Below are positions 1 through 64,000 of a stretch of DNA of 64,000 nucleotides, in pieces. The number at the start of each line of letters is the position of its first letter. Position 1 is the first letter of the stretch. Under the pieces are notes generated by a model. That model searched no databases and had not been told where the DNA came from. It saw only the letters and a list, made by a program, of their open reading frames with translations. Position numbers and translations under genes: made by a program. This DNA is from Vibrio sinaloensis (GTDB lineage: Bacteria > Pseudomonadota > Gammaproteobacteria > Enterobacterales > Vibrionaceae): the NCBI RefSeq assembly GCF_023195835.1, contig NZ_CP096199.1, positions 2,170,001 through 2,234,000 of the forward strand, given 5' to 3'.

Positions 1-2165
1 TCACCTTTACCGGTAAAGCCATTGCCATCACGATCTAATGACGTTTCGGCGTTCTGAGGCATGTTTTCAGGGGCAAAACCAAACATCTTACGCGTATCCG
101 TTGCACGTGTTGCCCAGTAGTAACCACGCTCCTTGGGGTCAGCTTCGTAAGGCATATCCATATATACATAGTCTGGGTTCGACACAATTACGTCATACCC
201 CTTCTGTGACCATTCGTACACCGACGATGTCCCGCCCCAGTAGAGTACGTCCCAGAAATTGACACGCGTGCTCTCTGTTGCAAACGCCTTTTCACCTTCG
301 CTGTACTTCAAACCATCTTGCCAAGCTTGGAAGTTTGCAATGCCCTTCTCTGCCACAATCTTAGACACTTCTTCTGCGAAGTGGCTTGGTAGGTGAGCAA
401 AGTCACTGACTGTACCATCCGTGATTAGTGTCTGACATTGTGGCGACTGTGCAAACGGCTTATCTTGTTTAGACAGATCAATCGTGCCTTTCCAGCTGAC
501 TTTGTCTTGGGCGTTAACGTCTTGGAAACCTGCCGCAAGCTTGATGTTCTTCGCTTCATCACCACCGAAGTGCCATGTCGTTAGCGGTGCGCCCGCCTCG
601 ATGTGCATTGCTGCTACTTCAGAAATCACTTTATCAACAAAGCGAGTCGACGACTCCATACATGGGTTGATAAAGCTTTGCTTGTTGTAGAACTGAACCG
701 TCGTCACGTTAGATTGGTCCATTGGGTCCATCAAGCGGTACTCATTTGCTGCCGCTTCTTTGCCCTCTTCCATCAGACGATCGTAACGTGCTTCCATTGA
801 AACCACAGCTGCACGAGCATGCGCTGGCATATCGATTTCTGGAATCACTTCGATGTTACGTGCTTTAGCGTATTTTAAAATGTCCACGTAGTCGGCTTTA
901 CTGAAGTAGCCAGAGCCAAAGTTGTCTGTTGTTGGACCCGATCCAAGCTGAGGCAGTAAACAGCTTTTCTCTTCAACATCAAAACAACGCTTGGCACCGA
1001 CTTCAGTCAGCTCTGGTAGACCTGGGATTTCAATACGCCAACCTTCATCATCGGTAAGGTGAAGGTGCAATTTGTTCATCTTGTACGCGGCCATCTGGTC
1101 TAGCGTCGCAAGAATAGCGTCTTTAGAGTGGAAGTTGCGCGCCACATCCACCATCACACCGCGATAGTCAAAACGAGGCGCGTCTTTGATCGACAGTTGT
1201 GGTAGAGACTCCGCGTTTTGGCTATCTATCAGGCCAAAGATAGATTGTACTGCGTAGAAAGCACCTGCTTGGTCAAATGCTTTAATCGCAATACCATCGC
1301 CTTTGATGCTCATTTCGTAAGCACCAGATTTTGCGAGTTCCCCTGTGAAGTCTGCTGGAACAAGGGCGATGCTTACAGCAAGCTCACCCGCAACATCCAC
1401 ACCTACCACTTCGCCACGTGCTTGAATCGCTGCAAATTGTGCCGCATCAAACGCCTCTGCCGGCAAGGCAATACCACCAGCGATGTTCACTTTACCCTCA
1501 CCCGCCTCAATAAACATTGGTGTAGGAAGTAAGGTGGTTGATACATCCTGTTTTGTTAGGTCTTGGTTTTTCTCGAAGCGAGACACTGCGCTCGCAAATA
1601 CGTTGTTGTCATCTGGGGTACGCTTTAGGTTATTTCCCTCAAGGCCGGTGACGAAAGAAGCAACGTCTTCTGTATTAAGAGATGCAATCATCTTAGGCTC
1701 TGCGTTCGGCGCAGTCACAAAAGCGCCTGGCATGAAATCGGTTTCAAACAGCGTCCAGTACTCTCCAACCATAGGCAGGACAACTTCCTCGCCCGCAGCA
1801 AAACCTTCAAACTTGTCGGTGGGTTCCAACTTATGTAGGTCACCGGTTACTCGAGAAATTTTGAACTGATCATTGTCGACGTCCAAAATCAAACGAATGC
1901 TGTGGAAGTAGATCGCCCAATCTTTCGAGTCAATGGCTTCTCCTTGATTGACTAAGGTCATGTTGACCTGATTACAAGATGCCCACTCAGCGCCCAACTC
2001 CTGGCAAGCCAAACCTTCATTCGCGCCATGATTAGTGACAACCTGATACTGGACATCAAGATTCTCTGCCAAAGCATTGACAACAGTTTGCTCAGTTGAC
2101 TGGAATGAAGCGCATCCGGCCAATGTAGCGAATACAGACGTTGCGATGAGACTGTGTTTAAACAT
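1..2165 (-). CDS. chb: Chitobiase / beta-N-acetylhexosaminidase (GH20), C-terminus cut by window edge
   Basis: This protein hydrolyses chitobiose and short chitin oligomers to GlcNAc in the cell envelope. About 721 codons are inside the window; Vibrio chitobiases are usually near 880 residues, so roughly 160 C-terminal residues lie to the left. The N-terminus is a lipoprotein signal with a Leu-Ala-Gly-Cys lipobox. A carbohydrate-binding-like N-terminal domain and the GH20 barrel follow. The barrel carries the HFGGDE motif, with the catalytic Asp-Glu pair at about residues 536-537 (bases 555-560). The ATG at 2165 is followed directly by the signal sequence. The upstream 400 bp have no gene, so it probably has its own promoter. 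The family assignment is secure. Confidence 0.95.
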   Translation of the reverse strand, partial: MFKHSLIATSVFATLAGCASFQSTEQTVVNALAENLDVQYQVVTNHGANEGLACQELGAEWASCNQVNMTLVNQGEAIDSKDWAIYFHSIRLILDVDNDQFKISRVTGDLHKLEPTDKFEGFAAGEEVVLPMVGEYWTLFETDFMPGAFVTAPNAEPKMIASLNTEDVASFVTGLEGNNLKRTPDDNNVFASAVSRFEKNQDLTKQDVSTTLLPTPMFIEAGEGKVNIAGGIALPAEAFDAAQFAAIQARGEVVGVDVAGELAVSIALVPADFTGELAKSGAYEMSIKGDGIAIKAFDQAGAFYAVQSIFGLIDSQNAESLPQLSIKDAPRFDYRGVMVDVARNFHSKDAILATLDQMAAYKMNKLHLHLTDDEGWRIEIPGLPELTEVGAKRCFDVEEKSCLLPQLGSGPTTDNFGSGYFSKADYVDILKYAKARNIEVIPEIDMPAHARAAVVSMEARYDRLMEEGKEAAANEYRLMDPMDQSNVTTVQFYNKQSFINPCMESSTRFVDKVISEVAAMHIEAGAPLTTWHFGGDEAKNIKLAAGFQDVNAQDKVSWKGTIDLSKQDKPFAQSPQCQTLITDGTVSDFAHLPSHFAEEVSKIVAEKGIANFQAWQDGLKYSEGEKAFATESTRVNFWDVLYWGGTSSVYEWSQKGYDVIVSNPDYVYMDMPYEADPKERGYYWATRATDTRKMFGFAPENMPQNAETSLDRDGNGFTGKG

Positions 2166-2568
2166 CTTACTTACCCTTAAAAGTGGAACGAGGCCCGAAA
2201 CAATAGGCGTCAAAATCAAGATGGCTTAAACATAGCTCGAGTTATTTCGCGTCGTAAAATTAATAATTACTAAAAGTGATCACTCTCAAAATTCACATTT
2301 CACCATTCGAAATAAACCAATAAAAACATTAAGTTAAGATGCTCGTTAAAATTGGCAGACTTATTTTGACGAGATTACTGAGAACAAAATCACACCTTTG
2401 CCCGGTAATCTAGCGAAATATTGATTAACGATCACACGATCGATTCTGTTGGCATAAAATCAAAAGACATAAGCGGTGCGTAAATGTGACATAAGCCGCA
2501 ATTTTTTCTCCGTCAAACCTCGTTGAATTTAGGTAATCGACGTTTTTTACACAGCAGAAGGATACCTT
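2166..2568. other. Intergenic region between divergent chb and the TraB/GumN gene
   Basis: About 400 bp without a plausible gene. It must hold the promoters of both flanking, divergently transcribed genes. It is AT-rich. I see no clear terminator, RNA gene or convincing operator in it. Confidence 0.5.
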
Positions 2569-3435
2569 ATGCGCCAACTCTTACTCAGCGTCTTGCTGCT
2601 CATTACCGCTCAAGTCGCTGCAGAGCCGCTCTACTGGCAAGTTGAGAAAGGCAAACTTAAGTACATTATTGTCGGCTCAGTTCATGTCGGCGATGAGTCG
2701 ATGTATCCATTGCCTAAGCGTCTGTTTGACGAGCTAGAGAGTAGCCAAGGATTGATCGTTGAAACCGACACCCGTAACAAGGGGGATCTGGTCTATCCAA
2801 CCACTCGCCTATCGAGCCGCGACGTACTCACCACTCAGCAGCAGAAAGAGCTGTTGGGCTTAGCTAACTTACTCGAAATAAATGGTAGTGACTTGCTAAA
2901 CACACCGCCCTGGGCTGCCGCCTTGGCGATTCAAATGAAGCAAATAGAGTACTTGGGCTATTCAACTGCAAACGGCGTGGACGTGCGCTTAATGGTCAAA
3001 GCAGATCTGTTGCAAGTGCCGACGCTAAGCTTAGAGTCAATGCAGTTCCAAATCGATCTTCTTACTGGTCAACCCATGGGTGGGCAAGAGATGTTGGTCA
3101 GCGTACTCGAAGAGTTTGACCACTCAGAAAACGCGCTGCGCTGCTTGATCACCAGTTGGAAAAACGGAGACATCGACAAACTCAACGAGTTCGCACAGTT
3201 AACCTCTATGTCGGAAGAGTTTGAGTACGCTTTCTTGACTGAGCGTAATCTCGACTGGGCAAAAAAGCTTGCTTCCCCAGAATGGCTGCCCAAACGAAAA
3301 GGCCAATACCTCATTGTGGTCGGTACCTTACATCTTATCGGTGAGCAAAGCTTACTCAAAATGCTTGAAAGAGAAGGGTTTACCATCAAGCAGCTGTCTC
3401 AAAGCCAACCAACGCGTTGTGAGTTCAAGTACTAA
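2569..3435 (+). CDS. TraB/GumN family secreted protein
   Basis: A 288-aa protein with a cleavable signal peptide (about residues 1-18, ending AAEP). It is followed by the typical TraB/GumN start: a short strand, then VGSVHVG, and later GTLHLIG near residue 250. These His-containing motifs at both ends are the family's conserved metal-site candidates; some relatives (TIKI) are metalloproteases. The exact substrate in Vibrio is unknown. An RBS (AGAAGGA) lies before the ATG. It is monocistronic, with a hairpin terminator just downstream. The family call is strong and the function is inferred. Confidence 0.85.
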   Translation: MRQLLLSVLLLITAQVAAEPLYWQVEKGKLKYIIVGSVHVGDESMYPLPKRLFDELESSQGLIVETDTRNKGDLVYPTTRLSSRDVLTTQQQKELLGLANLLEINGSDLLNTPPWAAALAIQMKQIEYLGYSTANGVDVRLMVKADLLQVPTLSLESMQFQIDLLTGQPMGGQEMLVSVLEEFDHSENALRCLITSWKNGDIDKLNEFAQLTSMSEEFEYAFLTERNLDWAKKLASPEWLPKRKGQYLIVVGTLHLIGEQSLLKMLEREGFTIKQLSQSQPTRCEFKY

Positions 3436-3477
3436 CGTAAAGCGCACACATCGATTCAACTGAATCAGAAAATAACC

Positions 3478-3503
3478 AAAGCCTGCTGTTGAAGCAGGCT
3501 TTC
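3478..3503 (+). terminator. Hairpin terminator after the TraB/GumN gene
   Basis: A GC-rich stem (AAAGCCTGC / GCAGGCTTT) around a short loop, located about 40 bp after the stop codon. Nearly the same hairpin recurs at 3710-3734 behind tRNA-Pro, so it may instead be a relic of the tRNA unit. Confidence 0.6.
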
Positions 3504-3509
3504 TAAATA

Positions 3510-3553
3510 TGGTCGGTGAAGAGACATACTTTGAACATCAGGCGAACCCCACT
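3510..3553 (-). pseudogene. Decayed tRNA-Pro copy 1 (3' acceptor end only)
   Basis: Read on the minus strand, this ends with the same CTTCACCGACCA acceptor sequence as the intact tRNA-Pro at 3742-3818. The rest is not tRNA-like. The 44-bp block is identical to the one at 3620-3663 and is followed by a similar hairpin. I read it as the remnant of a tandem tRNA-terminator unit. Confidence 0.6.
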
Positions 3554-3619
3554 CGGTCGAATCACTAGTTCGCAGATGTAAAAAAGGCCCTGAAACTAAT
3601 CAGAGCCGTTTTCTAAAAG

Positions 3620-3663
3620 TGGTCGGTGAAGAGACATACTTTGAACATCAGGCGAACCCCACT
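3620..3663 (-). pseudogene. Decayed tRNA-Pro copy 2 (3' acceptor end only)
   Basis: Identical over 44 bp to the block at 3510-3553, 110 bp away. It keeps the tRNA-Pro acceptor 3' strand and CCA but no anticodon arm or 5' half. It lies between the intact tRNA gene and copy 1. Confidence 0.6.
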
Positions 3664-3709
3664 TGGGTTCAGATCCCATGCTAGCAAATAGTCATTCCCG
3701 AAAACGAAG

Positions 3710-3734
3710 AAAGCCTGCTATTGAAGCAGGCTTT
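3710..3734 (-). terminator. Hairpin terminator of tRNA-Pro
   Basis: Directly after the tRNA on the minus strand: stem AAAGCCTGC / GCAGGCTTT followed by a T-rich tract. Confidence 0.7.
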
Positions 3735-3741
3735 CTGAAAG

Positions 3742-3818
<77 letters not shown>

Positions 3819-4079
3819 ATTAGTGTCTGAGCTATCAGCCCGTCAACGAGGTGGTATATTACGGATTCTAAATATGAACGCAAGCCATTTACGCAACTTT
3901 TTCTCACTTTCGGTTCGTTTGACTAAAACATCATCGACGGGCGACAAAGTGTGAGCAAAAACACACCAATCAATACAAATGCGCAACGTATTCACAACAA
4001 TTGATCCAGATCAGTGTTGCATATTTAACCGCAGTTTACCTTAATTCCCGTCATCTCATTTTGTCTCGATGGAGGAACT

Positions 4080-4220
4080 ATGGACTTTTGGCTCGATCTC
4101 CTATTTGGTAATGCGGTAGGTCTGTCTTCGATGATTGTGATCTTTGGCGCCTTAGGTCTTATGCTGTTCTATGGCGGTTTCATTATCTACAAAGTGACGA
4201 ACGACAAATCTCCTCACTAG
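4080..4220 (+). CDS. DUF3149 small membrane protein (46 aa)
   Basis: ATG at 4080 follows a strong RBS (GGAGGAA). The 46-aa product begins MDFWLDLLFGNAVGLSS and contains one hydrophobic helix (about residues 17-38: MIVIFGALGLMLFYGGFII). It ends with the charged KVTNDKSPH. This matches the short DUF3149 single-span proteins common in gammaproteobacteria. It is probably an inner-membrane protein of unknown role. It is monocistronic, with a terminator 27 bp downstream. Confidence 0.85.
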   Translation: MDFWLDLLFGNAVGLSSMIVIFGALGLMLFYGGFIIYKVTNDKSPH

Positions 4221-4246
4221 AATCGCTTAGCCCTATTCGCTATGCA

Positions 4247-4279
4247 CCGAAGCAGATTGCTTGTCTGCTTCGGTTTTTT
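4247..4279 (+). terminator. Rho-independent terminator
   Basis: Stem CCGAAGCAGA / TCTGCTTCGG with a short loop and a TTTTTT tail, ending the DUF3149 transcript. Confidence 0.9.
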
Positions 4280-4288
4280 ATTTCTAGC

Positions 4289-4319
4289 TTGATCACACTC
4301 TTACCCTAATGGGTATAAT
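4289..4319 (+). promoter_or_regulatory. Candidate sigma-70 promoter of smrA
   Basis: A perfect TATAAT at 4314-4319 lies 34 bp before the smrA ATG. A TTGATC -35-like hexamer sits 19 bp upstream, a long spacer, so only the -10 is convincing. Confidence 0.45.
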
Positions 4320-4352
4320 ATCGATATTGTTTCCCCAGTTTGAGATGTCGCT

Positions 4353-4934
4353 ATGTCTCACGACGACGACTTCGCTCTATTTCAGCAGATGATGGGCGAT
4401 GTAAAACCCCTCGCCCAAGATACAGCAGAGCACAAAAAGCAGCATCAAGTGACGGATGCCCAACTTGCGAAGCGCGAAGCCGCGATTTGGCTAACGGAAG
4501 ATGACCCGGAATATCTCTCTATCGATCACGCTCCAATGCTTAAGCCAGAAGATATGATTGAGTTTAAGCGTGATGGGGTGCAAGAGGGCGTCTATCGCAA
4601 GTTACGCCTTGGAAAATATCCTATTCAAGCTCGCTTAGATCTGCATAGAAGAACCCTAAAAGAAGCGCGCGATGAAGTAGTCAAATTTCTCAAGCAGTGC
4701 ATCCAAATGGATATTCGTACTGTGGTCATTGTCCACGGACGTGGCGAGCGCTCTAATCCACCCGCATTGATGAAAAGCTACGTTGCTCAGTGGCTACAAC
4801 AAATTCGTGATGTGCAATGCGTACATAGCGCGCAACGCTTTCACGGTGGTACAGGAGCTGTTTATGTCATGCTGCGTAAAAGTGCCGAGAAAAAGCTTGA
4901 AACCCGCGAGCGCCACCAAAAGCGCTTGGGGTAA
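4353..4934 (+). CDS. smrA: Smr-domain endonuclease SmrA
   Basis: A 193-aa protein with a C-terminal Smr (small MutS-related) domain. The domain shows LDLHRRTLKEAR, the VIVHGRGE loop and HGGTGAVYVML. The N-terminal DDFALFQQMMGDVKPL and the EFKRDGVQEGV...LRLGKYP stretch resemble E. coli SmrA (YdaL) more than SmrB. Smr proteins are nicking or ribonucleolytic enzymes, and SmrB cleaves mRNA at collided ribosomes. SmrA's cellular role is less clear. It is monocistronic, with an ATG start and length typical of the family. Confidence 0.85.
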   Translation: MSHDDDFALFQQMMGDVKPLAQDTAEHKKQHQVTDAQLAKREAAIWLTEDDPEYLSIDHAPMLKPEDMIEFKRDGVQEGVYRKLRLGKYPIQARLDLHRRTLKEARDEVVKFLKQCIQMDIRTVVIVHGRGERSNPPALMKSYVAQWLQQIRDVQCVHSAQRFHGGTGAVYVMLRKSAEKKLETRERHQKRLG

Positions 4935-5027
4935 ATTGTCCTCCAGTGTTACACTTACTACTTGCAGCCACCACGGCTGCTTTTTGTTTTTAACGCCGTT
5001 GTGAAACGTAACTGAGGTAGCCAAACT

Positions 5028-6056
5028 ATGTCCCAAGATTCCGCTAAACGCTTAAATAAATTTATCAGTGAAACCGGCTTTTGCTCGCGCCGCGAGGCAG
5101 ACCGTTTAATCGAACAAGGCCGAGTAACCATTAATGGTAAAGTTCCAGAAATGGGAACCAAAGTGCAGTTGGGTGACGATGTTCGTGTTGACGACAAACC
5201 CATTGCAGCGGCGAGTGATAAGCCTATTTACATCGCATTAAACAAGCCAACCGGTATCACCTGTACCACAGAGCGCGATATCCCAGGCAACATAGTCGAC
5301 TTCGTCGGACACAAAAAACGCATCTTCCCGATTGGCCGTTTAGATAAACCGTCTGATGGACTTATTTTCCTGACCAACGATGGCGATATCGTCAACAAGA
5401 TCCTTCGCGCGGGTAACAACCACGAAAAAGAATATGTGGTACGGGTTGATAAACCTATTACCGACAGTTTCATTAAACAGATGTCTTCAGGCGTTAACAT
5501 CCTAGACACCGTTACCCTGCCGTGCAAAGTAGAAAAAGAGACAAAATATTCGTTCCGCATTGTGCTGACTCAGGGCTTAAACCGTCAAATCCGCCGCATG
5601 TGTGAGGCGCTCGGCTATGAGGTATTTAAACTTCGTCGTGTGCGTATTATGAACATCTCACTTGATGGTATTCCCAACGGTCAATGGCGCTACTTAACAG
5701 ACGCAGAAGTGGCTGAGATCGTGGCGATGTGTGAAGATTCAAGCGGCACAGAAGAAGCATCAAAAGTGGATGCGAAAGGTCAACGTATCCGCCGTGCGAC
5801 TGATGCCAAGCTATTTGATAGTCGTGAAGAAAATCAGCAATCAACAGCTCGCCGCAACCAAAAACAGCGCACCTTTAAAGGCCGTAACGCCGACGAGTTC
5901 CGTCACGCTCCAAATTCGAAAAAGGGTCGCAGCGGTGATAAACACAATGAGTCGAAAGGTAAGTCAGCGAAAGGGAAAACCTTCTATAAGCCGGCTGCAG
6001 ATAAAACGCAGCGACCCGCAAAACCCAAAGGCGGCACGTTGAGTTTGAAAAAATAA
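5028..6056 (+). CDS. rluF: 23S rRNA pseudouridine(2604) synthase RluF
   Basis: It converts U2604 of 23S rRNA (and a tRNA-Tyr site in E. coli) to pseudouridine. An N-terminal S4 RNA-binding domain (about residues 8-60, with [15 protein letters not shown]) precedes the RsuA/RluF-type catalytic domain. The catalytic Asp is in [10 protein letters not shown] (about residue 105), and [20 protein letters not shown] follows near residue 190. The C-terminal 100 residues are a Lys/Arg/Gln-rich unstructured tail, longer than E. coli's. A 7-bp tandem array starts directly after the TAA. Confidence 0.95.
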
Positions 6057-6154
6057 GCGAGAAGCGAGAAGCGAGAAGCGAGAAGCGAGAAGCGAGAAGC
6101 GAGAAGCGAGAAGCGAGAAGCGAGAAGCGAGAAGCGAGAAGCGAGAAGCGAGAA
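6057..6154. repeat. Heptanucleotide tandem array A: 14 perfect GCGAGAA units
   Basis: 98 bp, exactly 14 x 7 bp, of GCGAGAA with no variant unit. It begins on the base after the rluF stop codon. The same heptamer forms arrays behind nadK (31198) and bamE (33807). Identical units suggest active slippage or expansion. Confidence 0.97.
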
Positions 6155-6345
6155 AATTTGAAGGGTTGACAGTTTGTATCAACCCTTTTCTTTTAAATTC
6201 AGACATTTAAGTTTAATCAGAAAACCACATTGTCAGCAAATTTAGACTTAATCACCACAAACACCTCTCGAAGGGCGCAGCCCGGTCTAACTTCTCGAAG
6301 GACGAAGTCCGGTCTCGGAGCGCAGCGTTCTCGATTTTCATAGGA
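6155..6345. repeat. Composite repeat trailer A (hairpin plus dyad-rich tail)
   Basis: The array is followed by a hairpin (AAGGGTTGACA / TCAACCCTT, 6161-6188) and then TTTTCTTTTAAATTCA. About 80 bp later come short dyads of the form CTCGAAGGRCGMAGYCCG (two near 6268-6314). The same order of parts occurs at 31310-31520 and 34052-34245. The hairpin with its T-rich tail probably also terminates rluF transcription. Confidence 0.85.
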
Positions 6346-6347
6346 CG

Positions 6348-6373
6348 AAAAAAAGAGAGCCCTAAGGCTCTCT
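6348..6373 (-). terminator. Terminator of upp
   Basis: Read on the minus strand: stem AGAGAGCC / GGCTCTCT followed by seven T, 24 bp after the upp stop. Confidence 0.9.
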
Positions 6374-6396
6374 TCTCAATAACTTAACATCGTCGC

Positions 6397-7023
6397 TTAT
6401 AGCGTACCGAAGATCTTGTCACCAGCATCACCAAGACCTGGGACAATGTAGCCTTTGTCATTAAGCTTGTCGTCGATAGCCGCCGTGTAAAGCTCAACAT
6501 CTGGGTGCGCTTTTTCTAGCGCTTCAATACCTTCAGGAGCGGAAACCAGTACAAGCACCTTGATTGATTGACAGCCCTTCTCTTTCAATAGATCAATAGT
6601 TGCAATCATTGAGCCGCCAGTCGCAAGCATAGGATCAACCACGAGTGCGATACGTTCATCGATGTTTGATGCCAGTTTATTGAAGTAAGGTACCGGCTCA
6701 AGCGTTTCTTCGTCACGGTAGATACCTACCACACTGATACGTGCACTCGGCATGTGCTCAAGTACCCCATCCATCATACCTAGGCCAGCACGTAAAATAG
6801 GCACAACGGTGACTTTTTTACCTTTAATTTGGTCAACTTCGACAGGACCGTTCCAACCTTCAATGGTCACTTTTTCCGTTTCAAAGTCTGCTGTTGCTTC
6901 ATAAGTTAACAAGCTGCCTACTTCTGTCGCTAGCTCACGAAAGCGCTTGGTGCTGATGTCACCTTCTCTCATTAGACCCAGTTTGTGCTTAACAAGAGGA
7001 TGCTTTACTTCAACAACTTTCAT
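6397..7023 (-). CDS. upp: Uracil phosphoribosyltransferase
   Basis: This pyrimidine salvage enzyme makes UMP from uracil and PRPP. The protein is nearly colinear with E. coli Upp. The PRPP loop is [15 protein letters not shown] (about residues 127-141) and the uracil-binding C-terminal [12 protein letters not shown] is present. Two ATGs occur two codons apart. The inner one (7023) lies 6 bp from the GGAG Shine-Dalgarno and gives the usual 208 aa, so I prefer it over 7029. It is divergent from purM with a PurR box between. Confidence 0.96.
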
Positions 7024-7118
7024 TTCCATCTCCGGATATCAGGTAAAATTTAAACAAACCTGCAGATTATAAACGATTTCGTCAGAAAATTCCGCTTCTA
7101 TCGGCAACAAAAAAAGTT

Positions 7119-7134
7119 GCGCAAACGTTTGCTC
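7119..7134. promoter_or_regulatory. PurR operator between upp and purMN
   Basis: GCGCAAACGTTTGCTC fits the PurR consensus ANGCAANCGNTTNCNT at all but the two outermost positions. It lies 66 bp before the purM start. Repression of purMN by PurR with hypoxanthine or guanine is established in enterobacteria. Confidence 0.85.
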
Positions 7135-7199
7135 TTTATATTTAACCACTGGTAGAATAGCGCCGTTTTCATATCCAACTTCAAACAGAGGACTTCCCT

Positions 7200-8240
7200 G
7201 TGAGTGCTGATAACACTTCTCTTAGCTATAAAGACGCTGGCGTTGATATCGATGCAGGCAACGCGCTTGTTGACCGTATCAAAGGTGCTGTAAAACGTAC
7301 ACGTCGCCCAGAAGTAATGGGTGGTATTGGTGGTTTCGGCGCATTGTGTGAGCTACCAACTAAATATAAGCAACCCGTATTGGTATCAGGCACTGACGGT
7401 GTCGGTACTAAGCTACGTCTTGCTTTGGATATGAAAAAGCATGACACCATCGGCGTCGACCTTGTTGCTATGTGTGTGAATGACCTCATCGTTCAAGGCG
7501 CTGAGCCACTATTCTTCCTCGACTACTACGCGACGGGTAAACTGGATGTGGATACTGCTGCAGATGTGGTATCAGGTATCGCTGACGGTTGTGTTCAAGC
7601 AGGCTGTGCCCTAATTGGCGGCGAAACTGCCGAAATGCCAGGCATGTACGAAGGCGAAGACTACGACGTCGCTGGCTTTTGTGTCGGTGTGGTAGAAAAA
7701 GAAGACGTGATTGACGGCACTAAAGTGGCAGCAGGCGACGCACTTATCGCTGTTGGCTCTAGCGGCCCACACTCAAACGGCTACTCACTGATCCGTAAGA
7801 TCCTAGAAGTTTCTGGTGCAGACAAGAGCGAAGAACTCGCAGGTCGCACTATCGGTGAACACCTTTTAGAACCCACTAAGATTTACATCAAATCCGCACT
7901 TAAAATGATTGAGAAACACGATATCCACGCGATTTCTCACATTACCGGTGGTGGTTTCTGGGAAAACATTCCACGCGTTCTTCCACAAGGCACTAAAGCC
8001 GTTGTCGATGGTAACAGCTGGGAATGGCCAATCATTTTCAAATGGCTACAAGAAAAAGGCAACGTAACCACCCACGAAATGTATCGTACCTTCAACTGTG
8101 GTGTTGGCCTTGTCGTTGCGCTACCGAAAGATCAGGCACAGGCCGCTGTCGAGCTATTAACCGCTGAAGGCGAAAACGCTTGGGTAATTGGTGAAATCGC
8201 GAACGCTGCAACTGGCGAAGAACAGGTAGAGATCAAATAA
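7200..8240 (+). CDS. purM: Phosphoribosylformylglycinamidine cyclo-ligase (AIR synthetase)
   Basis: It catalyses the ATP-dependent closure of FGAM to AIR, the fifth step of de novo purine synthesis. It is 346 aa, very close to E. coli PurM throughout: [12 protein letters not shown] near the start, [11 protein letters not shown] near residue 60, [11 protein letters not shown] near residue 140, and [13 protein letters not shown] near residue 248. The start is GTG, with GAGGA upstream. It forms an operon with purN 2 bp downstream under the PurR box. Confidence 0.97.
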
Positions 8241-8242
8241 GT

Positions 8243-8884
8243 ATGAAAAGTATCGTTGTTCTAGTATCAGGCAATGGCTCTAACTTGCAGGCGATCATCG
8301 ATGCTTGTGAGACCAGCATTACTGGCGGCCGCGTGACAGCCGTTTTTTCAAACAAAGCTGAAGCGTACGCATTAGAGCGCGCCAAAAAGGCTGGAGCTGG
8401 GGCGCACTTCCTTGATCCTAAAAGCTTCGATACCCGTGATGCTTTTGACCATGAGTTAATGAAGCAGATTGATGAATATCAGCCTGATGTCATTGTTCTT
8501 GCTGGTTATATGCGCATCCTTAGCGGCGAGTTTGTGCGCCACTATATGGGCCGCATGATCAATATCCACCCTTCTTTGCTGCCTAAGTACCCGGGGCTGA
8601 ACACCTATCAGCGTGCGATTCACGCTGGTGATGAAGAACACGGTACCAGCGTACACTTTGTTACCGAGCAACTCGATGGTGGCCCGGTCATTCTTCAAGC
8701 TAAGGTGCCTATTTTTGATGAAGATACGGTAGAAACACTGACTGAGCGAGTGCAGAACCAAGAACATCGCATCTATCCTATGGTCGTTAAATGGCTAGTG
8801 GAAGAGCGTTTGGAAATGAAGGACGGCAAAGAGGCCTATCTTGATGGCCAGCGCCTCGGCATTCATGGTTATGCGCAAGAGTAA
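8243..8884 (+). CDS. purN: Phosphoribosylglycinamide formyltransferase (GART)
   Basis: It formylates GAR to FGAR with 10-formyl-tetrahydrofolate, the third purine step. The 213-aa protein has the N-terminal VSGNGSNLQAI loop, the catalytic NIHPSLLP (Asn and His, about residues 106-108) and the Asp of QLDGGPV (about residue 144). It starts 2 bp after the purM stop and ends the purMN operon at a clear terminator. Confidence 0.97.
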   Translation: MKSIVVLVSGNGSNLQAIIDACETSITGGRVTAVFSNKAEAYALERAKKAGAGAHFLDPKSFDTRDAFDHELMKQIDEYQPDVIVLAGYMRILSGEFVRHYMGRMINIHPSLLPKYPGLNTYQRAIHAGDEEHGTSVHFVTEQLDGGPVILQAKVPIFDEDTVETLTERVQNQEHRIYPMVVKWLVEERLEMKDGKEAYLDGQRLGIHGYAQE

Positions 8885-8904
8885 CCAGTGGATTCAAATT
8901 CACT

Positions 8905-8932
8905 CAAAGGCGAGCTTAGCTCGCCTTTATTG
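8905..8932 (+). terminator. Terminator of purMN
   Basis: Stem AAAGGCGAGC / GCTCGCCTTT with a two-base loop, followed by a short T-rich stretch. Confidence 0.85.
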
Positions 8933-8951
8933 TTTGTATTGGTAACCACAG

Positions 8952-9101
8952 CAAGCCGCCGAGATCTATCTCGCTTCACTCATCGTGATTGATGAGCAAA
9001 ACACCATGGAATAAGTCTATTTGAATGAACTGGCAAAGCAGCTCAAATTGCAGCCAGAGGTTATTGAGCAACTTCACTTACAACTCAATCAGTTTGATTA
9101 G
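8952..9101 (+). pseudogene. C-terminal remnant of a DUF533 (YebE-like) gene
   Basis: In one frame this reads QAAEIYLASLIVIDEQ, then an in-frame TAA (9012-9014 region), then VYLNELAKQLKLQPEVIEQ and a natural stop at 9099-9101. The pattern (EIYLAS..IDEQ...YLNELA..L.L.PE..) is the C-terminal end of DUF533 / YebE inner-membrane-associated proteins. No N-terminal part remains upstream, because the purMN terminator lies directly before it. It is a degraded fragment and not a functional gene. Confidence 0.7.
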
Positions 9102-9210
9102 AAAACCAGCAGCATGAGCCTAGCCTTGCGCTAGGACAAGTCGATGCTTTGAGTTTCCTTACTGGTATGTGTATATTTGAGAGCAGTTATCATTTATTGG
9201 AGTAGAGCCC

Positions 9211-9417
9211 ATGCAAGTCTACGGCTGTTGTGAGTTGGTGCGCGAACTTTATGCGCAAATTGGAAGTGGCGATCAAGCCTATGTACCCCAGGCGATTTCG
9301 TGCGCAGTGAGAGCGTTAAATGATATTGCTGCTGACGAATCTTTACCTAAAGAAGCGCGCGAAAAAGCGGCATTTGCAGCAGCCAACCTGTTGATTTCAG
9401 ATTTCGAGGATAAGTAA
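9211..9417 (+). CDS. yaeP: UPF0253 family protein YaeP
   Basis: A 68-aa protein matching E. coli YaeP nearly along its full length: [21 protein letters not shown], then [12 protein letters not shown], then [17 protein letters not shown]. It is predicted to be all-helical and cytosolic; its function is unknown. The ATG follows TTGGAG. Its stop overlaps the next gene's start (TAATG), so the two are translationally coupled. Confidence 0.9.
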
Positions 9418-9608
9418 TGAACCTAGCTAACTTCGAGTCAATGGATCCTGTGATGCTTATGAGTATCGTCAATATGAAGTTGCGTGATGATTTTGCCGGC
9501 GATCTCGATAAGTTAGCGGCATATTTTGATATCGACAAGACGGCTCTCGAAGCCAAGCTTGCAAAAGCTGGATTCGACTTCTTACCTGAAGCCGGTCAAT
9601 TTCGCTAA
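9417..9608 (+). CDS. DUF4250 domain-containing protein
   Basis: A 63-aa protein with the DUF4250 signature: N-terminal ANFESMDPVMLMSIVNMKLRD, then a short helix-turn-helix-like segment (LDKLAAYFDIDKTALEAKLAKAGFDF) and a terminal QFR. The function is unknown. It overlaps yaeP by one base and is followed by a bidirectional terminator, so it is the second gene of a two-gene operon. Confidence 0.88.
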   Translation: MNLANFESMDPVMLMSIVNMKLRDDFAGDLDKLAAYFDIDKTALEAKLAKAGFDFLPEAGQFR

Positions 9609-9630
9609 CTAGGTAACCAGCCCAGAGACA

Positions 9631-9657
9631 AAAAAACCGCCTATTTGGCGGTTTTTT
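9631..9657. terminator. Bidirectional terminator
   Basis: AAAAAACCGCC - loop - GGCGGTTTTTT lies between convergent genes and can stop both the DUF4250 and DUF3622 transcripts. Confidence 0.92.
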
Positions 9658-9675
9658 CAATCAGGTAATGCATGA

Positions 9676-10026
9676 TTACTCTTCGTTGAAGAAGTCGTCT
9701 TCGTCGTCGATTTCAGCTTGAGCTGCTGCTAACTTAGCTTGTTCAATACGACGTGCCTTCTTTTCTGCGGCTTCTTGAGCAAGACGCTCCTCACGTTCGA
9801 TACGAACCTTACGCGCTTCACCTTTACGCTCGTTACGCGCTGCTTGGTTTTGAATGAAACCAGCAAGTTCTTTTTCTGCCCACTCTTGCGCTTGAGCTTC
9901 AGTTTCAAAGCCAGTTTCACGCTTAGATACTGAGGTTTTACGTGAGGTCACTTGGCGAGTGATCTCAGCACACCAGCCGTTGCGTTTTTCACTAACGCGA
10001 ATGGCAAATTTCTTATTGTTCGACAT
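9676..10026 (-). CDS. DUF3622 domain-containing protein
   Basis: About 116 aa. The N-terminal half (KKFAIRVSEKRNGWCAEITRQVTSRKT...GFETEAQAQEWAEKEL) matches the DUF3622 domain known mainly from Vibrionaceae and relatives. The C-terminal half is a Lys/Arg/Glu/Ala-rich coiled-coil-like helix ending in an acidic DDEDDFFNEE. The function is unknown; nucleic-acid association is only a guess. The start at 10026 is preferred over 10032 because AGGA is 7 bp from it and only 1 bp from the outer ATG. Confidence 0.8.
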   Translation of the reverse strand: MSNNKKFAIRVSEKRNGWCAEITRQVTSRKTSVSKRETGFETEAQAQEWAEKELAGFIQNQAARNERKGEARKVRIEREERLAQEAAEKKARRIEQAKLAAAQAEIDDEDDFFNEE

Positions 10027-10095
10027 ATTCATTTCCTAAGGGATTGTTTAGGGATTTAGCCATCCCTTGGCAAGCGCGGTATTAGAGCATAGAAA

Positions 10096-10200
10096 GTTTC
10101 AAGTTCCTAGAAAATAGTCCCTAGACTAATAAAAAGCGCAGACCTTTCGATCTGCGCTTTTCAATTTTCTAGCGACTAGATTCTAGTCAACTAGCAACTA
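10096..10200. repeat. Degenerate CTAG-rich repeat patch around the purL terminator
   Basis: Broken copies of a 7-bp-like motif (TTCCTAG, TCCCTAG, GACTAGA, CAACTAG) flank the terminator hairpin. A similar patch with clearer GGAACTA repeats lies at 25637-25705. Confidence 0.5.
10132..10161. terminator. Terminator of purL
   Basis: Stem AAAAGCGCAGA / TCTGCGCTTTT, A-rich on one side and T-rich on the other, so it can act on both strands. Confidence 0.88.
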
Positions 10201-10205
10201 ACTCA

Positions 10206-13200
10206 TTAACCCACATTCTTACGTGCGTTTTGGAACATACGCATCCATGCGCCGTTCTCACCCCAACCTTCTGGAGACCATGAGTTCGCCACCGTGCGGA
10301 ATACACGCTCTGGGTGCGGCATCATGATAGTGACACGGCCATCTTGAGTTGTTAGGCCAGTAATCGCGTTTGGCGAACCGTTCGGGTTGTTCGGATATTG
10401 CTGCGTCGCGTTACCGTGGTTATCCACGTAACGAACCGCTACTGTCCCTGATGCTTCAATCGCCGCTAAGTGGTCTGCATCACGCACCTCTACGCGGCCT
10501 TCACCGTGAGAGACGGCGATTGGCATACGAGACCCAGCCATACCATCGAAGAATACAGAGTCAGACTTCTGAACTTCTACTAGGCTAAAGCGAGCCTCAA
10601 AACGCTCAGATTCATTGCGAACGAAACGTGGCCATAGCTCTGCACCTGGGATTAGCTCTTTCAGGTTTGATAGCATCTGACAGCCGTTACATACACCTAG
10701 TGAGAAGGTATCTTCACGCTTAAAGAAGCCTTCGAACTGGTCACGCGCTTGCTCGTTGAACAAGATTGACTTCGCCCAACCTTCACCCGCACCTAGTACG
10801 TCACCGTAAGAGAAACCACCACAAGCCACTAGGCCTTGGTACTCTTCTAGCACTGCTTGCCCAGTTAGGATATCGCTCATGTGAACATCGGTCGCTTCAA
10901 ACCCTGCACGGTCAAACGCTGCGGCCATTTCAACATGAGAGTTCACGCCCTGCTCACGCAGAATTGCCATTTTAGGTTTTGCGCCTTTAGCAATAAATGG
11001 CGCGGCGATATCTTCATTTACATCGAAGCTCAGTTTAACGTTCAGACCTGGGTCAGAGTTGTCTTTTTTGGCTTCAAACTCTTGGTCTGCACACGCTGGG
11101 TTGTCACGTAGCGCTTGCATTTTATGTGTGGTTTCAGCCCAGATAGTGCGTAGTTCAGTACGGTTACGCTCAAGAACTACTGTCTCACCAGAAGTAATCA
11201 CTAGTTCATCCGATGCTTCAACAGTGCCAATAACATGAGAACATGCCTCAAGGCCGTTCGCCGCTAATGTTGAAAGTACAGCGTCTAGGTCTTGGTTCTT
11301 CACCTGAAGTACCGCACCTAGCTCTTCATTGAATAGTGCTGCTAGTGTGTCTTCGCCCAGTGCTTCAATGTTCGCTTTAACACCACAGTGACCGGCGAAT
11401 GCCATCTCTGCAAGTGTAACCAACAGACCGCCATCGCCCTTATCGTGGTAAGCCACAACTTGATCGTTCGCTACAAGAGTTTGAACGCCTTGGTAGAAAC
11501 CTTTTAGCTGCGCTGCGTTGTCGACGTCTGCTGGCTTGTCACCAAGCTGCTTGTAAACCTGCGCAAGTGCTGTTGCACCTAGACGGTTTTGACCGTTACC
11601 TAGGTCGATAAGAACTAATGAAGTGTCGCCTTTGTCAGTACGTAGCTGAGGAGTAATTGTCTTGCGCACATCTTCAACACGAGCAAACGCTGTGATGATT
11701 AGAGATAGCGGAGACGTCACTTCTTTCTGCTCACCGTTCTCTTCCCACTTGGTCTTCATCGACATTGAGTCTTTACCCACAGGGATAGTCAGGCCAAGTG
11801 CTGGACATAGCTCTTCACCCACCGCTTTCACTGCTTCGTAAAGACCTGCATCTTCACCTGGGTGGCCCGCTGGAGACATCCAGTTTGCAGACAGTTTAAT
11901 GTGTTTAATATCACCGATGTTGGTCGCGGCGATGTTGGTGATGGCTTCACCCACCGCGAGACGCGCTGAAGCACCGAAGTCTAGTAGAGCAACTGGTGTA
12001 CGCTCACCCATCGACATCGCTTCACCGTGGTAAGTGTCGTAGCTTGCCGCGGTGACTGCGCAGTTAGCGACAGGAACCTGCCAAGGGCCAACCATTTGGT
12101 CACGCGCCACAAGCCCCGTCACCGTGCGGTCACCGATAGTGATTAGGAATGTTTTTTCTGCCACCGTTGGCAGACGTAGAACGCGGTCTACCGCTTCATT
12201 TAGCTCGATACCGTCACGGTTAACCGCTGGGTTGTTCGCTTTTAGCGTTTTCGCATCACGGTGCATCTTAGGTGTCTTGCCAAGCAGCACATCCATTGGC
12301 ATGTCGATTGGCGTGTTGTCGAAGTGTGAATCTTCAAGTTTCAGTTCACGCTCTTCTGTTGCGATACCTACGACAGCGTACGGTGCACGCTCGCGCTTAC
12401 AAATCGCATCAAATGCGTCCATGTTTTCTGGCGCAACCGCAAGCACGTAACGCTCTTGAGATTCGTTACACCAGATTTCTAGTGGGCTCATGCCTGGTTC
12501 GTCGTTTGGTACATCACGCAGTTGGAAGATGCCGCCACGCTCACCATCATCGACCAGTTCTGGCAGTGCGTTAGAGATACCACCCGCGCCCACATCATGG
12601 ATGAATGCGATTGGGTTTGCTTCACCTAGCTGCCAACAGCGGTCGATCACTTCCTGACAGCGACGCTCCATTTCTGGGTTTTCACGCTGTACTGATGCAA
12701 AATCGAGATCTTCTGCTGATTGACCTGATGCCATAGAAGAAGCCGCACCGCCACCAAGGCCGATGTTCATTGCAGGACCACCAAGAACGATTAGGCTTGC
12801 ACCGACTGGGATCTCTTTCTTCTGCACGTGCTCTTCACGAATGTTACCCATACCGCCGGCAATCATGATTGGCTTGTGGTAACCACGCACCTCTTCACCG
12901 GCGTGAGAGTTGACTTTCTCTTCGTAAGTACGGAAATAACCCAAGAGGTTTGGACGACCAAATTCGTTGTTGAACGCCGCGCCACCTAATGGGCCTTCTA
13001 GCATGATGTCTAGCGCGTTAACAATGCGACCTGGCTTGCCGAAATCGGTTTCCCATGGCTGTTCGAAACCAGGAATACGTAAGTTAGAAGTGGTGAAACC
13101 AACCAGACCTGCTTTTGGCTTGCCACCAATACCGGTTGCGCCCTCGTCACGGATTTCGCCGCCCGACCCCGTAGAAGCGCCCGGCCATGGAGAGATAGCG

Positions 13201-14102
13201 GTTGGGTGGTTGTGCGTTTCCACTTTCATCAAGATGTGCGCTTTCTCGTGGCTGTAACCGTACTGGCGAGTTTCTGGATTCGGGAAGAAACGCCCCACAT
13301 CAGAACCAACCATGACCGCAGCATTGTCTTTGTATGCAGACAGCACGTTATCTGGCGTCACTTCAAAGGTATTTTTGATCATTTTAAACAGAGACTTCTC
13401 TTGCTTGACGCCGTCGATAGTCCAGTCTGCATTAAAAATCTTATGACGACAGTGCTCTGAGTTTGCTTGAGCAAACATCATTAGCTCAATGTCGGTTGGG
13501 TTGCGTTCTAGCTTAGTTACGAATGCATCGTAAAGGTATTCGATTTCGTCATCCGCGAGCGCAAGGCCTAGGGTAACGTTTGCGTTTTCAAGCGCAGCGC
13601 GGCCACCAGCGAGTAAATCCACATCCGCTACTGGCGCAGGCTCAGCAACTTGGAACAGAGCTTGAGCCGAATCGAAGTCAGTGAACACCACTTCCATCAT
13701 GCGGTCGTGCAAAATGGCTTTAAGCTCCACAAGTTGAAGCTCAGACAGCTCGCTTGATGTTTCGATGTAGTAAGCGGTACCACGCTCTAGGCGTACCACT
13801 TTATCTAAGCCACAGTTATTGGCGATATCGGTCGACTTAGAAGACCAAGGAGAAATAGTGCCCGGACGAGGGGTAGCAAGAAGCAGTAGACCTTCTGGCT
13901 CGTGCTCTTCAATTGTTGGACCGTAAGTCAGGAGTTTTTCTAGTTTTTCCACTTCTTGATCGTCAAGATCCGCTGATAATTCAGCAAAGTGAGCGAACTC
14001 GGCGTAGATGCCAGTCACTGGCAGATTGAGTTCACGACAAAGCTCTAGAAGCTTGTTAACACGAAATTCAGATAGAGCTGGGGAGCCACGAAAAATTCTC
14101 AT
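10206..14102 (-). CDS. purL: Phosphoribosylformylglycinamidine synthase (FGAM synthase)
   Basis: The large single-chain gammaproteobacterial PurL (about 1298 aa) makes FGAM from FGAR, glutamine and ATP, the fourth purine step. It shows an N-terminal PurS-like domain and two AIR-synthase-like halves ([27 protein letters not shown]). The C-terminal glutamine amidotransferase has the nucleophile Cys in GVCNGCQML and terminal PHPERVFR. E. coli PurL aligns from [11 protein letters not shown], so I choose ATG 14102 over the ATG seven codons upstream. It is monocistronic with a PurR box upstream. Confidence 0.97.
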
Positions 14103-14283
14103 GTGCTTAGGTCTCTTATGCAATTGGTTAAGGTCTAATGACCTGAGGTGATATTGGAATAAATTCAGTGGGTTACTGTATTTTCTTCGAAGCTATTCCC
14201 GAAGGTTTCTCAAACCTATGCCGATTCCACCTCTGTGTTTGCGAGCGCATTATAAAGCAAATGTTTTTGTGATGTAACACCAA

Positions 14284-14299
14284 AAGCAACCGTTTGCGT
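14284..14299. promoter_or_regulatory. PurR operator upstream of purL
   Basis: AAGCAACCGTTTGCGT matches every fixed position of the PurR consensus ANGCAANCGNTTNCNT. It is about 180 bp before the purL start, implying a long 5' leader. Confidence 0.88.
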
Positions 14300-14375
14300 C
14301 ATTTTTTTTGTCAATTTTGAAATACAGCAAAAATCCAAAAGTGGGATCGCTTACCCCGAAGCGGGCGGGTTTGGC

Positions 14376-14403
14376 TTGCCTTGTTATACCACTTTGATAT
14401 AAA
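14376..14403 (+). promoter_or_regulatory. Candidate sigma-70 promoter of mltF
   Basis: TTGCCT, 16-bp spacer, TATAAA, 31 bp before the mltF ATG. Confidence 0.45.
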
Positions 14404-14433
14404 TGCCCTATTCAATGCGTGAGATTGTCGTGA

Positions 14434-15990
14434 ATGAAAGAGCATTACCTTAAACCGCTTAAGTCGTTCAGTATGCTGGTATTTAGCGTGCTGCTGTTAT
14501 CGGGCTGTCAAATTGAGTCTGAGCCGAAAAGCGAGCTCGAGCAGATAAAAGAGCGTGGCGTGTTGCGCGTGGGCACACTCAACAACCAGCTCTCCTACTA
14601 TATCGGTCCCGATGGCCCTGCCGGCCTAGACTATGAGCTGGCGCGTGAGTTTGCCAATGAGCTCGGGGTTCAACTTGAAATGAAGCCCGCTTATCGCATA
14701 TCTAGCCTCTATCCGGCGTTAAGACACGGTGAAATCGACATCATCGCAGCGGGCTTAACCCAGTCTCCAGAGCGATTGCGTGCCTTTCGTCCTGGTCCTG
14801 CTTACTACTACGTTAGCCAACAGTTGGTCTACAAAAAGGGCAACTGGCGCCCACGTAACATTGAGCAGCTTCTTGACAGACAAGCGCAATTGATTGAAGA
14901 GAACGATGGCGAGGATGTATTGCGCATTGTCAGTGACTCGCACTTCAACCAAAGCTTGGCTGAAATTCAGGCCCAACACAGTGAGTTTTCTTACGATATC
15001 GACCCTAATGCCGACGTCAACGATTTGCTCAAGGCGGTGTCTGAAGGCGAGCTGCGCTTTACTGTCGCCGACTCGGTTGAAGTCTCGCTGTCTCAGCGTA
15101 TCTACCCCGACATTGCCTTAGCCTTTGAGCTCACCGAAGACCAACCGATTTCCTGGTTTTTACGCCGTTCACAAGATGAGAGTCTGTATGGTTTGTTGAT
15201 TGAGTATTTTGGTAGCGTTAAGCAGTCAGGCCACCTTGCCTCACTGGAAGAAAAGTACATTGGCCATATCAGTAGCTTTGATTACGTCGACACACGCGCT
15301 TTCATTCGAGCACTGGATTCGAAACTGCCTAAATGGTCACCGCTGTTTAAAAAATACTCCGACGAGTTTGATTGGCGCTTAGTCGCAGCACTGGCCTATC
15401 AAGAATCGCACTGGAACCCACGCGCTAAGTCGCCAACAGGGGTGCGCGGCATGATGATGCTCACCCTACCAACGGCGAAAAGTGTGGGGGTAACCAATCG
15501 CCTTGATCCTGAGCAATCGGTGCGCGGGGGGGTAGAATACCTACGGCGTATTGTTGGCCGAATTCCCGATTCGATAGAGCAACACGAAAAAATCTGGTTT
15601 GCGCTCGCTTCGTACAATGTCGGCTATGGCCACATGATGGATGCCCGTCGCTTAACCAAGAAACAAGGGGGCAACCCTGATGCATGGTCTGACGTTAAAG
15701 ATCGTCTGCCGTTGCTGCGACAGAAAAAATACTACAGTCAAACTCGCTACGGCTTTGCCCGCGGCGACGAGGCGCGTAACTATGTCGAAAACATCCGTCG
15801 CTACTACCAAAGCATCATCGGCCACGTTGAGCAACAATCGGCTGACGATCAAGACGTCAACATCGATGATCTTGCGGTTATCGAATTTGCCGAAGAGATG
15901 GATGAGAGTGAAGAAATGGAGCAGGAACTCGCGCCAGAAAATGAGCAACAAAGTGAACAAGAAACTGAGCAAGAGGTCGTCGAGCAATAG
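14434..15990 (+). CDS. mltF: Membrane-bound lytic murein transglycosylase F
   Basis: An outer-membrane lipoprotein that cleaves peptidoglycan to anhydro-muropeptides. The lipobox LSGC has Cys at residue 25. Residues about 40-270 form a periplasmic solute-binding-like regulatory domain (GVLRVGTLNNQLSYY). From about 295 comes an SLT domain with the catalytic Glu at 324 in YQESHWNP, then GVRGMMMLT and ASYNVGYGH. The last 45 residues are a Glu/Gln-rich acidic tail. Length (518 aa) is normal for the family, and it is divergent from purL. Confidence 0.95.
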   Translation: MKEHYLKPLKSFSMLVFSVLLLSGCQIESEPKSELEQIKERGVLRVGTLNNQLSYYIGPDGPAGLDYELAREFANELGVQLEMKPAYRISSLYPALRHGEIDIIAAGLTQSPERLRAFRPGPAYYYVSQQLVYKKGNWRPRNIEQLLDRQAQLIEENDGEDVLRIVSDSHFNQSLAEIQAQHSEFSYDIDPNADVNDLLKAVSEGELRFTVADSVEVSLSQRIYPDIALAFELTEDQPISWFLRRSQDESLYGLLIEYFGSVKQSGHLASLEEKYIGHISSFDYVDTRAFIRALDSKLPKWSPLFKKYSDEFDWRLVAALAYQESHWNPRAKSPTGVRGMMMLTLPTAKSVGVTNRLDPEQSVRGGVEYLRRIVGRIPDSIEQHEKIWFALASYNVGYGHMMDARRLTKKQGGNPDAWSDVKDRLPLLRQKKYYSQTRYGFARGDEARNYVENIRRYYQSIIGHVEQQSADDQDVNIDDLAVIEFAEEMDESEEMEQELAPENEQQSEQETEQEVVEQ

Positions 15991-16196
15991 CCTCTAATTG
16001 GCGCGTTGACGCTTTCATTCACGACGCACTTGACTTATTCACCGGAAAGCCATACAAAATAGCGTATTCCTGATAGGTGACCAAGCTTGTCAAAGCAGCA
16101 AATCTCATAAATAGAGCATCATTAGTCTCTATTTATCAATTGCCTAGATAAGCTTTTTCGCTCAATCTTATTTTCACTACCAGAGGAGGTTGTTTT

Positions 16197-16334
16197 ATGC
16201 TGAGACGTAAATTGCAGTCAAAACGCCTTAACAAAACCGTTGCTGCTAACCGTCGTAAACGCATGATCAGCAACAACAAGAAAAAGGTGATTGCCCGTCA
16301 CCGCGCATTCATGCAGCTCATCGCTGCTGCATAG
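16197..16334 (+). CDS. 45-aa very basic protein of unknown function
   Basis: ATG at 16197 has an exceptionally strong RBS (GAGGAGGT, 7 bp away). The 45-aa product starts MLRRKLQSKRLNKTVAANRR and ends FMQLIAAA. Lys/Arg make up about a third of it, with no acidic residue. The composition recalls ribosomal or other nucleic-acid-binding micro-proteins, but I recognise no family. A hairpin follows the stop. The RBS, composition and isolated position between mltF and tadA favour a real gene. Confidence 0.7.
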   Translation: MLRRKLQSKRLNKTVAANRRKRMISNNKKKVIARHRAFMQLIAAA

Positions 16335-16343
16335 CTATCGACA

Positions 16344-16371
16344 GCAAACATCTTAAATCTAAGATGTTTGC
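16344..16371. terminator. Hairpin between the 45-aa gene and tadA
   Basis: A long stem (AGCAAACATCTTA / TAAGATGTTTGCT) between convergent genes. It lacks a T-run on either strand, so intrinsic termination is uncertain. Confidence 0.5.
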
Positions 16372-16380
16372 TCAAGCCCT

Positions 16381-16938
16381 TCAGCCCTCGTTATTTTGGC
16401 CTTTCTTGGCTTCGTGAGTAGATGTAAAACGCGTCGCCTTCCGTTGGTTCTTTTTCTCTTTGCGTCGACGCTTAAAAAAAGACTGCAGCTGGCTTCGGCA
16501 TTCATCCTCAAGCAATCCTTGCTCAACGTCTGCGTAGTGATAAGCCGCCTGGTGTTCAAATAGGTTGAGTACGGTTCCTGCTGCGCCTGCTTTTAGGTCT
16601 GGCGCACCAAATACAATACGTTTGACTCGACTGTGTAACAACGCCCCCGCACACATGGGACAAGGCTCTAAGGTGACATACAGCGTGGTATCAAGTAGGC
16701 GGTAATTTTGCAGTACTTGCCCAGCCTTGCGCAAGGTTTGAATCTCCGCGTGAGCCGTTGCATCATGGTCACCAATGGATTGGTTCCATCCCTCGGCTAT
16801 GATCTCACCATCTTTAACCAGTACCGCACCCACTGGCACTTCGCCATTCTGCTCTGCCAGTTCTGCCAGCTCCATCGCTCGACGCATAAACTGATGATCT
16901 TCGGGGCTAAAAGGCTCTACTTGTGGGACTTCACTCAT
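16381..16938 (-). CDS. tadA: tRNA-specific adenosine deaminase
   Basis: It deaminates A34 of tRNA-Arg(ACG) to inosine, an essential reaction. The cytidine-deaminase fold carries the zinc/catalytic motifs TAHAEIQTL (His and the proton-shuttle Glu) and PCPMCAGALLHSRV (two Cys). A basic C-terminal extension (FFKRRRKEKKNQRK) matches the tRNA-binding tail of proteobacterial TadA. It is 185 aa, within the usual range, and lies 8 bp after the LysR gene's stop on the same strand. Confidence 0.95.
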   Translation of the reverse strand: MSEVPQVEPFSPEDHQFMRRAMELAELAEQNGEVPVGAVLVKDGEIIAEGWNQSIGDHDATAHAEIQTLRKAGQVLQNYRLLDTTLYVTLEPCPMCAGALLHSRVKRIVFGAPDLKAGAAGTVLNLFEHQAAYHYADVEQGLLEDECRSQLQSFFKRRRKEKKNQRKATRFTSTHEAKKGQNNEG

Positions 16939-16946
16939 AACTCATC

Positions 16947-17816
16947 TCATTTCAGCGCGGTTGATAAATAGTCAATTAACGTGCGTACTTTAGACGTTAA
17001 CATACGATTTTGCGGATACAGTGCCCATATTCCTTCTTGATTGCCTCGATAAGAGGTCAACACTTCCACCAACTCGCCGGTGGCTAAATAGGGCTGCACA
17101 TAATAATCGGGAAGTTGCACTATGCCTAACCCTTTTAACGCTGCATCGACCAACGCATAACCACTGTTGCATTGAATCCGTCCTTCGACATGAATCAATC
17201 GCTCCGCTCCATCTTGCTCAAAGCGCCAGTAGCTGTTTGAACCCCGTAAACACTGGTGCTGTTTTAACTCAGAGAGCGTATGCGGCTCGCCATGGTGTTC
17301 AAGGTATTCGCGGCTTGCGCATGCAAATACATGCCGGTCTAGCAGCTTGCGCGCCATCATAGTGGAATCTTCAAGCTTGCCTAAACGAATCGCCAAATCA
17401 TAGCCCTCTTGCACCAGATCCAAGCGTTGATTGGACAGAAACAGATCCAGTTCGATATGCGGGTATTGCAGCAAAAATTCGTGCATCAAGGGGGCAAGGA
17501 TCTGTTCGCCAAAAGTGACGGGAGCGGTCATTTTGATTCGCCCAGTTGGCGTTGCTTGTAACTGAGTCACTGCGAGCTCGGCCAACATGAGCCCCTCAAC
17601 TAAGGGCTTACAATGCTGGTAATAAGTCGCGCCCGCTTCGGTCACTGACACTTTGCGCGTCGTGCGGACAAATAGCTTAACTGCTAGCTTTTTCTCTAAT
17701 GCATTGATGCGGCGGCTGATATTAGCGACCGATGTCGATAGCTTTTCAGACGCGGCGGTAAAGCTTTGAGTTTCGACCACAGCAACAAACTCAGTGATTC
17801 CATCCCAATCTGCCAT
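16947..17816 (-). CDS. LysR-family transcriptional regulator divergent from frmA
   Basis: A 289-aa LTTR. The N-terminal winged HTH (DWDGITEFVAVVETQSFTAA...SVANISRRINALEKKL) is followed by the substrate-binding domain (GRIKMTAPVTFGEQILAPLM onwards). It is transcribed away from frmA-fghA, sharing a roughly 170-bp intergenic region, so control of the formaldehyde-detoxification operon is likely by the usual LysR logic. The effector is unknown. It precedes tadA by 8 bp, so tadA may be co-transcribed. Confidence 0.9.
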   Translation of the reverse strand: MADWDGITEFVAVVETQSFTAASEKLSTSVANISRRINALEKKLAVKLFVRTTRKVSVTEAGATYYQHCKPLVEGLMLAELAVTQLQATPTGRIKMTAPVTFGEQILAPLMHEFLLQYPHIELDLFLSNQRLDLVQEGYDLAIRLGKLEDSTMMARKLLDRHVFACASREYLEHHGEPHTLSELKQHQCLRGSNSYWRFEQDGAERLIHVEGRIQCNSGYALVDAALKGLGIVQLPDYYVQPYLATGELVEVLTSYRGNQEGIWALYPQNRMLTSKVRTLIDYLSTALK

Positions 17817-17927
17817 CTTTAATCCAATTTATTACATTATCGTAATAGTTTATTGCACAATCACGTAATTATCATCAAATAAGAAATAAATATACTGTTG
17901 CAGTCGAATGCAAACGGCCGCCAGTGA

Positions 17928-19109
<1,182 letters not shown>

Positions 19110-19180
19110 TTCACTCCCATTACTCACTAACTCCTCAGGCAGTGCCGCGGCACTGCCTAGTGACACTTCTAGGATCGATC

Positions 19181-20026
19181 ATGACCATAGAAAATATCAG
19201 CCAAGCCAAGGTTTTTTCTGGCTTTCACAAACAGTATCAGCATCAATCCCAAGTACTCAACTGCACCATGCGGTTTGCTCTCTTTCTGCCCCCGCAAGCG
19301 AGCAAAGACACTCCTGTACCGGTACTCTATTGGTTATCAGGCCTAACCTGTAGCGATGAGAACTTTATGCAAAAGGCAGGCGCCTTTCGCATGGCTGCCA
19401 AGTTAGGGATCGCCATCGTGGCGCCTGATACTAGCCCTCGCGGCGAAGGGGTAGCCGATGCCCCCGATGGTGCTTACGATTTGGGGTTGGGAGCAGGGTT
19501 TTATGTCAATGCGACACAAGCGCCATGGCAAAGCCACTATCAAATGTACAGCTATGTCGTTGAAGAGCTGCCGCAGCTTATCGAGCAACACTTTCCAGTG
19601 AATCAAACCCGCTCGATTTCGGGCCACAGTATGGGAGGTCATGGCGCTCTAATGATAGGGTTGAAGAATAGTCATCGTTACCGCTCAATCTCTGCATTTA
19701 GCCCAATCAGTAACCCGATCAATTGCCCTTGGGGACAAAAAGCGTTTAGCCACTATTTGGGCAACGATCCTCAAGCATGGAAAGCGTACGACAGTGTCGA
19801 GCTCCTGAAGGCGAACCGAGCAAGTGTGCCTATCTTGGTGGACCAAGGTGAAGAGGATAGCTTTTTGCAACAGCAACTCCAGCCAGAACGACTACTGGCG
19901 GCGGCAGAGGAATCTGGCAGTACGGTCAAGCTTCGCATGCAACCTGGTTATGACCACAGTTACTTCTTCATTCAAAGTTTTATCGACGATCACCTCAAGT
20001 TCCACGCCTCTTACTTGAGCGACTAA
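19181..20026 (+). CDS. fghA: S-formylglutathione hydrolase
   Basis: It hydrolyses S-formylglutathione to formate and glutathione, the step after FrmA. It is an esterase-D alpha/beta hydrolase of 281 aa. The nucleophile Ser is in GHSMGGHG, Asp in DQGEEDSF, and His in GYDHSYFF. ATG 19181 has TAGGA 7 bp upstream and matches the family N-terminus. The upstream ATG-like extension from 19142 has no family similarity. It is 71 bp after frmA, and the operon ends at a strong hairpin. Confidence 0.95.
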   Translation: MTIENISQAKVFSGFHKQYQHQSQVLNCTMRFALFLPPQASKDTPVPVLYWLSGLTCSDENFMQKAGAFRMAAKLGIAIVAPDTSPRGEGVADAPDGAYDLGLGAGFYVNATQAPWQSHYQMYSYVVEELPQLIEQHFPVNQTRSISGHSMGGHGALMIGLKNSHRYRSISAFSPISNPINCPWGQKAFSHYLGNDPQAWKAYDSVELLKANRASVPILVDQGEEDSFLQQQLQPERLLAAAEESGSTVKLRMQPGYDHSYFFIQSFIDDHLKFHASYLSD

Positions 20027-20030
20027 AACA

Positions 20031-20063
20031 ACAAAGCCCGTCACGAGTGACGGGCTTTGTCTT
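20031..20063. terminator. Bidirectional terminator between fghA and the AbgT gene
   Basis: ACAAAGCCCGTCAC / GTGACGGGCTTTGT stem with a three-base loop between convergent genes. Confidence 0.9.
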
Positions 20064-20073
20064 ATTGAACAGC

Positions 20074-21633
20074 TTACATAGTGTAAGTGTATGGCGCTTG
20101 AATACCTAGTGGGATACCAAGCATCCAGTATGCGATCAAGAAGATTGACCAGCCAATCAACATCGCAATAGAGAATGGCATCATCAGAGAAGCAAGCGTA
20201 CCGATACCCGTCGACTTCACATAGCGCTGACAGTAAACCACCACAAGTGGGAAGAATACCATCAGAGGTGAAATGATGTTCGATACTGAGTCACCCACGC
20301 GGTAAGCCGCTTGAGAAAGCTCTGGAGAGATGCCCACCGCCATCAACATTGGTACCAAGATTGGACCAATCAGCGCCCACTTGGCGGATGCTGAACCAAT
20401 CAACAAGTTAACCGCTGCCGTCAGTAAGATCATGCCGATGATGGTCGCTTCACCAGGAAGGTTCATCGCTTTTAGGCCTTCTGCACCATACAGCGCCAGC
20501 ATAGTACCGATGTTTGACTGCGCAAACGCCGATAGGAACTGAGCACAGAAGAACGACATCACGATGTAGGCACCCATGGTTGACATGGTGTCTGACATGG
20601 CTTTAATAATGTCGTTGCTGGTTTTGAACGTACCTGACACTTTACCGTAAACGTAGCCTGGAATAATGAACAGGATAAAGATCAGCGGCACAATCGACTG
20701 CATAATCGGTGCAGAGAAAGCGGTAATTTCACCGTCTGGCGAGCGCAGCGCTGAGTTTTCAGGAAGTAGAGCCGCGACCAACAGCGCGATACCCGCCATC
20801 ATCGCCCATCCTGCATAACGGAACGCTTTCGATTCAATTTCGGTAAACGTGCCTAAGTCAGGTGCCGTTTCAGCATCTTCATCAATGGGCATTTTCGCAA
20901 GACGAGGCTCAATGATCTTCTCTGTGACATACCAACCGATCGCGACAATAATGACCGAAGATAGGCCAGTGAAGAAGATGTTCGCTAATGGGTTGACCAC
21001 GTATTCTGGATCAAGAACGTTCGCCGCTGTTTGCGTAAAGCCAGCAAGAAGTGGATCGATACCAGAAGGAATAAAGTTGGCCGAGAAACCACCCGATACA
21101 CCAGCAAACGCAGCTGCGATACCAGCAAGAGGGTGACGCCCTGCTGCATGGAAGATGATGCCACCTAGTGGGATAACCAGTACATAACCTGCATCCGCCG
21201 CTGTATGTGACACGATTGCCACTAAAATGAGCATTGGTGTCAGTAATTTAGCTGGCGTGAAGTTGAGCATTTTCTTCAGGCCAGTGGTGATAAAGCCCGA
21301 AGAGTCTGCGACGCCCACACCGAGCATAGCGACTAATACAATACCCAGTGGAGCAAAACCAGTGAAGGTTTTTACCATGTTCGCAAGGAAGCTTGCTAGA
21401 GATTCGCCAGTTAAAAGGTTATTGATTGCAAGAGCTTCACCCGAACGAGGGTTGATAAGGTCAAAACTTACATTTGACAGTAGTGCCGATGCGCCCCAAG
21501 TGATGACGAGGGCCCAGAAGAACAAGATAGCAGGATCAGGAATTTTGTTGCCTGCACGTTCAATAAAGTTTAAAAAGCGGTCCATCCCACTCGGCTGTGA
21601 AGATGGCGACTGTTTGATTGCTTGGTTACTCAT
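20074..21633 (-). CDS. abgT: AbgT-family transporter
   Basis: A 519-aa inner-membrane protein with about 11-13 hydrophobic helices, typical of AbgT-family carriers. E. coli AbgT takes up p-aminobenzoyl-glutamate, and other members export sulfonamides. Family-like stretches include SHTAADAGYVLVIPLGG, GVSGGFSANFIPSGIDPLL and YRVGDSVSNIISPLM. No abgA/abgB peptidase is adjacent, so the substrate is uncertain. It is monocistronic; about 280 bp upstream lack a gene. Confidence 0.9.
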   Translation of the reverse strand: MSNQAIKQSPSSQPSGMDRFLNFIERAGNKIPDPAILFFWALVITWGASALLSNVSFDLINPRSGEALAINNLLTGESLASFLANMVKTFTGFAPLGIVLVAMLGVGVADSSGFITTGLKKMLNFTPAKLLTPMLILVAIVSHTAADAGYVLVIPLGGIIFHAAGRHPLAGIAAAFAGVSGGFSANFIPSGIDPLLAGFTQTAANVLDPEYVVNPLANIFFTGLSSVIIVAIGWYVTEKIIEPRLAKMPIDEDAETAPDLGTFTEIESKAFRYAGWAMMAGIALLVAALLPENSALRSPDGEITAFSAPIMQSIVPLIFILFIIPGYVYGKVSGTFKTSNDIIKAMSDTMSTMGAYIVMSFFCAQFLSAFAQSNIGTMLALYGAEGLKAMNLPGEATIIGMILLTAAVNLLIGSASAKWALIGPILVPMLMAVGISPELSQAAYRVGDSVSNIISPLMVFFPLVVVYCQRYVKSTGIGTLASLMMPFSIAMLIGWSIFLIAYWMLGIPLGIQAPYTYTM

Positions 21634-21914
21634 GGTAACTCCATATGTGATGTTGTTGCCTAAGGCTTTTGGCTATTATTATGTCGGCCTATTTCGCCGA
21701 TCATTCTAATAAATCCCCATCAATAAAGCACAAGGTTCTAAAGGTTTTTCCATGTTTGGAGACATATTTTGCAAAAACGCTATCTACGTGCAACAAAGTC
21801 AATACACTCCAACCTGAAAAAACCAAACAAGTTTGAAACGAAATTGCAAAATATAACGTATGCTTGTAGATAAAACCCAACCATCAGCGGCATTGATTAT
21901 CGAGCCCAGCACCG

Positions 21915-22310
21915 CTAGCGACTTGAGAGCATCGTCATTAACGACAAAGCGCGAGATTGGCCACTTTGATCTGACCAACGCACAGTGACAATCAAATGTC
22001 TTAGCACGATATCTGAATGAGTCACCACTGGCGAAGCCTGCCATTCAAGTGTGTAAGGCGTCTCGCCTATCACCTCACTGCCTGACCGTGACTCGGTAAG
22101 TTCAGACCAAGAGATGACACCATCAATACTGCGCGCTTTTAGGTGTTCCAGTGACTGCTCTGCCAGATTCAATGCCGTCATACTTTGCGTTGCGTGAGCC
22201 GCTTTCTGCTTCACCATCACCTGCATTTTCGCCAGTCCAAGTAGGGCTAAACTCACCAAGGTGAGCGCCGCCAGCACTTCCATTAAGGTAAAACCGCGCG
22301 CCTTACTCAA
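21915..22310 (-). CDS. pilV: Type IV pilus minor pilin, PilV-like
   Basis: A class III prepilin. A TTG start at 22310 has GGAGG 8 bp upstream and gives the leader MSKARG before the cleavage site, then FTLMEVLAALTLVSLALLGL with Glu at +5. The product is about 131 aa. A longer frame from a TTG at 22328 has no better RBS. It overlaps the preceding gene's stop codon and is the last of four overlapping minor-pilin genes. Such proteins prime pilus assembly and, in V. cholerae, the DNA-uptake pilus. Confidence 0.8.
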   Translation of the reverse strand: MSKARGFTLMEVLAALTLVSLALLGLAKMQVMVKQKAAHATQSMTALNLAEQSLEHLKARSIDGVISWSELTESRSGSEVIGETPYTLEWQASPVVTHSDIVLRHLIVTVRWSDQSGQSRALSLMTMLSSR

Positions 22311-22743
22311 CCGTCCATCCTCCAGCAAGCCAATAAAACTCGGCTGAAAAGTCGGGGTCGGTCACGTCGCGCGGATACGCATAATAACGACTCAACTGAA
22401 AATGGCTGTCCACAGCGTAAACTCGGTATGTCTTTGGACTGCGCTGCTCGATAGCCACCTCATCCAGCCGCATCTGGTTGGCGCAGTGTTCGAAGTCCAA
22501 CACCGGGTTGGCAGCAAACTTCGCCTCCAACTCATGCTCATATTGCCCGACCAAGGCAACGGCACATTCCACTGCGCCTTCTGCCCGCCAGTGCAATTGA
22601 CGCTGTTTAAGTTCGTTCTGCGCTCGCTTGAACTGATAAAACACGGTTTTCATCATCGCCAAACTGGTCATTAAGGTCACCGCGAGCAGTGCGCTGGTCA
22701 TCAGTAAGGTAATCGCTCCTCGCGCCGACATCCTATTGTTCAT
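22303..22743 (-). CDS. Minor pilin-like protein in PilX position
   Basis: 146 aa. It begins MNNRMSARGAITLLMTSALLAV. The leader has a Gly before a hydrophobic helix but no canonical Phe+1/Glu+5, as in GspK/PilX-type tip pilins. The rest is a soluble domain with three Cys. It starts on the last base of pilW's stop (TGATG) and overlaps pilV. The position, between PilW and PilV, supports the role more than the sequence does. Confidence 0.7.
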   Translation of the reverse strand: MNNRMSARGAITLLMTSALLAVTLMTSLAMMKTVFYQFKRAQNELKQRQLHWRAEGAVECAVALVGQYEHELEAKFAANPVLDFEHCANQMRLDEVAIEQRSPKTYRVYAVDSHFQLSRYYAYPRDVTDPDFSAEFYWLAGGWTVE

Positions 22744-23378
22744 CAGCCGTTCCTCAACCCTATGGTTACTTGTAACTGATGACGTACTTGACTGTCTGCA
22801 ACCAGCTCAGCCGAAAGTGTCAGTGTGACAACTTGCTTCGTCACATCGTCATTGACCACAGACTGGCTATCAACGGAAAACGCTGTGATGGAGATTTGTT
22901 TGGGATTGAAAAGGTTGAAACAGTTACCGTGCCAGCCAGAGATTACCGCTTGAGTAAATGAAGGTGGATGAGGGCGCTCTTTCTCACACAGTAACAAACC
23001 GTTGCCCAAGTCTGTTTCCGTTGAAAGTTGATGCTTCAGTACAACACTGCGAAATGCGCGATTGCCTGAAGGCGCAATACGATAGACGTAGCCTAATCGA
23101 CTCGGGCTTTGCACCGATTTCACCACCACGCTCTCGCCAGCCAAATAGGTGGCATGCAAGCTTTCACCGTTATAGCCTGCTTGCATCATATCGCGCTTAA
23201 TTTGCAACGCGACGCTGGCTAAATTTTGCACCAGCAGCAACTGCTTGGCTTGCTCTGTGACCAGCTTCTGCCCACCAATCAACACACTGGCGACCATAGC
23301 CATCACTGCACTTCCCAGTAAAGTGGCTATCAGTAACTCGACTAAGCTAGTACCGCTCTGATGACAAGCTAACCGCAT
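22743..23378 (-). CDS. pilW: Type IV pilus minor pilin, PilW-like
   Basis: About 211 aa. The chosen ATG (23378) overlaps the end of fimT and gives MRLACHQSG, then TSLVELLIATLLGSAVMAMV. This is a prepilin peptidase site (Gly-Thr, Glu at +5) and the usual N-terminal helix. The C-terminal domain is typical of PilW (long, beta-rich, several Cys). The upstream extension to 23414 lies inside fimT and adds nothing prepilin-like. Confidence 0.8.
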   Translation of the reverse strand: MRLACHQSGTSLVELLIATLLGSAVMAMVASVLIGGQKLVTEQAKQLLLVQNLASVALQIKRDMMQAGYNGESLHATYLAGESVVVKSVQSPSRLGYVYRIAPSGNRAFRSVVLKHQLSTETDLGNGLLLCEKERPHPPSFTQAVISGWHGNCFNLFNPKQISITAFSVDSQSVVNDDVTKQVVTLTLSAELVADSQVRHQLQVTIGLRNG

Positions 23379-23866
23379 TCGGGAAATCCGTAATAAGTGC
23401 CACCCACGCCACACACCATCACTCGGTTGCCGCCAAATGACGTTGTGAGCTTGAGTTTCGAGTTTGGCTGATGTGCGCTGTAAAAAATCAAACTCCCCGA
23501 TTTTATCCGTCCCCTGCCACCGCTGAACTTGATTTTATCCGCCGAGTAGGTCCAGCTAAACACCAGTTGCCGATAGCGCTCCGCAGGGAAACTCAGCACC
23601 ACCTCCCCAGTGTAAGCGCGGCTAGAGTCGCTCAGATTCAGTTGCCAATCAGTCGCCGACGTGCGCTCAATATGCGCCCACAAATCTTGATGACGCCATA
23701 TTGCCTCGGCTCGCGCTTGGCTCATAAAACCGCTTATTTCATGAGCAAAACTTTGCATCTGTTTATGATCACTCATGGTGGTTAACGACGGCGTAGCCGC
23801 ACTTAACAACAAGCTGAGGATCGCCAAAACAATCACTAGTTCAAAGAGGGTGAAGCCGCGAGTCAT
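23369..23866 (-). CDS. fimT: GspH/FimT-family minor pilin
   Basis: A 165-aa pseudopilin starting MTRGFTLFELVIVLAILSLL: a very short leader, Gly-1, Phe+1 and Glu+5. The C-terminal GspH/FimT fold includes a cysteine pair near the end (CGVGGTYYGFPECG). ATG 23866 gives the shortest, most typical leader; the ATG three codons upstream has no RBS. It is the first gene of the minor-pilin operon and divergent from the pilE-like gene. FimT homologues bind DNA in natural transformation. Confidence 0.85.
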   Translation of the reverse strand: MTRGFTLFELVIVLAILSLLLSAATPSLTTMSDHKQMQSFAHEISGFMSQARAEAIWRHQDLWAHIERTSATDWQLNLSDSSRAYTGEVVLSFPAERYRQLVFSWTYSADKIKFSGGRGRIKSGSLIFYSAHQPNSKLKLTTSFGGNRVMVCGVGGTYYGFPECG

Positions 23867-23972
23867 TTCGCACATTTATATGTAAACCAACAAGTTGAGT
23901 GAGTTTCATCTTGTTGAAATGCTAACAGCTCTGAACAATAACTTGGCACTAACAAATCAAGGCTGGGAAGCA

Positions 23973-24401
23973 ATGAAAACGGATCACTGCAAACAAAGTA
24001 TAAGAAAAGTAACTGGGATGACGTTGATCGAACTAATCGTGGTGATGGCGATTGTTGCCTTGCTTGCGAGTATCGCTTACCCCAATTATCAACGCTATTT
24101 ACTTCGCGCCGAGCGGATTACGGCGCTTGCCGATTTGGCGCTGCTGCAACTCGAGCTAGAGCGTCGCTATCAAACAGACTATCAACAAGCGGCTGAAGGG
24201 ATACTCTCAGGCCATTACTGCTCTGGGTGTCAAAGCAATACTGATCGCTTTCGACTTGATATCGAAGCCACTGAGACCCGCTATCTGATTCGTGCCACTC
24301 CCCTCGCGATTCAACGGCAAGATTCTTGCGGCGAGACTCAGTACCTCAGTTTGACCATGGATCACCTTGGTCAGGCCACTCCTAGCGAGTGCTGGCGATA
24401 A
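23973..24401 (+). CDS. pilE: PilE-like type IV pilin
   Basis: About 142 aa. ATG 23973 gives a 16-residue leader ending KVTG, then MTLIELIVVMAIVALLASIAYPNYQRYLLRAER, the classic pilin helix with Glu at +5. The globular part has a cysteine pair (HYCSGCQSN) and late Cys residues. The frame is open upstream to 23895, but that part is not prepilin-like. It is divergent from the fimT operon, an arrangement known for Vibrio minor pilins near dnaKJ. Confidence 0.8.
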   Translation: MKTDHCKQSIRKVTGMTLIELIVVMAIVALLASIAYPNYQRYLLRAERITALADLALLQLELERRYQTDYQQAAEGILSGHYCSGCQSNTDRFRLDIEATETRYLIRATPLAIQRQDSCGETQYLSLTMDHLGQATPSECWR

Positions 24402-24416
24402 TCGAGATGCAACAAA

Positions 24417-24440
24417 AAGGCCTGCAGTGGCAGGCCTTAA
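24417..24440. terminator. Bidirectional terminator between pilE and dnaJ
   Basis: AAGGCCTGC / GCAGGCCTT stem with A-rich and partly T-rich flanks, between convergent genes. Confidence 0.8.
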
Positions 24441-24457
24441 AATAACTCAGTATCAGA

Positions 24458-25600
24458 TTAGCTGGTTAAGTCATCAAAGAACTTCTTAACCCCATTAAAG
24501 AAACCTTCTGATTTTGGCTTATGCTTAGTCGCCGCTTCTCCACCACAAGACTCTTCAAACTCTTTAAGAAGCTCTTTTTGACGTGAGCTTAGGTTAACCG
24601 GCGTTTCTACAACCAGCTTAACGATAAGATCGCCTACACCGCCACCGCGAACGCCTTTCACACCCTTGCCACGCATACGGAACATACGACCAGTCTGAGT
24701 CTCCGTTGGCACTTTCAAGTTAACTCGGCCATCTAAAGTCGGAACTTCCACTTCGCCACCTAGTGCTGCCATCGCAAAGCTGACTGGCACTTCGCAGTAT
24801 AGGTTGTTGCCATCACGTTCAAAGATATGATGCTCTTTAACATGCACTTGTACGTACAGATCACCCGCTGGTGCGCCCATCTCGCCGGCTTCACCCTCGC
24901 CAGACAGACGAATACGGTCGCCAGTGTCCACGCCTGCTGGGATCTTAACTTGAAGCGTTTTGGTCTTTTGCTTGCGACCTTGACCATGACACACATTACA
25001 TGGGTCTTTAATGATCTTACCTTTACCATGACAGGTAGGACAGGTTTGCTGTACGGCAAAGAAGCCTTGACGCATTTGTACCTGACCATGGCCATGACAG
25101 GTGCCACAGGTTTCCGCCGACGTGCCTTTCTTCGCACCGCTGCCTTCACAGCTATCACAGTGGACCAGAGTCGGCACTTCAATTTCTTTAGAAACGCCAC
25201 GAACCGCCTCTTCTAGCGTCAGTTCCATGTTGTATCGCAGATCAGCACCGCGTTGCGCACGATGACCGCCGCCGCCGCGACGACCGCCGCCAAAGATATC
25301 ACCAAATACGTCACCAAAGATGTCACCGAAGTCAGCACTGCCGCCGCCAAAGCCGCCGCCGCCCATACCGCCTTGTTCAAAGGCAGCGTGACCATATTGG
25401 TCATAGGCCGCTTTCTTTTGCGGATCGAGTAGCACTTCGTACGCTTCTTTTACTTCTTTAAACTTATCTGACGCGGTGTCATCACCCTGGTTACGGTCAG
25501 GGTGGTACTTCATCGCCAAGCGCTTGTACGCTTTTTTAATATCGCGCTCTGATGCATCGCGGCTTACGCCTAATACTTCGTAAAAATCACGTTTCGACAT
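24458..25600 (-). CDS. dnaJ: Chaperone DnaJ (Hsp40)
   Basis: Co-chaperone that stimulates DnaK's ATPase and delivers substrates. J-domain with HPD in MKYHPDRNQ (about residues 32-37), a Gly/Phe-rich linker ([20 protein letters not shown]), and four CxxCxGxG zinc repeats ([32 protein letters not shown]). The C-terminal substrate domains follow. Start ATG 25600 ([11 protein letters not shown]) matches the family. It lies about 180 bp after dnaK, with a CTAG-rich repeat patch between, and is probably read from the dnaK heat-shock promoter. Confidence 0.97.
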
Positions 25601-25636
25601 GTTCTTCGTCACCAATTAAAAACTACTTAAGAGACT

Positions 25637-25705
25637 AGATGCTAGTTCCTAGTGCCTAGAGTATGGTCATTCCTAAATCTAGGAACTAGGAACTAGTATC
25701 CATAA
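25637..25705. repeat. CTAG-rich heptamer-like repeat patch between dnaK and dnaJ
   Basis: Contains near-repeats of GGAACTA and its complement TAGTTCC (TAGTTCCTAG ... CTAGGAACTAGGAACTAG), making an imperfect inverted repeat. A related patch lies at 10096-10200. Confidence 0.6.
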
Positions 25706-25784
25706 ACTGCTACTTACAAACATACGGGCGTATGAGTCTCCTCAAACGCCCGCATCATCGATTAAGTTAAGTCAGAATCAAGAA

Positions 25785-27695
25785 TTACTTCTTGTCTTCC
25801 TTCACTTCTTCAAACTCCGCATCTACAACGTCGTCGTCTTGCTTAGGCTGTTCGCCTGCTTCCGCGCCTTGTTGAGCTTGAGCTTGTTGCTGAGCGATTT
25901 CCATCAGTTTTTGAGCTGCTGCCATAAGAGCTTGAACTTTCGCATCAATTGCTTCTTTGTCTTCGCCTTTACGTGCTTCTTCTAGCTCGTTGATCGCTGC
26001 TTCAATCTTCTCTTTCTCGTCTGCTGGAAGTGCGTCACCCGCTTCTTCCACTTGCTTACGAGTACCGTGAATCATTTGGTCAGCTTGGTTACGTGCAGCC
26101 GCTAGCTCTTCGAACTTCTTGTCCGCTTCTTTGTTAGCTTCTGCTTCTTGTACCATTTTCTCGATTTCATCGTCGCTCAGACCGCCAGAAGCTTGGATTG
26201 TGATCTTCTGCTCTTTGCCCGTCTGCTTGTCTTTCGCTGATACGTGCAGGATACCGTCCGCATCAAGGTCGAAAGTCACTTCGATTTGTGGCATACCACG
26301 CGGTGCAGGTTGAATGCCTTCTAGGTTAAATTGACCTAGAGACTTGTTGTACATCGCCTGCTTACGCTCACCTTGAAGCACGTGGATAGTTACCGCGCTC
26401 TGGTTGTCTTCTGCTGTCGAGAACACTTGGTTCGCCTTGGTTGGGATAGTGGTGTTCTTCTCAACCAATTTCGTCATCACGCCACCCATAGTCTCGATAC
26501 CTAGAGACAGAGGAGTAACGTCAAGTAGCAGTACGTCTTTCACGTCACCAGCAAGTACACCACCTTGAACCGCAGCACCCATTGCCACTGCTTCATCAGG
26601 GTTCACGTCGCGACGCGCTTCTTTACCGAAGAACTCAGCCACTTTCGCTTGAACCATTGGCATACGAGTCTGACCACCAACTAGGATAACGTCTGTAATG
26701 TCGTTAACCGATAGGTCTGCGTCAGCAAGAGCAACTTTTAGTGGCTCTAGAGAGCGTTGTACTAGGTCTTCTACTAGAGACTCTAGTTTCGCACGTGTTA
26801 CCTTCACGTTCATGTGCTTAGGACCCGTTGCGTCCGCCGTCACGTATGGTAGGTTCACGTCAGTTTGAGAAGTAGAAGAAAGCTCAATTTTCGCTTTTTC
26901 TGCTGCTTCTTTCACACGTTGCATCGCTAGTGGATCATTCTTAAGGTTGATACCTTGCTCTTTCTTGAACTCTTCAACCAAGTAGTTGATCAGACGGTTG
27001 TCAAAGTCTTCACCACCTAGGTGTGTGTCACCGTTGGTCGCGAGTACTTCAAACGTCTTCTCGCCTTCTACTTCATCAATCTCGATGATAGAGATATCGA
27101 AGGTACCACCACCTAAGTCGTATACCGCGATAGTGCGATCGCCACCTTTCTTATCAAGACCGTAAGCAAGCGCTGCTGCTGTAGGCTCGTTGATAATACG
27201 CTTAACTTCTAGACCTGCGATACGACCAGCATCTTTTGTTGCTTGACGCTGAGCATCGTTAAAGTAAGCAGGTACAGTGATCACTGCGCCAGTCACTTCC
27301 TCACCAAGGAAGTCTTCAGCAGTTTTCTTCATTTTCTTCAGTACTTCAGCAGAAACCTGAGGAGCCGCCATTTTTTGGCCTTTTGCTTCTACCCAAGCAT
27401 CACCGTTGTCCGCCTTAACGATTTTGTAAGGCATGATTTCGATGTCGCGCTGTACTTCTTCGTCTTCAAAGCGACGACCGATAAGACGCTTGATTGCAAA
27501 TAGCGTGTTTTCAGGGTTTGTAACTGCTTGACGTTTTGCAGGCTGACCTACTAGCGTCTCACCATCTGTGTATGCAATTACCGATGCGGTGGTACGCTCA
27601 CCCTCTGCGTTTTCAATGACGCGTGGTTTGTCGCCGTCTAGTACCGCAACACACGAGTTAGTAGTACCTAAGTCAATACCAATGATTTTACCCAT
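25785..27695 (-). CDS. dnaK: Chaperone DnaK (Hsp70)
   Basis: A 636-aa Hsp70. The N-terminal ATPase starts [20 protein letters not shown] and contains [13 protein letters not shown] and [10 protein letters not shown]. The substrate-binding domain holds [14 protein letters not shown]. The Ala/Gln-rich C-terminus ends in the EEVKEDKK acidic motif. It is preceded by a sigma-32 promoter and followed by dnaJ. It folds nascent and stress-denatured proteins with DnaJ and GrpE. Confidence 0.98.
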
Positions 27696-27817
27696 CAGGC
27701 TATCTCCGAATAAATGTCTATTTTCGTTTTGCTATATCCCCTATGTGGGGATGGAGAATCGGGTTTCAACCCTTGCTCACAAACAAAAATAAAGATGTTT
27801 GTTTGTCTATGCCCAAT

Positions 27818-27847
27818 AGATAGGGGCGGCAAATTGCTTTTCAAGGG
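27818..27847 (-). promoter_or_regulatory. Sigma-32 (heat-shock) promoter of dnaKJ
   Basis: On the minus strand: CCCTTGAAAA (-35, 27838-27847), about 13 bp, then CCCCTATCT (-10, 27818-27826). This closely fits CTTGAAA-N13..15-CCCCATNT. It lies about 120 bp before the dnaK start. Confidence 0.88.
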
Positions 27848-27972
27848 AGAGATGGAAAAAAAATGAAAAAAGTTCTTGGGAGGCGAGAAATAACTCTAGT
27901 GGTTGGTACTCAGGTCAATTCGCAACTATTCATACTATTTGCTTACGCTCGTTGCTCGAGCTCTAAGGTAAA

Positions 27973-27998
27973 AAAGCGAACCCTGGGGCTCGCTTTCA
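27973..27998 (-). terminator. Terminator of the DAACS symporter gene
   Basis: Stem AAAGCGAGCCCC / GGGTTCGCTTT on the minus strand, followed by TTTTTACC. Confidence 0.8.
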
Positions 27999-28017
27999 TG
28001 TTTAACAGCATTGAAGA

Positions 28018-29289
28018 TTAAGCTTCTACTGGCTTCGCTTCTACTTCTGCTTCGTCTTTACCGATTTCACCTTCAGTTTTCGCAACGATAGTGTTGACGG
28101 CAGTATCACCCACTACGTTCGAAGAGGTACAGAACATATCGTTGATACGGTCAACCGCGGCGATGATCGCTAGACCTTCTGGTGGTAGACCAAGTTGGTG
28201 CAGAAGAACACCGACCATAACTACACCGCCACCTGGTACACCACCTGCGCCAATTGATAGAAGAAGGATAGTTAGACCAAGAGTAAATACGTCAGCAGTG
28301 TTGATAGGCTGACCAAATGCGTTAGCAACGAAAATAGTCGCCAGAGCAATGTAAATAGACACACCCGACATGTTCATGGTAGCACCTAGTGGTACACCAA
28401 AGCCCGCGACTGATTTAGAAACGTTCAGTTTCTCAGTTAGGGTACGCATTGTGACTGGAATGGTTGCGTTTGAACTTGCTGTAGATAGAGAGAACAGAAT
28501 CTGTTCGCGAGTTGCACGCAGGAAAGCCTTTGGAGACGTACCTGTCGCGATACCTACCGCCATTGGGTAGAAGAAGAAGATCCAGAACACTAGCATTGAA
28601 ACCACAAGGGCTACGTAGCCAGCAACCGACATTAGTGTGTTGGCATCGAGAGTCGCACCTAGTTGAATCATTAGCGCAAACACACCGTATGGCGCGAGGC
28701 TCATCACCAAGCCAACCAGTTTCATCATGATTTCGTTGGCCATTTTGAACGTGCGAATCGCTGGGCCACCGCGTGAGTCAAGTGCTTGAATCGCAAGGCC
28801 TGTTAGGATTGCCATAAAGATGATTTGTAGCATATCGCCGTTAGCAAACGCTTGAACTGGGTTGCTTGGGACAATGTTGACAACCAAAGAGAAAATATCG
28901 GGTGTTTCGGTTGTGGTCAGCTTCACGCTCTCTGAAATGGTACCCGCTAGGTTCGCATCTGCGCCAGGCTGAAAAATCATACCAACGGTTAGCGCTGCGG
29001 TGATCGCAATAATGGTGTTGACAATGTACAGCGCGAACGTTTTGCCGCCTAGGCGACCAAACGCTGAGATATCTTTTAAATCAACGATACCGCACACGAT
29101 TGACACATAGACCAATGGAACGACTAACAATTTAATCAGTGATACGAACATGCCGCCCGCACCTTCAGCCGCGCCTAAAAGGTAAGTATCAAAAATGGCA
29201 ACGCCGCTAAATAAGTACTGGATGGCTGTACCGATCAGAAGACCAGCAAACAAGCCTACAAAAATCTTGCTTGAAAGCGATTTATCCAT
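28018..29289 (-). CDS. Dicarboxylate/amino acid:cation symporter (DAACS family)
   Basis: A 423-aa multi-span membrane protein of the glutamate/aspartate/serine/dicarboxylate symporter family. The HP1 serine-rich tip is SLSTASSNATIPVTM. TM7 has GATMNMSG (the NMDGT-like position), and HP2 has GAGGVPGGGVVM. RINDMFCTSSNVVGD in TM8 carries substrate-binding Asp/Asn candidates. The exact substrate cannot be read off; a serine/threonine- or dicarboxylate-type carrier is possible. ATG 29289 has GGAG 7 bp upstream. It sits, unusually, between grpE and dnaK. Confidence 0.88.
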   Translation of the reverse strand: MDKSLSSKIFVGLFAGLLIGTAIQYLFSGVAIFDTYLLGAAEGAGGMFVSLIKLLVVPLVYVSIVCGIVDLKDISAFGRLGGKTFALYIVNTIIAITAALTVGMIFQPGADANLAGTISESVKLTTTETPDIFSLVVNIVPSNPVQAFANGDMLQIIFMAILTGLAIQALDSRGGPAIRTFKMANEIMMKLVGLVMSLAPYGVFALMIQLGATLDANTLMSVAGYVALVVSMLVFWIFFFYPMAVGIATGTSPKAFLRATREQILFSLSTASSNATIPVTMRTLTEKLNVSKSVAGFGVPLGATMNMSGVSIYIALATIFVANAFGQPINTADVFTLGLTILLLSIGAGGVPGGGVVMVGVLLHQLGLPPEGLAIIAAVDRINDMFCTSSNVVGDTAVNTIVAKTEGEIGKDEAEVEAKPVEA

Positions 29290-29522
29290 CATTCATCTCC
29301 AGAATGTTGTGTTTATAATTTATGGTTTTATAGTTAATTCCGCCACATTTCTCGGCAGAGTTCGCACATAGTACACATTCAAGTTACAAAATAAAGACTT
29401 TGTTTACGATAATGTTACAAGTTTCAAATTGGAAATTAATGTTCACGCAACGTAAATTTATAGAATAATTCACCAAATCAAGAAGTTGAAAGACCGTACG
29501 CAATCTGGTCCGACAGGCAAAA

Positions 29523-29547
29523 AAAAGAGAGGCTAAGCCTCTCTTTT
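29523..29547 (-). terminator. Terminator of grpE
   Basis: AAGAGAGGC / GCCTCTCTT hairpin with a seven-base T-run on the minus strand. Confidence 0.9.
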
Positions 29548-29572
29548 ATATAGATATTGATTTGACCAAAGG

Positions 29573-30169
29573 TTATTTTGCAACCATCACCATCGCAGGG
29601 CGAATAACACGGCCGTTAAGCTCGTAGCCTTTTTGCATCACAAACATCACTGTGTTTGATTCATGGTCAGGGCTTTCTTGAATGGACATCGCTTGATGCA
29701 TTTCTGGATTGAACGCCTCGCCTTCTGGGTTGATCTCCTTCAGGCCAAACTTAGAAACGGCATCAACAAAGGTTTTATGTGTTAGCTCAACCCCTTCAAG
29801 CAGTGGCTTCACCACTTCATTTTCTGTATCTGCGGCTTGGATGGCACGCTCTAGGTTATCGATAACAGGTAACAGCTCTTCGGCAAACTTGTTCAGTGCG
29901 TACTTGCGTGCTTTATCAATTTCGGTTTCAGTGCGGCGACGCATGTTCTCAACTTCAGCCTTGGCACGAAGCACGCTGTCTTGTTGCTCTTGAACTTTTG
30001 CTTCACTCGTTAGCAACGCAGCTTCCAACTGAGCAATCTTAGCGTCTTTCTCATCACCAATCTCTTCCAGCTCAGCGTCTGCCTCTTGAGCAGCAGCTTC
30101 CACTTTTTCAGCCTCTTCGATGATTTGATCTAGCTCTTCTTCTGTCACTTTGTTTTCTTCGTTGCTCAT
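29573..30169 (-). CDS. grpE: Nucleotide exchange factor GrpE
   Basis: It releases ADP from DnaK. The 198-aa protein has an acidic N-terminal region, a long dimerisation coiled coil (about residues 40-115, [24 protein letters not shown]), and the C-terminal beta-wing ([18 protein letters not shown]). ATG 30169 has TGGAGA about 5 bp upstream; the longer frame from 30199 is not family-like. It has its own sigma-32 promoter and is divergent from nadK. Confidence 0.96.
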
Positions 30170-30263
30170 GATATCTCCAGAACTCATATCTATCGGCACT
30201 CAATACATCACGTTTATCGTATTGAGGTACACAAAAATTCGCATAATTAGCTGACTTGCCATT

Positions 30264-30292
30264 ATTATGGGGATGAAGATTGTCGATTCAAG
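30264..30292 (-). promoter_or_regulatory. Sigma-32 (heat-shock) promoter of grpE
   Basis: Minus strand: CTTGAATC (-35, 30285-30292), about 12-14 bp, then CCCCATAAT (-10, 30264-30272). The -10 element is a near-perfect heat-shock match. It lies directly in front of the divergent nadK start at 30314. Confidence 0.88.
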
Positions 30293-30313
30293 CCTATTTG
30301 GTGCGGAAAACCT

Positions 30314-31198
30314 ATGAAAAAACCTTTTGAAGTGATCGCCATCATTGGAAAGCCTAGAGATCAGCAAGCAATTGCCACTCACAAAGAGCTCTACACATGG
30401 CTGCGAAACCAAGACTACAAGGTCTATATCGACGATCGCCTCAGTGAAATTTTAGACGATATTCCCAGCGATGCCTTTGCCAGCTTAATTCAACTGGGAC
30501 GTATTGCCGACCTCGCCATCGTGGTTGGTGGCGATGGCAACATGCTTGGCGCCGCTCGCGTTCTGTCTCGCTTTGATGTTTCGGTGATCGGTGTTAACCG
30601 AGGCAACCTTGGCTTTCTTACCGATCTCAACCCCGAGGATTTTGAGCACGCTTTATCGCGCGTACTCGCCGGAGACTATATAGAAGAAGAGCGCTTTTTG
30701 TTGGAAGCGGAAGTGCACCGCCATGGTCAAGTTAAAAGCCATAATGCGGCGCTTAACGAAGCAGTGTTGCACCCGGGCCAAGTAGCGCACATGATTGAGT
30801 TTGAGGTTTACATTGATGAGAGCTTCGCTTTTTCGCTGCGCGCCGATGGTTTGATTGTTTCTACACCGACAGGCTCAACGGCCTATTCATTGTCAGGCGG
30901 TGGCCCTATTCTGTCGCCGAGCTTAAACGCCATCTCGCTTGTGCCTATGTTTCCGCATACCTTGTCTAGTCGACCTCTGGTTGTCGATAGCAAGCGCCAC
31001 ATCAAACTGATCGTCTCACCGGACAATCGTGGCACGCAAGAGGTAAGCTGTGATGGCCAAGTGTCGCTACCTGTCTCTCCTGGCGATGAAGTGCACATTT
31101 ATCAAAGCCCGAATGTGTTAAAGCTGATCCACCCTAAAGACTACAGCTACTACCACGTACTCAGAAACAAACTCGGCTGGTCGAGTAAGCTGTTCTAG
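30314..31198 (+). CDS. nadK: NAD kinase
   Basis: It phosphorylates NAD+ to NADP+. The 294-aa protein has the diagnostic GGDGN at residues 72-76, the NE motif in [10 protein letters not shown], and the glycine-rich [16 protein letters not shown] loop. It ends LGWSSKLF at the normal family terminus. Its stop codon is fused to heptamer array B: the G of TAG is the first base of the first GCGAGAA unit. It is divergent from grpE. Confidence 0.97.
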
Positions 31199-31309
31199 CG
31201 AGAAGCGAGAAGCGAGAAGCGAGAAGCGAGAAGCGAGAAGCTAGAAGCGAGAAGCGAGAAGCGAGAAGCGAGAAGCGAGAAGCGAGAAGCGAGAAGCGAG
31301 AAGCGAGAA
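31198..31309. repeat. Heptanucleotide tandem array B: 16 GCGAGAA units
   Basis: 112 bp, exactly 16 x 7. All units are identical except the seventh (GCTAGAA, 31240-31246). It starts inside the nadK stop codon. Confidence 0.97.
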
Positions 31310-31520
31310 AATATTGTAAGGCTTGACCGTATACGTCAAGTCTTTTCTCTTAAATTCAGATAATTAAACTCAAATCTTAGCCAACACTGCCTGCAACTTT
31401 CGACTTGCTCTTCACAAGCTACTCTCGAAGGACGAAGTCCGGTCTATAAACTCGGAGGGCGCAGCCCGTTCTCGAAGCATAGCGTTCTAAATTCTCGCAG
31501 GACGAACTCCGCGCTCGCTC
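31310..31520. repeat. Composite repeat trailer B
   Basis: Same order of parts as trailers A and C: hairpin (AAGGCTTGAC / GTCAAGTCTT, near 31318-31343), TTTTCTCTTAAATTCA, about 80 bp of spacer, then CTCGAAGGACGAAGTCCG-type dyads. It lies immediately upstream of the recN SOS promoter. Confidence 0.85.
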
Positions 31521-31545
31521 ACATTTTTTCTCACCTGTAACTTTA

Positions 31546-31583
31546 CTGTATAAAGAAACAGTATATACTGTTTTCTTATACAG
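31546..31583 (+). promoter_or_regulatory. Two LexA boxes upstream of recN
   Basis: CTGTATAAAGAAACAG (31546-31561) and CTGTTTTCTTATACAG (31568-31583) both fit CTGT-N8-ACAG exactly. Their centres are 22 bp apart, about two helical turns, so LexA dimers would bind on the same face. E. coli recN also has multiple LexA sites. Confidence 0.93.
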
Positions 31584-31610
31584 TATTGTTCATTTAAACA
31601 GGTAAGAGAA

Positions 31611-33275
31611 ATGCTGGCTCATCTAAGTGTTAATAATTTTGCAATTGTTAAGTCTCTACAGCTAGAGCTATCCAAAGGAATGACAACCATCACTGGCGAA
31701 ACCGGTGCCGGTAAATCTATCGCCATTGATGCGCTTGGGCTCTGTTTAGGCGGGCGCGCCGAAGCCAGCATGGTTAGACAGGGCGAAGAAAAAACCGAGG
31801 TGAGTGCGGCTTTTTCCCTTGAGAACAATATCAACGCGACACGCTGGCTTGAAGATAACGACCTGCTCGATGGCAGTGACTGTATTCTGCGACGCATTAT
31901 TAGCAAAGAGGGTCGTTCGCGTGCCTTTATCAACGGCAGCCCTGTGCCACTTTCGCAACTCAAAGCCCTTGGGCAATTGCTGATTAACATTCATGGTCAA
32001 CATGCTCATCATCAGTTGATGAAAAATGAGTACCAGATGGCAATGCTCGATCAATATGCAGGCCACGCCAACTTACTCAAAGGTACGCGTAATGCTTACC
32101 AAACTTGGCGTCAAGCCGATAATCACCTCAAGCAACTTAAAGAGAACAGTGCCGCCAACTTGGCACAAAAGCAGTTGCTCGAATATCAGATCAAAGAGCT
32201 TAATGAACTCTCTCTTGGCGAGGATGAATATGAACAACTCGAACAAGAACACAAACGCCTTTCCAACAGCGGTGAGCTTGCCAGTACCTGTCAGCAAGCC
32301 ATTGAGCTTATCTATGAAGGTGAAGAAGTTAATGCGCTTGGTATTTTGCAATCGGCCAATCACTCCTTGATTCAACTTGCAGAGTTGGACGACAAGCTCG
32401 CCGAGTTACCTAACATGGTCGCGGAAGCCATTATTCAACTTGAAGAAGCCAACAGCGAGTTGCGTAACTACCTCGATAATATTGATGTCGATCCTGCACG
32501 TATGGCTTATGTGGAAGAACGCTTCTCTAAAGTGATGTCGATTGCCAGAAAACATCACGTGATGCCAGAGGAACTCTATCAGCACCATCAAGATCTGCTT
32601 GCACAAATCGAGCAGCTAGACTGTTCTGACGAACGTGTCGAAGCGCTTGAGCAAGAAGTGGAAACCAAGTACCAAGACTTTTTGGCTGCGGCAGAAAAGC
32701 TGCGCAAGTCTCGCCTGCGCTATGCTAAAGAGCTCAATAAATTGATTACAGCGAGTATGCATGAGCTCAGCATGGAGAAGGCACAATTCCGTATTGAGGT
32801 ATCAAATGAAGGTAATCATCCATCGCCACTCGGTATGGATACAGTCTGCTTTGTGGTCTCGACTAACCCTGGTCAGCCAATGCAGCCTATCGCCAAAGTT
32901 GCCTCTGGTGGTGAGCTTTCACGAATCTCGCTCGCTATTCAGGTAATTACAGCCCAAAAAGTGGATACCCCTAGCCTGATTTTCGATGAAGTTGATGTGG
33001 GTATTAGCGGCCCTACGGCAGCGGTGGTTGGAAAAATGCTGCGTAAGCTTGGTGAGTCGACTCAAGTACTGTGTGTGACACACTTACCGCAAGTTGCCGG
33101 CTGCGGCCACCAACAACTGTTTGTCGCCAAGAAGACCAAAGCGGGTAAAACTGAAACTCAGATGCAGCGACTCGACGATGAACAACGCGTGACTGAACTT
33201 GCTCGCTTGTTGGGCGGTAGCGAAATCACCGACTCTACCATCGCCAACGCTAAAGAATTACTGATCGCCGCCTAG
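31611..33275 (+). CDS. recN: DNA repair protein RecN
   Basis: An SMC-like ATPase acting in double-strand-break repair. The 554-aa protein has Walker A in [16 protein letters not shown] (about residues 28-43) and a central Gln/Glu-rich coiled coil (about residues 150-370). The ABC signature is [14 protein letters not shown] (about residue 430), and Walker B is [13 protein letters not shown]. Start ATG 31611 follows GTAAGAGAA. It is controlled by the double LexA box. Confidence 0.97.
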
Positions 33276-33447
33276 CCACACTTCAGAGCCAAAGTTCCGT
33301 TTCTTGTAGAATTTTGGCTCTACTTTGCAACCAAATTCAAAAATCACGGTCAGAAACAATTCAAAAGGCTTTCAGCTTTTTACTTTAGCGCCTAGCTTGT
33401 TTATTATCGGCTGAGTTTGATCATTATCCGTTACAAAGAATTTAAGT

Positions 33448-33807
33448 ATGCAATTTAAAAAGTGGCTTATCGCAGTACCACTCGCAATGACAATGCTGAC
33501 AGGCTGCTCTCTCCTAGAAAAACTGGTTTATCGCATTGATATAAACCAAGGCAACTATGTCGAGCAAAGTGCCGTCGAAAAACTCAAATTTGGTATGACC
33601 AAAGAGCAAGTTCGCTACGTAATGGGCTCACCTATGCTAGTCGAGAATGGCTATCCAGATACTTGGTACTACATCTACCATAAAACAGAAGGTCACAACG
33701 ACTCGGTACAGAAGAACCTAATTGTTGATTTCAACGATGAAGGTCAGTTGGTCAATGTCAGCGGTGACTTTCCACCAAGCAGCGACTTCTTTGAGAGTAT
33801 CAACTAG
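33448..33807 (+). CDS. bamE: Outer membrane protein assembly factor BamE (SmpA)
   Basis: A lipoprotein of the BAM complex that inserts outer-membrane beta-barrels. The 119-aa protein has the signal with lipobox LTGC (Cys near residue 20), then [11 protein letters not shown], the [19 protein letters not shown] helix and DTWYYIYH strands. Its stop TAG merges with heptamer array C. It follows recN, in the usual gammaproteobacterial neighbourhood. Confidence 0.95.
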
Positions 33808-34051
33808 CGAGAAGCGAGAAGCGAGAAGCGAGAAGCGAGAAGCGAGAAGCGAGAAGCGAGAAGCGAGAAGCGAGAAGCGAGAAGCGAGAAGCGAGAAGCG
33901 AGAAGCGAGAAGCGAGAAGCGAGAAGCGAGAAGCGAGAAGCGAGAAGCGAGAAGCGAGAAGCGAGAAGCGAGAAGCGAGAAGCGAGAAGCGAGAAGCGAG
34001 AAGCGAGAAGCGAGAAGCGAGAAGCGAGAAGCGAGAAGCGAGAAGCGAGAA
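33807..34051. repeat. Heptanucleotide tandem array C: 35 perfect GCGAGAA units
   Basis: 245 bp, exactly 35 x 7, no variants, the largest of the three arrays. It starts on the last base of the bamE TAG. All three frames are open through it on both strands, so it produces artefactual ORFs. Confidence 0.97.
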
Positions 34052-34245
34052 AATCTTAAGGGTTGACAGTGCTTGTCAACCCTTTTCTTTTAAATTCAAA
34101 GAATTAGCTTCCAATTAGAACCAGTGATGCCAGGAAATTCGATTATTTAACCACTAGACTCTCGAAGGACGAAGTCCGTTCTCGGATCGAAGTGTGCTAG
34201 ATTCTCGCAGGGCGCAGCCCGAACTCGAAGCAAATCGGCCTAACA
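34052..34245. repeat. Composite repeat trailer C
   Basis: Hairpin AAGGGTTGACA / TGTCAACCCTT (34060-34083), then TTTTCTTTTAAATTCA, about 75 bp of spacer, then CTCGAAGGACGAAGTCCG and a GGGCGCAGCCCG dyad. The T-rich tail probably makes it the bamE terminator. It faces the convergent rnfH end. Confidence 0.85.
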
Positions 34246-34255
34246 GCTCGTAGCC

Positions 34256-34609
34256 CTACCCTTCCTTCCTCAGTGGGTTCTTTTTACCGCCAGTAACAGG
34301 ATCTGCATTGCCTGACGCTTTCGCTTGCTCGGCACGCTTACGACGGATCTCTTTCGGGTCGGCCAGCAGCGGGCGGTAGATTTCGATGCGGTCCCTATCA
34401 TTGACCGTCGCATCGAGCTTAACATTGCGGCTAAACACCCCAACCTTGTTCTTACTTAGGTCGATTTCAGGGTAGAGCTCAAGCACACCAGATTGGGCGA
34501 TAATCTCTTCAACCGTCATCTCTTTGTTAACGACCAACGTAAACACACGTTGCTCATGAGGCAGAGCATAGACCACCTCGACATGAATCATATCCGACTC
34601 AATACTCAT
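34256..34609 (-). CDS. rnfH: RnfH family ubiquitin-like protein
   Basis: About 117 aa. It has the beta-grasp [21 protein letters not shown] start and the conserved [11 protein letters not shown] ... [10 protein letters not shown] stretch, followed by a basic tail ([12 protein letters not shown]). The function is unknown; it usually pairs with ratA. ATG 34609 lies inside the end of ratA (overlap about 11 bp) and gives the family length. The longer frame from 34699 is ratA antisense-frame material. Confidence 0.9.
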
Positions 34610-35042
34610 AAACTGAATACACCTGTTTAGCTCGTTTGGTAAACGCATTGACCATATTGTTGGTGAGCTCGTTAAACACCTTACCAAATGCCATTTCAAT
34701 CATTTTGCTGGAAAACTCAAACTCTAGTTTCAGTTCGACTTTGCAGGCTTGCTCATCAAGCGGAGTAAAAAACCACCCGCCCCTCAGCGTTTTGAACGGG
34801 CCATCAACTAAGTTCATCATGATGGCTTCACCATTAATTAGCTCGTTCGCCGTGGTAAACGTTTTGCTAATCCCTGCTTTAGCCACATCAACAGAAGCAA
34901 CCATAGCGTTAGAGCTAGACTCAATCACACGTGAACCTGAGCAACCGGGCAGAAACTCCGGATAACTGGCAACATCGTTCACTAGATTGAACATCTGCTC
35001 GGCACTAAATGACACCAATGCAGAACGGCTAACTTGCTTCAT
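34599..35042 (-). CDS. ratA: RatA / COQ10-like START-fold protein
   Basis: A 147-aa polyketide-cyclase/START-family protein: [30 protein letters not shown], then [18 protein letters not shown] and [16 protein letters not shown]. In E. coli RatA was described as a toxin blocking 70S assembly; relatives bind ubiquinone, so the role is debated. ATG 35042 has GAGGAG 5-6 bp upstream. It overlaps rnfH and is divergent from smpB. Confidence 0.9.
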
Positions 35043-35159
35043 ATGGACTCCTCGTGATACCGCTTGAACTTCAAGCATGAGGCAATTTTACTTTTATTTG
35101 CACTCAGCGCAAATAAAGGGATTTCCTAACTTACATCCTATCCGTATAATGCAGCGATT

Positions 35160-35645
35160 ATGGCAAAGAAAAAATCGAAACAAAAAGCGGGTAGCAATAC
35201 CATCGCTGTCAATAAGAAAGCTCGCCATGAGTATTTCATCGACGATGAAATCGAAGCAGGCATGGAGCTTCAAGGCTGGGAAGTTAAGTCACTTCGTCAA
35301 GGCAAAGCCAATATCGCAGAGAGCTACGTCTTTATGCGAGACGGAGAAGCCTTTGTCAGTGGCATGACTATTACTCCATTAAACCAAGCATCCACCCACG
35401 TTGTGGCCAACCCAACGCGCGTTCGTAAACTCCTTTTAAGTCGCCGAGAACTCGACAACTTACTTGGGCGCATTAACCGCGAAGGCATGACGTTAGCCGC
35501 TCTGTCACTCTACTGGTCTCGCTCTTGGGTTAAGATGAAGATTGGGGTGGCGAAAGGTAAAAAACTTCACGACAAACGTACTGATCTTAAAGAAAAAGAT
35601 TGGGCTCGTGAGAAAGCACGCGTGATGAAAAGCTCGCTGCGTTAA
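35160..35645 (+). CDS. smpB: SsrA-binding protein SmpB
   Basis: It binds tmRNA and places it in the A site of stalled ribosomes. The 161-aa protein begins with a Lys-rich [11 protein letters not shown] and has the core [37 protein letters not shown] and the basic C-terminal tail [16 protein letters not shown]. It lies 67 bp upstream of its RNA partner ssrA, the standard arrangement. Confidence 0.97.
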
Positions 35646-35712
35646 TATTGAACACTTAAACGCGCAAGGCTAGACAGGTTACACTTTTCTGGTACTATGC
35701 GAGGAACACTTT

Positions 35713-36079
35713 GGGGCTGATTTAGGATTCGACAGGAATTTTGCAGTCTGAGGTGCATGCCGTGGGGCGGTTGGCCACGTAAAAAGCCGCAAAAAAATAG
35801 TCGCAAACGACGAAAACTACGCACTAGCAGCTTAATAACCTGCTCAGAGCTCTCTCGCCCTAGCTTCCGCACGTAAGACGGGGACCAACGAGGGATCAAA
35901 CCCAAACGCGCTAGCCCGGATTCTCCCGCCTGAGAGATGAACGGCGAATTTTAATTCAGGATAGCCTTTGGCTGGCGTGTCGGTTCGCAGGTCACTGGTG
36001 AAATTAAAGATCGACTAAGCATGTAGTACCAATGATGAATGGTTCTTGGACGCGGGTTCAACTCCCGCCAGCTCCACCA
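35713..36079 (+). ncRNA. ssrA: Transfer-messenger RNA (tmRNA)
   Basis: 367 nt, starting GGGGCTGATTTAGGATTCGA and ending with the tRNA-like T-arm and CCACCA. The resume codon is at 35803, and the tag reads ANDENYALAA then TAA (35803-35835), almost the E. coli tag. It releases stalled ribosomes and tags the peptide for proteolysis. Its 3' end is the integration site of the island; the T-arm and acceptor are preserved by attL. Confidence 0.97.
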
Positions 36080-36090
36080 AACGTTTGGAA
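36057..36090 (+). repeat. attL: tmRNA 3' end plus flank
   Basis: The 3' tmRNA sequence TTCAACTCCCGCCAGC-T-CCACCA continues as AACGTTTGGAA. It recurs with a few changes, including a one-base deletion, at 52639-52671. The longest exact shared block is CCACCAAACGTTTGGAA (17 bp). Confidence 0.88.
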
Positions 36091-36117
36091 CGGGACATCT
36101 CAGGATGTCCCGTTTTT
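36089..36117 (+). terminator. Terminator of ssrA
   Basis: AACGGGACATC / GATGTCCCGTT stem followed by TTTT, just after the tmRNA. Confidence 0.9.
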
Positions 36118-36193
36118 GTATCCAAATCAATTGCATACAAAAGTTTTTCTTATCATTAAATTTCACTGCATCTCGTGCCATCTTGCATTTATT

Positions 36194-36242
36194 TTACCCA
36201 ATACATTACCCTACAGTTATTGGGTAATAAGTCTTTGGGTAA
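36194..36242. promoter_or_regulatory. Putative integrase arm-type sites, left end
   Basis: The octamer TTACCCAA occurs at 36194-36201 (+), 36220-36227 (-) and 36235-36242 (-), just before the integrase gene. It occurs again twice near attR (52566-52585). This is the layout expected of arm-type sites bound by a tyrosine integrase or its excisionase. Confidence 0.6.
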
Positions 36243-36284
36243 ATAGGAAGCCCCCAAAGAGCGTAACTGCAAAGGGACTCTAGA

Positions 36285-37511
36285 ATGGCGAGAACAACAA
36301 CCCGGTTGACGGACACCGCTATCAGAGCGGAAAAAAGCTCAGGGAAAGAACGTATACTATCCGACGGCAATGGTCTGCAACTTAGAATCATGCCCAATGG
36401 CACTAAATCTTGGCGTTTGCTATACAAGAACCCAGTTACGAACAAACCTGCGCGCCTCTCTCTTGGTACCTACCCCAACCTTTCTCTAGCTAATGCTCGA
36501 AAGAAAACCATCGAGTTTAAAGAGCTGGTGGCACAAGGTATCGATCCTAAAGCTCACCGTGAAGCCAAGCTAGAAGAAGCTCATTCACTTCGACACCATA
36601 CATTTATCAACGTTGCTCGTGATTGGTTTGAGGTAAAGAAAAGCGAAGTAAGCCCTGACTATGCAAATGATATATGGCGCTCACTGGAACTCCATATATT
36701 CCATGAATTAGCTGATACCCACATATCTGAAATCACGGCTCCTATGGTAATTAATACACTACGACCTTTGGAGGCCAAGGGCTCGTTAGAGAGCGTTCGA
36801 CGCGTAGTACAAAGGGCAAACGAGGTGATGACTTATGGTGTTAATACAGGTTTGGTACACAGTAACCCTTTAAGTGGTATCAAAGCAGCGTTCAAGGCCC
36901 CCAAAAAGAAAAATATGAAGTCCATCCCACCATCTGCTCTACCGGAGCTTATGGAGACTTTATCATTCGCTAGTATCAAGCTCGCTACACGCTGCCTCAT
37001 TGAGTTCGAACTTCATACTTTGGTTCGGCCAAACGAAGCAGCAGGCGCTCGATGGGCTGAATTCGATTTCTCTCAAAACCTCTGGATAATCCCAGCAGAA
37101 CGCATGAAGAAAAAAAAGAGAGAGCACCGAGTACCACTAACCCCACAGGTGCTTGAGATACTCGAGCGCATGAAGCCGTATTCTGGTCACAGAGAATATG
37201 TATTTCCTGGAGACCGAGACCCAAAACGCTCTATTGGCAGTCAAACAGCAAACGCCGCATTAAAGCGAATGGGATATAAGAACAAGCTTGTCGCACATGG
37301 TTTGCGTTCTATCGGTAGTACTGCGCTCAATGAAAAAGGATTTGAACCAGATCTGATTGAGTCCGCTTTGGCTCACGTTGATAAGAACGAGGTGCGGCGA
37401 GCTTACAATCGGAGTGATTTCTTAGAGCGTCGACGCGAAGTAATGGACTGGTGGAGCCAAACCATCGAGAAAGCATCAAAGAAGTCAACAGGTAAACTAA
37501 ATGTTCTCTAA
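36285..37511 (+). CDS. int: Tyrosine-type integrase of the ssrA island
   Basis: A 408-aa P4-like integrase. The N-terminal DUF4102 arm-binding domain (LTDTAIRAEKSSGKERILSDGNGLQLRI) is followed by the core-binding domain and the catalytic domain. Catalytic residues are Arg248 (LVRPNEA), His338-Arg341 (HGLR), His364 (LAHVD) and Tyr374 (RRAYNRS). It sits about 200 bp from the attL tmRNA end, pointing into the island, as in other ssrA-targeting islands including V. cholerae VPI-1. Its end overlaps the next gene by 11 bp. Confidence 0.95.
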   Translation: MARTTTRLTDTAIRAEKSSGKERILSDGNGLQLRIMPNGTKSWRLLYKNPVTNKPARLSLGTYPNLSLANARKKTIEFKELVAQGIDPKAHREAKLEEAHSLRHHTFINVARDWFEVKKSEVSPDYANDIWRSLELHIFHELADTHISEITAPMVINTLRPLEAKGSLESVRRVVQRANEVMTYGVNTGLVHSNPLSGIKAAFKAPKKKNMKSIPPSALPELMETLSFASIKLATRCLIEFELHTLVRPNEAAGARWAEFDFSQNLWIIPAERMKKKKREHRVPLTPQVLEILERMKPYSGHREYVFPGDRDPKRSIGSQTANAALKRMGYKNKLVAHGLRSIGSTALNEKGFEPDLIESALAHVDKNEVRRAYNRSDFLERRREVMDWWSQTIEKASKKSTGKLNVL

Positions 37512-38343
37512 TATAAAAGGCTTAAGGCGTGAAGTAGCCATTACAGAAACAGGGTTAAATGGACTGTTAGAGTTAGATGTATTCGATGATCCTGACGCAG
37601 ACCTCTTGCCTGCATTAATTCAGTTATCATTAGATACGCCAAAACACGTAACCTCATTAGAGCATGCTTTCAGAAACAAGGAAAATATCGTCCGTCACTG
37701 GGGCAACATATGTAATATACTAACCCTCCTAGATCTTCCTACCGAGCTATTTCACCTGCATCGTCCTGTACATCCCGCCGAGCCTGAACTTGTCTTAGAG
37801 GCGTTCCTATACTGGTACTCGGTTCACGAGAAATGCTTGATTTCACAAAACTTAGCAAAAGCAATTTTCTTTCTAAGAGCATGTATTATAGAAGATAGCA
37901 GCTACGAGCAAGACGCAAACTCTAGCGCCTTTCAATGGGAGTACACTAACTATCTGTTGGACGCATTCGCAGCGCTAGTTCAGAACAATACCTTGGCAGG
38001 GGGAAAGTACCGTGAACAACAGACTAACAATGCAAGCATGCCCCGAAAATACAAGCCTGTATTGAAGCTTATTATTCAGATAATGAAAAAACATAAAGCA
38101 AATAACATGCAGCATGGTCGGCACCAACGAAACGGATGGTTCAAAGCAGAGCTAAAGAGAGAACTATCACGTGCGTTTACTGAAGAAGGGTTTGATCCGG
38201 AAGGCCAAAAAAGTGGTTCAACTATGGATGACAAAACGTTAAGTGCTTTTATCTACAATTTCGATAAGCTTTATGAATACAACGAAAAGACCAAACGATG
38301 GAAAAAAACCAAATTTAAATCCGCTTATTTTTCAGGGCTTTAA
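37501..38343 (+). CDS. Hypothetical protein overlapping int
   Basis: A 280-aa protein I do not recognise. It overlaps the integrase gene by 11 bp, so it is probably translated from the same message. The first 160 residues are mixed helix with few charges clustered. The C-terminal part is very basic (KLIIQIMKKHKANNMQHGRHQRNGWFK ... RWKKTKFKSAYF in pieces), which suggests nucleic-acid contact. No signal peptide or membrane segment is visible. Confidence 0.75.
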   Translation: MFSNIKGLRREVAITETGLNGLLELDVFDDPDADLLPALIQLSLDTPKHVTSLEHAFRNKENIVRHWGNICNILTLLDLPTELFHLHRPVHPAEPELVLEAFLYWYSVHEKCLISQNLAKAIFFLRACIIEDSSYEQDANSSAFQWEYTNYLLDAFAALVQNNTLAGGKYREQQTNNASMPRKYKPVLKLIIQIMKKHKANNMQHGRHQRNGWFKAELKRELSRAFTEEGFDPEGQKSGSTMDDKTLSAFIYNFDKLYEYNEKTKRWKKTKFKSAYFSGL

Positions 38344-38440
38344 CATATAATCTTATGGGCTAGCGCGGCTACCCTAATTTTTTATCCCGACTGACACGCA
38401 ATTATGTCTCCTGAATTTTTTATAAATAAAAGGAGACATT

Positions 38441-38683
38441 ATGTTACCTATCGATTCTCGCTTTATTCGCAAACCAGAAGTACTGAAACGCCTCGGCATA
38501 AGCCACGCCACACTTCACCGTCACATCAATAACGGTACATTCGTTACACCAATTTCACTTGGCGCACGTGCGGTTGGGTTCCTAGAGCACGAGGTTGATG
38601 CCATCATCATCGCCAGAATGCAGCAGCAAGATATAGTCGCTGTAGTACAAGACCTCCTAAAGAAACGCAACGGGGAGGGCTAA
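38441..38683 (+). CDS. alpA: AlpA-family regulator / excisionase-like protein
   Basis: An 80-aa MerR-like winged HTH: RFIRKPEVLKRLGISHATLH with a following RHINNGTFVTPISLG wing, and VGFLEHEVDAIIIARM. This is the AlpA pattern. AlpA-type proteins activate satellite excision or replication genes. The ATG follows AGGAGA. It heads the replication module 3 bp before the next gene. Confidence 0.9.
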   Translation: MLPIDSRFIRKPEVLKRLGISHATLHRHINNGTFVTPISLGARAVGFLEHEVDAIIIARMQQQDIVAVVQDLLKKRNGEG

Positions 38684-38685
38684 AT

Positions 38686-39117
38686 ATGACCTCTAGTTTG
38701 GGAAATACATCAACAGCCGTCATTCTCTACGACTACCTTGGCCAATTACCTGGTTTAGCATCGAAGTCTTTAGTAATTGGTGAACTCGTTGATTTAAAGG
38801 TCCTGCATAAGGATAAGTATGGGCAATACTTACCGACACCTGACTACAGCCACTTTTTTGTCGATCCGGATGACATCTACCTAATGCTTAATGAAGATGG
38901 AGTCCAACTAATCGCTCACCTCTATCTAAATCAGCGCCTACCTATGGATGACAACTGGATTGCACAGAAGCTATCTGCTTACGATGATCCATCGAACTAC
39001 TTAAAAGAGACAATTGCTATTGAACTCCTATCAAAACGCATAGAACAGCTACAAGGTCAAAGTAGGCAGAGATTGCGTCCATCAATGTTAGGAGGCTGCA
39101 AATGTTCGACATGCTAG
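38686..39117 (+). CDS. Hypothetical protein in the replication module
   Basis: A 143-aa protein of unknown family that starts 3 bp after alpA and overlaps the primase-like gene by 16 bp, so it is part of the same operon. The end is Cys-rich (GGCKCSTC). The central part (YSHFFVDPDDIYLMLNEDGVQL) is acidic. The tight packing between alpA and primase suggests a replication or regulatory accessory role. Confidence 0.75.
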   Translation: MTSSLGNTSTAVILYDYLGQLPGLASKSLVIGELVDLKVLHKDKYGQYLPTPDYSHFFVDPDDIYLMLNEDGVQLIAHLYLNQRLPMDDNWIAQKLSAYDDPSNYLKETIAIELLSKRIEQLQGQSRQRLRPSMLGGCKCSTC

Positions 39118-39998
39118 AAGCTATGCGATCAGCAGGCTTAGAAGTGAAGCACCTAAACCTAGACGGTGAAATCCACCGTGTCCCAACGGTATCTAAACCT
39201 AACAGTCTCAACGGCTGGTACACGGCTATCAATAATGAACTCATCGTCTTTGGCGACTGGGAGTCTAATACAAAAACGGTTTTAAGCTCAAGAGCAACCC
39301 CCTATTCACCAGAAATACAGTTTAAAATCACACGTGAAATTGAGCTAAAAAAGCAAGAAATCAGGAGAAAACAGCACAATGCAGCCATTGATGCACAACA
39401 AATCTATAAACAAAGCCTTAAAGTAGACAAGCACCCTTATCTAGACGCAAAAGGTTTAGTCCCCTACCCCAATATTTTGTGTTCTGCAGGAAAGTTAGCC
39501 ATACCAGTTTTTGAACTTTCCAAAGAGCAAGCAAGGATAGGAAATCTACAACTCATTGATTATAAAGGACATAAACGATTTCTTCCGGGTGGGAGAATCA
39601 AGGGATTCTGTTATTCCTACGGATTAAGTAATGTGGACTCCTGTAGAGCCATTTACGTGTGTGAAGGTGTTGCTACAGCACTCAGCTTACATATGAATAA
39701 CCGTAACATTGCAGTTGCTGCTGCATTAACTGCAAACAATTTGGATTCAGTGACTAAAACTATCGTTTCATTATTTCCTTCAACTCAAGTCATCATTGCT
39801 GGTGATGATGATTGGCTAACCGAACAAAAAACTGGGAAAAATCCGGGAAAGCATGCCGCGATTGAAGCCGCTATGAAGTACAACGTTAATGTGTCCTTCC
39901 CTCCGTTTGACGCCAGCGATAAGAAACTGGGGTTGACCGATTGGAACGATTATTATCTAACTGTTTCTGGGAGTAGAGAGCATGTCAGAACCGATTAA
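39102..39998 (+). CDS. Toprim-domain primase-like protein
   Basis: A 298-aa protein with a C-terminal Toprim domain. The Glu motif is IYVCEGVATALSL (about residue 188) and the DxD-type motif is VIIAGDDDW (about residue 231). This matches the Toprim half of P4/PICI primases and plasmid primases. A zinc-finger domain is not evident at the N-terminus. It probably works with the following helicase to replicate the island. It overlaps both neighbours. Confidence 0.85.
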   Translation: MFDMLEAMRSAGLEVKHLNLDGEIHRVPTVSKPNSLNGWYTAINNELIVFGDWESNTKTVLSSRATPYSPEIQFKITREIELKKQEIRRKQHNAAIDAQQIYKQSLKVDKHPYLDAKGLVPYPNILCSAGKLAIPVFELSKEQARIGNLQLIDYKGHKRFLPGGRIKGFCYSYGLSNVDSCRAIYVCEGVATALSLHMNNRNIAVAAALTANNLDSVTKTIVSLFPSTQVIIAGDDDWLTEQKTGKNPGKHAAIEAAMKYNVNVSFPPFDASDKKLGLTDWNDYYLTVSGSREHVRTD

Positions 39999-41061
39999 CG
40001 TAGTTGAACTAGTTTCACAACCTCCTAGTAGCGGTATCAGTGTAAAGCCGTTTTCTTGGCAATACGGTACGGAAGGCTACAACGTCGAGTTAGATTACTT
40101 ACTCGAAGGCATCCTCCCTGCTAAATCTTTTGGTGTGGTTTATGGACCCAGTGGCTCTTACAAGTCCTTTCTAGTCATGAGCTGGTGCGCTCATATTTCA
40201 TCGGGGATGGATTGGGACGGAAAAAAAACCAAACGCTCGGGGGTTCTTTATGTTGTTGCAGAGGGTGGGATCGGCGCTCCACGCAGAGTAAAAGCATTCG
40301 AGAAAGCCTATCTTAACGGGCGGAAACTCGATAACTTCTTCGTCGTAAACGAGCCTGTTCATATATCAAGCATCCACTCAGAACAAATGCTTGAAGCCAC
40401 TATCGAAGATATTGAAAAAAAATGTTCCACTAAAATCGAGCTGGTGGTATTCGACACCTTGGCTCGCTGCTTCAATGGTGCTGATGAAAATAGCACTAAA
40501 GACATGAACTACTTTGTGGCGGGTTGTGACACTCTCAAAGCAAACAAAGGGGTTACGGTGTTGGTAGTTCATCACAGTGGTAAAAATGAAGCGAATGCAG
40601 CACGTGGTAGCTCAGCACTCAGGGCTGCTTGTGATTTTGAATACAAAGTCACGAGACCAGATAGCTCAAGTGAAGGGGAACCCACCTTAATACTAAAATG
40701 TGAAAAAATGAAGGATGACGAACCCCTTCCAGAACGCGCATATAGTCTTAAGCCACAACATGTATTTACCCAAGAGTCAGGCAAATCCGTCTATTCATTG
40801 GTAGTGGTGCCAGAGCAGTTTGCTCCGCCACCGAATGTAGATACGTCCAGCGAGATAAAATCCAAAACTCAAACTGCTATTTGGCAATCCATTCGTTCAA
40901 GACAGTGCAAGAGCGAGTGCACAACAAAAGATTTGATTCGGGATGATCTCAAGGTCATGGGCATGAAAGTATCTAATTTTTCGAGAGATTTACAATTACT
41001 GGTTGAGAACGAACACATAAGAGAGGTCGATGGCCAGTACGTGTGTGTTTCACATCGCTGA
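39982..41061 (+). CDS. RepA/AAA_25-type replicative helicase
   Basis: A 359-aa RecA-fold ATPase. Walker A is VYGPSGSYKS (residues 53-62), Walker B is VVFDTLARC (about residue 155), then VVHHSGKNEANAARGSSALRAACD with the conserved HHSGK and arginine. This is typical of RSF1010 RepA / AAA_25 hexameric helicases on satellites and plasmids. It starts 17 bp inside the primase-like gene. A large palindrome follows its stop. Confidence 0.88.
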   Translation: MSEPINVVELVSQPPSSGISVKPFSWQYGTEGYNVELDYLLEGILPAKSFGVVYGPSGSYKSFLVMSWCAHISSGMDWDGKKTKRSGVLYVVAEGGIGAPRRVKAFEKAYLNGRKLDNFFVVNEPVHISSIHSEQMLEATIEDIEKKCSTKIELVVFDTLARCFNGADENSTKDMNYFVAGCDTLKANKGVTVLVVHHSGKNEANAARGSSALRAACDFEYKVTRPDSSSEGEPTLILKCEKMKDDEPLPERAYSLKPQHVFTQESGKSVYSLVVVPEQFAPPPNVDTSSEIKSKTQTAIWQSIRSRQCKSECTTKDLIRDDLKVMGMKVSNFSRDLQLLVENEHIREVDGQYVCVSHR

Positions 41062-41065
41062 GGCA

Positions 41066-41108
41066 GCTCTTCATCAGGGTTTTCCCTAGGCAAAACCTGA
41101 TGAAGAGC
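41066..41108. repeat. Palindrome 1 flanking the small-terminase-like gene
   Basis: Arms GCTCTTCATCAGG / CCTGATGAAGAGC around a central GTTTTCCCTAGGCAAAA. There is no T-run, so it is not a standard terminator. A close copy lies at 41842-41882. Confidence 0.9.
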
Positions 41109-41186
41109 CATACTCGCGTAAATTTCATGACGAGTGCTTTTTTACGCACTCATTAAGTCCTTGGAACTAAAAGGGAAGATGAATCT

Positions 41187-41816
41187 ATGGCCGATTGGGA
41201 AATGCATAGACAAGAATATAAGGTGGCTTTCCAGGAGAGTGGAATTAACCTAAAAGCATGGTGTTCAGCACAAGGAATAAACTATCAAAATGCACGTAAG
41301 CACATCAAGGCTAGACAGGTGCAAGCAGGCTGCCCTGCAACTACAAAAACGAAACGGCAAAATGTGATCGAACCACAACCACAAAAAGCGAACCGACGTT
41401 CATTTAAAAAAGGCAACCAAAGAGCTCGAAAGCATGGGGCTTATGCTGAACTCCTGGTTGAGGATGACCTCAGAATAGCTCTAGAAGCCAAATCGATTGA
41501 TGAAGAACTATTGGTTAGTAGAACACGGCTAGTATCCATAATTAAATCAAGAAATCAGCTCGAAGAGACGCTAGAGGACATCGATTCTCATGAGCTTAGG
41601 GTTCAGTATGCAGAGATACTACTCAAACTAGTAGATGCCGAAGATCGTACTATTGCGAGGATTGAGTCATTACACTCTACAAGATCAAAACTATCTCGTG
41701 ATAAGGTCAGTTTATTAAAAGATGAAGCTCAAACAGAGCTAACTCATATCTCTATAGAACAGCGCAAAGCACTTTCCAACATGGACAACAAAGTTACCTA
41801 TCATATTGAATGGTAG
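41187..41816 (+). CDS. Small-terminase-like DNA-binding protein
   Basis: 209 aa. The N-terminal HTH (WEMHRQEYKVAFQESGINLKAWCSAQGINYQNARKHI) and the basic linker with KKGNQRARKHGAYAEL resemble small terminase subunits (TerS) of tailed phages, followed by a long helical region with Glu/Arg heptads. Satellites of the PICI type use their own TerS to redirect packaging. It is also possible that it is a plain regulator. It is isolated between two palindromes. Confidence 0.6.
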   Translation: MADWEMHRQEYKVAFQESGINLKAWCSAQGINYQNARKHIKARQVQAGCPATTKTKRQNVIEPQPQKANRRSFKKGNQRARKHGAYAELLVEDDLRIALEAKSIDEELLVSRTRLVSIIKSRNQLEETLEDIDSHELRVQYAEILLKLVDAEDRTIARIESLHSTRSKLSRDKVSLLKDEAQTELTHISIEQRKALSNMDNKVTYHIEW

Positions 41817-41841
41817 GTGACATATCGGAAAGCAACCGGGT

Positions 41842-41882
41842 CTCTTCATCAAGATTTCCCTAGGCAAAGCCTTGATGAAGAG
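41842..41882. repeat. Palindrome 2 flanking the small-terminase-like gene
   Basis: Arms CTCTTCATCAAG / CTTGATGAAGAG around ATTTCCCTAGGCAAAGC. The arms have changed in a compensated way relative to palindrome 1 (CAGG/CCTG becomes CAAG/CTTG), so the pairing is conserved. Confidence 0.9.
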
Positions 41883-41937
41883 CAGTTCCAGACATGAGCT
41901 TATACTTGTAATGGAGTTTCCATTTGTACATACCAAG

Positions 41938-44900
41938 TCAGCTTGAATACCACCCGTCAGCCATTGCCTCAGCTTGTTCGAGAACCAGCTTAATCGCCTC
42001 TTCAGCCGCATCTGGTGGATATTTCCATCGACGCAGTAGACGACGTACAAGGTTGCGCATCCGTGCACGCACACTCTCACGTTTCTGCCAATCTACAGTA
42101 GCGGACTTACGCAGTTGGTGAGTGAGTTCAATGGCTAGTTGGCGTAGGTTATCGTCGCCTAGGGTTCGCACAGAGGCTTCATTGGTGACTAGTGCACGGT
42201 AAAACGCAATTTCATCAGTAGACAGGTTGAGCTTATCCATCATTTCAGCGTCGGCTTGCATCTCTTTCGCCCACTGGATTAGCTCTTCAATTACCTGTGC
42301 GGTTTCGATACTACGGTTATGGTATTTACGCAAAGACTCTAAAATTCGATCGGAGTATTTCTTCTCTTGCACCACATCATTTTTCATACGAGCTTTGACT
42401 TCATCACGCAGCAGCTTCTCAAGCAGCTCAACGGCGAGGTTCTTCTCTTTCATGTTCTTAACGTCTTCTAAGAACTCTTCAGAGAGCAAGCCAATATTGG
42501 GTTTATCTAAGCCAACGGTTTTGAAGATGTCATCGACTCCATCTGCCACAATTGCATTGTTTAGGATTTGGCGCAAAGCAGAATTACGCAATTCATCACT
42601 GCGCTTTTTATCAACTGTCGAGTGTTTTAAGAAAGCAGTCTTTATCGCTCCATAAAACGCAATTTCGCTCTTATAGCCGTCCACTTCATCCAAGGTATTA
42701 CACAGAGAGAAGGCTTTCATAAGCGCTGCCATGACATCAAGAAAACGGCGTTTTCCATCACGAACTTCTTCGCCTTTGCTGTTGCGGTGTGAGAGACCAG
42801 ATATATGATTCACGGCTCCCGGAAGAAGTTGCAGTGGTTTGGTTTCAAAATCTGGACGATAGTTTAATACTTCACCATCAACGGGAGTCGCAAACATTCC
42901 GCGAATCACGTCTATTTTTTCCATGAAGACAGCTAAAGCTTCAGCGGTGTCGACTGTAGGCTGACCTTTCCCTTGACTGTTGGTATAGGTCTTAAGTGCG
43001 TTTTTAAGCTCATTGGCAATACCAATATAGTCAACAACCAAACCTCCGGGCTTATCTTTAAACACACGATTCACACGCGCTATCGCCTGCATCAGATTAT
43101 GGCCTTTCATTGGCTTGTCGATATACATGGTATGACAACAAGGCGCATCAAAACCTGTTAGCCACATATCACGGACAATTACCAATTGCAGTTCATCACT
43201 GGCGTCTTTATAGCGTTTCTCGAACAGCTTCTTGGTCTTCTTATCATGAATATGAGGCTGCATTTTGGCTTTGTCGGCGGCACTGCCTGTCATGACAATT
43301 TTAATTGCACCTTTGTTTGGATCTTCGCTATGCCATTCGGGTTTGATAGACACAATGGCGTCGTATAAATCCACACAAATCTCGCGACTCATGGCAACAA
43401 TCATTGCCTTACCCGGAAAGGTTTCACAGCGAGTGGTAAAGTGCTCAACCAGATCTTGGGCAACCTGCTGGATTCTTGGCTCCGCACCAACGAGTTTTTC
43501 GAGAGCTGACCACTGTGATTTTATTTTCTCGCGACTTTCCGTTTCTTCGTCTTCGCCAATTTCCTCTTCGACCTGATCGTTAAGCGCTTCGATTTCATCT
43601 TGATTAATATCGAGCTTGGCTAAGCGGGATTCGTAGTAAATCGGCACTGTCGCGCCGTCATCGACCGCGTCTTGAATATCGTAGATAGAAACATAATCAC
43701 CGAAGACACCGCGAGTATCTTTGTCATCTAGTGATATCGGTGTACCCGTAAAACCAATAAAGGCCGCATTTGGTAGCGCGTCACGCATATACTTTGAGTA
43801 ACCATAGACATAACGCTGATCAATCACATTGCCATTATCGTCTTTGACATCAACAAGACGAGCTTTATTGCCATACTGACTGCGGTGGGCTTCATCTGAC
43901 ACCACCACGATATTCGAGCGCTCAGAAAGAACCGGATGTGCCATTTCTTCGTCGAGTAAAGCAAACTTCTGTACGGTTGTGAAGATGATGCCACCGGACT
44001 GACGATTAAGAAGTAAATCGCGTAATGAATCACGATCTTCAGCCTGCTGAGGGATTTGCTTCAACGTTTCTTGCGCCATGGTGAAGGTATTGAATAGCTG
44101 GCCGTCTAGGTCATTACGGTCGGTAACCACTACTAAGGTTGGGTTATTCATTTCTGGTTGTTGCAGCAATTTACTTGCGTAACAGACCATCGAAATGCTT
44201 TTTCCACTTCCCTGAGTATGCCAAACCACGCCCGCTTTTTTACTTCCGGGCACCACGGTATTGGCGTAATTTGCCCGTGGCTCAGTAATTTGGTCGGACG
44301 TTGTGGCAGCCGTGACGGTTGCCTTAACAGCAGCTCGGACGGCATGGAATTGGTGATAACCTGCGATTTTTTTGATGATCTTGTCGCCATCATTTTCGAA
44401 CAACACAAAGTAACGAATGTAATCGAGCAACAGTTCAGGCTTAAAGAAGCCACGCACCATGGTCTCTAGTTGGAATTCGAGTAACGGCTTATCGCCTTCG
44501 TCCTCGATGGTTTTCCATGGCAAAAAGCGCTCTTTATTAGCCGTTAACGAGCCGACTCGCGCCGTCCAGCCATCAGAAATGACCAGCGCTTCATTGAACA
44601 CAAAGAGATCAGCGATTTCTTCTTTGTACGTTTGGATTTGATTGTAAGCATTCCAAATATCGGCATGATCATCAGCGGGGTTTTTCAGCTCTATCACTGC
44701 CAAAGGCAAGCCATTGATAAAGACAATTACATCTGGTCTACGATTGACTTTGGTGCCCGTGATGGTGAACTGATTGACCACTAAGAATTCGTTATTCTCA
44801 TGGTTCTCAAAATCAATTAATCGAACATGGGTATGCTTGGTTACCCATTGTTCATGCTCCATCACAGAGTATTCAACGGGCACACCCTCGATTAAATATT

Positions 44901-45165
44901 GGTGAAATAGTTTGTTGTTTTTAATCAGTACAGGCGTTTGCGGCGTGGCAACGATTTTCGCTACTTCAATTAAGGTGTCACAAGGTACATTAGGGTTTAA
45001 GGTTTCCAATGCCGACACTAAACGCGCCTGTAGCGTGACTTGCTGATAGTTTTCACGTTCAGGCGTATCACCATCTGGTGCGATGTCATAGCCATTTTGG
45101 TATTGGTAGCCTAGCTCTTTAAACCAATCGAGGCATTGTTGTTCTAGTTGGTCTTCAGTAATCAT
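41938..45165 (-). CDS. hsdR: Type I restriction enzyme, R subunit (HsdR)
   Basis: A 1075-aa ATP-dependent translocase/nuclease. The N-terminal PD-(D/E)xK nuclease has Asp145 (RPDVIVF) and Glu159-x-Lys161 (VIELK). The SF2 motor has Walker A TQGSGKS (317-323), DEAH 424-427 and FIGFTGTPI. Motif VI lies in AIARVNRVFKDK, and a helical C-terminal M-contact domain follows. Length and motifs are complete, so it is likely functional. It is last in the hsdM-hsdS-COG2958-hsdR operon, opposite to the satellite genes. Confidence 0.96.
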   Translation of the reverse strand: MITEDQLEQQCLDWFKELGYQYQNGYDIAPDGDTPERENYQQVTLQARLVSALETLNPNVPCDTLIEVAKIVATPQTPVLIKNNKLFHQYLIEGVPVEYSVMEHEQWVTKHTHVRLIDFENHENNEFLVVNQFTITGTKVNRRPDVIVFINGLPLAVIELKNPADDHADIWNAYNQIQTYKEEIADLFVFNEALVISDGWTARVGSLTANKERFLPWKTIEDEGDKPLLEFQLETMVRGFFKPELLLDYIRYFVLFENDGDKIIKKIAGYHQFHAVRAAVKATVTAATTSDQITEPRANYANTVVPGSKKAGVVWHTQGSGKSISMVCYASKLLQQPEMNNPTLVVVTDRNDLDGQLFNTFTMAQETLKQIPQQAEDRDSLRDLLLNRQSGGIIFTTVQKFALLDEEMAHPVLSERSNIVVVSDEAHRSQYGNKARLVDVKDDNGNVIDQRYVYGYSKYMRDALPNAAFIGFTGTPISLDDKDTRGVFGDYVSIYDIQDAVDDGATVPIYYESRLAKLDINQDEIEALNDQVEEEIGEDEETESREKIKSQWSALEKLVGAEPRIQQVAQDLVEHFTTRCETFPGKAMIVAMSREICVDLYDAIVSIKPEWHSEDPNKGAIKIVMTGSAADKAKMQPHIHDKKTKKLFEKRYKDASDELQLVIVRDMWLTGFDAPCCHTMYIDKPMKGHNLMQAIARVNRVFKDKPGGLVVDYIGIANELKNALKTYTNSQGKGQPTVDTAEALAVFMEKIDVIRGMFATPVDGEVLNYRPDFETKPLQLLPGAVNHISGLSHRNSKGEEVRDGKRRFLDVMAALMKAFSLCNTLDEVDGYKSEIAFYGAIKTAFLKHSTVDKKRSDELRNSALRQILNNAIVADGVDDIFKTVGLDKPNIGLLSEEFLEDVKNMKEKNLAVELLEKLLRDEVKARMKNDVVQEKKYSDRILESLRKYHNRSIETAQVIEELIQWAKEMQADAEMMDKLNLSTDEIAFYRALVTNEASVRTLGDDNLRQLAIELTHQLRKSATVDWQKRESVRARMRNLVRRLLRRWKYPPDAAEEAIKLVLEQAEAMADGWYSS

Positions 45166-45181
45166 TAAGCCTTTATCCTTA

Positions 45182-46111
45182 TTATTTATTCCATGCGCTC
45201 TTAATCAACCGTCCAGTTTGGTTATAAATGCCAACTTGCTCAATGTAATGGTGGAAATCCCTATTTTCAGAGACGATTCGGTTTGCAGATTGCCAATCCA
45301 CGTTGACTCTCTCTTGAGCTGGAATGAGTATTTGGCTATCAAACAAAGATTCAGTATCCAGAATCAGAACGCCAATCCCGTGCAAGCTCGACAACATTTG
45401 CAGCTCACCTTCAACGTCGCTATTTAAGCCCGTGGCAACAAGATAGCCGAAATTGGCCCAACTCGAATTCGATACGGCTTGGAAAAAGTATTTTCGTACA
45501 TTGCTTTTGGTAAGATGTTTCTTCACTTCAAAAGACCAAAGTCGAACCGAGCTGTGATTCCCACTACGCACACAGCTTCTCACAATTTCATCCCAACCTT
45601 GGTCGAGCGGCTCTAACGCCACCACATCAGGATGTAACCAGTGATTGCCACCGTTTCCATGAGAGTTTTTAGATTTACGCTCGTCAATGCGCTGACAGTA
45701 AAGACCCAGATCCTTACTGAGGTACTCAATCAACATTGGGTAGAGATCGTTCTCGCTTAAGCTTTGCGGCACCAGAGGCGTATCGATGTCTGATTCAACT
45801 GCATCGCTAAGATCATCTTCCTGATGAGCAGATGTAGGCTTCTGCTCCCAGTAATAAACCCGAGGTCTTGGTTTGTCACGAGTGGCGACATTAGGACAAA
45901 CGATTTTCGCTCTTTCAGTACGTTCCCCACCAATTTCTGCCGCGAGCTGGGCGATAAGCTTTTCTTCGGTGTTGTATCGCGGGTTTGCTTGCTTCTCAGC
46001 GATTTCTTCTGGATATCGAAGCACAAATTCTTTGGCTAAATCCCGAGCAGTAAACTTCTTGTCGGGGTTCGCCTTGAGCGTTTCGATAATCATTTCTACT
46101 CGGGTTGCCAT
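45182..46111 (-). CDS. COG2958/HrgA-like HTH-nuclease-fold protein within the hsd operon
   Basis: 309 aa. The N-terminal winged-helix-like region (RVEMIIETLKANPDKKFTARDLAKEF) is followed by a linker and a C-terminal domain. Residues HPD (160-162) and FEVKK (Glu195, Lys197) in that domain form a PD-(D/E)xK-like pattern. The layout fits COG2958 / HrgA proteins, which are often encoded with restriction systems. It overlaps the hsdS stop by 1 bp (TAATG) and precedes hsdR by 16 bp. Its role in the R-M complex is unknown. Confidence 0.8.
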   Translation of the reverse strand: MATRVEMIIETLKANPDKKFTARDLAKEFVLRYPEEIAEKQANPRYNTEEKLIAQLAAEIGGERTERAKIVCPNVATRDKPRPRVYYWEQKPTSAHQEDDLSDAVESDIDTPLVPQSLSENDLYPMLIEYLSKDLGLYCQRIDERKSKNSHGNGGNHWLHPDVVALEPLDQGWDEIVRSCVRSGNHSSVRLWSFEVKKHLTKSNVRKYFFQAVSNSSWANFGYLVATGLNSDVEGELQMLSSLHGIGVLILDTESLFDSQILIPAQERVNVDWQSANRIVSENRDFHHYIEQVGIYNQTGRLIKSAWNK

Positions 46112-47343
46112 TATTCGACCTCTGCTAATTCTTGAGCTTGTCCTAACTCGATTTCGCCGGAAAGCAATTTAGGAAGTAGCGTGTCACGCATAGCTGCAAG
46201 CTGTACATTTTGATTAAGAAGAGAGCCTTTTTGCTTAACTAAATTACCCACAACATCGTTAAATTTATTCAGTAGCTCACTTGATGGAAGTGCAAATTCA
46301 TACGAGTTGAAGTCGCCTTTTTTGAAGAATGCTCTCGCGCTGCCAGACGCTAACCCCATATTAAGTTTCACCAATCCATCCACCATATATTTGGTGTAGA
46401 AACGCAAGCTTTCATCTTTAGGTCTAAAACACCACATGTTCTGATTACGCAACGCTGGCAGTTGATGAGGATAGATCATAGCTGTTTTGCCAATACTCGC
46501 TGCAACCATTACAACGTGATAATCATACGCTTCACAGAGATACTTTTTATGACTTTCAAGGAACTCATCAGGAAGGTAAACATCGTCACCTAACCGCTCG
46601 ACCGAGTTGGATGAATCAAAGTTTTTAGTTCTGAGTACGAACGTACCTTCTTTTACGTAGTCTGGACTCTTGAATGCAAATCCATTCAATAAATCGATGA
46701 CCTTAGATAGCTTAGTTACTTCCCACCCATCAGGAATCAAACCCAACTCAGACTCAACGAGCTTTTCTGGGAATAGCGAGGCAGTCGCTTCATCCATTCC
46801 CTTTGGTTGTTCGCCATTCATCTTGGCTTTTACGGGGTCGAAATCGACAAACCATGACTTGAAGATAGCCTGTGCCATTTGTTCTAGGGTTTGGTTGGTT
46901 TGTGTATTGAGCGCTATCTTGTCATCAAGGTCACCTAACTGCTTGGAAATAGCTTTCTCTCTGTCGATACCTAGTTCGTTTACCAATAATGAGCTTAAAT
47001 GATTGCGATTTAGTGTAGGAACACCAGAGCCAACATTAAATTTTGTAAAATCAATACTACGCATTAAATAATAAATATAACGAGGATCATGTCCTTTGAA
47101 GTCTTTGACCCAAAGAGTAGTATTCAAAGGCCAAAATGGTTCCTGAATGTATTGACCGCCACCAATACTTCCGCTTCGGCCAATTACTACTCCGGGAGCA
47201 TCGACTTTGGCTGTATTGTGGTATCCCCCAATACCTGTAGAAGCGATAACAGGAACTGTACCCTCAGCTCTATCTCCCTTAGGAAGATCAAACCCTCTTT
47301 GTAAGGTAATAAACTCATTCAGTGGTGTTTTTTCAAAGCTCAT
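46111..47343 (-). CDS. hsdS: Type I restriction enzyme, specificity subunit (HsdS)
   Basis: It recognises the bipartite target for both methylation and cleavage. The 410-aa protein has two target-recognition domains, about residues 1-130 (LQRGFDLPKGDR ... WPLNTTLWVKDF) and 205-370 (LIPDGWEVTKLSKVIDLLNGFAFKS). Two conserved helical spacers separate them (KQLGDLDDKIALNTQTNQTLEQMAQ and near the end LLNQNVQLAAMRDTLLPKLLSGE, quoted in part). It overlaps hsdM by 11 bp. The recognition sequence cannot be predicted. Confidence 0.95.
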   Translation of the reverse strand: MSFEKTPLNEFITLQRGFDLPKGDRAEGTVPVIASTGIGGYHNTAKVDAPGVVIGRSGSIGGGQYIQEPFWPLNTTLWVKDFKGHDPRYIYYLMRSIDFTKFNVGSGVPTLNRNHLSSLLVNELGIDREKAISKQLGDLDDKIALNTQTNQTLEQMAQAIFKSWFVDFDPVKAKMNGEQPKGMDEATASLFPEKLVESELGLIPDGWEVTKLSKVIDLLNGFAFKSPDYVKEGTFVLRTKNFDSSNSVERLGDDVYLPDEFLESHKKYLCEAYDYHVVMVAASIGKTAMIYPHQLPALRNQNMWCFRPKDESLRFYTKYMVDGLVKLNMGLASGSARAFFKKGDFNSYEFALPSSELLNKFNDVVGNLVKQKGSLLNQNVQLAAMRDTLLPKLLSGEIELGQAQELAEVE

Positions 47344-49036
47344 AACCTAACCCCGCTAGGTTCTTCTTGATCTCAGCTTCTAGCGTTGCGGATTCTGCAA
47401 ATTGCTCACTCAACTTAGCCGTTAGCGCTGCCATCTTCTCACCAAATGGAACACCATCGTCTAGCTCTTCAGCAGCGCCAACATAACGTCCCGGAGTGAG
47501 CACAAAATCGTGTTTCTTAATCTCTTCCAAAGTTGCTGATTTGCAGAAGCCTGCTTGGTCTTCATAAGCGATACCATTTACTTCCGCGCCAGTTTTCCAT
47601 GCATGGTAAAGGTCTGCGACTTTCTGAATGTCATCACGAGTGAAATCACGCAGAACGCGGTCTTTCATATAGCCAAGGTTGCGCGCATCAATAAATAACA
47701 CTTCACCTTTGCGATCACGCAGCTTACGACCTGATTTATCGGTACGAGCTTTTTTGTTTTTGGTTAAGAACCAGATACAGGCCGGAATCTGCGTGTTGGT
47801 AAACAGTTGTCCCGGAAGCGCAACCATACACTCCACTAAATCGTTCTCGACCAGCGCAGCACGAATTTCGCCTTCGTTGTTAGTGGTCGAACTCATCGAA
47901 CCATTGGCAAGTAACAAGGCTTGTGAGCCATCAGGTGCAAGGTGGTAAAGCATATGCTGCATCCAAGCAAAGTTAGCGTTACCTGAAGGAGGTGTGCCGT
48001 ATACCCAGCGTGGATCATTATCATCGACACCTGTATTCCACTCTTTCATGTTGAAAGGTGGGTTAGCCATGATGAAGTCAGCTCGTAAATCAGGGTGTTG
48101 GTCGTTGGTATAGGTGCTGGCAGGCTCCTTACCAAAGTCATAATCCAATCCACGGATTGCCATGTTCATCGCAGCAAGCTGCCATGTGGTGTAGTTGTAT
48201 TCCTGACCGTAAATCGAGATTCGTTGCTTTTGCGTTAACGGGTCAATCTCTTTTTGGTTCGCGCGGCGCTCAATAAATCTCTCTGATTGTACAAAGAAAC
48301 CACCGGAACCCATCGCTGGGTCATACACACGGCCTTCAAACGGTTCAATCATCTCAACAATCAGCGAAACGATTGATGCTGGCGTGTAGAACTGACCGCC
48401 TTTCTTACCTTCAGCAAGCGCAAACTGGCCTAAGAAGTATTCGTAAATATGACCAAGAATATCTTTGCTATTAAGCGATTTATGATTGAATGGGATGGTC
48501 GCAATTAGGTTAATCAGTTCATTCAGTTTTGCCTGATCAATTTTTAGCGATGCGTAGTGCTTGTTGAGGACACCTTTGAGCTTCTGGTTGTCGCGCTCAA
48601 TCCCCTCCAATGCATTATCAATCAGGTGACCAACAGACGTAATTTTCTTCGTCTTACCATCAATAACCAAATCGGCACCGCCAATGACCATCGGGCCATT
48701 GCCTTGCAGGAACTTCCAACGAGATTCAGTAGGCAACCAAAACACGTTTTTCTCTTTGTAGTAATCGCGCTGTTCCAGCTCAATCGCGATTTCTTGTTCA
48801 AGCTCTTCAGCCGTGTAACCCTCAGGATCGAAGAAATACTCGTGGTCAGGGTTAGCAAAGTCTTGTTTTAGTTCTTCTTGGCGCAACATGAAGGCGTCAG
48901 ACACGTATTTAACGAAAATTAAGCCAAGCACCGCATGTTTGTATTGAGAGGCATCGAGTGACGCACGGAGTTTGTCTGCGGCTGTCCAGAGCTTGCTTTC
49001 CAGCTCTTTGAGGAATAGTTGTTCTTGTTCGTTCAT
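47333..49036 (-). CDS. hsdM: Type I restriction enzyme, M subunit (HsdM)
   Basis: A 567-aa N6-adenine DNA methyltransferase. The N-terminal HsdM_N helical domain (about residues 10-165) precedes the Rossmann domain, with GQFYTP near 215, motif I DPAMGSGGFF (239-248) and the catalytic NPPF (325-328). It is the first gene of the operon and overlaps hsdS. The gene is intact; all three core hsd genes are complete. Confidence 0.96.
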   Translation of the reverse strand: MNEQEQLFLKELESKLWTAADKLRASLDASQYKHAVLGLIFVKYVSDAFMLRQEELKQDFANPDHEYFFDPEGYTAEELEQEIAIELEQRDYYKEKNVFWLPTESRWKFLQGNGPMVIGGADLVIDGKTKKITSVGHLIDNALEGIERDNQKLKGVLNKHYASLKIDQAKLNELINLIATIPFNHKSLNSKDILGHIYEYFLGQFALAEGKKGGQFYTPASIVSLIVEMIEPFEGRVYDPAMGSGGFFVQSERFIERRANQKEIDPLTQKQRISIYGQEYNYTTWQLAAMNMAIRGLDYDFGKEPASTYTNDQHPDLRADFIMANPPFNMKEWNTGVDDNDPRWVYGTPPSGNANFAWMQHMLYHLAPDGSQALLLANGSMSSTTNNEGEIRAALVENDLVECMVALPGQLFTNTQIPACIWFLTKNKKARTDKSGRKLRDRKGEVLFIDARNLGYMKDRVLRDFTRDDIQKVADLYHAWKTGAEVNGIAYEDQAGFCKSATLEEIKKHDFVLTPGRYVGAAEELDDGVPFGEKMAALTAKLSEQFAESATLEAEIKKNLAGLGYEL

Positions 49037-49145
49037 TACGGGTTTCTTGAGTTCGAAAAGTTGGCCTTATGATACCAGTAACTACGCAAATTTCCTTGAG
49101 TTCTTCCTTACTTAACAGTGATTTTTATGAAGTAAGGAGCACATT

Positions 49146-49742
49146 ATGGCTGCTTGGAATAAAGGTAAAAGAGTTGGGCAGAAGAAAGCGTTTAAATTGG
49201 AAGACATTTGACGAATTCGAATTCGGTTGGAGCTTGAAGAACGACTGTTCGAGTTAGCGCTTTTCAACCTTGCCATAGATAGCAAACTCAGAGCGTGTGA
49301 CTTGCGTAACCTAAAGGTACAAGACGTAAGCCACAGTGGCTGCGTGATGTCACGAGCTATTGTGAAGCAACAGAAAACCCATCAAGAAGTGCACTTCGAG
49401 ATCACGCCTAAGACCCAACAAACCTTGTCTCAATGGATTATCCTTAATGGTCTGACACAAACCGACTACGTCTTCCCAAGTCCACGCCGTGAAGGGCAAC
49501 CAATCTCTTACCATTACTACACGACTATGGTTAACAGATGGGTAACGGATATCGGTTTAGATAAATCTCAGTACGGCACACATTCGCTACGTCGCACCAA
49601 GGATTCTTTGATCTACTCCAAAACCAAGAACTTACGTGCTATCCAGTTACTTCTTGGACATGCTAAGTTAGAAAGTACTATTGAATACCTTGGTGTTGAG
49701 ATTGAAGATGCGCTAAGGATTTCGGAGAGTTGTGAGACTTAA
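49146..49742 (+). pseudogene. Second tyrosine recombinase broken by an in-frame TGA
   Basis: ATG 49146 with a good RBS (AAGGAG) opens MAAWNKGKRVGQKKAFKLED, then Ile and TGA (49209-49211). The frame then continues RIRIRLELEERLFELALFNL to 49742. The family (a widespread compact site-specific integrase) has Trp at this position (EIW.IRIRL), so TGG changed to TGA. Downstream catalytic motifs remain: THSLRRTK, LLLGHAKLEST and the Tyr in IEYLG. Reinitiation at 49227 would lose the N-terminus. Confidence 0.85.
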
Positions 49743-49751
49743 GGAGTCACT

Positions 49752-49841
49752 ATGCAATGCCCTGAACATGAGAACCACTTAGTCGGGATTGGATTGGACA
49801 ATAAATGCCTTGAGCCAAACGAATATTACTTCACCAATTAA
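49752..49841 (+). CDS. Possible 29-aa ORF after the broken recombinase
   Basis: ATG 49752 with AAGGAG 4-5 bp upstream; the product starts MQCPEHENHLVGIGLDNKCL and has two Cys. It lies 9 bp after the recombinase stop and 11 bp before the next gene. I recognise no family; the RBS is the only real support. Confidence 0.3.
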   Translation: MQCPEHENHLVGIGLDNKCLEPNEYYFTN

Positions 49842-49852
49842 TTCAGGAAAGT

Positions 49853-50599
49853 ATGGAAACCTCGATTAACGAAACTTTGGCAAAAGGCTTGGCTACTAAG
49901 ATTATCAGAGAGTTCCACACTCATAAAATTGAGCCTTTGGGGATAGACCATTTTCCAAGAAGAAAGAAAATCCGAGAGGCTATCAAGTTCTTTAAGAAAG
50001 ATCCTACTCACCTAGTCGTGTCTGAAAACAGGTCAGAAACCTCTAAGTGGGAGTTGCTGTACGGAGGTTGGGCTCCGATATCTAGAGCAACGTTATCTAT
50101 CGATAAAAATGACGAAAATATGGAATACGACAAATTGGGCTTCGATATGGATCTGGATTTGCCTTCAGGTATCTATCGTCGATGCATCTTTTTTTCTCTT
50201 TCCAAGCATGGTCTTGAACGTTTAATCCTTAGGAAGAAACCGACCATCAAACATTACGTTAACGCTAGTCGATACTTAAACACGATAGTCGTGCCAATCA
50301 TTCAACAGTGTCTAGCTTTCATATCTGATTCAGATAGAAAGTCGAACCAATTAGTTGCTCACGCAGACGGCTTCGTTTTTTTGATTGAGTTATCGATCGG
50401 CGTAAATAGACATATGCAGCCATCAATGTCATTCCACACTATCACGGTAATGCCTGACAGTTATGATGGTGCGGTAAAACTAATAGAGGAAAACCCTAGA
50501 TACGGACTCAAGCCTATTAAAAATTATTCTTCATTTATCAACAACTTCGTTGTTGGTGATGTCGGACGAAAGCTACTTATAGACGGTGTAATGAAGTAA
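49853..50599 (+). CDS. Hypothetical island protein (248 aa)
   Basis: Not recognised. The sequence is soluble and basic at the N-terminus (HFPRRKKIREAIKFFKKD), with no signal peptide or membrane span. RBS GGAAAG precedes the ATG. It lies alone between the broken recombinase and the lipase-like gene in the island's variable end, the place where cargo accumulates. Confidence 0.7.
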   Translation: METSINETLAKGLATKIIREFHTHKIEPLGIDHFPRRKKIREAIKFFKKDPTHLVVSENRSETSKWELLYGGWAPISRATLSIDKNDENMEYDKLGFDMDLDLPSGIYRRCIFFSLSKHGLERLILRKKPTIKHYVNASRYLNTIVVPIIQQCLAFISDSDRKSNQLVAHADGFVFLIELSIGVNRHMQPSMSFHTITVMPDSYDGAVKLIEENPRYGLKPIKNYSSFINNFVVGDVGRKLLIDGVMK

Positions 50600-50781
50600 T
50601 TCCCTAGTAAAATCGCGGCTCACTTCTGCATATCGGGACAGAACTAATTAGACTATTTATACTAAGTTGCTCTTATCCCAGAAATAGCGAAGCTCCATCA
50701 CACCATACAAGCCTACATCATACAGTAATTGGGTCATCAAACTCCGCTGCTTAGATTCAGGAAAAATAGTAGTGCTCGTAT

Positions 50782-51750
50782 CTATAACCTGCCGTTTTCA
50801 ACTAAGAAATCTCTGTATTTTCCACTACAGCCTCTGGCGGTATTAGCTAATTTCAAGATCTCTAACGGTGGGGAAGTATAATTATCTTGTCTTCCAGACT
50901 GTTCGTAATACACCATATCAGCGAAAATCAGCATCTGCCTTGCTAGTACCCATCGACTGTGTAAATAAGCACTACTAGCATCGACTAGATCGTAGTCATC
51001 AGAAAAATTCTCATCTAAGGCACCTAGTGAACTAGGCCCTTCCTGCAAAATTCTACGTGGGAGATTCAATATTTCACCTTTTGCAGAAATCAAGTATAAC
51101 CGTGAGTCGACTTGTACTTTTTCCCCCGCTCTCGGACTCGAGTTAAACGCCCAAGCCTGAGTTACCTTGGAAGAGGTTCTGTCGTTACGTAGCACATTCA
51201 TTGCCAGACCACCACCAAGTGAGTAACCAGTAACGACCAACTTCGTTCCTTTGTATTTATCAGCAATTTTTAAGGTGTAGTCTTGAGCTGGTTTGTACTG
51301 TTTGGGAGCAGGATGTAAGTTGTGTCCACTATAATCCTTCCAAAATTGATCGGTGCCACGAAATGCTACGACCACTTCCTTAAGCTGAGTCCTATTGGAC
51401 TCTTCGTACACCCTAAAAGCGGTAGCTTGAAAGCCAGAGCTTTCATCAACTGAGGAGTCAATTTCTATGTAAGAAGGTAAGTTAAAATGTTTATCTTCAC
51501 TTTTTTCCTCCTTTTGCAGAACTACTGCTCCTAATAACGCATAAATATATCCTTCATAGGCGAGCCTTAACCGTTTATCTTTGTCAGCATTTATAGTGTT
51601 AGATTTCTGATAGTCTGGTGATGTTAAGTCCAAATAACGCGCGTTACACCATACATATCCTTCCTCTTTTCCCCAGTTAGTTGGAAACAAACTACAACTG
51701 GTCACAGACAATGCTACTGCAATAGTTACCAATGTCTTCAACATCTGCAC
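50782..51750 (-). CDS. Class 3 lipase-like lipoprotein
   Basis: 322 aa with a lipoprotein signal (MQMLKTLVTIAVALSVTSC, Cys19). The alpha/beta-hydrolase region has the oxyanion stretch VVVAFRGTD (about residues 126-134) and the nucleophile elbow TGYSLGGG with Ser177, as in class 3 lipases. A catalytic Asp and His would be expected later (candidates YDLVDAS and YLHSRW). It is probably attached to the outer membrane and acts on lipids. The gene is AT-rich and sits in the cargo end of the island. Confidence 0.8.
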   Translation of the reverse strand: MQMLKTLVTIAVALSVTSCSLFPTNWGKEEGYVWCNARYLDLTSPDYQKSNTINADKDKRLRLAYEGYIYALLGAVVLQKEEKSEDKHFNLPSYIEIDSSVDESSGFQATAFRVYEESNRTQLKEVVVAFRGTDQFWKDYSGHNLHPAPKQYKPAQDYTLKIADKYKGTKLVVTGYSLGGGLAMNVLRNDRTSSKVTQAWAFNSSPRAGEKVQVDSRLYLISAKGEILNLPRRILQEGPSSLGALDENFSDDYDLVDASSAYLHSRWVLARQMLIFADMVYYEQSGRQDNYTSPPLEILKLANTARGCSGKYRDFLVENGRL

Positions 51751-51962
51751 TCACTCCGTTTAATATGAGCCAATCTAAAAGGTTAGGAGAAGCAACGTTG
51801 ACCTGATATGCACCTTGTCACAAAAAACATGGTAGCCTGTACCTATATTGGGCATTTTAGAACATTGACCCTAACGAGCTTCTGTCTCTCTTCTAATTGA
51901 CCACTCCTATTAGATATCCGTACTATGAAATCATAATCAACATTACGTATTGGTAGTCGCAA

Positions 51963-52403
51963 ATGGAACCGTCAAAACAGTTAAATTGGGTTAAAGGCTT
52001 AAAGACAGCGTACCAGTGCCTTGGTGCTACTCAACGTGATCAATATTCTTGGGTCGCTCAAACCGATGAAACCTATGTGTTTTCTGCGGAAACAGACCAT
52101 ATAGATCCTGAAAACAACAAATACAGCCACAAGGCAGGGACGTTTTTCAAAAGAGTTCCAGCAATGACCAAAGAACTTGGCCATGAACCTCTAAGTGTCA
52201 GCCATTCCAAAGAATTATTTGAAGCTGTAACTGATGCAATGTCTCGGTCTATCGAATGCTATGTGATACTGGTAAAAGGCACTAAATTTGGAACTACCAA
52301 AGGAGGTGTTAAAGCTGGTTATGACAGCCACTTGTGGATAGTGAAGGAACTCAATGGATCGGTTGAGAAAGGCTATCAGTTCAAGCTCTGTCGAACACGG
52401 TGA
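51963..52403 (+). CDS. Hypothetical island protein (146 aa)
   Basis: Not recognised. A small soluble protein (KQLNWVKGLKTAYQCLG at the start; SHLWIVKELNGSVEKGYQFKL near the end) without signal peptide. The ATG has only a weak RBS. It is the last gene before attR and divergent from the lipase-like gene. Confidence 0.65.
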   Translation: MEPSKQLNWVKGLKTAYQCLGATQRDQYSWVAQTDETYVFSAETDHIDPENNKYSHKAGTFFKRVPAMTKELGHEPLSVSHSKELFEAVTDAMSRSIECYVILVKGTKFGTTKGGVKAGYDSHLWIVKELNGSVEKGYQFKLCRTR

Positions 52404-52565
52404 GCTAAAACTCGCTTTTGTCCATTAGCTAAACACTCGTTTAGAAGTGCAAAGGCGTGTTTATCGACATGCCCTACATAGCAACAGTCTTTTTGTATGA
52501 TTTTTACTCATGCATCAATATTCAACAAGTAATTCGGAAACTTGGATATTCAGCGTATTTCCTTT

Positions 52566-52585
52566 TTACCCAAACCGTTACCCAA
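52566..52585 (+). promoter_or_regulatory. Putative integrase arm-type sites, right end
   Basis: Two direct TTACCCAA octamers (52566-52573 and 52578-52585) lie about 55 bp inside attR, matching the three copies near attL. Confidence 0.6.
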
Positions 52586-52638
52586 ACAGAAAAATAAGAT
52601 CAAGAAAGCCATTTTATTACAAAAACTTAAAGCTTCAA

Positions 52639-52671
52639 TTCAAACCCCGCCAGCCCACCAAACGTTTGGAA
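52639..52671 (+). repeat. attR: partial duplicate of the tmRNA 3' end
   Basis: ATTCAAACCCCGCCAGC then CCACCAAACGTTTGGAA. Relative to attL it lacks one T before CCACCA and has two or three substitutions, so it is an aged copy that no longer encodes a working tmRNA end. It marks the right border. Confidence 0.85.
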
Positions 52672-52672
52672 A

Positions 52673-52706
52673 GGCGCTAACTCTTTGGAGTTAGCGCCTT
52701 TTTTGT
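52673..52706. terminator. Terminator just outside attR
   Basis: AAGGCGCTAACTC / GAGTTAGCGCCTT stem followed by TTTT. It lies between attR and the convergent methyltransferase-HNH gene. It may have been the ssrA terminator of an earlier inserted element or of the pre-island chromosome. Confidence 0.85.
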
Positions 52707-52716
52707 TCAAACTGTT

Positions 52717-54411
52717 CTATTCCCATTCATTGATCAGCAAACGGCTTTTTAGGCCCCTGACTTGGAACCCCATTGCTTCAAACACTTCTTCGCAATCTTC
52801 AGTGTGGCGAGAGATGTTGGGAAGTGAGAACGCAGCTTGTGTGAAAAATCGTTGTTTATACTCTGGCTCACTCAACCACGCCAGTTTCCACCACTCAACA
52901 ATACGCTGTTTCGAACTCGTTAGCTTTCTAGAAGAAGGGACTCGGCTACTCTTTTGCAGATTTTCTTTTTGAGTCGTTGGCAATAAGTTCCAATAGTCAT
53001 TGTTTGGCCAGTAGGTGAAGGGCAAACAGTGATCGACATGGATGTTTTTGCTGAGTTTTGCTCCACTCCAAACACTGTGTAAGTGATGATCGTTTGCCAA
53101 TAAGCTATCGATACGCTGCCTAATAGGACGAGTATCATGCTCTCTATCTATCCAAGCGAGGCTGTTGTGATAGGTTTGAAGTGACAGGTTTCTTTGCTGA
53201 TTGAGCACATAACTCTGCATCTCAAGCACCCACTGATTGACAACCAGTGGCTCAATCCATGAGTGATACAATCGCATGCACTCCCAAAGACTTTCATCAA
53301 GCACGAACTCACCAAAACTGGACAGAAATGCCATATCCAGTTGCACCGTAGGCTGCATTCTTTTCGCTTTGCGAGAAACCGTAAAGACTCGATTCTCTTT
53401 GCTACCGATATAAGTAAACTTGACCGGATTTTGAGTAATGGTACTGATAGCATCGCGCAGTGTACGTTGCAGCGCTTGAGCCTCCTCAGCAAAAAACAGA
53501 CTGCCAATAGACAGATCTTCTGGTGCTAAATGACTCATCTGCCCCCAGCCATCAGGCTTGATAAAGCTCAACCCCCGCGACGGATTGGAGTTTTGCTGAA
53601 TCTGCTCTTTATCTATCAAACGTTTGAATTGCCTAACCCAATACAACCCCACAAGACCAAGTGGTATCGCGACTCGAGCATCACTTCTGTCTATCACCGC
53701 GCCTGGGTGCGCATCCGCGATCCGCAACAAAGTCCTTAACAGTGCTAATTTGTAGGTCGCCGATTTACGATCATTCACGATGATATGTCGGATTTTATTG
53801 AGATCCCCGGAGCCATCATCAGGCAAGCTCATGACCATTGTCTGCCAACTGACCCCATCCCTTTTTAGGCTATCGTCACTCTGAGAGATATGGTTGACCA
53901 GCAACGCGCTATTTTTAGCCAGTTGCTGAATTTCTTCAACCGATACAGGATACGCCTGTCGGCCATCTTCAAACTCTCCATGGCGCAAGGTGATGATAAG
54001 ACGCCCATTAGTTTTGAGTAGATTAGATAGTTTTCGAAAAGCCCGTTGACGTGAACTTGGGGGAATGTGCATCCAAACAGCGCTGACAAGAATAACATCG
54101 AATCTGAGCCCAAGTGAGACAACCCGATTGAGTGACGGGAGCGTATCATTAAGCCAACTCACTCTGTCTTTGGTGTTTTCTCGGCCCAAATGACGCATAG
54201 CTTCGGCGGGCTCTACCGCAAAAACCTCGCAGCCTTGCTCAGCCATCCACTTTGCATCTCTGCCCGAGCCAGCGCCGATATCGAGAACTCTATCCCCTTT
54301 CATCGGCCAATGCGCCTTCCAACTGTCATGAGCGGATGGAAAGTCCAATTGATTGTACTGTTCGGCTAAGCGTGTAGCGTGACAGTGGTAGATGGAAGAA
54401 GAGTCGGACAT
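52717..54411 (-). CDS. SAM methyltransferase - HNH nuclease fusion protein
   Basis: 564 aa. Residues about 1-150 are a class I SAM-dependent methyltransferase: motif I VLDIGAGSG (42-50), an acidic AVEPAE (65-70), and VILVSAVWMHIPPSSR. The middle (about 200-440) is helical and unassigned; it contains RKSATYKLALLRTLLRIAD. The C-terminal part holds an HNH-type site, HVDHCLPFTYWPNND (from 458) with YWNLLPTTQKENLQK. I know no named system with this architecture. It lies just outside attR, suggesting remnant cargo of an earlier insertion. Confidence 0.75.
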   Translation of the reverse strand: MSDSSSIYHCHATRLAEQYNQLDFPSAHDSWKAHWPMKGDRVLDIGAGSGRDAKWMAEQGCEVFAVEPAEAMRHLGRENTKDRVSWLNDTLPSLNRVVSLGLRFDVILVSAVWMHIPPSSRQRAFRKLSNLLKTNGRLIITLRHGEFEDGRQAYPVSVEEIQQLAKNSALLVNHISQSDDSLKRDGVSWQTMVMSLPDDGSGDLNKIRHIIVNDRKSATYKLALLRTLLRIADAHPGAVIDRSDARVAIPLGLVGLYWVRQFKRLIDKEQIQQNSNPSRGLSFIKPDGWGQMSHLAPEDLSIGSLFFAEEAQALQRTLRDAISTITQNPVKFTYIGSKENRVFTVSRKAKRMQPTVQLDMAFLSSFGEFVLDESLWECMRLYHSWIEPLVVNQWVLEMQSYVLNQQRNLSLQTYHNSLAWIDREHDTRPIRQRIDSLLANDHHLHSVWSGAKLSKNIHVDHCLPFTYWPNNDYWNLLPTTQKENLQKSSRVPSSRKLTSSKQRIVEWWKLAWLSEPEYKQRFFTQAAFSLPNISRHTEDCEEVFEAMGFQVRGLKSRLLINEWE

Positions 54412-54701
54412 AAGAGTCTCAGCACAAGATGAAAATCAATCGGTTAGATATGCAATTGGACGATAACAAATATAGCAGTAGTTTTCAGCCAAATATCACT
54501 AAGCCTATGATAGAGCGCAAATAAGTGCTCAACTCCACTTATTTTCCTTGCCCCACCAATTACACCTCAAACCTTTAGACTCCAAAACGAAAACCAGTAT
54601 CAAAATCGACAAAATAAGTAAAATTTGCAGAAAAATGGCGAAATAGTTATACTTGCGTCACAAAATTTCATTTGAACTCAAATTATTGGAGGGCGCTTTT
54701 A

Positions 54702-54734
54702 GTGTTTTTCTTGTTAGAGAACAACACAGAATAA
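54702..54734 (+). CDS. Possible 10-aa leader ORF before the BCCT gene
   Basis: GTG at 54702 is 9 bp after a strong GGAGG and encodes MFFLLENNTE then TAA, ending 19 bp before the BCCT start, which has no visible RBS of its own. It may be a leader peptide that couples translation, or the match may be chance. Confidence 0.3.
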   Translation: MFFLLENNTE

Positions 54735-54753
54735 AAACGTTTACTTTGTATTT

Positions 54754-56364
54754 ATGGAAAATGCATTAAAAAAATATAGTATCGAAACGACTGATTATCA
54801 GGTTGGCCAAGACAACGTGCAGAAGTGGGGTTTCGATATCCACAATCCAGTGTTTGGGATTAGTGCTGGTCTTGTGATTCTTTGTCTTCTTTCTCTTCTT
54901 GTTGTCGATCCCGCTACCGCTCGCGACGCGCTAAACGGGCTCCGAAATAGCATCATCGCTGACTTTGACCTCTTCTTCATGTGGTCGACAAACTTTTTCA
55001 TTCTTTTTGCGATTGGCTTGCTGCTATCTCCGCTGGGGAAAATTCGTATTGGTGGTAAAGAGGCCAAAGCGGAGCACTCGACCCTCTCATGGCTGTCTAT
55101 GCTGTTTGCCGCTGGTATGGGTATTGGCCTGCTGTTTTGGAGTGTCGCCGAACCGACCGCCTACTTTACTGACTGGTGGGGTATGCCTCTTAATGCCGAA
55201 CCTTATAGTGCAGAGGCCAAGTCCTTGGCCATGGGTGCGACCATGTTCCATTGGGGTATCCACGGCTGGGCGATTTATGCCATTGTTGCTCTATCTCTTG
55301 CGTTCTTTGCCTTTAATAAGGGTTTGCCGCTTTCGCTGCGTTCAGCGTTTTATCCTCTGTTTGGTGACCGTGCCTGGGGATGGCTTGGCCACGTGATTGA
55401 TATTTTGGCGGTGCTATCGACCTTATTTGGTTTGGCCACCTCACTTGGCCTAGGTGCTCAACAAGCCACCAGCGGGATCAACCACGTGTTTGGTCTAGAC
55501 GGCGGCATCGGTATGCAGATGGTGGTTATTACTTTTGTTACCTTGATTGCCGTACTGTCGGTGATCCGTGGTATTGATGGTGGCGTTAAGCTCCTGAGTA
55601 ACGTCAACATGGTGATTGCATTTGCGCTGCTGGCGTTTGTCATTCTGATCAATTTCGACATCGCGTTTACCTCTATTTGGGATAGCACGCTGGCCTATGT
55701 GCAAAACATTTTGCCTCTGAGTAACCCTCATGGCCGTGAAGATACGGCGTGGATGCATGGCTGGACAGTGTTCTACTGGGCTTGGTGGGTCTCTTGGTCG
55801 CCATTTGTTGGTATGTTCATCGCGCGTGTTTCCAAAGGTCGCACCGTACGAGAGTTTATTTTTGCGGTGATTGTGATTCCAACAGTCGTTACCCTGATTT
55901 GGATGTCTGTGTTCGGTGGTATCGCCCTTGATCAAGTGGTAAACAAAGTAGGCGAGCTCGGCGCCAATGGCCTGACCGACATCTCGCTCACGCTATTCCA
56001 CGTTTACGATGCGCTGCCGTACAGCTCAATTATTTCAGTACTGTCTATTGGTTTGATTTTGGTGTTTTTCATCACCTCATCGGATTCAGGTTCACTGGTC
56101 ATCGACAGTATTACCGCTGGCGGTAAGATTGATGCGCCCGTACCACAACGTATTTTCTGGGCATGTATCGAGGGCTCTATCGCCGCAGTAATGCTGTGGA
56201 TTGGTGGTAAAGAAGCACTGCAAGCATTGCAGTCGGGTGTGGTCGCCACAGGTCTACCGTTTACCTTAGTGCTACTGGTGATGTGTGTGAGCTTGATTAA
56301 AGGTCTGCGCTCAGAGCTGCCAGCCTATCAAAGCACGACAAGCCAAAGCGTTGCGACTAGTTAG
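54754..56364 (+). CDS. BCCT-family compatible-solute transporter
   Basis: A 536-aa sodium- or proton-coupled carrier for glycine betaine, choline or related osmolytes. It has twelve hydrophobic helices and the family's Trp-rich signature WAWWVSWSPFVGMFIARVSK in TM8, followed by GRTVREF. The TM4 aromatic region is WSVAEPTAYF ... MFHWGIHGWAIY. Vibrio genomes carry several BCCT paralogues; this one's substrate cannot be told from sequence. The ATG has no clear Shine-Dalgarno. Upstream about 340 bp hold no full-size gene. Confidence 0.92.
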   Translation: MENALKKYSIETTDYQVGQDNVQKWGFDIHNPVFGISAGLVILCLLSLLVVDPATARDALNGLRNSIIADFDLFFMWSTNFFILFAIGLLLSPLGKIRIGGKEAKAEHSTLSWLSMLFAAGMGIGLLFWSVAEPTAYFTDWWGMPLNAEPYSAEAKSLAMGATMFHWGIHGWAIYAIVALSLAFFAFNKGLPLSLRSAFYPLFGDRAWGWLGHVIDILAVLSTLFGLATSLGLGAQQATSGINHVFGLDGGIGMQMVVITFVTLIAVLSVIRGIDGGVKLLSNVNMVIAFALLAFVILINFDIAFTSIWDSTLAYVQNILPLSNPHGREDTAWMHGWTVFYWAWWVSWSPFVGMFIARVSKGRTVREFIFAVIVIPTVVTLIWMSVFGGIALDQVVNKVGELGANGLTDISLTLFHVYDALPYSSIISVLSIGLILVFFITSSDSGSLVIDSITAGGKIDAPVPQRIFWACIEGSIAAVMLWIGGKEALQALQSGVVATGLPFTLVLLVMCVSLIKGLRSELPAYQSTTSQSVATS

Positions 56365-56489
56365 CCATTGAAAGTAATCCATATAATGAGCGCCCTGTGC
56401 GCTCATTTTTTTGTCTGCTCGTCTGCACTGCCGATCCTCGCAAAAACTGATGCGTATACTATGGTTACAGTTTCAGTTAAGGAGCAAAG

Positions 56490-56918
56490 ATGACTCAGCG
56501 AAATCCTATTCAAGTGGTAGCACTTGACCATGTCGTGGTTCGCACCACTCAACTTGACGCCATGCTGCATTTCTATCGCGATATTCTTGGCTGCCCTATT
56601 GAGCGTGAAAAAGAAGACATTGGCTTGGTTCAATGCCGCGCAGGCAGCGCGTTGATTGATATTGTTCCGGTAGACAGTGAATTGGGCAAACTTGGTGGTA
56701 AAGCGCCCCAACAGGATGGGCGCAATGTCGATCATTTCTGTTTGCAGATTGAAGACTTTGACGAACACGAGCTGCTTGATTACCTCAAGCAACATAATGT
56801 GACCACTTCAGAGTTTGCCAAACGTTACGGCGCGCAAGGCTTTGGTCGCTCTGTCTACTTAGAAGACCCCGAAGGCAACGTGGTCGAACTCAAACCACAC
56901 GTCAGATTCGAGCGCTAG
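56490..56918 (+). CDS. VOC-family (glyoxalase/dioxygenase superfamily) protein
   Basis: 142 aa, a single VOC domain: VVALDHVVVRTTQLDAMLHFY, GCPIERE, VDHFCLQIEDFD, and the terminal YLEDPEGNVVELKPH. His in LDHVVV, His in VDHFC and Glu in VVELK are the usual metal ligands. It could act in glutathione-thiol transfer, lyase or antibiotic-resistance chemistry; the substrate is unknown. RBS AAGGAG precedes the ATG; it is monocistronic. Confidence 0.9.
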   Translation: MTQRNPIQVVALDHVVVRTTQLDAMLHFYRDILGCPIEREKEDIGLVQCRAGSALIDIVPVDSELGKLGGKAPQQDGRNVDHFCLQIEDFDEHELLDYLKQHNVTTSEFAKRYGAQGFGRSVYLEDPEGNVVELKPHVRFER

Positions 56919-57032
56919 GCTTTCACCTATCTGTAAATCTCAAGGCAAATTGGGCAGGCAACGGCCACTATCAAACACCAAGGTTGCCTGTGGTGTGCGC
57001 CAAATGATCAACACAACAGTTTAGCTAACGGG

Positions 57033-58265
57033 CTATTTGGATTTCGCTAACTCGCCGTGTTTATTGGCGACTTTATCGCAGATGTAGCCACCGATAGGAA
57101 TCGCTGACGTTGCTGCCGGTGATGGTGCATTGCACACGTGGAGGCTACGCCGGCTTTGAGCAAATAAAAAGTCATGCACTAAGGTGCCATCACGCAACAC
57201 CGCCTGAGCGCGGATACCGGCAGGATAAGGTTGTAAGTCTTCAAGCTTTATCATTGGGCAATACTTGTTGACCCGCTTTAAATACCCAGCTTTCCACCAA
57301 GAGTCTTTCGTCTCGCTCAATCCAGTTTTAAAGTGCTTAGCGGTCACTTTCCAAAAACCACTAAATGTTAGCATCTCCCACACGTCGCGCCAGTTAAGGT
57401 TCAGCCGCCCATAGCCTTCTCGCTTAAACCCTTGCACCGCATTCGGGCCGACCGTTACCGAACCATCGATCATCTTGGTTAAATGCACACCCAAAAAAGG
57501 TAAATCCGGGTCTGGGATGGGATAGATGAGGTGATTAACAATCTGATTGTACTTACTGGGCAAGCGATAGTACTCACCGCGGTAAGGAATGATTTGAAAA
57601 TTACACTCGAGCCCCATCATCTTGACCATGCGATCGGCCATCAACCCAGAGCAGGTGATCAGAAACCGCGACCGATAGCGCCTGACACCCTGCGCTCCAT
57701 TGACAGTCACCTCTACCCAATCGCGCCGTTCAGTTATCGCCGTCACTTGACAAGATAGCGCCAGCTCACCGCCTGCCGTTTGGTATTCTTGCGCCATTGC
57801 TTGGGTCACTTGACGGTAGTCTACGATACTGGTGGTCGACACAAACAGCGCACCAAGCCCCACCACATTCGGCTCACGCTGCTTAAGCTGGTTTTGGTCT
57901 AACCGCTCGACCTCTAGACCATTGGCCTTACAGCGCTGATATAGTGCCTCCATCCGCTCGAGCTCTAAAGGTGTGGTGGCGACCAGCAACTTGCCACAGT
58001 TATCCAGCGCAATATTATGCTGCTGACAAAACGCCATCGTCGCCTGGGCGCCCTGTCGGCAAAACTCGGCTTTTAGGCTGCCGGGCGCATAATAAACCCC
58101 GGCATGAATAACGCCACTGTTATGTCCGGTTTGATGAGCCGCAAGCTGAGGCTCTTTTTCAACCACCAATACGGATGCCTGCGGCTGACGCACTTTAAGT
58201 TGCCATGCCGTGGAGATCCCGACAATTCCCCCACCCACGATGATGTAATCGTACATATTGTTCAA
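57033..58265 (-). CDS. lhgO: L-2-hydroxyglutarate oxidase
   Basis: An FAD-dependent enzyme oxidising L-2-hydroxyglutarate to 2-oxoglutarate with electrons to the quinone pool. The N-terminal dinucleotide fold is YDYIIVGGGIVGISTAW with the distal Glu in VVEKEP. HQTGHNSGVIHAGVYY and PYRGEYYRL match LhgO (YgaF), as does FLGVHLTKMIDGSVTVGPNAV. A TTG at 58265 has AGGAG exactly 7 bp upstream; the ATG three codons later has none, so TTG is the likely start. Confidence 0.9.
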   Translation of the reverse strand: MNNMYDYIIVGGGIVGISTAWQLKVRQPQASVLVVEKEPQLAAHQTGHNSGVIHAGVYYAPGSLKAEFCRQGAQATMAFCQQHNIALDNCGKLLVATTPLELERMEALYQRCKANGLEVERLDQNQLKQREPNVVGLGALFVSTTSIVDYRQVTQAMAQEYQTAGGELALSCQVTAITERRDWVEVTVNGAQGVRRYRSRFLITCSGLMADRMVKMMGLECNFQIIPYRGEYYRLPSKYNQIVNHLIYPIPDPDLPFLGVHLTKMIDGSVTVGPNAVQGFKREGYGRLNLNWRDVWEMLTFSGFWKVTAKHFKTGLSETKDSWWKAGYLKRVNKYCPMIKLEDLQPYPAGIRAQAVLRDGTLVHDFLFAQSRRSLHVCNAPSPAATSAIPIGGYICDKVANKHGELAKSK

Positions 58266-58474
58266 CTTAGCGCTCCTTATTGCCGTTCTCAGCCAGTTCC
58301 TTGGTTCAAACCCTATGTTAGTCTTGCCTATAAGCGATTGAAAGTTTTGGATATAGAGAAAAAGTTGTCAATTTGATGGTGCAGAAATGCAATTAATCGT
58401 CGAAAGTTTACGAAACATAGTTAAAATAGCCGGCCTAGATTTTTAAACCTACTTGTTTGGTCGAGGATCCTACA

Positions 58475-59434
58475 TTGAACACGCAACACCTTTTTGCCCA
58501 CAACAGCCTAGATATTGAACAAGCTAAGCAGATTTTAGCCGATGGTGAGTTGGTGGCGATCCCGACCGAAACGGTTTACGGCCTCGCCGCCGATGCCTCA
58601 AACCCTGAAGCAGTGAAGAAGATCTTTGCCGCCAAAGGTCGTCCGGCCAATCATCCCTTGATTGTGCATATTGGTGATGTGGCTCAATTGAGTGATTGGG
58701 CGATAGATATCCCTGCCGAGGCGTATACTATCGCTGAAGCTTATTGGCCGGGCCCGGTGACATTGCTGCTCAACAAAGCGCCTCAAGCTACCTCTGTGGT
58801 CACCGGTGGTCTAGACACCATTGGTATTCGCATGCCCGCTCATGCTGTGTTCAGTCAACTTCTTTCATCGGGCATGGCGGTTGCCGCGCCCTCTGCCAAT
58901 CCTTACAAGAAACTGAGCCCAACCTCGGCTAAACACGTGCTTAAATCGCTCGGAGGTAAGATTGCTGCGGTACTTGATGGCGGCGACTGCGCCCACGGTT
59001 TAGAATCGACCATTATTGACTTAACCCAGCGACCTTTTCGCATTTTGCGCAGCGGCCCAGTAAGTGCCGCCGAGCTTTCGCAAACTCTGGGGATGCCGGT
59101 TGAAGCGCCGCAAGCACACTCTGTTGCCGTGCCAGGCAATGTGACCAGTCACTATCAGCCCAATACCAGAGTGCGTTTAGTCACTCTCGAGCAGATTGAA
59201 ACAGCGCAACCTGGCAATATCGCTTGCGTGCATATTTCGCCACTGAGTTCAGACTTTGGGTTTAAAACCAAAGCCATGCCAAATGAGGTGAGCCAATACT
59301 CGCACGATCTCTACCGCGCTCTGGATGAGGTGGATCAATGGGGCTGCGATGAAATTTGGGTCGAACGCCCGCCAGTTAGCGACGAATGGTTAGCCGTTCA
59401 CGACCGCCTCAATCGCGCTCAATCTAAGCTGTAA
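58475..59434 (+). CDS. L-threonylcarbamoyladenylate synthase, Sua5 type
   Basis: It makes threonylcarbamoyl-AMP for t6A37 of ANN-decoding tRNAs. The N-terminal YrdC domain has VAIPTETVYGLAADA, the KGRPANHPLIVHI loop, GPVTLLL and APSANPYKKLSPT. From about residue 205 a second Sua5 domain follows (PGNVTSHYQPNT onward), so this is the two-domain form and not the short TsaC. A TTG at 58475 with GAGG 8 bp upstream is the most plausible start (about 319 aa). Confidence 0.9.
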   Translation: MNTQHLFAHNSLDIEQAKQILADGELVAIPTETVYGLAADASNPEAVKKIFAAKGRPANHPLIVHIGDVAQLSDWAIDIPAEAYTIAEAYWPGPVTLLLNKAPQATSVVTGGLDTIGIRMPAHAVFSQLLSSGMAVAAPSANPYKKLSPTSAKHVLKSLGGKIAAVLDGGDCAHGLESTIIDLTQRPFRILRSGPVSAAELSQTLGMPVEAPQAHSVAVPGNVTSHYQPNTRVRLVTLEQIETAQPGNIACVHISPLSSDFGFKTKAMPNEVSQYSHDLYRALDEVDQWGCDEIWVERPPVSDEWLAVHDRLNRAQSKL

Positions 59435-59439
59435 AAACA

Positions 59440-59472
59440 CAATCATCACGAGAGCCCACTGGCTCTCGTTTG
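59440..59472. terminator. Hairpin between convergent Sua5-type and DUF429 genes
   Basis: ACGAGAGCC / GGCTCTCGT with T-rich flank on the plus strand. Confidence 0.7.
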
Positions 59473-60174
59473 ATTTTCTAGGTAGACAATCTCGCGCACT
59501 CGGCCATTAGCGTCTTTATCTGGATTGATAGGGAGCGTGCTCAGGTGTGGCCATTCACGCGCAATCAACATCAGTACAAAAGCGTCAATGATGTCATCAC
59601 GGCTAGCGGTTTTGCGCGGGATAGTGTTGAGTTGCTGGTGCAGTACAGCCATCCATTGTGGCGCTCGCTTTTCAATAATCGCTAAACGTTGTTGCTCCCC
59701 TACGGCTCTCTTTTTGTTGTGCACAAGCGGCGCCCCATTAAGCTCAGTAAACACCACCTCCGGGTGAGATTCACGCAGCGATAATTCGGGATAGTGTGTC
59801 AGTAGTGCATCGACCTGTTTGACTTTGGGCAAAATATACCAGCTCTGCTTTGAGAGTTTTTTACCGAGCACTGCCTGATTGTTCTCACAGGCCTCGGGAT
59901 AGTTCGGCGCATAGACTGCCTCTTGGCATGGCACAGGGAATACGCTCGAGGCGCGTCTACCCAATCGCTGACGCGCAGCCTTATCACACAACCGATCGGG
60001 CGTGCTCGCATCGCTAAAACCAATTGGAATATCAATCAAACTATGTGCAGAGCGAAGCAGCGAAAGCGCATCGACAAGCTGCTCCACGATATGACATTCG
60101 GGGCTGTCATCCACTAAGGTCCAAATCACCCACCCCGCCTTACAGCCATCAATCCCATTCACTGTTTTGACCAT
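59446..60174 (-). CDS. DUF429 domain protein (RNase H-like fold)
   Basis: 242 aa. It begins NGIDGCKAGWVIW, with the Asp in the first strand typical of RNase H-like folds. LIDIPIGF, RPGRRASSVFPVP-like (here RLGRRASSVFPVP) and RDDIIDAFVLMLIA are the DUF429 signatures with further acidic residues. It is possibly a nuclease; no activity is established. The hairpin after the Sua5-type gene overlaps its last codons. Confidence 0.85.
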   Translation of the reverse strand: MVKTVNGIDGCKAGWVIWTLVDDSPECHIVEQLVDALSLLRSAHSLIDIPIGFSDASTPDRLCDKAARQRLGRRASSVFPVPCQEAVYAPNYPEACENNQAVLGKKLSKQSWYILPKVKQVDALLTHYPELSLRESHPEVVFTELNGAPLVHNKKRAVGEQQRLAIIEKRAPQWMAVLHQQLNTIPRKTASRDDIIDAFVLMLIAREWPHLSTLPINPDKDANGRVREIVYLENQTRASGLS

Positions 60175-60267
60175 GTTTCGCTCTTTTATTTGCTTTGCTA
60201 TCGGCAGTCTAGCGGTTTTGCCGGCAATAAAAAACGCCCCAAATTCGGGGCGTTGAATTGATCTCTG

Positions 60268-60612
60268 TTATTGAGAATACAAACTGCGGATAGGCTCTGG
60301 CTCAACATAGTCAATCAACTCATGTCGACTGAGTTGTTTGACCTGCGCTTCCTCACCAGACACCACCAGCACTTGCTGCTTTTCCAGCGTTTCCACCAGC
60401 TCTAGTTGATAGTCATGAACAAGCGCTTTCGCTTGCCGTTCACTTCCTTGGTGATATTTAACAAAGAAGCGACTGGGCTGCTGCTTCGCTTCGGCTGCAC
60501 GCTCATCGACTGCGGGAAACCCGGGGTTATCAGCATGACTCCACGCTGCCAGCGATGCGAGTAGCAGGCCAACCATCGTCCAACGCGAGTTAAACCACTT
60601 GTTCATATTCAC
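60268..60612 (-). CDS. Secreted stand-alone I9-prodomain-like protein
   Basis: 114 aa with a signal peptide (to about residue 27, SHA|DNPG). The mature part (RFFVKYHQGSERQAKALVHD ... VLVVSGEEAQVKQLSRHE, ending DYVEPEPIRS) follows the fold pattern of the inhibitor I9 prodomain of subtilisins. The adjacent protease's own prodomain has the same pattern (KYIVKFKDN ... YVEVDPPRY). It starts 4 bp after the protease stop, so it is co-expressed. Likely a cognate inhibitor or folding helper in the periplasm or medium; inferred. Confidence 0.7.
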   Translation of the reverse strand: MNMNKWFNSRWTMVGLLLASLAAWSHADNPGFPAVDERAAEAKQQPSRFFVKYHQGSERQAKALVHDYQLELVETLEKQQVLVVSGEEAQVKQLSRHELIDYVEPEPIRSLYSQ

Positions 60613-60615
60613 TCC

Positions 60616-62970
60616 TTATTGAAAAGTCAGTGACCAACTATTGATACGCCCCGTATCTTGGCGCGCATTATCAACGGCTTTTAGCGTCCAATCACCTTGG
60701 GATTCAAAACCGCTGAAATCGACTTGATAGCTAGCACGAATATCGCTCTTAGAGCCCCCTTCATTGTCATGCAATACGGCTTGAGCGCCTGTCGGTGACG
60801 TTAGGGTGACTTTCAAGTCGCCAACATAGCTGTGACTGATATCAAGTTCAACGGTCACCGTTCCTGCGTCCCCTGAGCGCGGCACAGAAATAGCACTGCT
60901 CGCACCTAACGCACTGTTATCAGGAATCGACACTGACTCACTATTGCTGTAACTCGATGGCTGTGTTGAGCCGTTATCAGAACCATTGTGAGTCGCCACC
61001 AGAGTCGCTCCAGTATAGGCTTTGTAACCATCGATCAACACCTGGAATGTGCCTTGACCATTGACATCCAAGCGACAAGACTCTTGGTTACCGCTTTGCC
61101 ATGAGCGACAGTCGTAATTGCTCGTGGTTGGCTCACCATTAAAGCTGACGTACATGTCCGCATCACCGCTACCGCCACTTAAGTTGAACGTTGCTGAAGT
61201 GGCATCGGCTGGCACATCAAAGGTTAACAAACGGCTCGACTTAGCGTCGCCCGACAATGGAGCGGTCGCCACGCCATTTTCCAGTTGTGGTTTTAATACT
61301 TCACCGCCATCACACCCTTTGTCTAGGTATGCTTTCGCAGCATCTGCATTCACCAAGCCATATCCAGTACGATTATCGCGCCCTGCCACATCGATATCGG
61401 TCGCCGTTGCGGTGAGCGCTCTACGAATTTGCTGCGCACTACAGGTTGGATGGTAACTCCAAACCAAGCCGGCTACCCCTGTCACATGTGGTGTCGCCAT
61501 CGACGTACCATTGTAGTACTCATAATCTTCACCTGTGGTGGTAGACACAATCACGCTTTGACCCACTTGCGCCGACAACTCTTGACCTAATGCACGATCA
61601 ACGGTGACCGAGACCAATCCATACGCATCGTTGTCGTCAAGAACAAATGGGTTTTGTAGGCCAGGTAAGTCTTGATTACTGTATACAATCGCCGCTTTGG
61701 CGCCTGCGTTGTAACACGCTTTGACCGGATCAATTTCAGGACGAACGCCAGTGCGTTGGTTGTCAATTCGTTCGGTTAAACAGACCTTGTCTGTCATGTC
61801 ACCACACTCATAACGGCCAGATGAAATGTCACATTCTGCCAGTGGCGCATTTACGCTACCGGCTACCGGAGCCGAAGTGTAAGAGCCTGACTGAAGAATC
61901 TTACGGTTGTGCGGCACAACACCACGTTCAAAGTAGCTGGTGCCATTGATGTTAATATCCGACAGTACCCCTTCGCCCACAGTGACAGTAGACAACACAG
62001 CAACGCCTGGCGCCGCGATGTCGACCTGATCGGTCGCTTGCGAGAACGCCGCATGATCGCTGTTAGTATCGACAGCGGCCACTGACATTACCGCATCGTA
62101 AGACGCAGGGTAACTGTGCGCGGTGTTACCTGAGTTACCTGCCGCAGCAATGAGTAACACGCCCTGATCATAAAGTGATTGCAGTGCGTTTTGCTCTGTG
62201 CGGCTGGATTGACTACCACCCAAGCTCATGTTGACCACGTTAGCACCGTTGTCGGCACACGTTTGAATCGCTTTTACTAGGCTTGATGAGTATCCCCAAC
62301 CTGATTCATTGAATACTTTAACGATGTGCAGATTGACGTTTTGGTTGGGCATTACGCCCTTCACACCTTCGTTATTGGCAATCGCAGCAATGGTGCCCGC
62401 AACATGGGTGCCGTGAGCATTATTGTTGCCTGGTGCGCTCCAAGAGCCCGTGCCGCTGTCGTTGGTGCCGTCGACTCGGTTACCGCTCAAATCGTTGTGC
62501 GCTAGGTCGTAACCCGAATCAATGATACAAACAGTGCGATTTCCCGCATTGGCGTCATCAAGCAATTGCGCGTTCACCGCCTCAAAGCCCCAAGGCGTGG
62601 TTTCGCTGAGTAGGTAACGAGGAGGATCAACCTCGACATACTCAACCTGATCGTTGCTACGCAATGATGAGAGCTGCTGCTCATCCATCTCTACGCTGTA
62701 GATAGGCGTTGCGCCCAGCTTTTCCACTTTACGCGCCTCAACCTGCTCTAGCACCGATTGACGAACTTCACTCGGTGCCATCACTGGCTCACCGGCACGA
62801 GTAAATGGTGCTGGGGCGTTGTCTTTAAACTTAACGATATATTTGGTTGGAAGATCGGCTTCATTGAAGCCTAAGCCGGGCGCTGCATGCGCCGCGGACA
62901 ATCCTGCCATAGCCACTGCGACGGTTGATAGGGTAAATAACCCTTTGCTTTTATTAATTATGTTGTGCAT
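60616..62970 (-). CDS. Secreted S8 serine protease (subtilisin-like) with P domain
   Basis: 784 aa. Signal peptide 1-29, I9 prodomain about 42-118, then the subtilisin domain with Asp151 (IIDSGYD), His187 (NAHGTHVAGT) and Ser490 (NGTSMATPH). A PA-like insert lies at about 380-470. A PPC domain (about 575-655) and a proprotein-convertase P domain (about 680-784) complete the chain. All catalytic residues are present. It is probably an extracellular protease exported by type II secretion. The prodomain-like gene follows directly. Confidence 0.93.
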   Translation of the reverse strand: MHNIINKSKGLFTLSTVAVAMAGLSAAHAAPGLGFNEADLPTKYIVKFKDNAPAPFTRAGEPVMAPSEVRQSVLEQVEARKVEKLGATPIYSVEMDEQQLSSLRSNDQVEYVEVDPPRYLLSETTPWGFEAVNAQLLDDANAGNRTVCIIDSGYDLAHNDLSGNRVDGTNDSGTGSWSAPGNNNAHGTHVAGTIAAIANNEGVKGVMPNQNVNLHIVKVFNESGWGYSSSLVKAIQTCADNGANVVNMSLGGSQSSRTEQNALQSLYDQGVLLIAAAGNSGNTAHSYPASYDAVMSVAAVDTNSDHAAFSQATDQVDIAAPGVAVLSTVTVGEGVLSDININGTSYFERGVVPHNRKILQSGSYTSAPVAGSVNAPLAECDISSGRYECGDMTDKVCLTERIDNQRTGVRPEIDPVKACYNAGAKAAIVYSNQDLPGLQNPFVLDDNDAYGLVSVTVDRALGQELSAQVGQSVIVSTTTGEDYEYYNGTSMATPHVTGVAGLVWSYHPTCSAQQIRRALTATATDIDVAGRDNRTGYGLVNADAAKAYLDKGCDGGEVLKPQLENGVATAPLSGDAKSSRLLTFDVPADATSATFNLSGGSGDADMYVSFNGEPTTSNYDCRSWQSGNQESCRLDVNGQGTFQVLIDGYKAYTGATLVATHNGSDNGSTQPSSYSNSESVSIPDNSALGASSAISVPRSGDAGTVTVELDISHSYVGDLKVTLTSPTGAQAVLHDNEGGSKSDIRASYQVDFSGFESQGDWTLKAVDNARQDTGRINSWSLTFQ

Positions 62971-63367
62971 CTGCTCTATTCCTTTTCGAGCTATTTTTTA
63001 GTCTAAATAACACTCACTCTCATCATTTGGTATGACAAGAGATGAGCGCTCTAGCTATAAGGCATGAACAGAAAACAACCAAAGGCTTAGTAGAGTAAAG
63101 ACACTATTTTTCAACTCAAGATCACTGAATCCACCAAAAGAGTGAACGGTCAATAGAAATAGTATTTTTATCTTAAAAAGCAATCACTTATTTAGTGATT
63201 AGCTGTTTTATCTGGCGATAAAACAGCCTTATTGAGCGTGTGACGCACAAACAGTGACCCGCCGCCAAAGCTGGCGGATTTTATGTTGCAATTTAGTTAA
63301 ATAGAATTAAAACTCTAGGCTTAAGTCATGATTGACCCTATCAAGTGTTCAACCTAAGGAGTTCATT
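62971..63367. other. Intergenic region upstream of the protease and plsC
   Basis: About 400 bp without a gene. It contains a perfect hairpin GCTGTTTTATC / GATAAAACAGC (63202-63227) without a T-run and a weaker CCGCC / GGCGG hairpin near 63256-63275 followed by ATTTTAT. It holds the divergent promoters of the two flanking genes. Confidence 0.5.
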
Positions 63368-64000
63368 TTGCTCGCTGTACTGCGCCTACTATTGGCTGGA
63401 ATATACATTGTTATCATGACACTGTTCGCCGCGGTCTACTGCTTGTTTAGCCCGCGCAACCCAAAGCATGTGTACTTTTTCTGTCGCTGGTTTAATCAAC
63501 TGCACAAACTGCTCGGTGTTGAGCTTATCCAACGTGGACTCGACAATGCCCCACTGCCGCGCAATAGTGTCTATATCTCCAATCACCAAAGTGTGTACGA
63601 CTTTGTCACCTCTCCCGGCATGCTCAGACCTCGCACCGTGTCGTTAGGAAAAAAAGAGCTGATTTGGGTGCCGTTTTTTGGCTTCTTGTATTGGATCACC
63701 GGCAATATTCTTATCGACCGACAAGACAAATCAAAAGCACGTGACACCATCAAGCAGGTGGCCGACGCCATACATCAGCGAAACTTGTCTGTTTGGGCTT
63801 ACCCCGAAGGAACACGCAGCAAAGGTCGTGGGCTTTTACCTTTTAAAACTGGCGCATTTCGAATGGCGATTGAAGCTGGGGTCCCTATTACCCCTATGGT
63901 GGTGAGCACGACGCACAATAAGTTTGATCTCAACCGCAGTGACAACGGCATTGTCATTACTGAAATGCTTGAGCCTATTGAAGTCACCAACTATAAACTC
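63368..64000 (+). CDS. plsC: 1-acyl-sn-glycerol-3-phosphate acyltransferase, C-terminus cut by window edge
   Basis: It acylates lysophosphatidic acid to phosphatidic acid at the inner membrane. 211 codons are visible. An N-terminal hydrophobic helix (LAVLRLLLAGIYIVIMTLFA) precedes the acyltransferase motifs: NHQSVYDF (His-x4-Asp, about residues 73-78), GNILIDRQ, and AYPEGTRSKGRG. The start is TTG at 63368 with AAGGAG 6 bp upstream; the first ATG is 16 codons later and would cut the membrane helix. Confidence 0.9.
   Translation, partial: MLAVLRLLLAGIYIVIMTLFAAVYCLFSPRNPKHVYFFCRWFNQLHKLLGVELIQRGLDNAPLPRNSVYISNHQSVYDFVTSPGMLRPRTVSLGKKELIWVPFFGFLYWITGNILIDRQDKSKARDTIKQVADAIHQRNLSVWAYPEGTRSKGRGLLPFKTGAFRMAIEAGVPITPMVVSTTHNKFDLNRSDNGIVITEMLEPIEVTNYKL

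Follow-up and report, generated by a model that had tools for sequence, protein, structure and literature searches.

DNA methyltransferases, and restriction-modification (RM) systems with them, carry a catalytic (D/N/S)PP(Y/F/W) or PC motif, and type IIG enzymes combine a DNA-type methyltransferase bearing (D/N/S)PP(Y/F/W) with a target domain. HEPN-MNT is a toxin–antitoxin system with an enzymatic antitoxin, a nucleotidyltransferase. HNH nucleases are the effectors of Septu (PtuA–PtuB) in defence islands, and in the phosphorothioate (PT)-dependent enzymes of the ScoMcrA type (NF045808; SBDHga1, 8h0l) an HNH nuclease is joined to a sulfur-binding domain (SBD-HNH). The available text of PMC10853773 covers nucleases around dnd and CxC systems, including HKD-helicases and wHTH(SBD)-SAD-HNH proteins, and the methyltransferase analyzed here is absent from it. 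ParB-HNH and phage ParB-Methyltransferase_23 fusions (passages of PMC12704722) and SRA-, EVE-, and wH-HNH enzymes (passages of PMC12707154) differ in layout from the gene described below, and the HNH passages of PMC12839542 do not describe that layout. PD-lambda-5 is labeled a methyltransferase and is presented, in the accessible part of PMC9519451, as a compacted prophage version of a combined RM and Abi system; the accessible parts of PMC9519451 and PMC12629846 gave no sequence link, and PD-lambda-5, compared by description, was set aside as the same system.

Here we analyze a gene that joins a methyltransferase to an HNH nuclease through a middle domain, located in a 64,000-nt stretch of Vibrio sinaloensis contig NZ_CP096199.1 (hereafter, the window). 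Its features are as follows.

52717..54411, minus strand: methyltransferase–middle–HNH open reading frame of 564 aa (single ORF, ATG start, Pfam, homologue alignment)
53821..54411, minus strand: class I SAM methyltransferase domain, approximately residues 1–197 (Pfam, residue counts, standalone homologues)
53107..53820, minus strand: middle domain, residues about 198–435, with KSATYKLALLRTLL (hhalign to the N-terminal part of TYK-HNH, an unfused nuclease homologue)
52936..53052, minus strand: HNH_4 nuclease core, residues 454–492 (Pfam; D460, H461, N475, and N484 invariant)

The ORF is free of internal stops and is present once in its own genome. VLDIGAGSG starts at residue 42 of the protein, KSATYKLALLRTLL at 216, and HVDHCLPFTYWPNND at 458. 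Pfam places methyltransferase families at residues 38–147 (Methyltransf_23, E 8.7e-13) and HNH_4 at 454–492 (E 1.5e-5, 25.3 bits against a cutoff of 22), and its scan gave no family match in the middle domain. NCBIfam matches fall on the methyltransferase only, far under their cutoffs, in the 25 of 33 listed, and PHROGs likens the same part to the tRNA methyltransferase family phrog_4752 (E 5.6e-11). At E ≤ 1, PADLOC (2023) returned three matches, namely mad2 on the methyltransferase part and two weak Cas9 models over the HNH (E 0.0015 and 0.0057). A protein search found 2502 relatives at E ≤ 1e-3 among 8000 scored candidates; the best 120 each cover 99–100% of the query, one of them at 97% identity, and with so many full-length homologues the fusion is not a matter of chance. 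The fusion proposed in a sequence-only reading of this DNA is thus borne out by an intact ORF, Pfam matches at both ends, and full-length relatives.

Both ends of the protein are strictly conserved. Among 93 distinct fused sequences, all 93 retain D460, H461, N475, N484, and K487 of the HNH site, as well as G46, G50, D52, E67, P68, W113, R151, D180, R184, and W189 of the methyltransferase, and 92 retain H115. The methyltransferase motifs are LDIGAGSGRD, E67-P68, SAVWMH, RHG..D.R, and D180-R184-W189. The DH...N...N residues of HNH nucleases are present, with HNH_4 above its cutoff and the four residues kept in 93/93, and Cas9 HNH domains are among the PDB structures that the family profile picks up (6o56, E 0.0013). 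From its sequence, the window nuclease is a predicted Cas9-type HNH_4 enzyme carried on the middle domain. A degenerate HNH site, which the earlier reading had named as an outcome that would overturn it, was not seen in any of the 93 fused sequences; both domains look active, and we infer catalytic activity for each.

The methyltransferase does not resemble a DNA modifier. The family profile matches 191 PDB sequences, and the best 60 include small-molecule, tRNA (CmoM, 8joz), TehB, thiol, and protein methyltransferases, with no DNA methyltransferase by name among those 60. Resemblance to TPMT, TehB, and thiol methyltransferases is seen in the Pfam and PDB profile matches. In the alignment, the strand-4 motif is SAVWMH (W113 in 93/93, H115 in 92/93) rather than (D/N/S)PP(Y/F/W), and a DNA-type methyltransferase as found in single-chain type II RM is lacking. 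The adenine-methyltransferase signature is given as [SDN]PP[FYW] in the part of PMC10853773 available to us. Standalone members of the family measure approximately 205 aa, which leaves little room for a target domain. The best reading of these features is that the enzyme belongs to the small-molecule, tRNA, or protein type and not to the DNA type.

With this in place, the locus can be set against the described systems. It resembles type IIG and other single-chain RM enzymes in having a methyltransferase and an endonuclease in one polypeptide, but it pairs a non-DNA-type methyltransferase with HNH_4, and its relatives also have non-nuclease partners. SBD-HNH enzymes adjoin the same methyltransferase in 24 distinct cases; the window nuclease, by contrast, is HNH_4 with a TYK middle domain, and shows no detectable hhalign similarity to them, its middle domain included when set against the sulfur-binding domain. 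The PADLOC match to mad2 of MADS (E 1.4e-18, model positions 291–420 of 492) is confined to the methyltransferase part, whereas MADS has full-length mad2 in a mad cluster, which neither the protein nor its neighbors as identified by Pfam provide; mad3 matches were hardly above controls (2/125 neighbors versus 1/125 controls). Like Septu, the family has an HNH nuclease effector in defence islands, and a Septu pair lies near one relative (L021), but an ATPase part is missing from the window gene, which also matched no PtuB model at E ≤ 1. Relatives lying directly upstream of, or fused to, a PLD-SF2 helicase (DUF3427) recall the HKD-helicase (PbeA) of CxC in the accessible text of PMC10853773; however, 5/8 such methyltransferases belong to a distant clade, and the window gene has no helicase. 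An analogy may also be drawn with toxin–antitoxin systems that use an enzymatic antitoxin, in that an enzyme partners a nuclease toxin, although a methyltransferase would replace the nucleotidyltransferase of HEPN-MNT, the toxin class varies, and the two parts often share one chain. No known PADLOC (2023) system has a component that matches the whole protein, and PADLOC (2023), NCBIfam, Pfam, and PHROGs hold no system name for the methyltransferase–middle–HNH layout. We found no open-access paper naming it, a search whose scope takes in few subscription papers. The earlier statement that no described system has this layout therefore stands for those four databases and the open-access literature. 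The family is apparently without a name, and the known kind to which it is closest is that of defence-associated modules with exchangeable effectors.

The partners of the methyltransferase vary across its relatives. A first survey of 120 loci (80 from a GTDB genome scan and 40 from a survey of the order, with some genomes possibly in both) gave 121 methyltransferase ORFs. All 79 that exceed 400 aa carry the middle and HNH domains, and the 42 shorter ones include three broken fusions (L083, L092, and L130). SBD-HNH is the next gene downstream in 15 of the 42 and the next upstream in two, TYK-HNH is next downstream in seven, a first motif test found a PLD-helicase in two, and 13 had no partner; one of these 13 was later assigned a helicase partner (L177, where Pfam sees only the helicase), and another is a truncated fusion (L120). 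In the full collection of 198 distinct methyltransferases, which was seeded by methyltransferase searches and partly hand-picked, so that the proportions are not population frequencies, 106 are fused to HNH (four of them as truncated or broken ORFs under 480 aa). SBD-HNH is adjacent in 24 (22 downstream, two upstream), TYK-HNH in 13 (two being the broken fusions L092 and L130), a two-TM (2TM) domain is adjacent in 12 and fused in four, and a PLD-type helicase is adjacent in seven and fused in one. The remaining 31 have none of these partners; among them are fragments and copies at the edge of a locus (L219, L225–L229), and others stand beside genes that read as metabolic (L293, L294, L296, and L298). 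ORF calls were poor in GC-rich loci (e.g., L098, L288, L295, and L297). At 20 of the 39 places in the phylum survey, there were four fused HNH (one split), two fused 2TM, four TYK-HNH, one fused and one adjacent PLD-helicase, and eight without partner. Nine plasmid records gave a 2TM partner in three (two fused, one adjacent), one whole fusion beside McrC, and no partner in five. The partnerless copies, with their metabolic-type neighbors and their share of the plasmid records (5/9), imply that the methyltransferase can work alone.

The partner classes differ in their relation to the window protein. TYK-HNH is homologous to the middle and HNH module (hhalign 98.0%, E 1.5e-13, 255 columns), and the N-terminal parts alone align at 91.9% (E 6.8e-7, 54 columns). 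The window gene thus resembles a fused version of a two-gene pair found in present-day genomes. When 247 genomes of the order were searched with TYK-HNH, seven matches appeared; the six strong ones are TYK-HNH genes directly behind this methyltransferase, and the seventh is weak (E 2.7e-11), with no methyltransferase found in its short locus. The adjacency of the two genes is mutual. SBD-HNH matches the sulfur-binding domain SBDHga1 at its N terminus (8h0l, E 1.6e-40), another HNH endonuclease at its C terminus (6yex, E 2.5e-38), and, below its cutoff of 180 bits, the NCBIfam model for PT-DNA restriction (E 5.9e-17, 61.7 bits), and neither part has hhalign-detectable similarity to the window protein. 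A vague likeness of helix motifs had raised the idea that the middle domain is a sulfur-binding domain, which was rejected at an hhalign probability of 0.1%. The 2TM protein has two hydrophobic stretches in its coliphage forms (simple hydropathy scan), and coliphage, Sphingopyxis, and Rhizobium forms have the motif R.LN...WQ.P...GGLW...RLR in common. It accompanies the methyltransferase in coliphage-like prophages and in Rhizobium and Sphingopyxis plasmids, and it is fused to the methyltransferase in Rhizobium and two further genomes. Coliphage phi458 carries the pair between its integrase and a gene annotated as a regulator, and the phi458 methyltransferase gene occurs at ≥99% identity in 29/5426 Escherichia coli genomes. 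Blastn against the same 5426 genomes gave no match to the HNH–methyltransferase pair of locus L300, and an E. coli reservoir for that pair was set aside. Two Rhizobium plasmids carry a fused 2TM–methyltransferase inside dnd clusters, and the Sphingopyxis methyltransferase adjoins a cysteine desulfurase and DUF4007.

Near-identical methyltransferases can have different nucleases downstream. The methyltransferases of L172 and L173 (96% identical over 204 aa) and those of L033 and L181 (92% over 203 aa) are each followed by SBD-HNH in one locus and TYK-HNH in the other. DNA homology within these pairs (88% and 90%, respectively) starts upstream of the methyltransferase and stops 11 bases before its end, whereas between L033 and L164, both with SBD-HNH, it continues through the nuclease (71%). 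Partner labels change 34 times on the methyltransferase tree (minimum 7, shuffled mean 64.3; 104 rows, quick method, 46 of 101 inner branches weakly supported), which indicates that partners run in families yet have often been swapped. Nine methyltransferases with TYK-HNH or PLD-helicase partners (L299–L304, L017, L018, and L020) form a distant clade holding four of the TYK cases and five of the PLD-helicase cases, and their pairings may therefore be independent of that of the window gene. Together, these data establish a constant methyltransferase with an exchangeable partner across the family.

The methyltransferase family is patchily spread among bacteria. At E ≤ 1e-5, and counting the own genome, the middle and HNH part occurs in 14/299 genomes of the phylum (three of these matches being weak, E about 1e-7 to 1e-8) and in 5/274 of the class. 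Within Vibrio, 49/118 genomes match at E ≤ 1e-30: 29 with the full fusion (one with an internal stop), two with a split form, and 18 with the methyltransferase part only. The family extends through marine Gammaproteobacteria, with one branch in E. coli prophages. Matches occur in 33 plasmid records, nine of which cover at least 80% of the query. Phages were considered as carriers of the full fusion and set aside, since 50,697 phage records held no full-length match and one partial match, and in viral contigs every match, at 20 loci, is confined to the methyltransferase part.

The earlier reading had further placed the gene just outside the attachment site of a mobile element, in an insertion hotspot, as possible cargo of an earlier element. 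The features of the surrounding region are as follows.

35713-36079, no strand assigned: tmRNA gene ssrA (tmRNA call)
36074..36090, no strand assigned: attL copy at the ssrA 3′ end (17-bp exact repeat)
36285-37511: island integrase (ORF read by eye)
41938-49036: island type I restriction genes (ORFs read by eye)
52655..52671, no strand assigned: attR of the ssrA island (17-bp exact repeat of the tmRNA 3′ end)
52673..52704, plus strand: inverted repeat with a T-run behind it, interpreted on visual inspection as the native terminator of ssrA, which the island has separated from its gene
59446-60174: DUF429 ORF (name by eye)
63332-64000: PlsC ORF (name by eye)

The attR is real, and the stop codon of the window gene lies 45 bp outside it, on the chromosome side. 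The hotspot and earlier-cargo part of the proposal is weak: the window holds no third att copy, even with up to three mismatches allowed, so that cargo of an earlier ssrA element is without direct support and was set aside. Short matches to the inverted-repeat stretch, at query positions 190–257 and with up to 98% identity, occur in several Vibrio relatives, and the terminator scan does not list this stretch. Three promoter-like and two terminator-like sites were found, not above shuffles. Of the gene's neighbors scanned with Pfam, one is lipase-like, one is a piece of an integrase, and two have no family. Homologues in core chromosomal locations would have spoken against the earlier reading, and on this the result is divided. 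The 28 fused Vibrio loci come from 28 genomes; 13 of them share one conserved chromosomal neighborhood with relatives of the window PlsC and/or DUF429 ORFs nearby (names by eye), whereas the other 15 have neither within the 13–20 kb fetched. The gene is thus a resident of one block in part of Vibrio and scattered elsewhere, and its place beside attR may be coincidental. One cluster of relatives has 1197 members under the name V. parahaemolyticus, which, with the shared neighborhood, suits a near-core gene in some lineages.

Enrichment of the homologues in defence islands, proposed as a check of the earlier reading, was found. The neighbor set was drawn from the surroundings of the 40 order-survey loci and took ORFs of 120 to 1500 aa (125 sampled of 251), leaving out the methyltransferase, SBD-HNH, TYK-HNH, and PLD-helicase families. 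The control set took ORFs at 20 sites chosen by hand, in 20 of those genomes (125 sampled of 179). At E ≤ 1e-25, PADLOC matched 91 families among the neighbors and four among the controls; these are counts of PADLOC families, several of which may match one protein, so that defence-matching neighbor proteins number fewer than 91. The 25 of the 91 families listed include type I/II methyltransferases, DdmD, DdmE, DpdE, Cas1f, DndB, ZorD, MzaB, and PDC-M51A; the control families are mad3, mad8, DEDDh, and PDC-S48. Ten proteins were scanned at single loci: those near L021 gave Septu, an MkoA-like helicase match, and a match to NERD+UvrD, and beside L033 there is a type I RM. Two scanned neighbors, from L027 and L029, gave no defence match. 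These results show that the family is defence-associated.

We favor, with a probability of roughly 0.55, the reading that the window gene represents, in a single chain, a modular defence-associated family in which the methyltransferase regulates an exchangeable toxic effector. It draws on the architecture, the conserved catalytic residues, partner exchange, defence neighbors, and carriage by prophages and plasmids. The methyltransferase would be the constant component, regulating a toxic effector in cis or in complex. In the window, the effector would be the Cas9-type HNH nuclease on its middle domain; in relatives, it would be the unfused nuclease homologue, the unrelated SBD-HNH, the PLD-type helicase, or the 2TM membrane protein. 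As long as SAM and substrate are available, methylation of the partner or of some other target would let the methyltransferase keep the effector off or set its trigger, and phage infection or another disturbance would release the effector, leading to DNA cleavage or, for the membrane variant, to membrane damage. The gating by the methyltransferase, the trigger, and protection against phage are all predicted, and the module is best read as defence or toxin–antitoxin-like. The effectors have no shared ligand-binding or docking domain that would link them, a point against the control of all of them by one methyltransferase.

The principal alternatives differ in what the methyltransferase would act on. 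In single-chain RM, which the sequence-only reading had put forward, it would mark host DNA, the HNH would cut unmarked DNA, and the middle domain would read the target. A shared chain with two conserved sites, a middle domain that could conceivably bind DNA, and RM genes among the neighbors of relatives are what such an enzyme would have, but the best 60 of 191 PDB relatives with no named DNA methyltransferase, the PHROGs likeness to a tRNA methyltransferase, SAVWMH in place of (D/N/S)PP(Y/F/W), the small standalone size, and the pairing with a 2TM membrane protein and unrelated nucleases argue against it. Protection of DNA sites is an unlikely task for an enzyme that can serve a helicase, a membrane protein, and two HNH nucleases unrelated to each other; control of effector activity or sensing of a trigger is more likely. 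Without the hallmarks of a DNA methyltransferase, and with a membrane-protein partner, single-chain RM is unlikely as a general explanation, and this part of the earlier proposal is not supported; for the HNH forms alone, an RM role may still apply. The same exchange of partners can be accommodated by a selfish addiction module, in which the methyltransferase would be the antitoxin to a toxic HNH or membrane protein and the module would mainly maintain itself. Pairs of genes whose frames touch or overlap, carriage on plasmids and prophages, and exchange of the toxic part are consistent with this. Classical addiction rests on the differential stability of its parts, however, and this is removed by the frequent one-chain fusion (106/198 collected). 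The neighborhoods are also rich in defence genes, and addiction strikes us as unlikely, if slightly less so than RM.

We consider two further proposals still less probable. In a sulfur-linked, modification-dependent (type IV-like) restriction, the methyltransferase would alter phosphorothioate, for example by S-methylation, and the nuclease would sense the change. The SBD-HNH partner, with its matches to SBDHga1 and the PT-DNA restriction model, the copies in dnd-type clusters on two Rhizobium plasmids, the Sphingopyxis copy next to a cysteine desulfurase and DUF4007, and the resemblance to TPMT, TehB, and thiol methyltransferases all point toward sulfur. Yet the window middle domain lacks detectable similarity to a sulfur-binding domain (hhalign 0.1%), the dnd-linked copies belong to the 2TM class, and no dnd gene was recognized in the window ORF lists, which makes us doubt a sulfur link. 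A housekeeping or repair role, equally doubtful, would couple an RNA- or nucleotide-modifying methyltransferase with an HNH in the quality control of DNA or RNA, the enzyme being a long-standing resident of Vibrionales and Alteromonadales. The neighborhood shared by 13/28 fused Vibrio loci, the CmoM-like and tRNA-methyltransferase-like similarity, and orphan methyltransferases beside genes that read as metabolic would suit such a role, but it is at odds with the patchy distribution (the middle and HNH part in 14/299 and 5/274 genomes; the whole fusion in 29/118 Vibrio genomes, of which one has an internal stop, plus a split form in two others), the broken copies, and the defence neighbors.

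A broader reading, which we hold tentatively and at clearly less than even odds, is a methyltransferase-centered immune family, in which the small SAM enzyme would be the shared sensor or switch and the nucleases (two HNH types and the PLD-type helicase) or the 2TM domain would be plug-in effectors, acquired through recombination at the methyltransferase 3′ end or by fusion; the window gene would represent its single-chain version with HNH. The methyltransferase would then sense phage through SAM depletion, a phage-altered substrate, or a lost methylated target. Modular defence systems are usually identified through a core for signaling or sensing whose effectors vary; in this family, that core would be a methyltransferase unlike a DNA modifier, an unexpected chemistry beside a nuclease. 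The role of the methyltransferase will decide whether the family merits a separate category. The near-identical methyltransferases with different nucleases are natural experiments on that role, and the spread through marine Gammaproteobacteria, with a branch in E. coli prophages, makes the family testable in standard phage–host systems.

Related methyltransferases (MTases) of the distant clade are paired with PLD-helicase or TYK-HNH partners, the latter being unfused homologues of the middle-plus-HNH module of the window gene. An MTase of this clade and a PLD-helicase-like protein are encoded by separate adjoining genes at L017, L018, L020 and L304, and are joined in a single frame of 1286 aa at L303 (5244-9104; genome G470), whose C-terminus appears by eye to be S24-like and DUF3427-like. 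The TYK-HNH nuclease of L302 (5966-7510; 514 aa; G439) is positioned after a related MTase, as are the PLD-helicases with an S24-like part, and its C-terminal stretch resembles that part by eye. The order is reversed at L299, L300 and L301 (G375, G572 and G551), where a distant TYK-type HNH gene lies immediately upstream of the MTase and the two frames overlap by 1-68 bases. Two of these three genomes share family code f187.

Two further fusions lie on Rhizobium plasmids, within DNA phosphorothioation (dnd) clusters, each adjoined by a DGQHR or DndB gene:

L232:3557-4576, two-TM domain fused to MTase
L238:3578-4579, two-TM domain fused to MTase

One MTase of the family is an orphan (L298:5423-6043; G412) and overlaps each flanking gene by 4 bases; by eye, these look like the threonine degradation genes kbl and tdh.

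Besides an integrase-like ORF at 36285-37511, the ssrA island of the window contains one integrase fragment, which has the restriction genes on one side and attR on the other:

49227-49742, short phage-integrase piece, 171 aa (Pfam Phage_integrase, E 6.7e-17)

No Pfam family was found for the 146-aa ORF adjoining attR (51963-52403).

At L311, the fused gene is flanked by relatives of the 784-aa ORF of the window (60616-62970) and of PlsC. Thus, the chromosomal block containing 60616-62970 seems to acquire the fused gene at varying points across Vibrio species.
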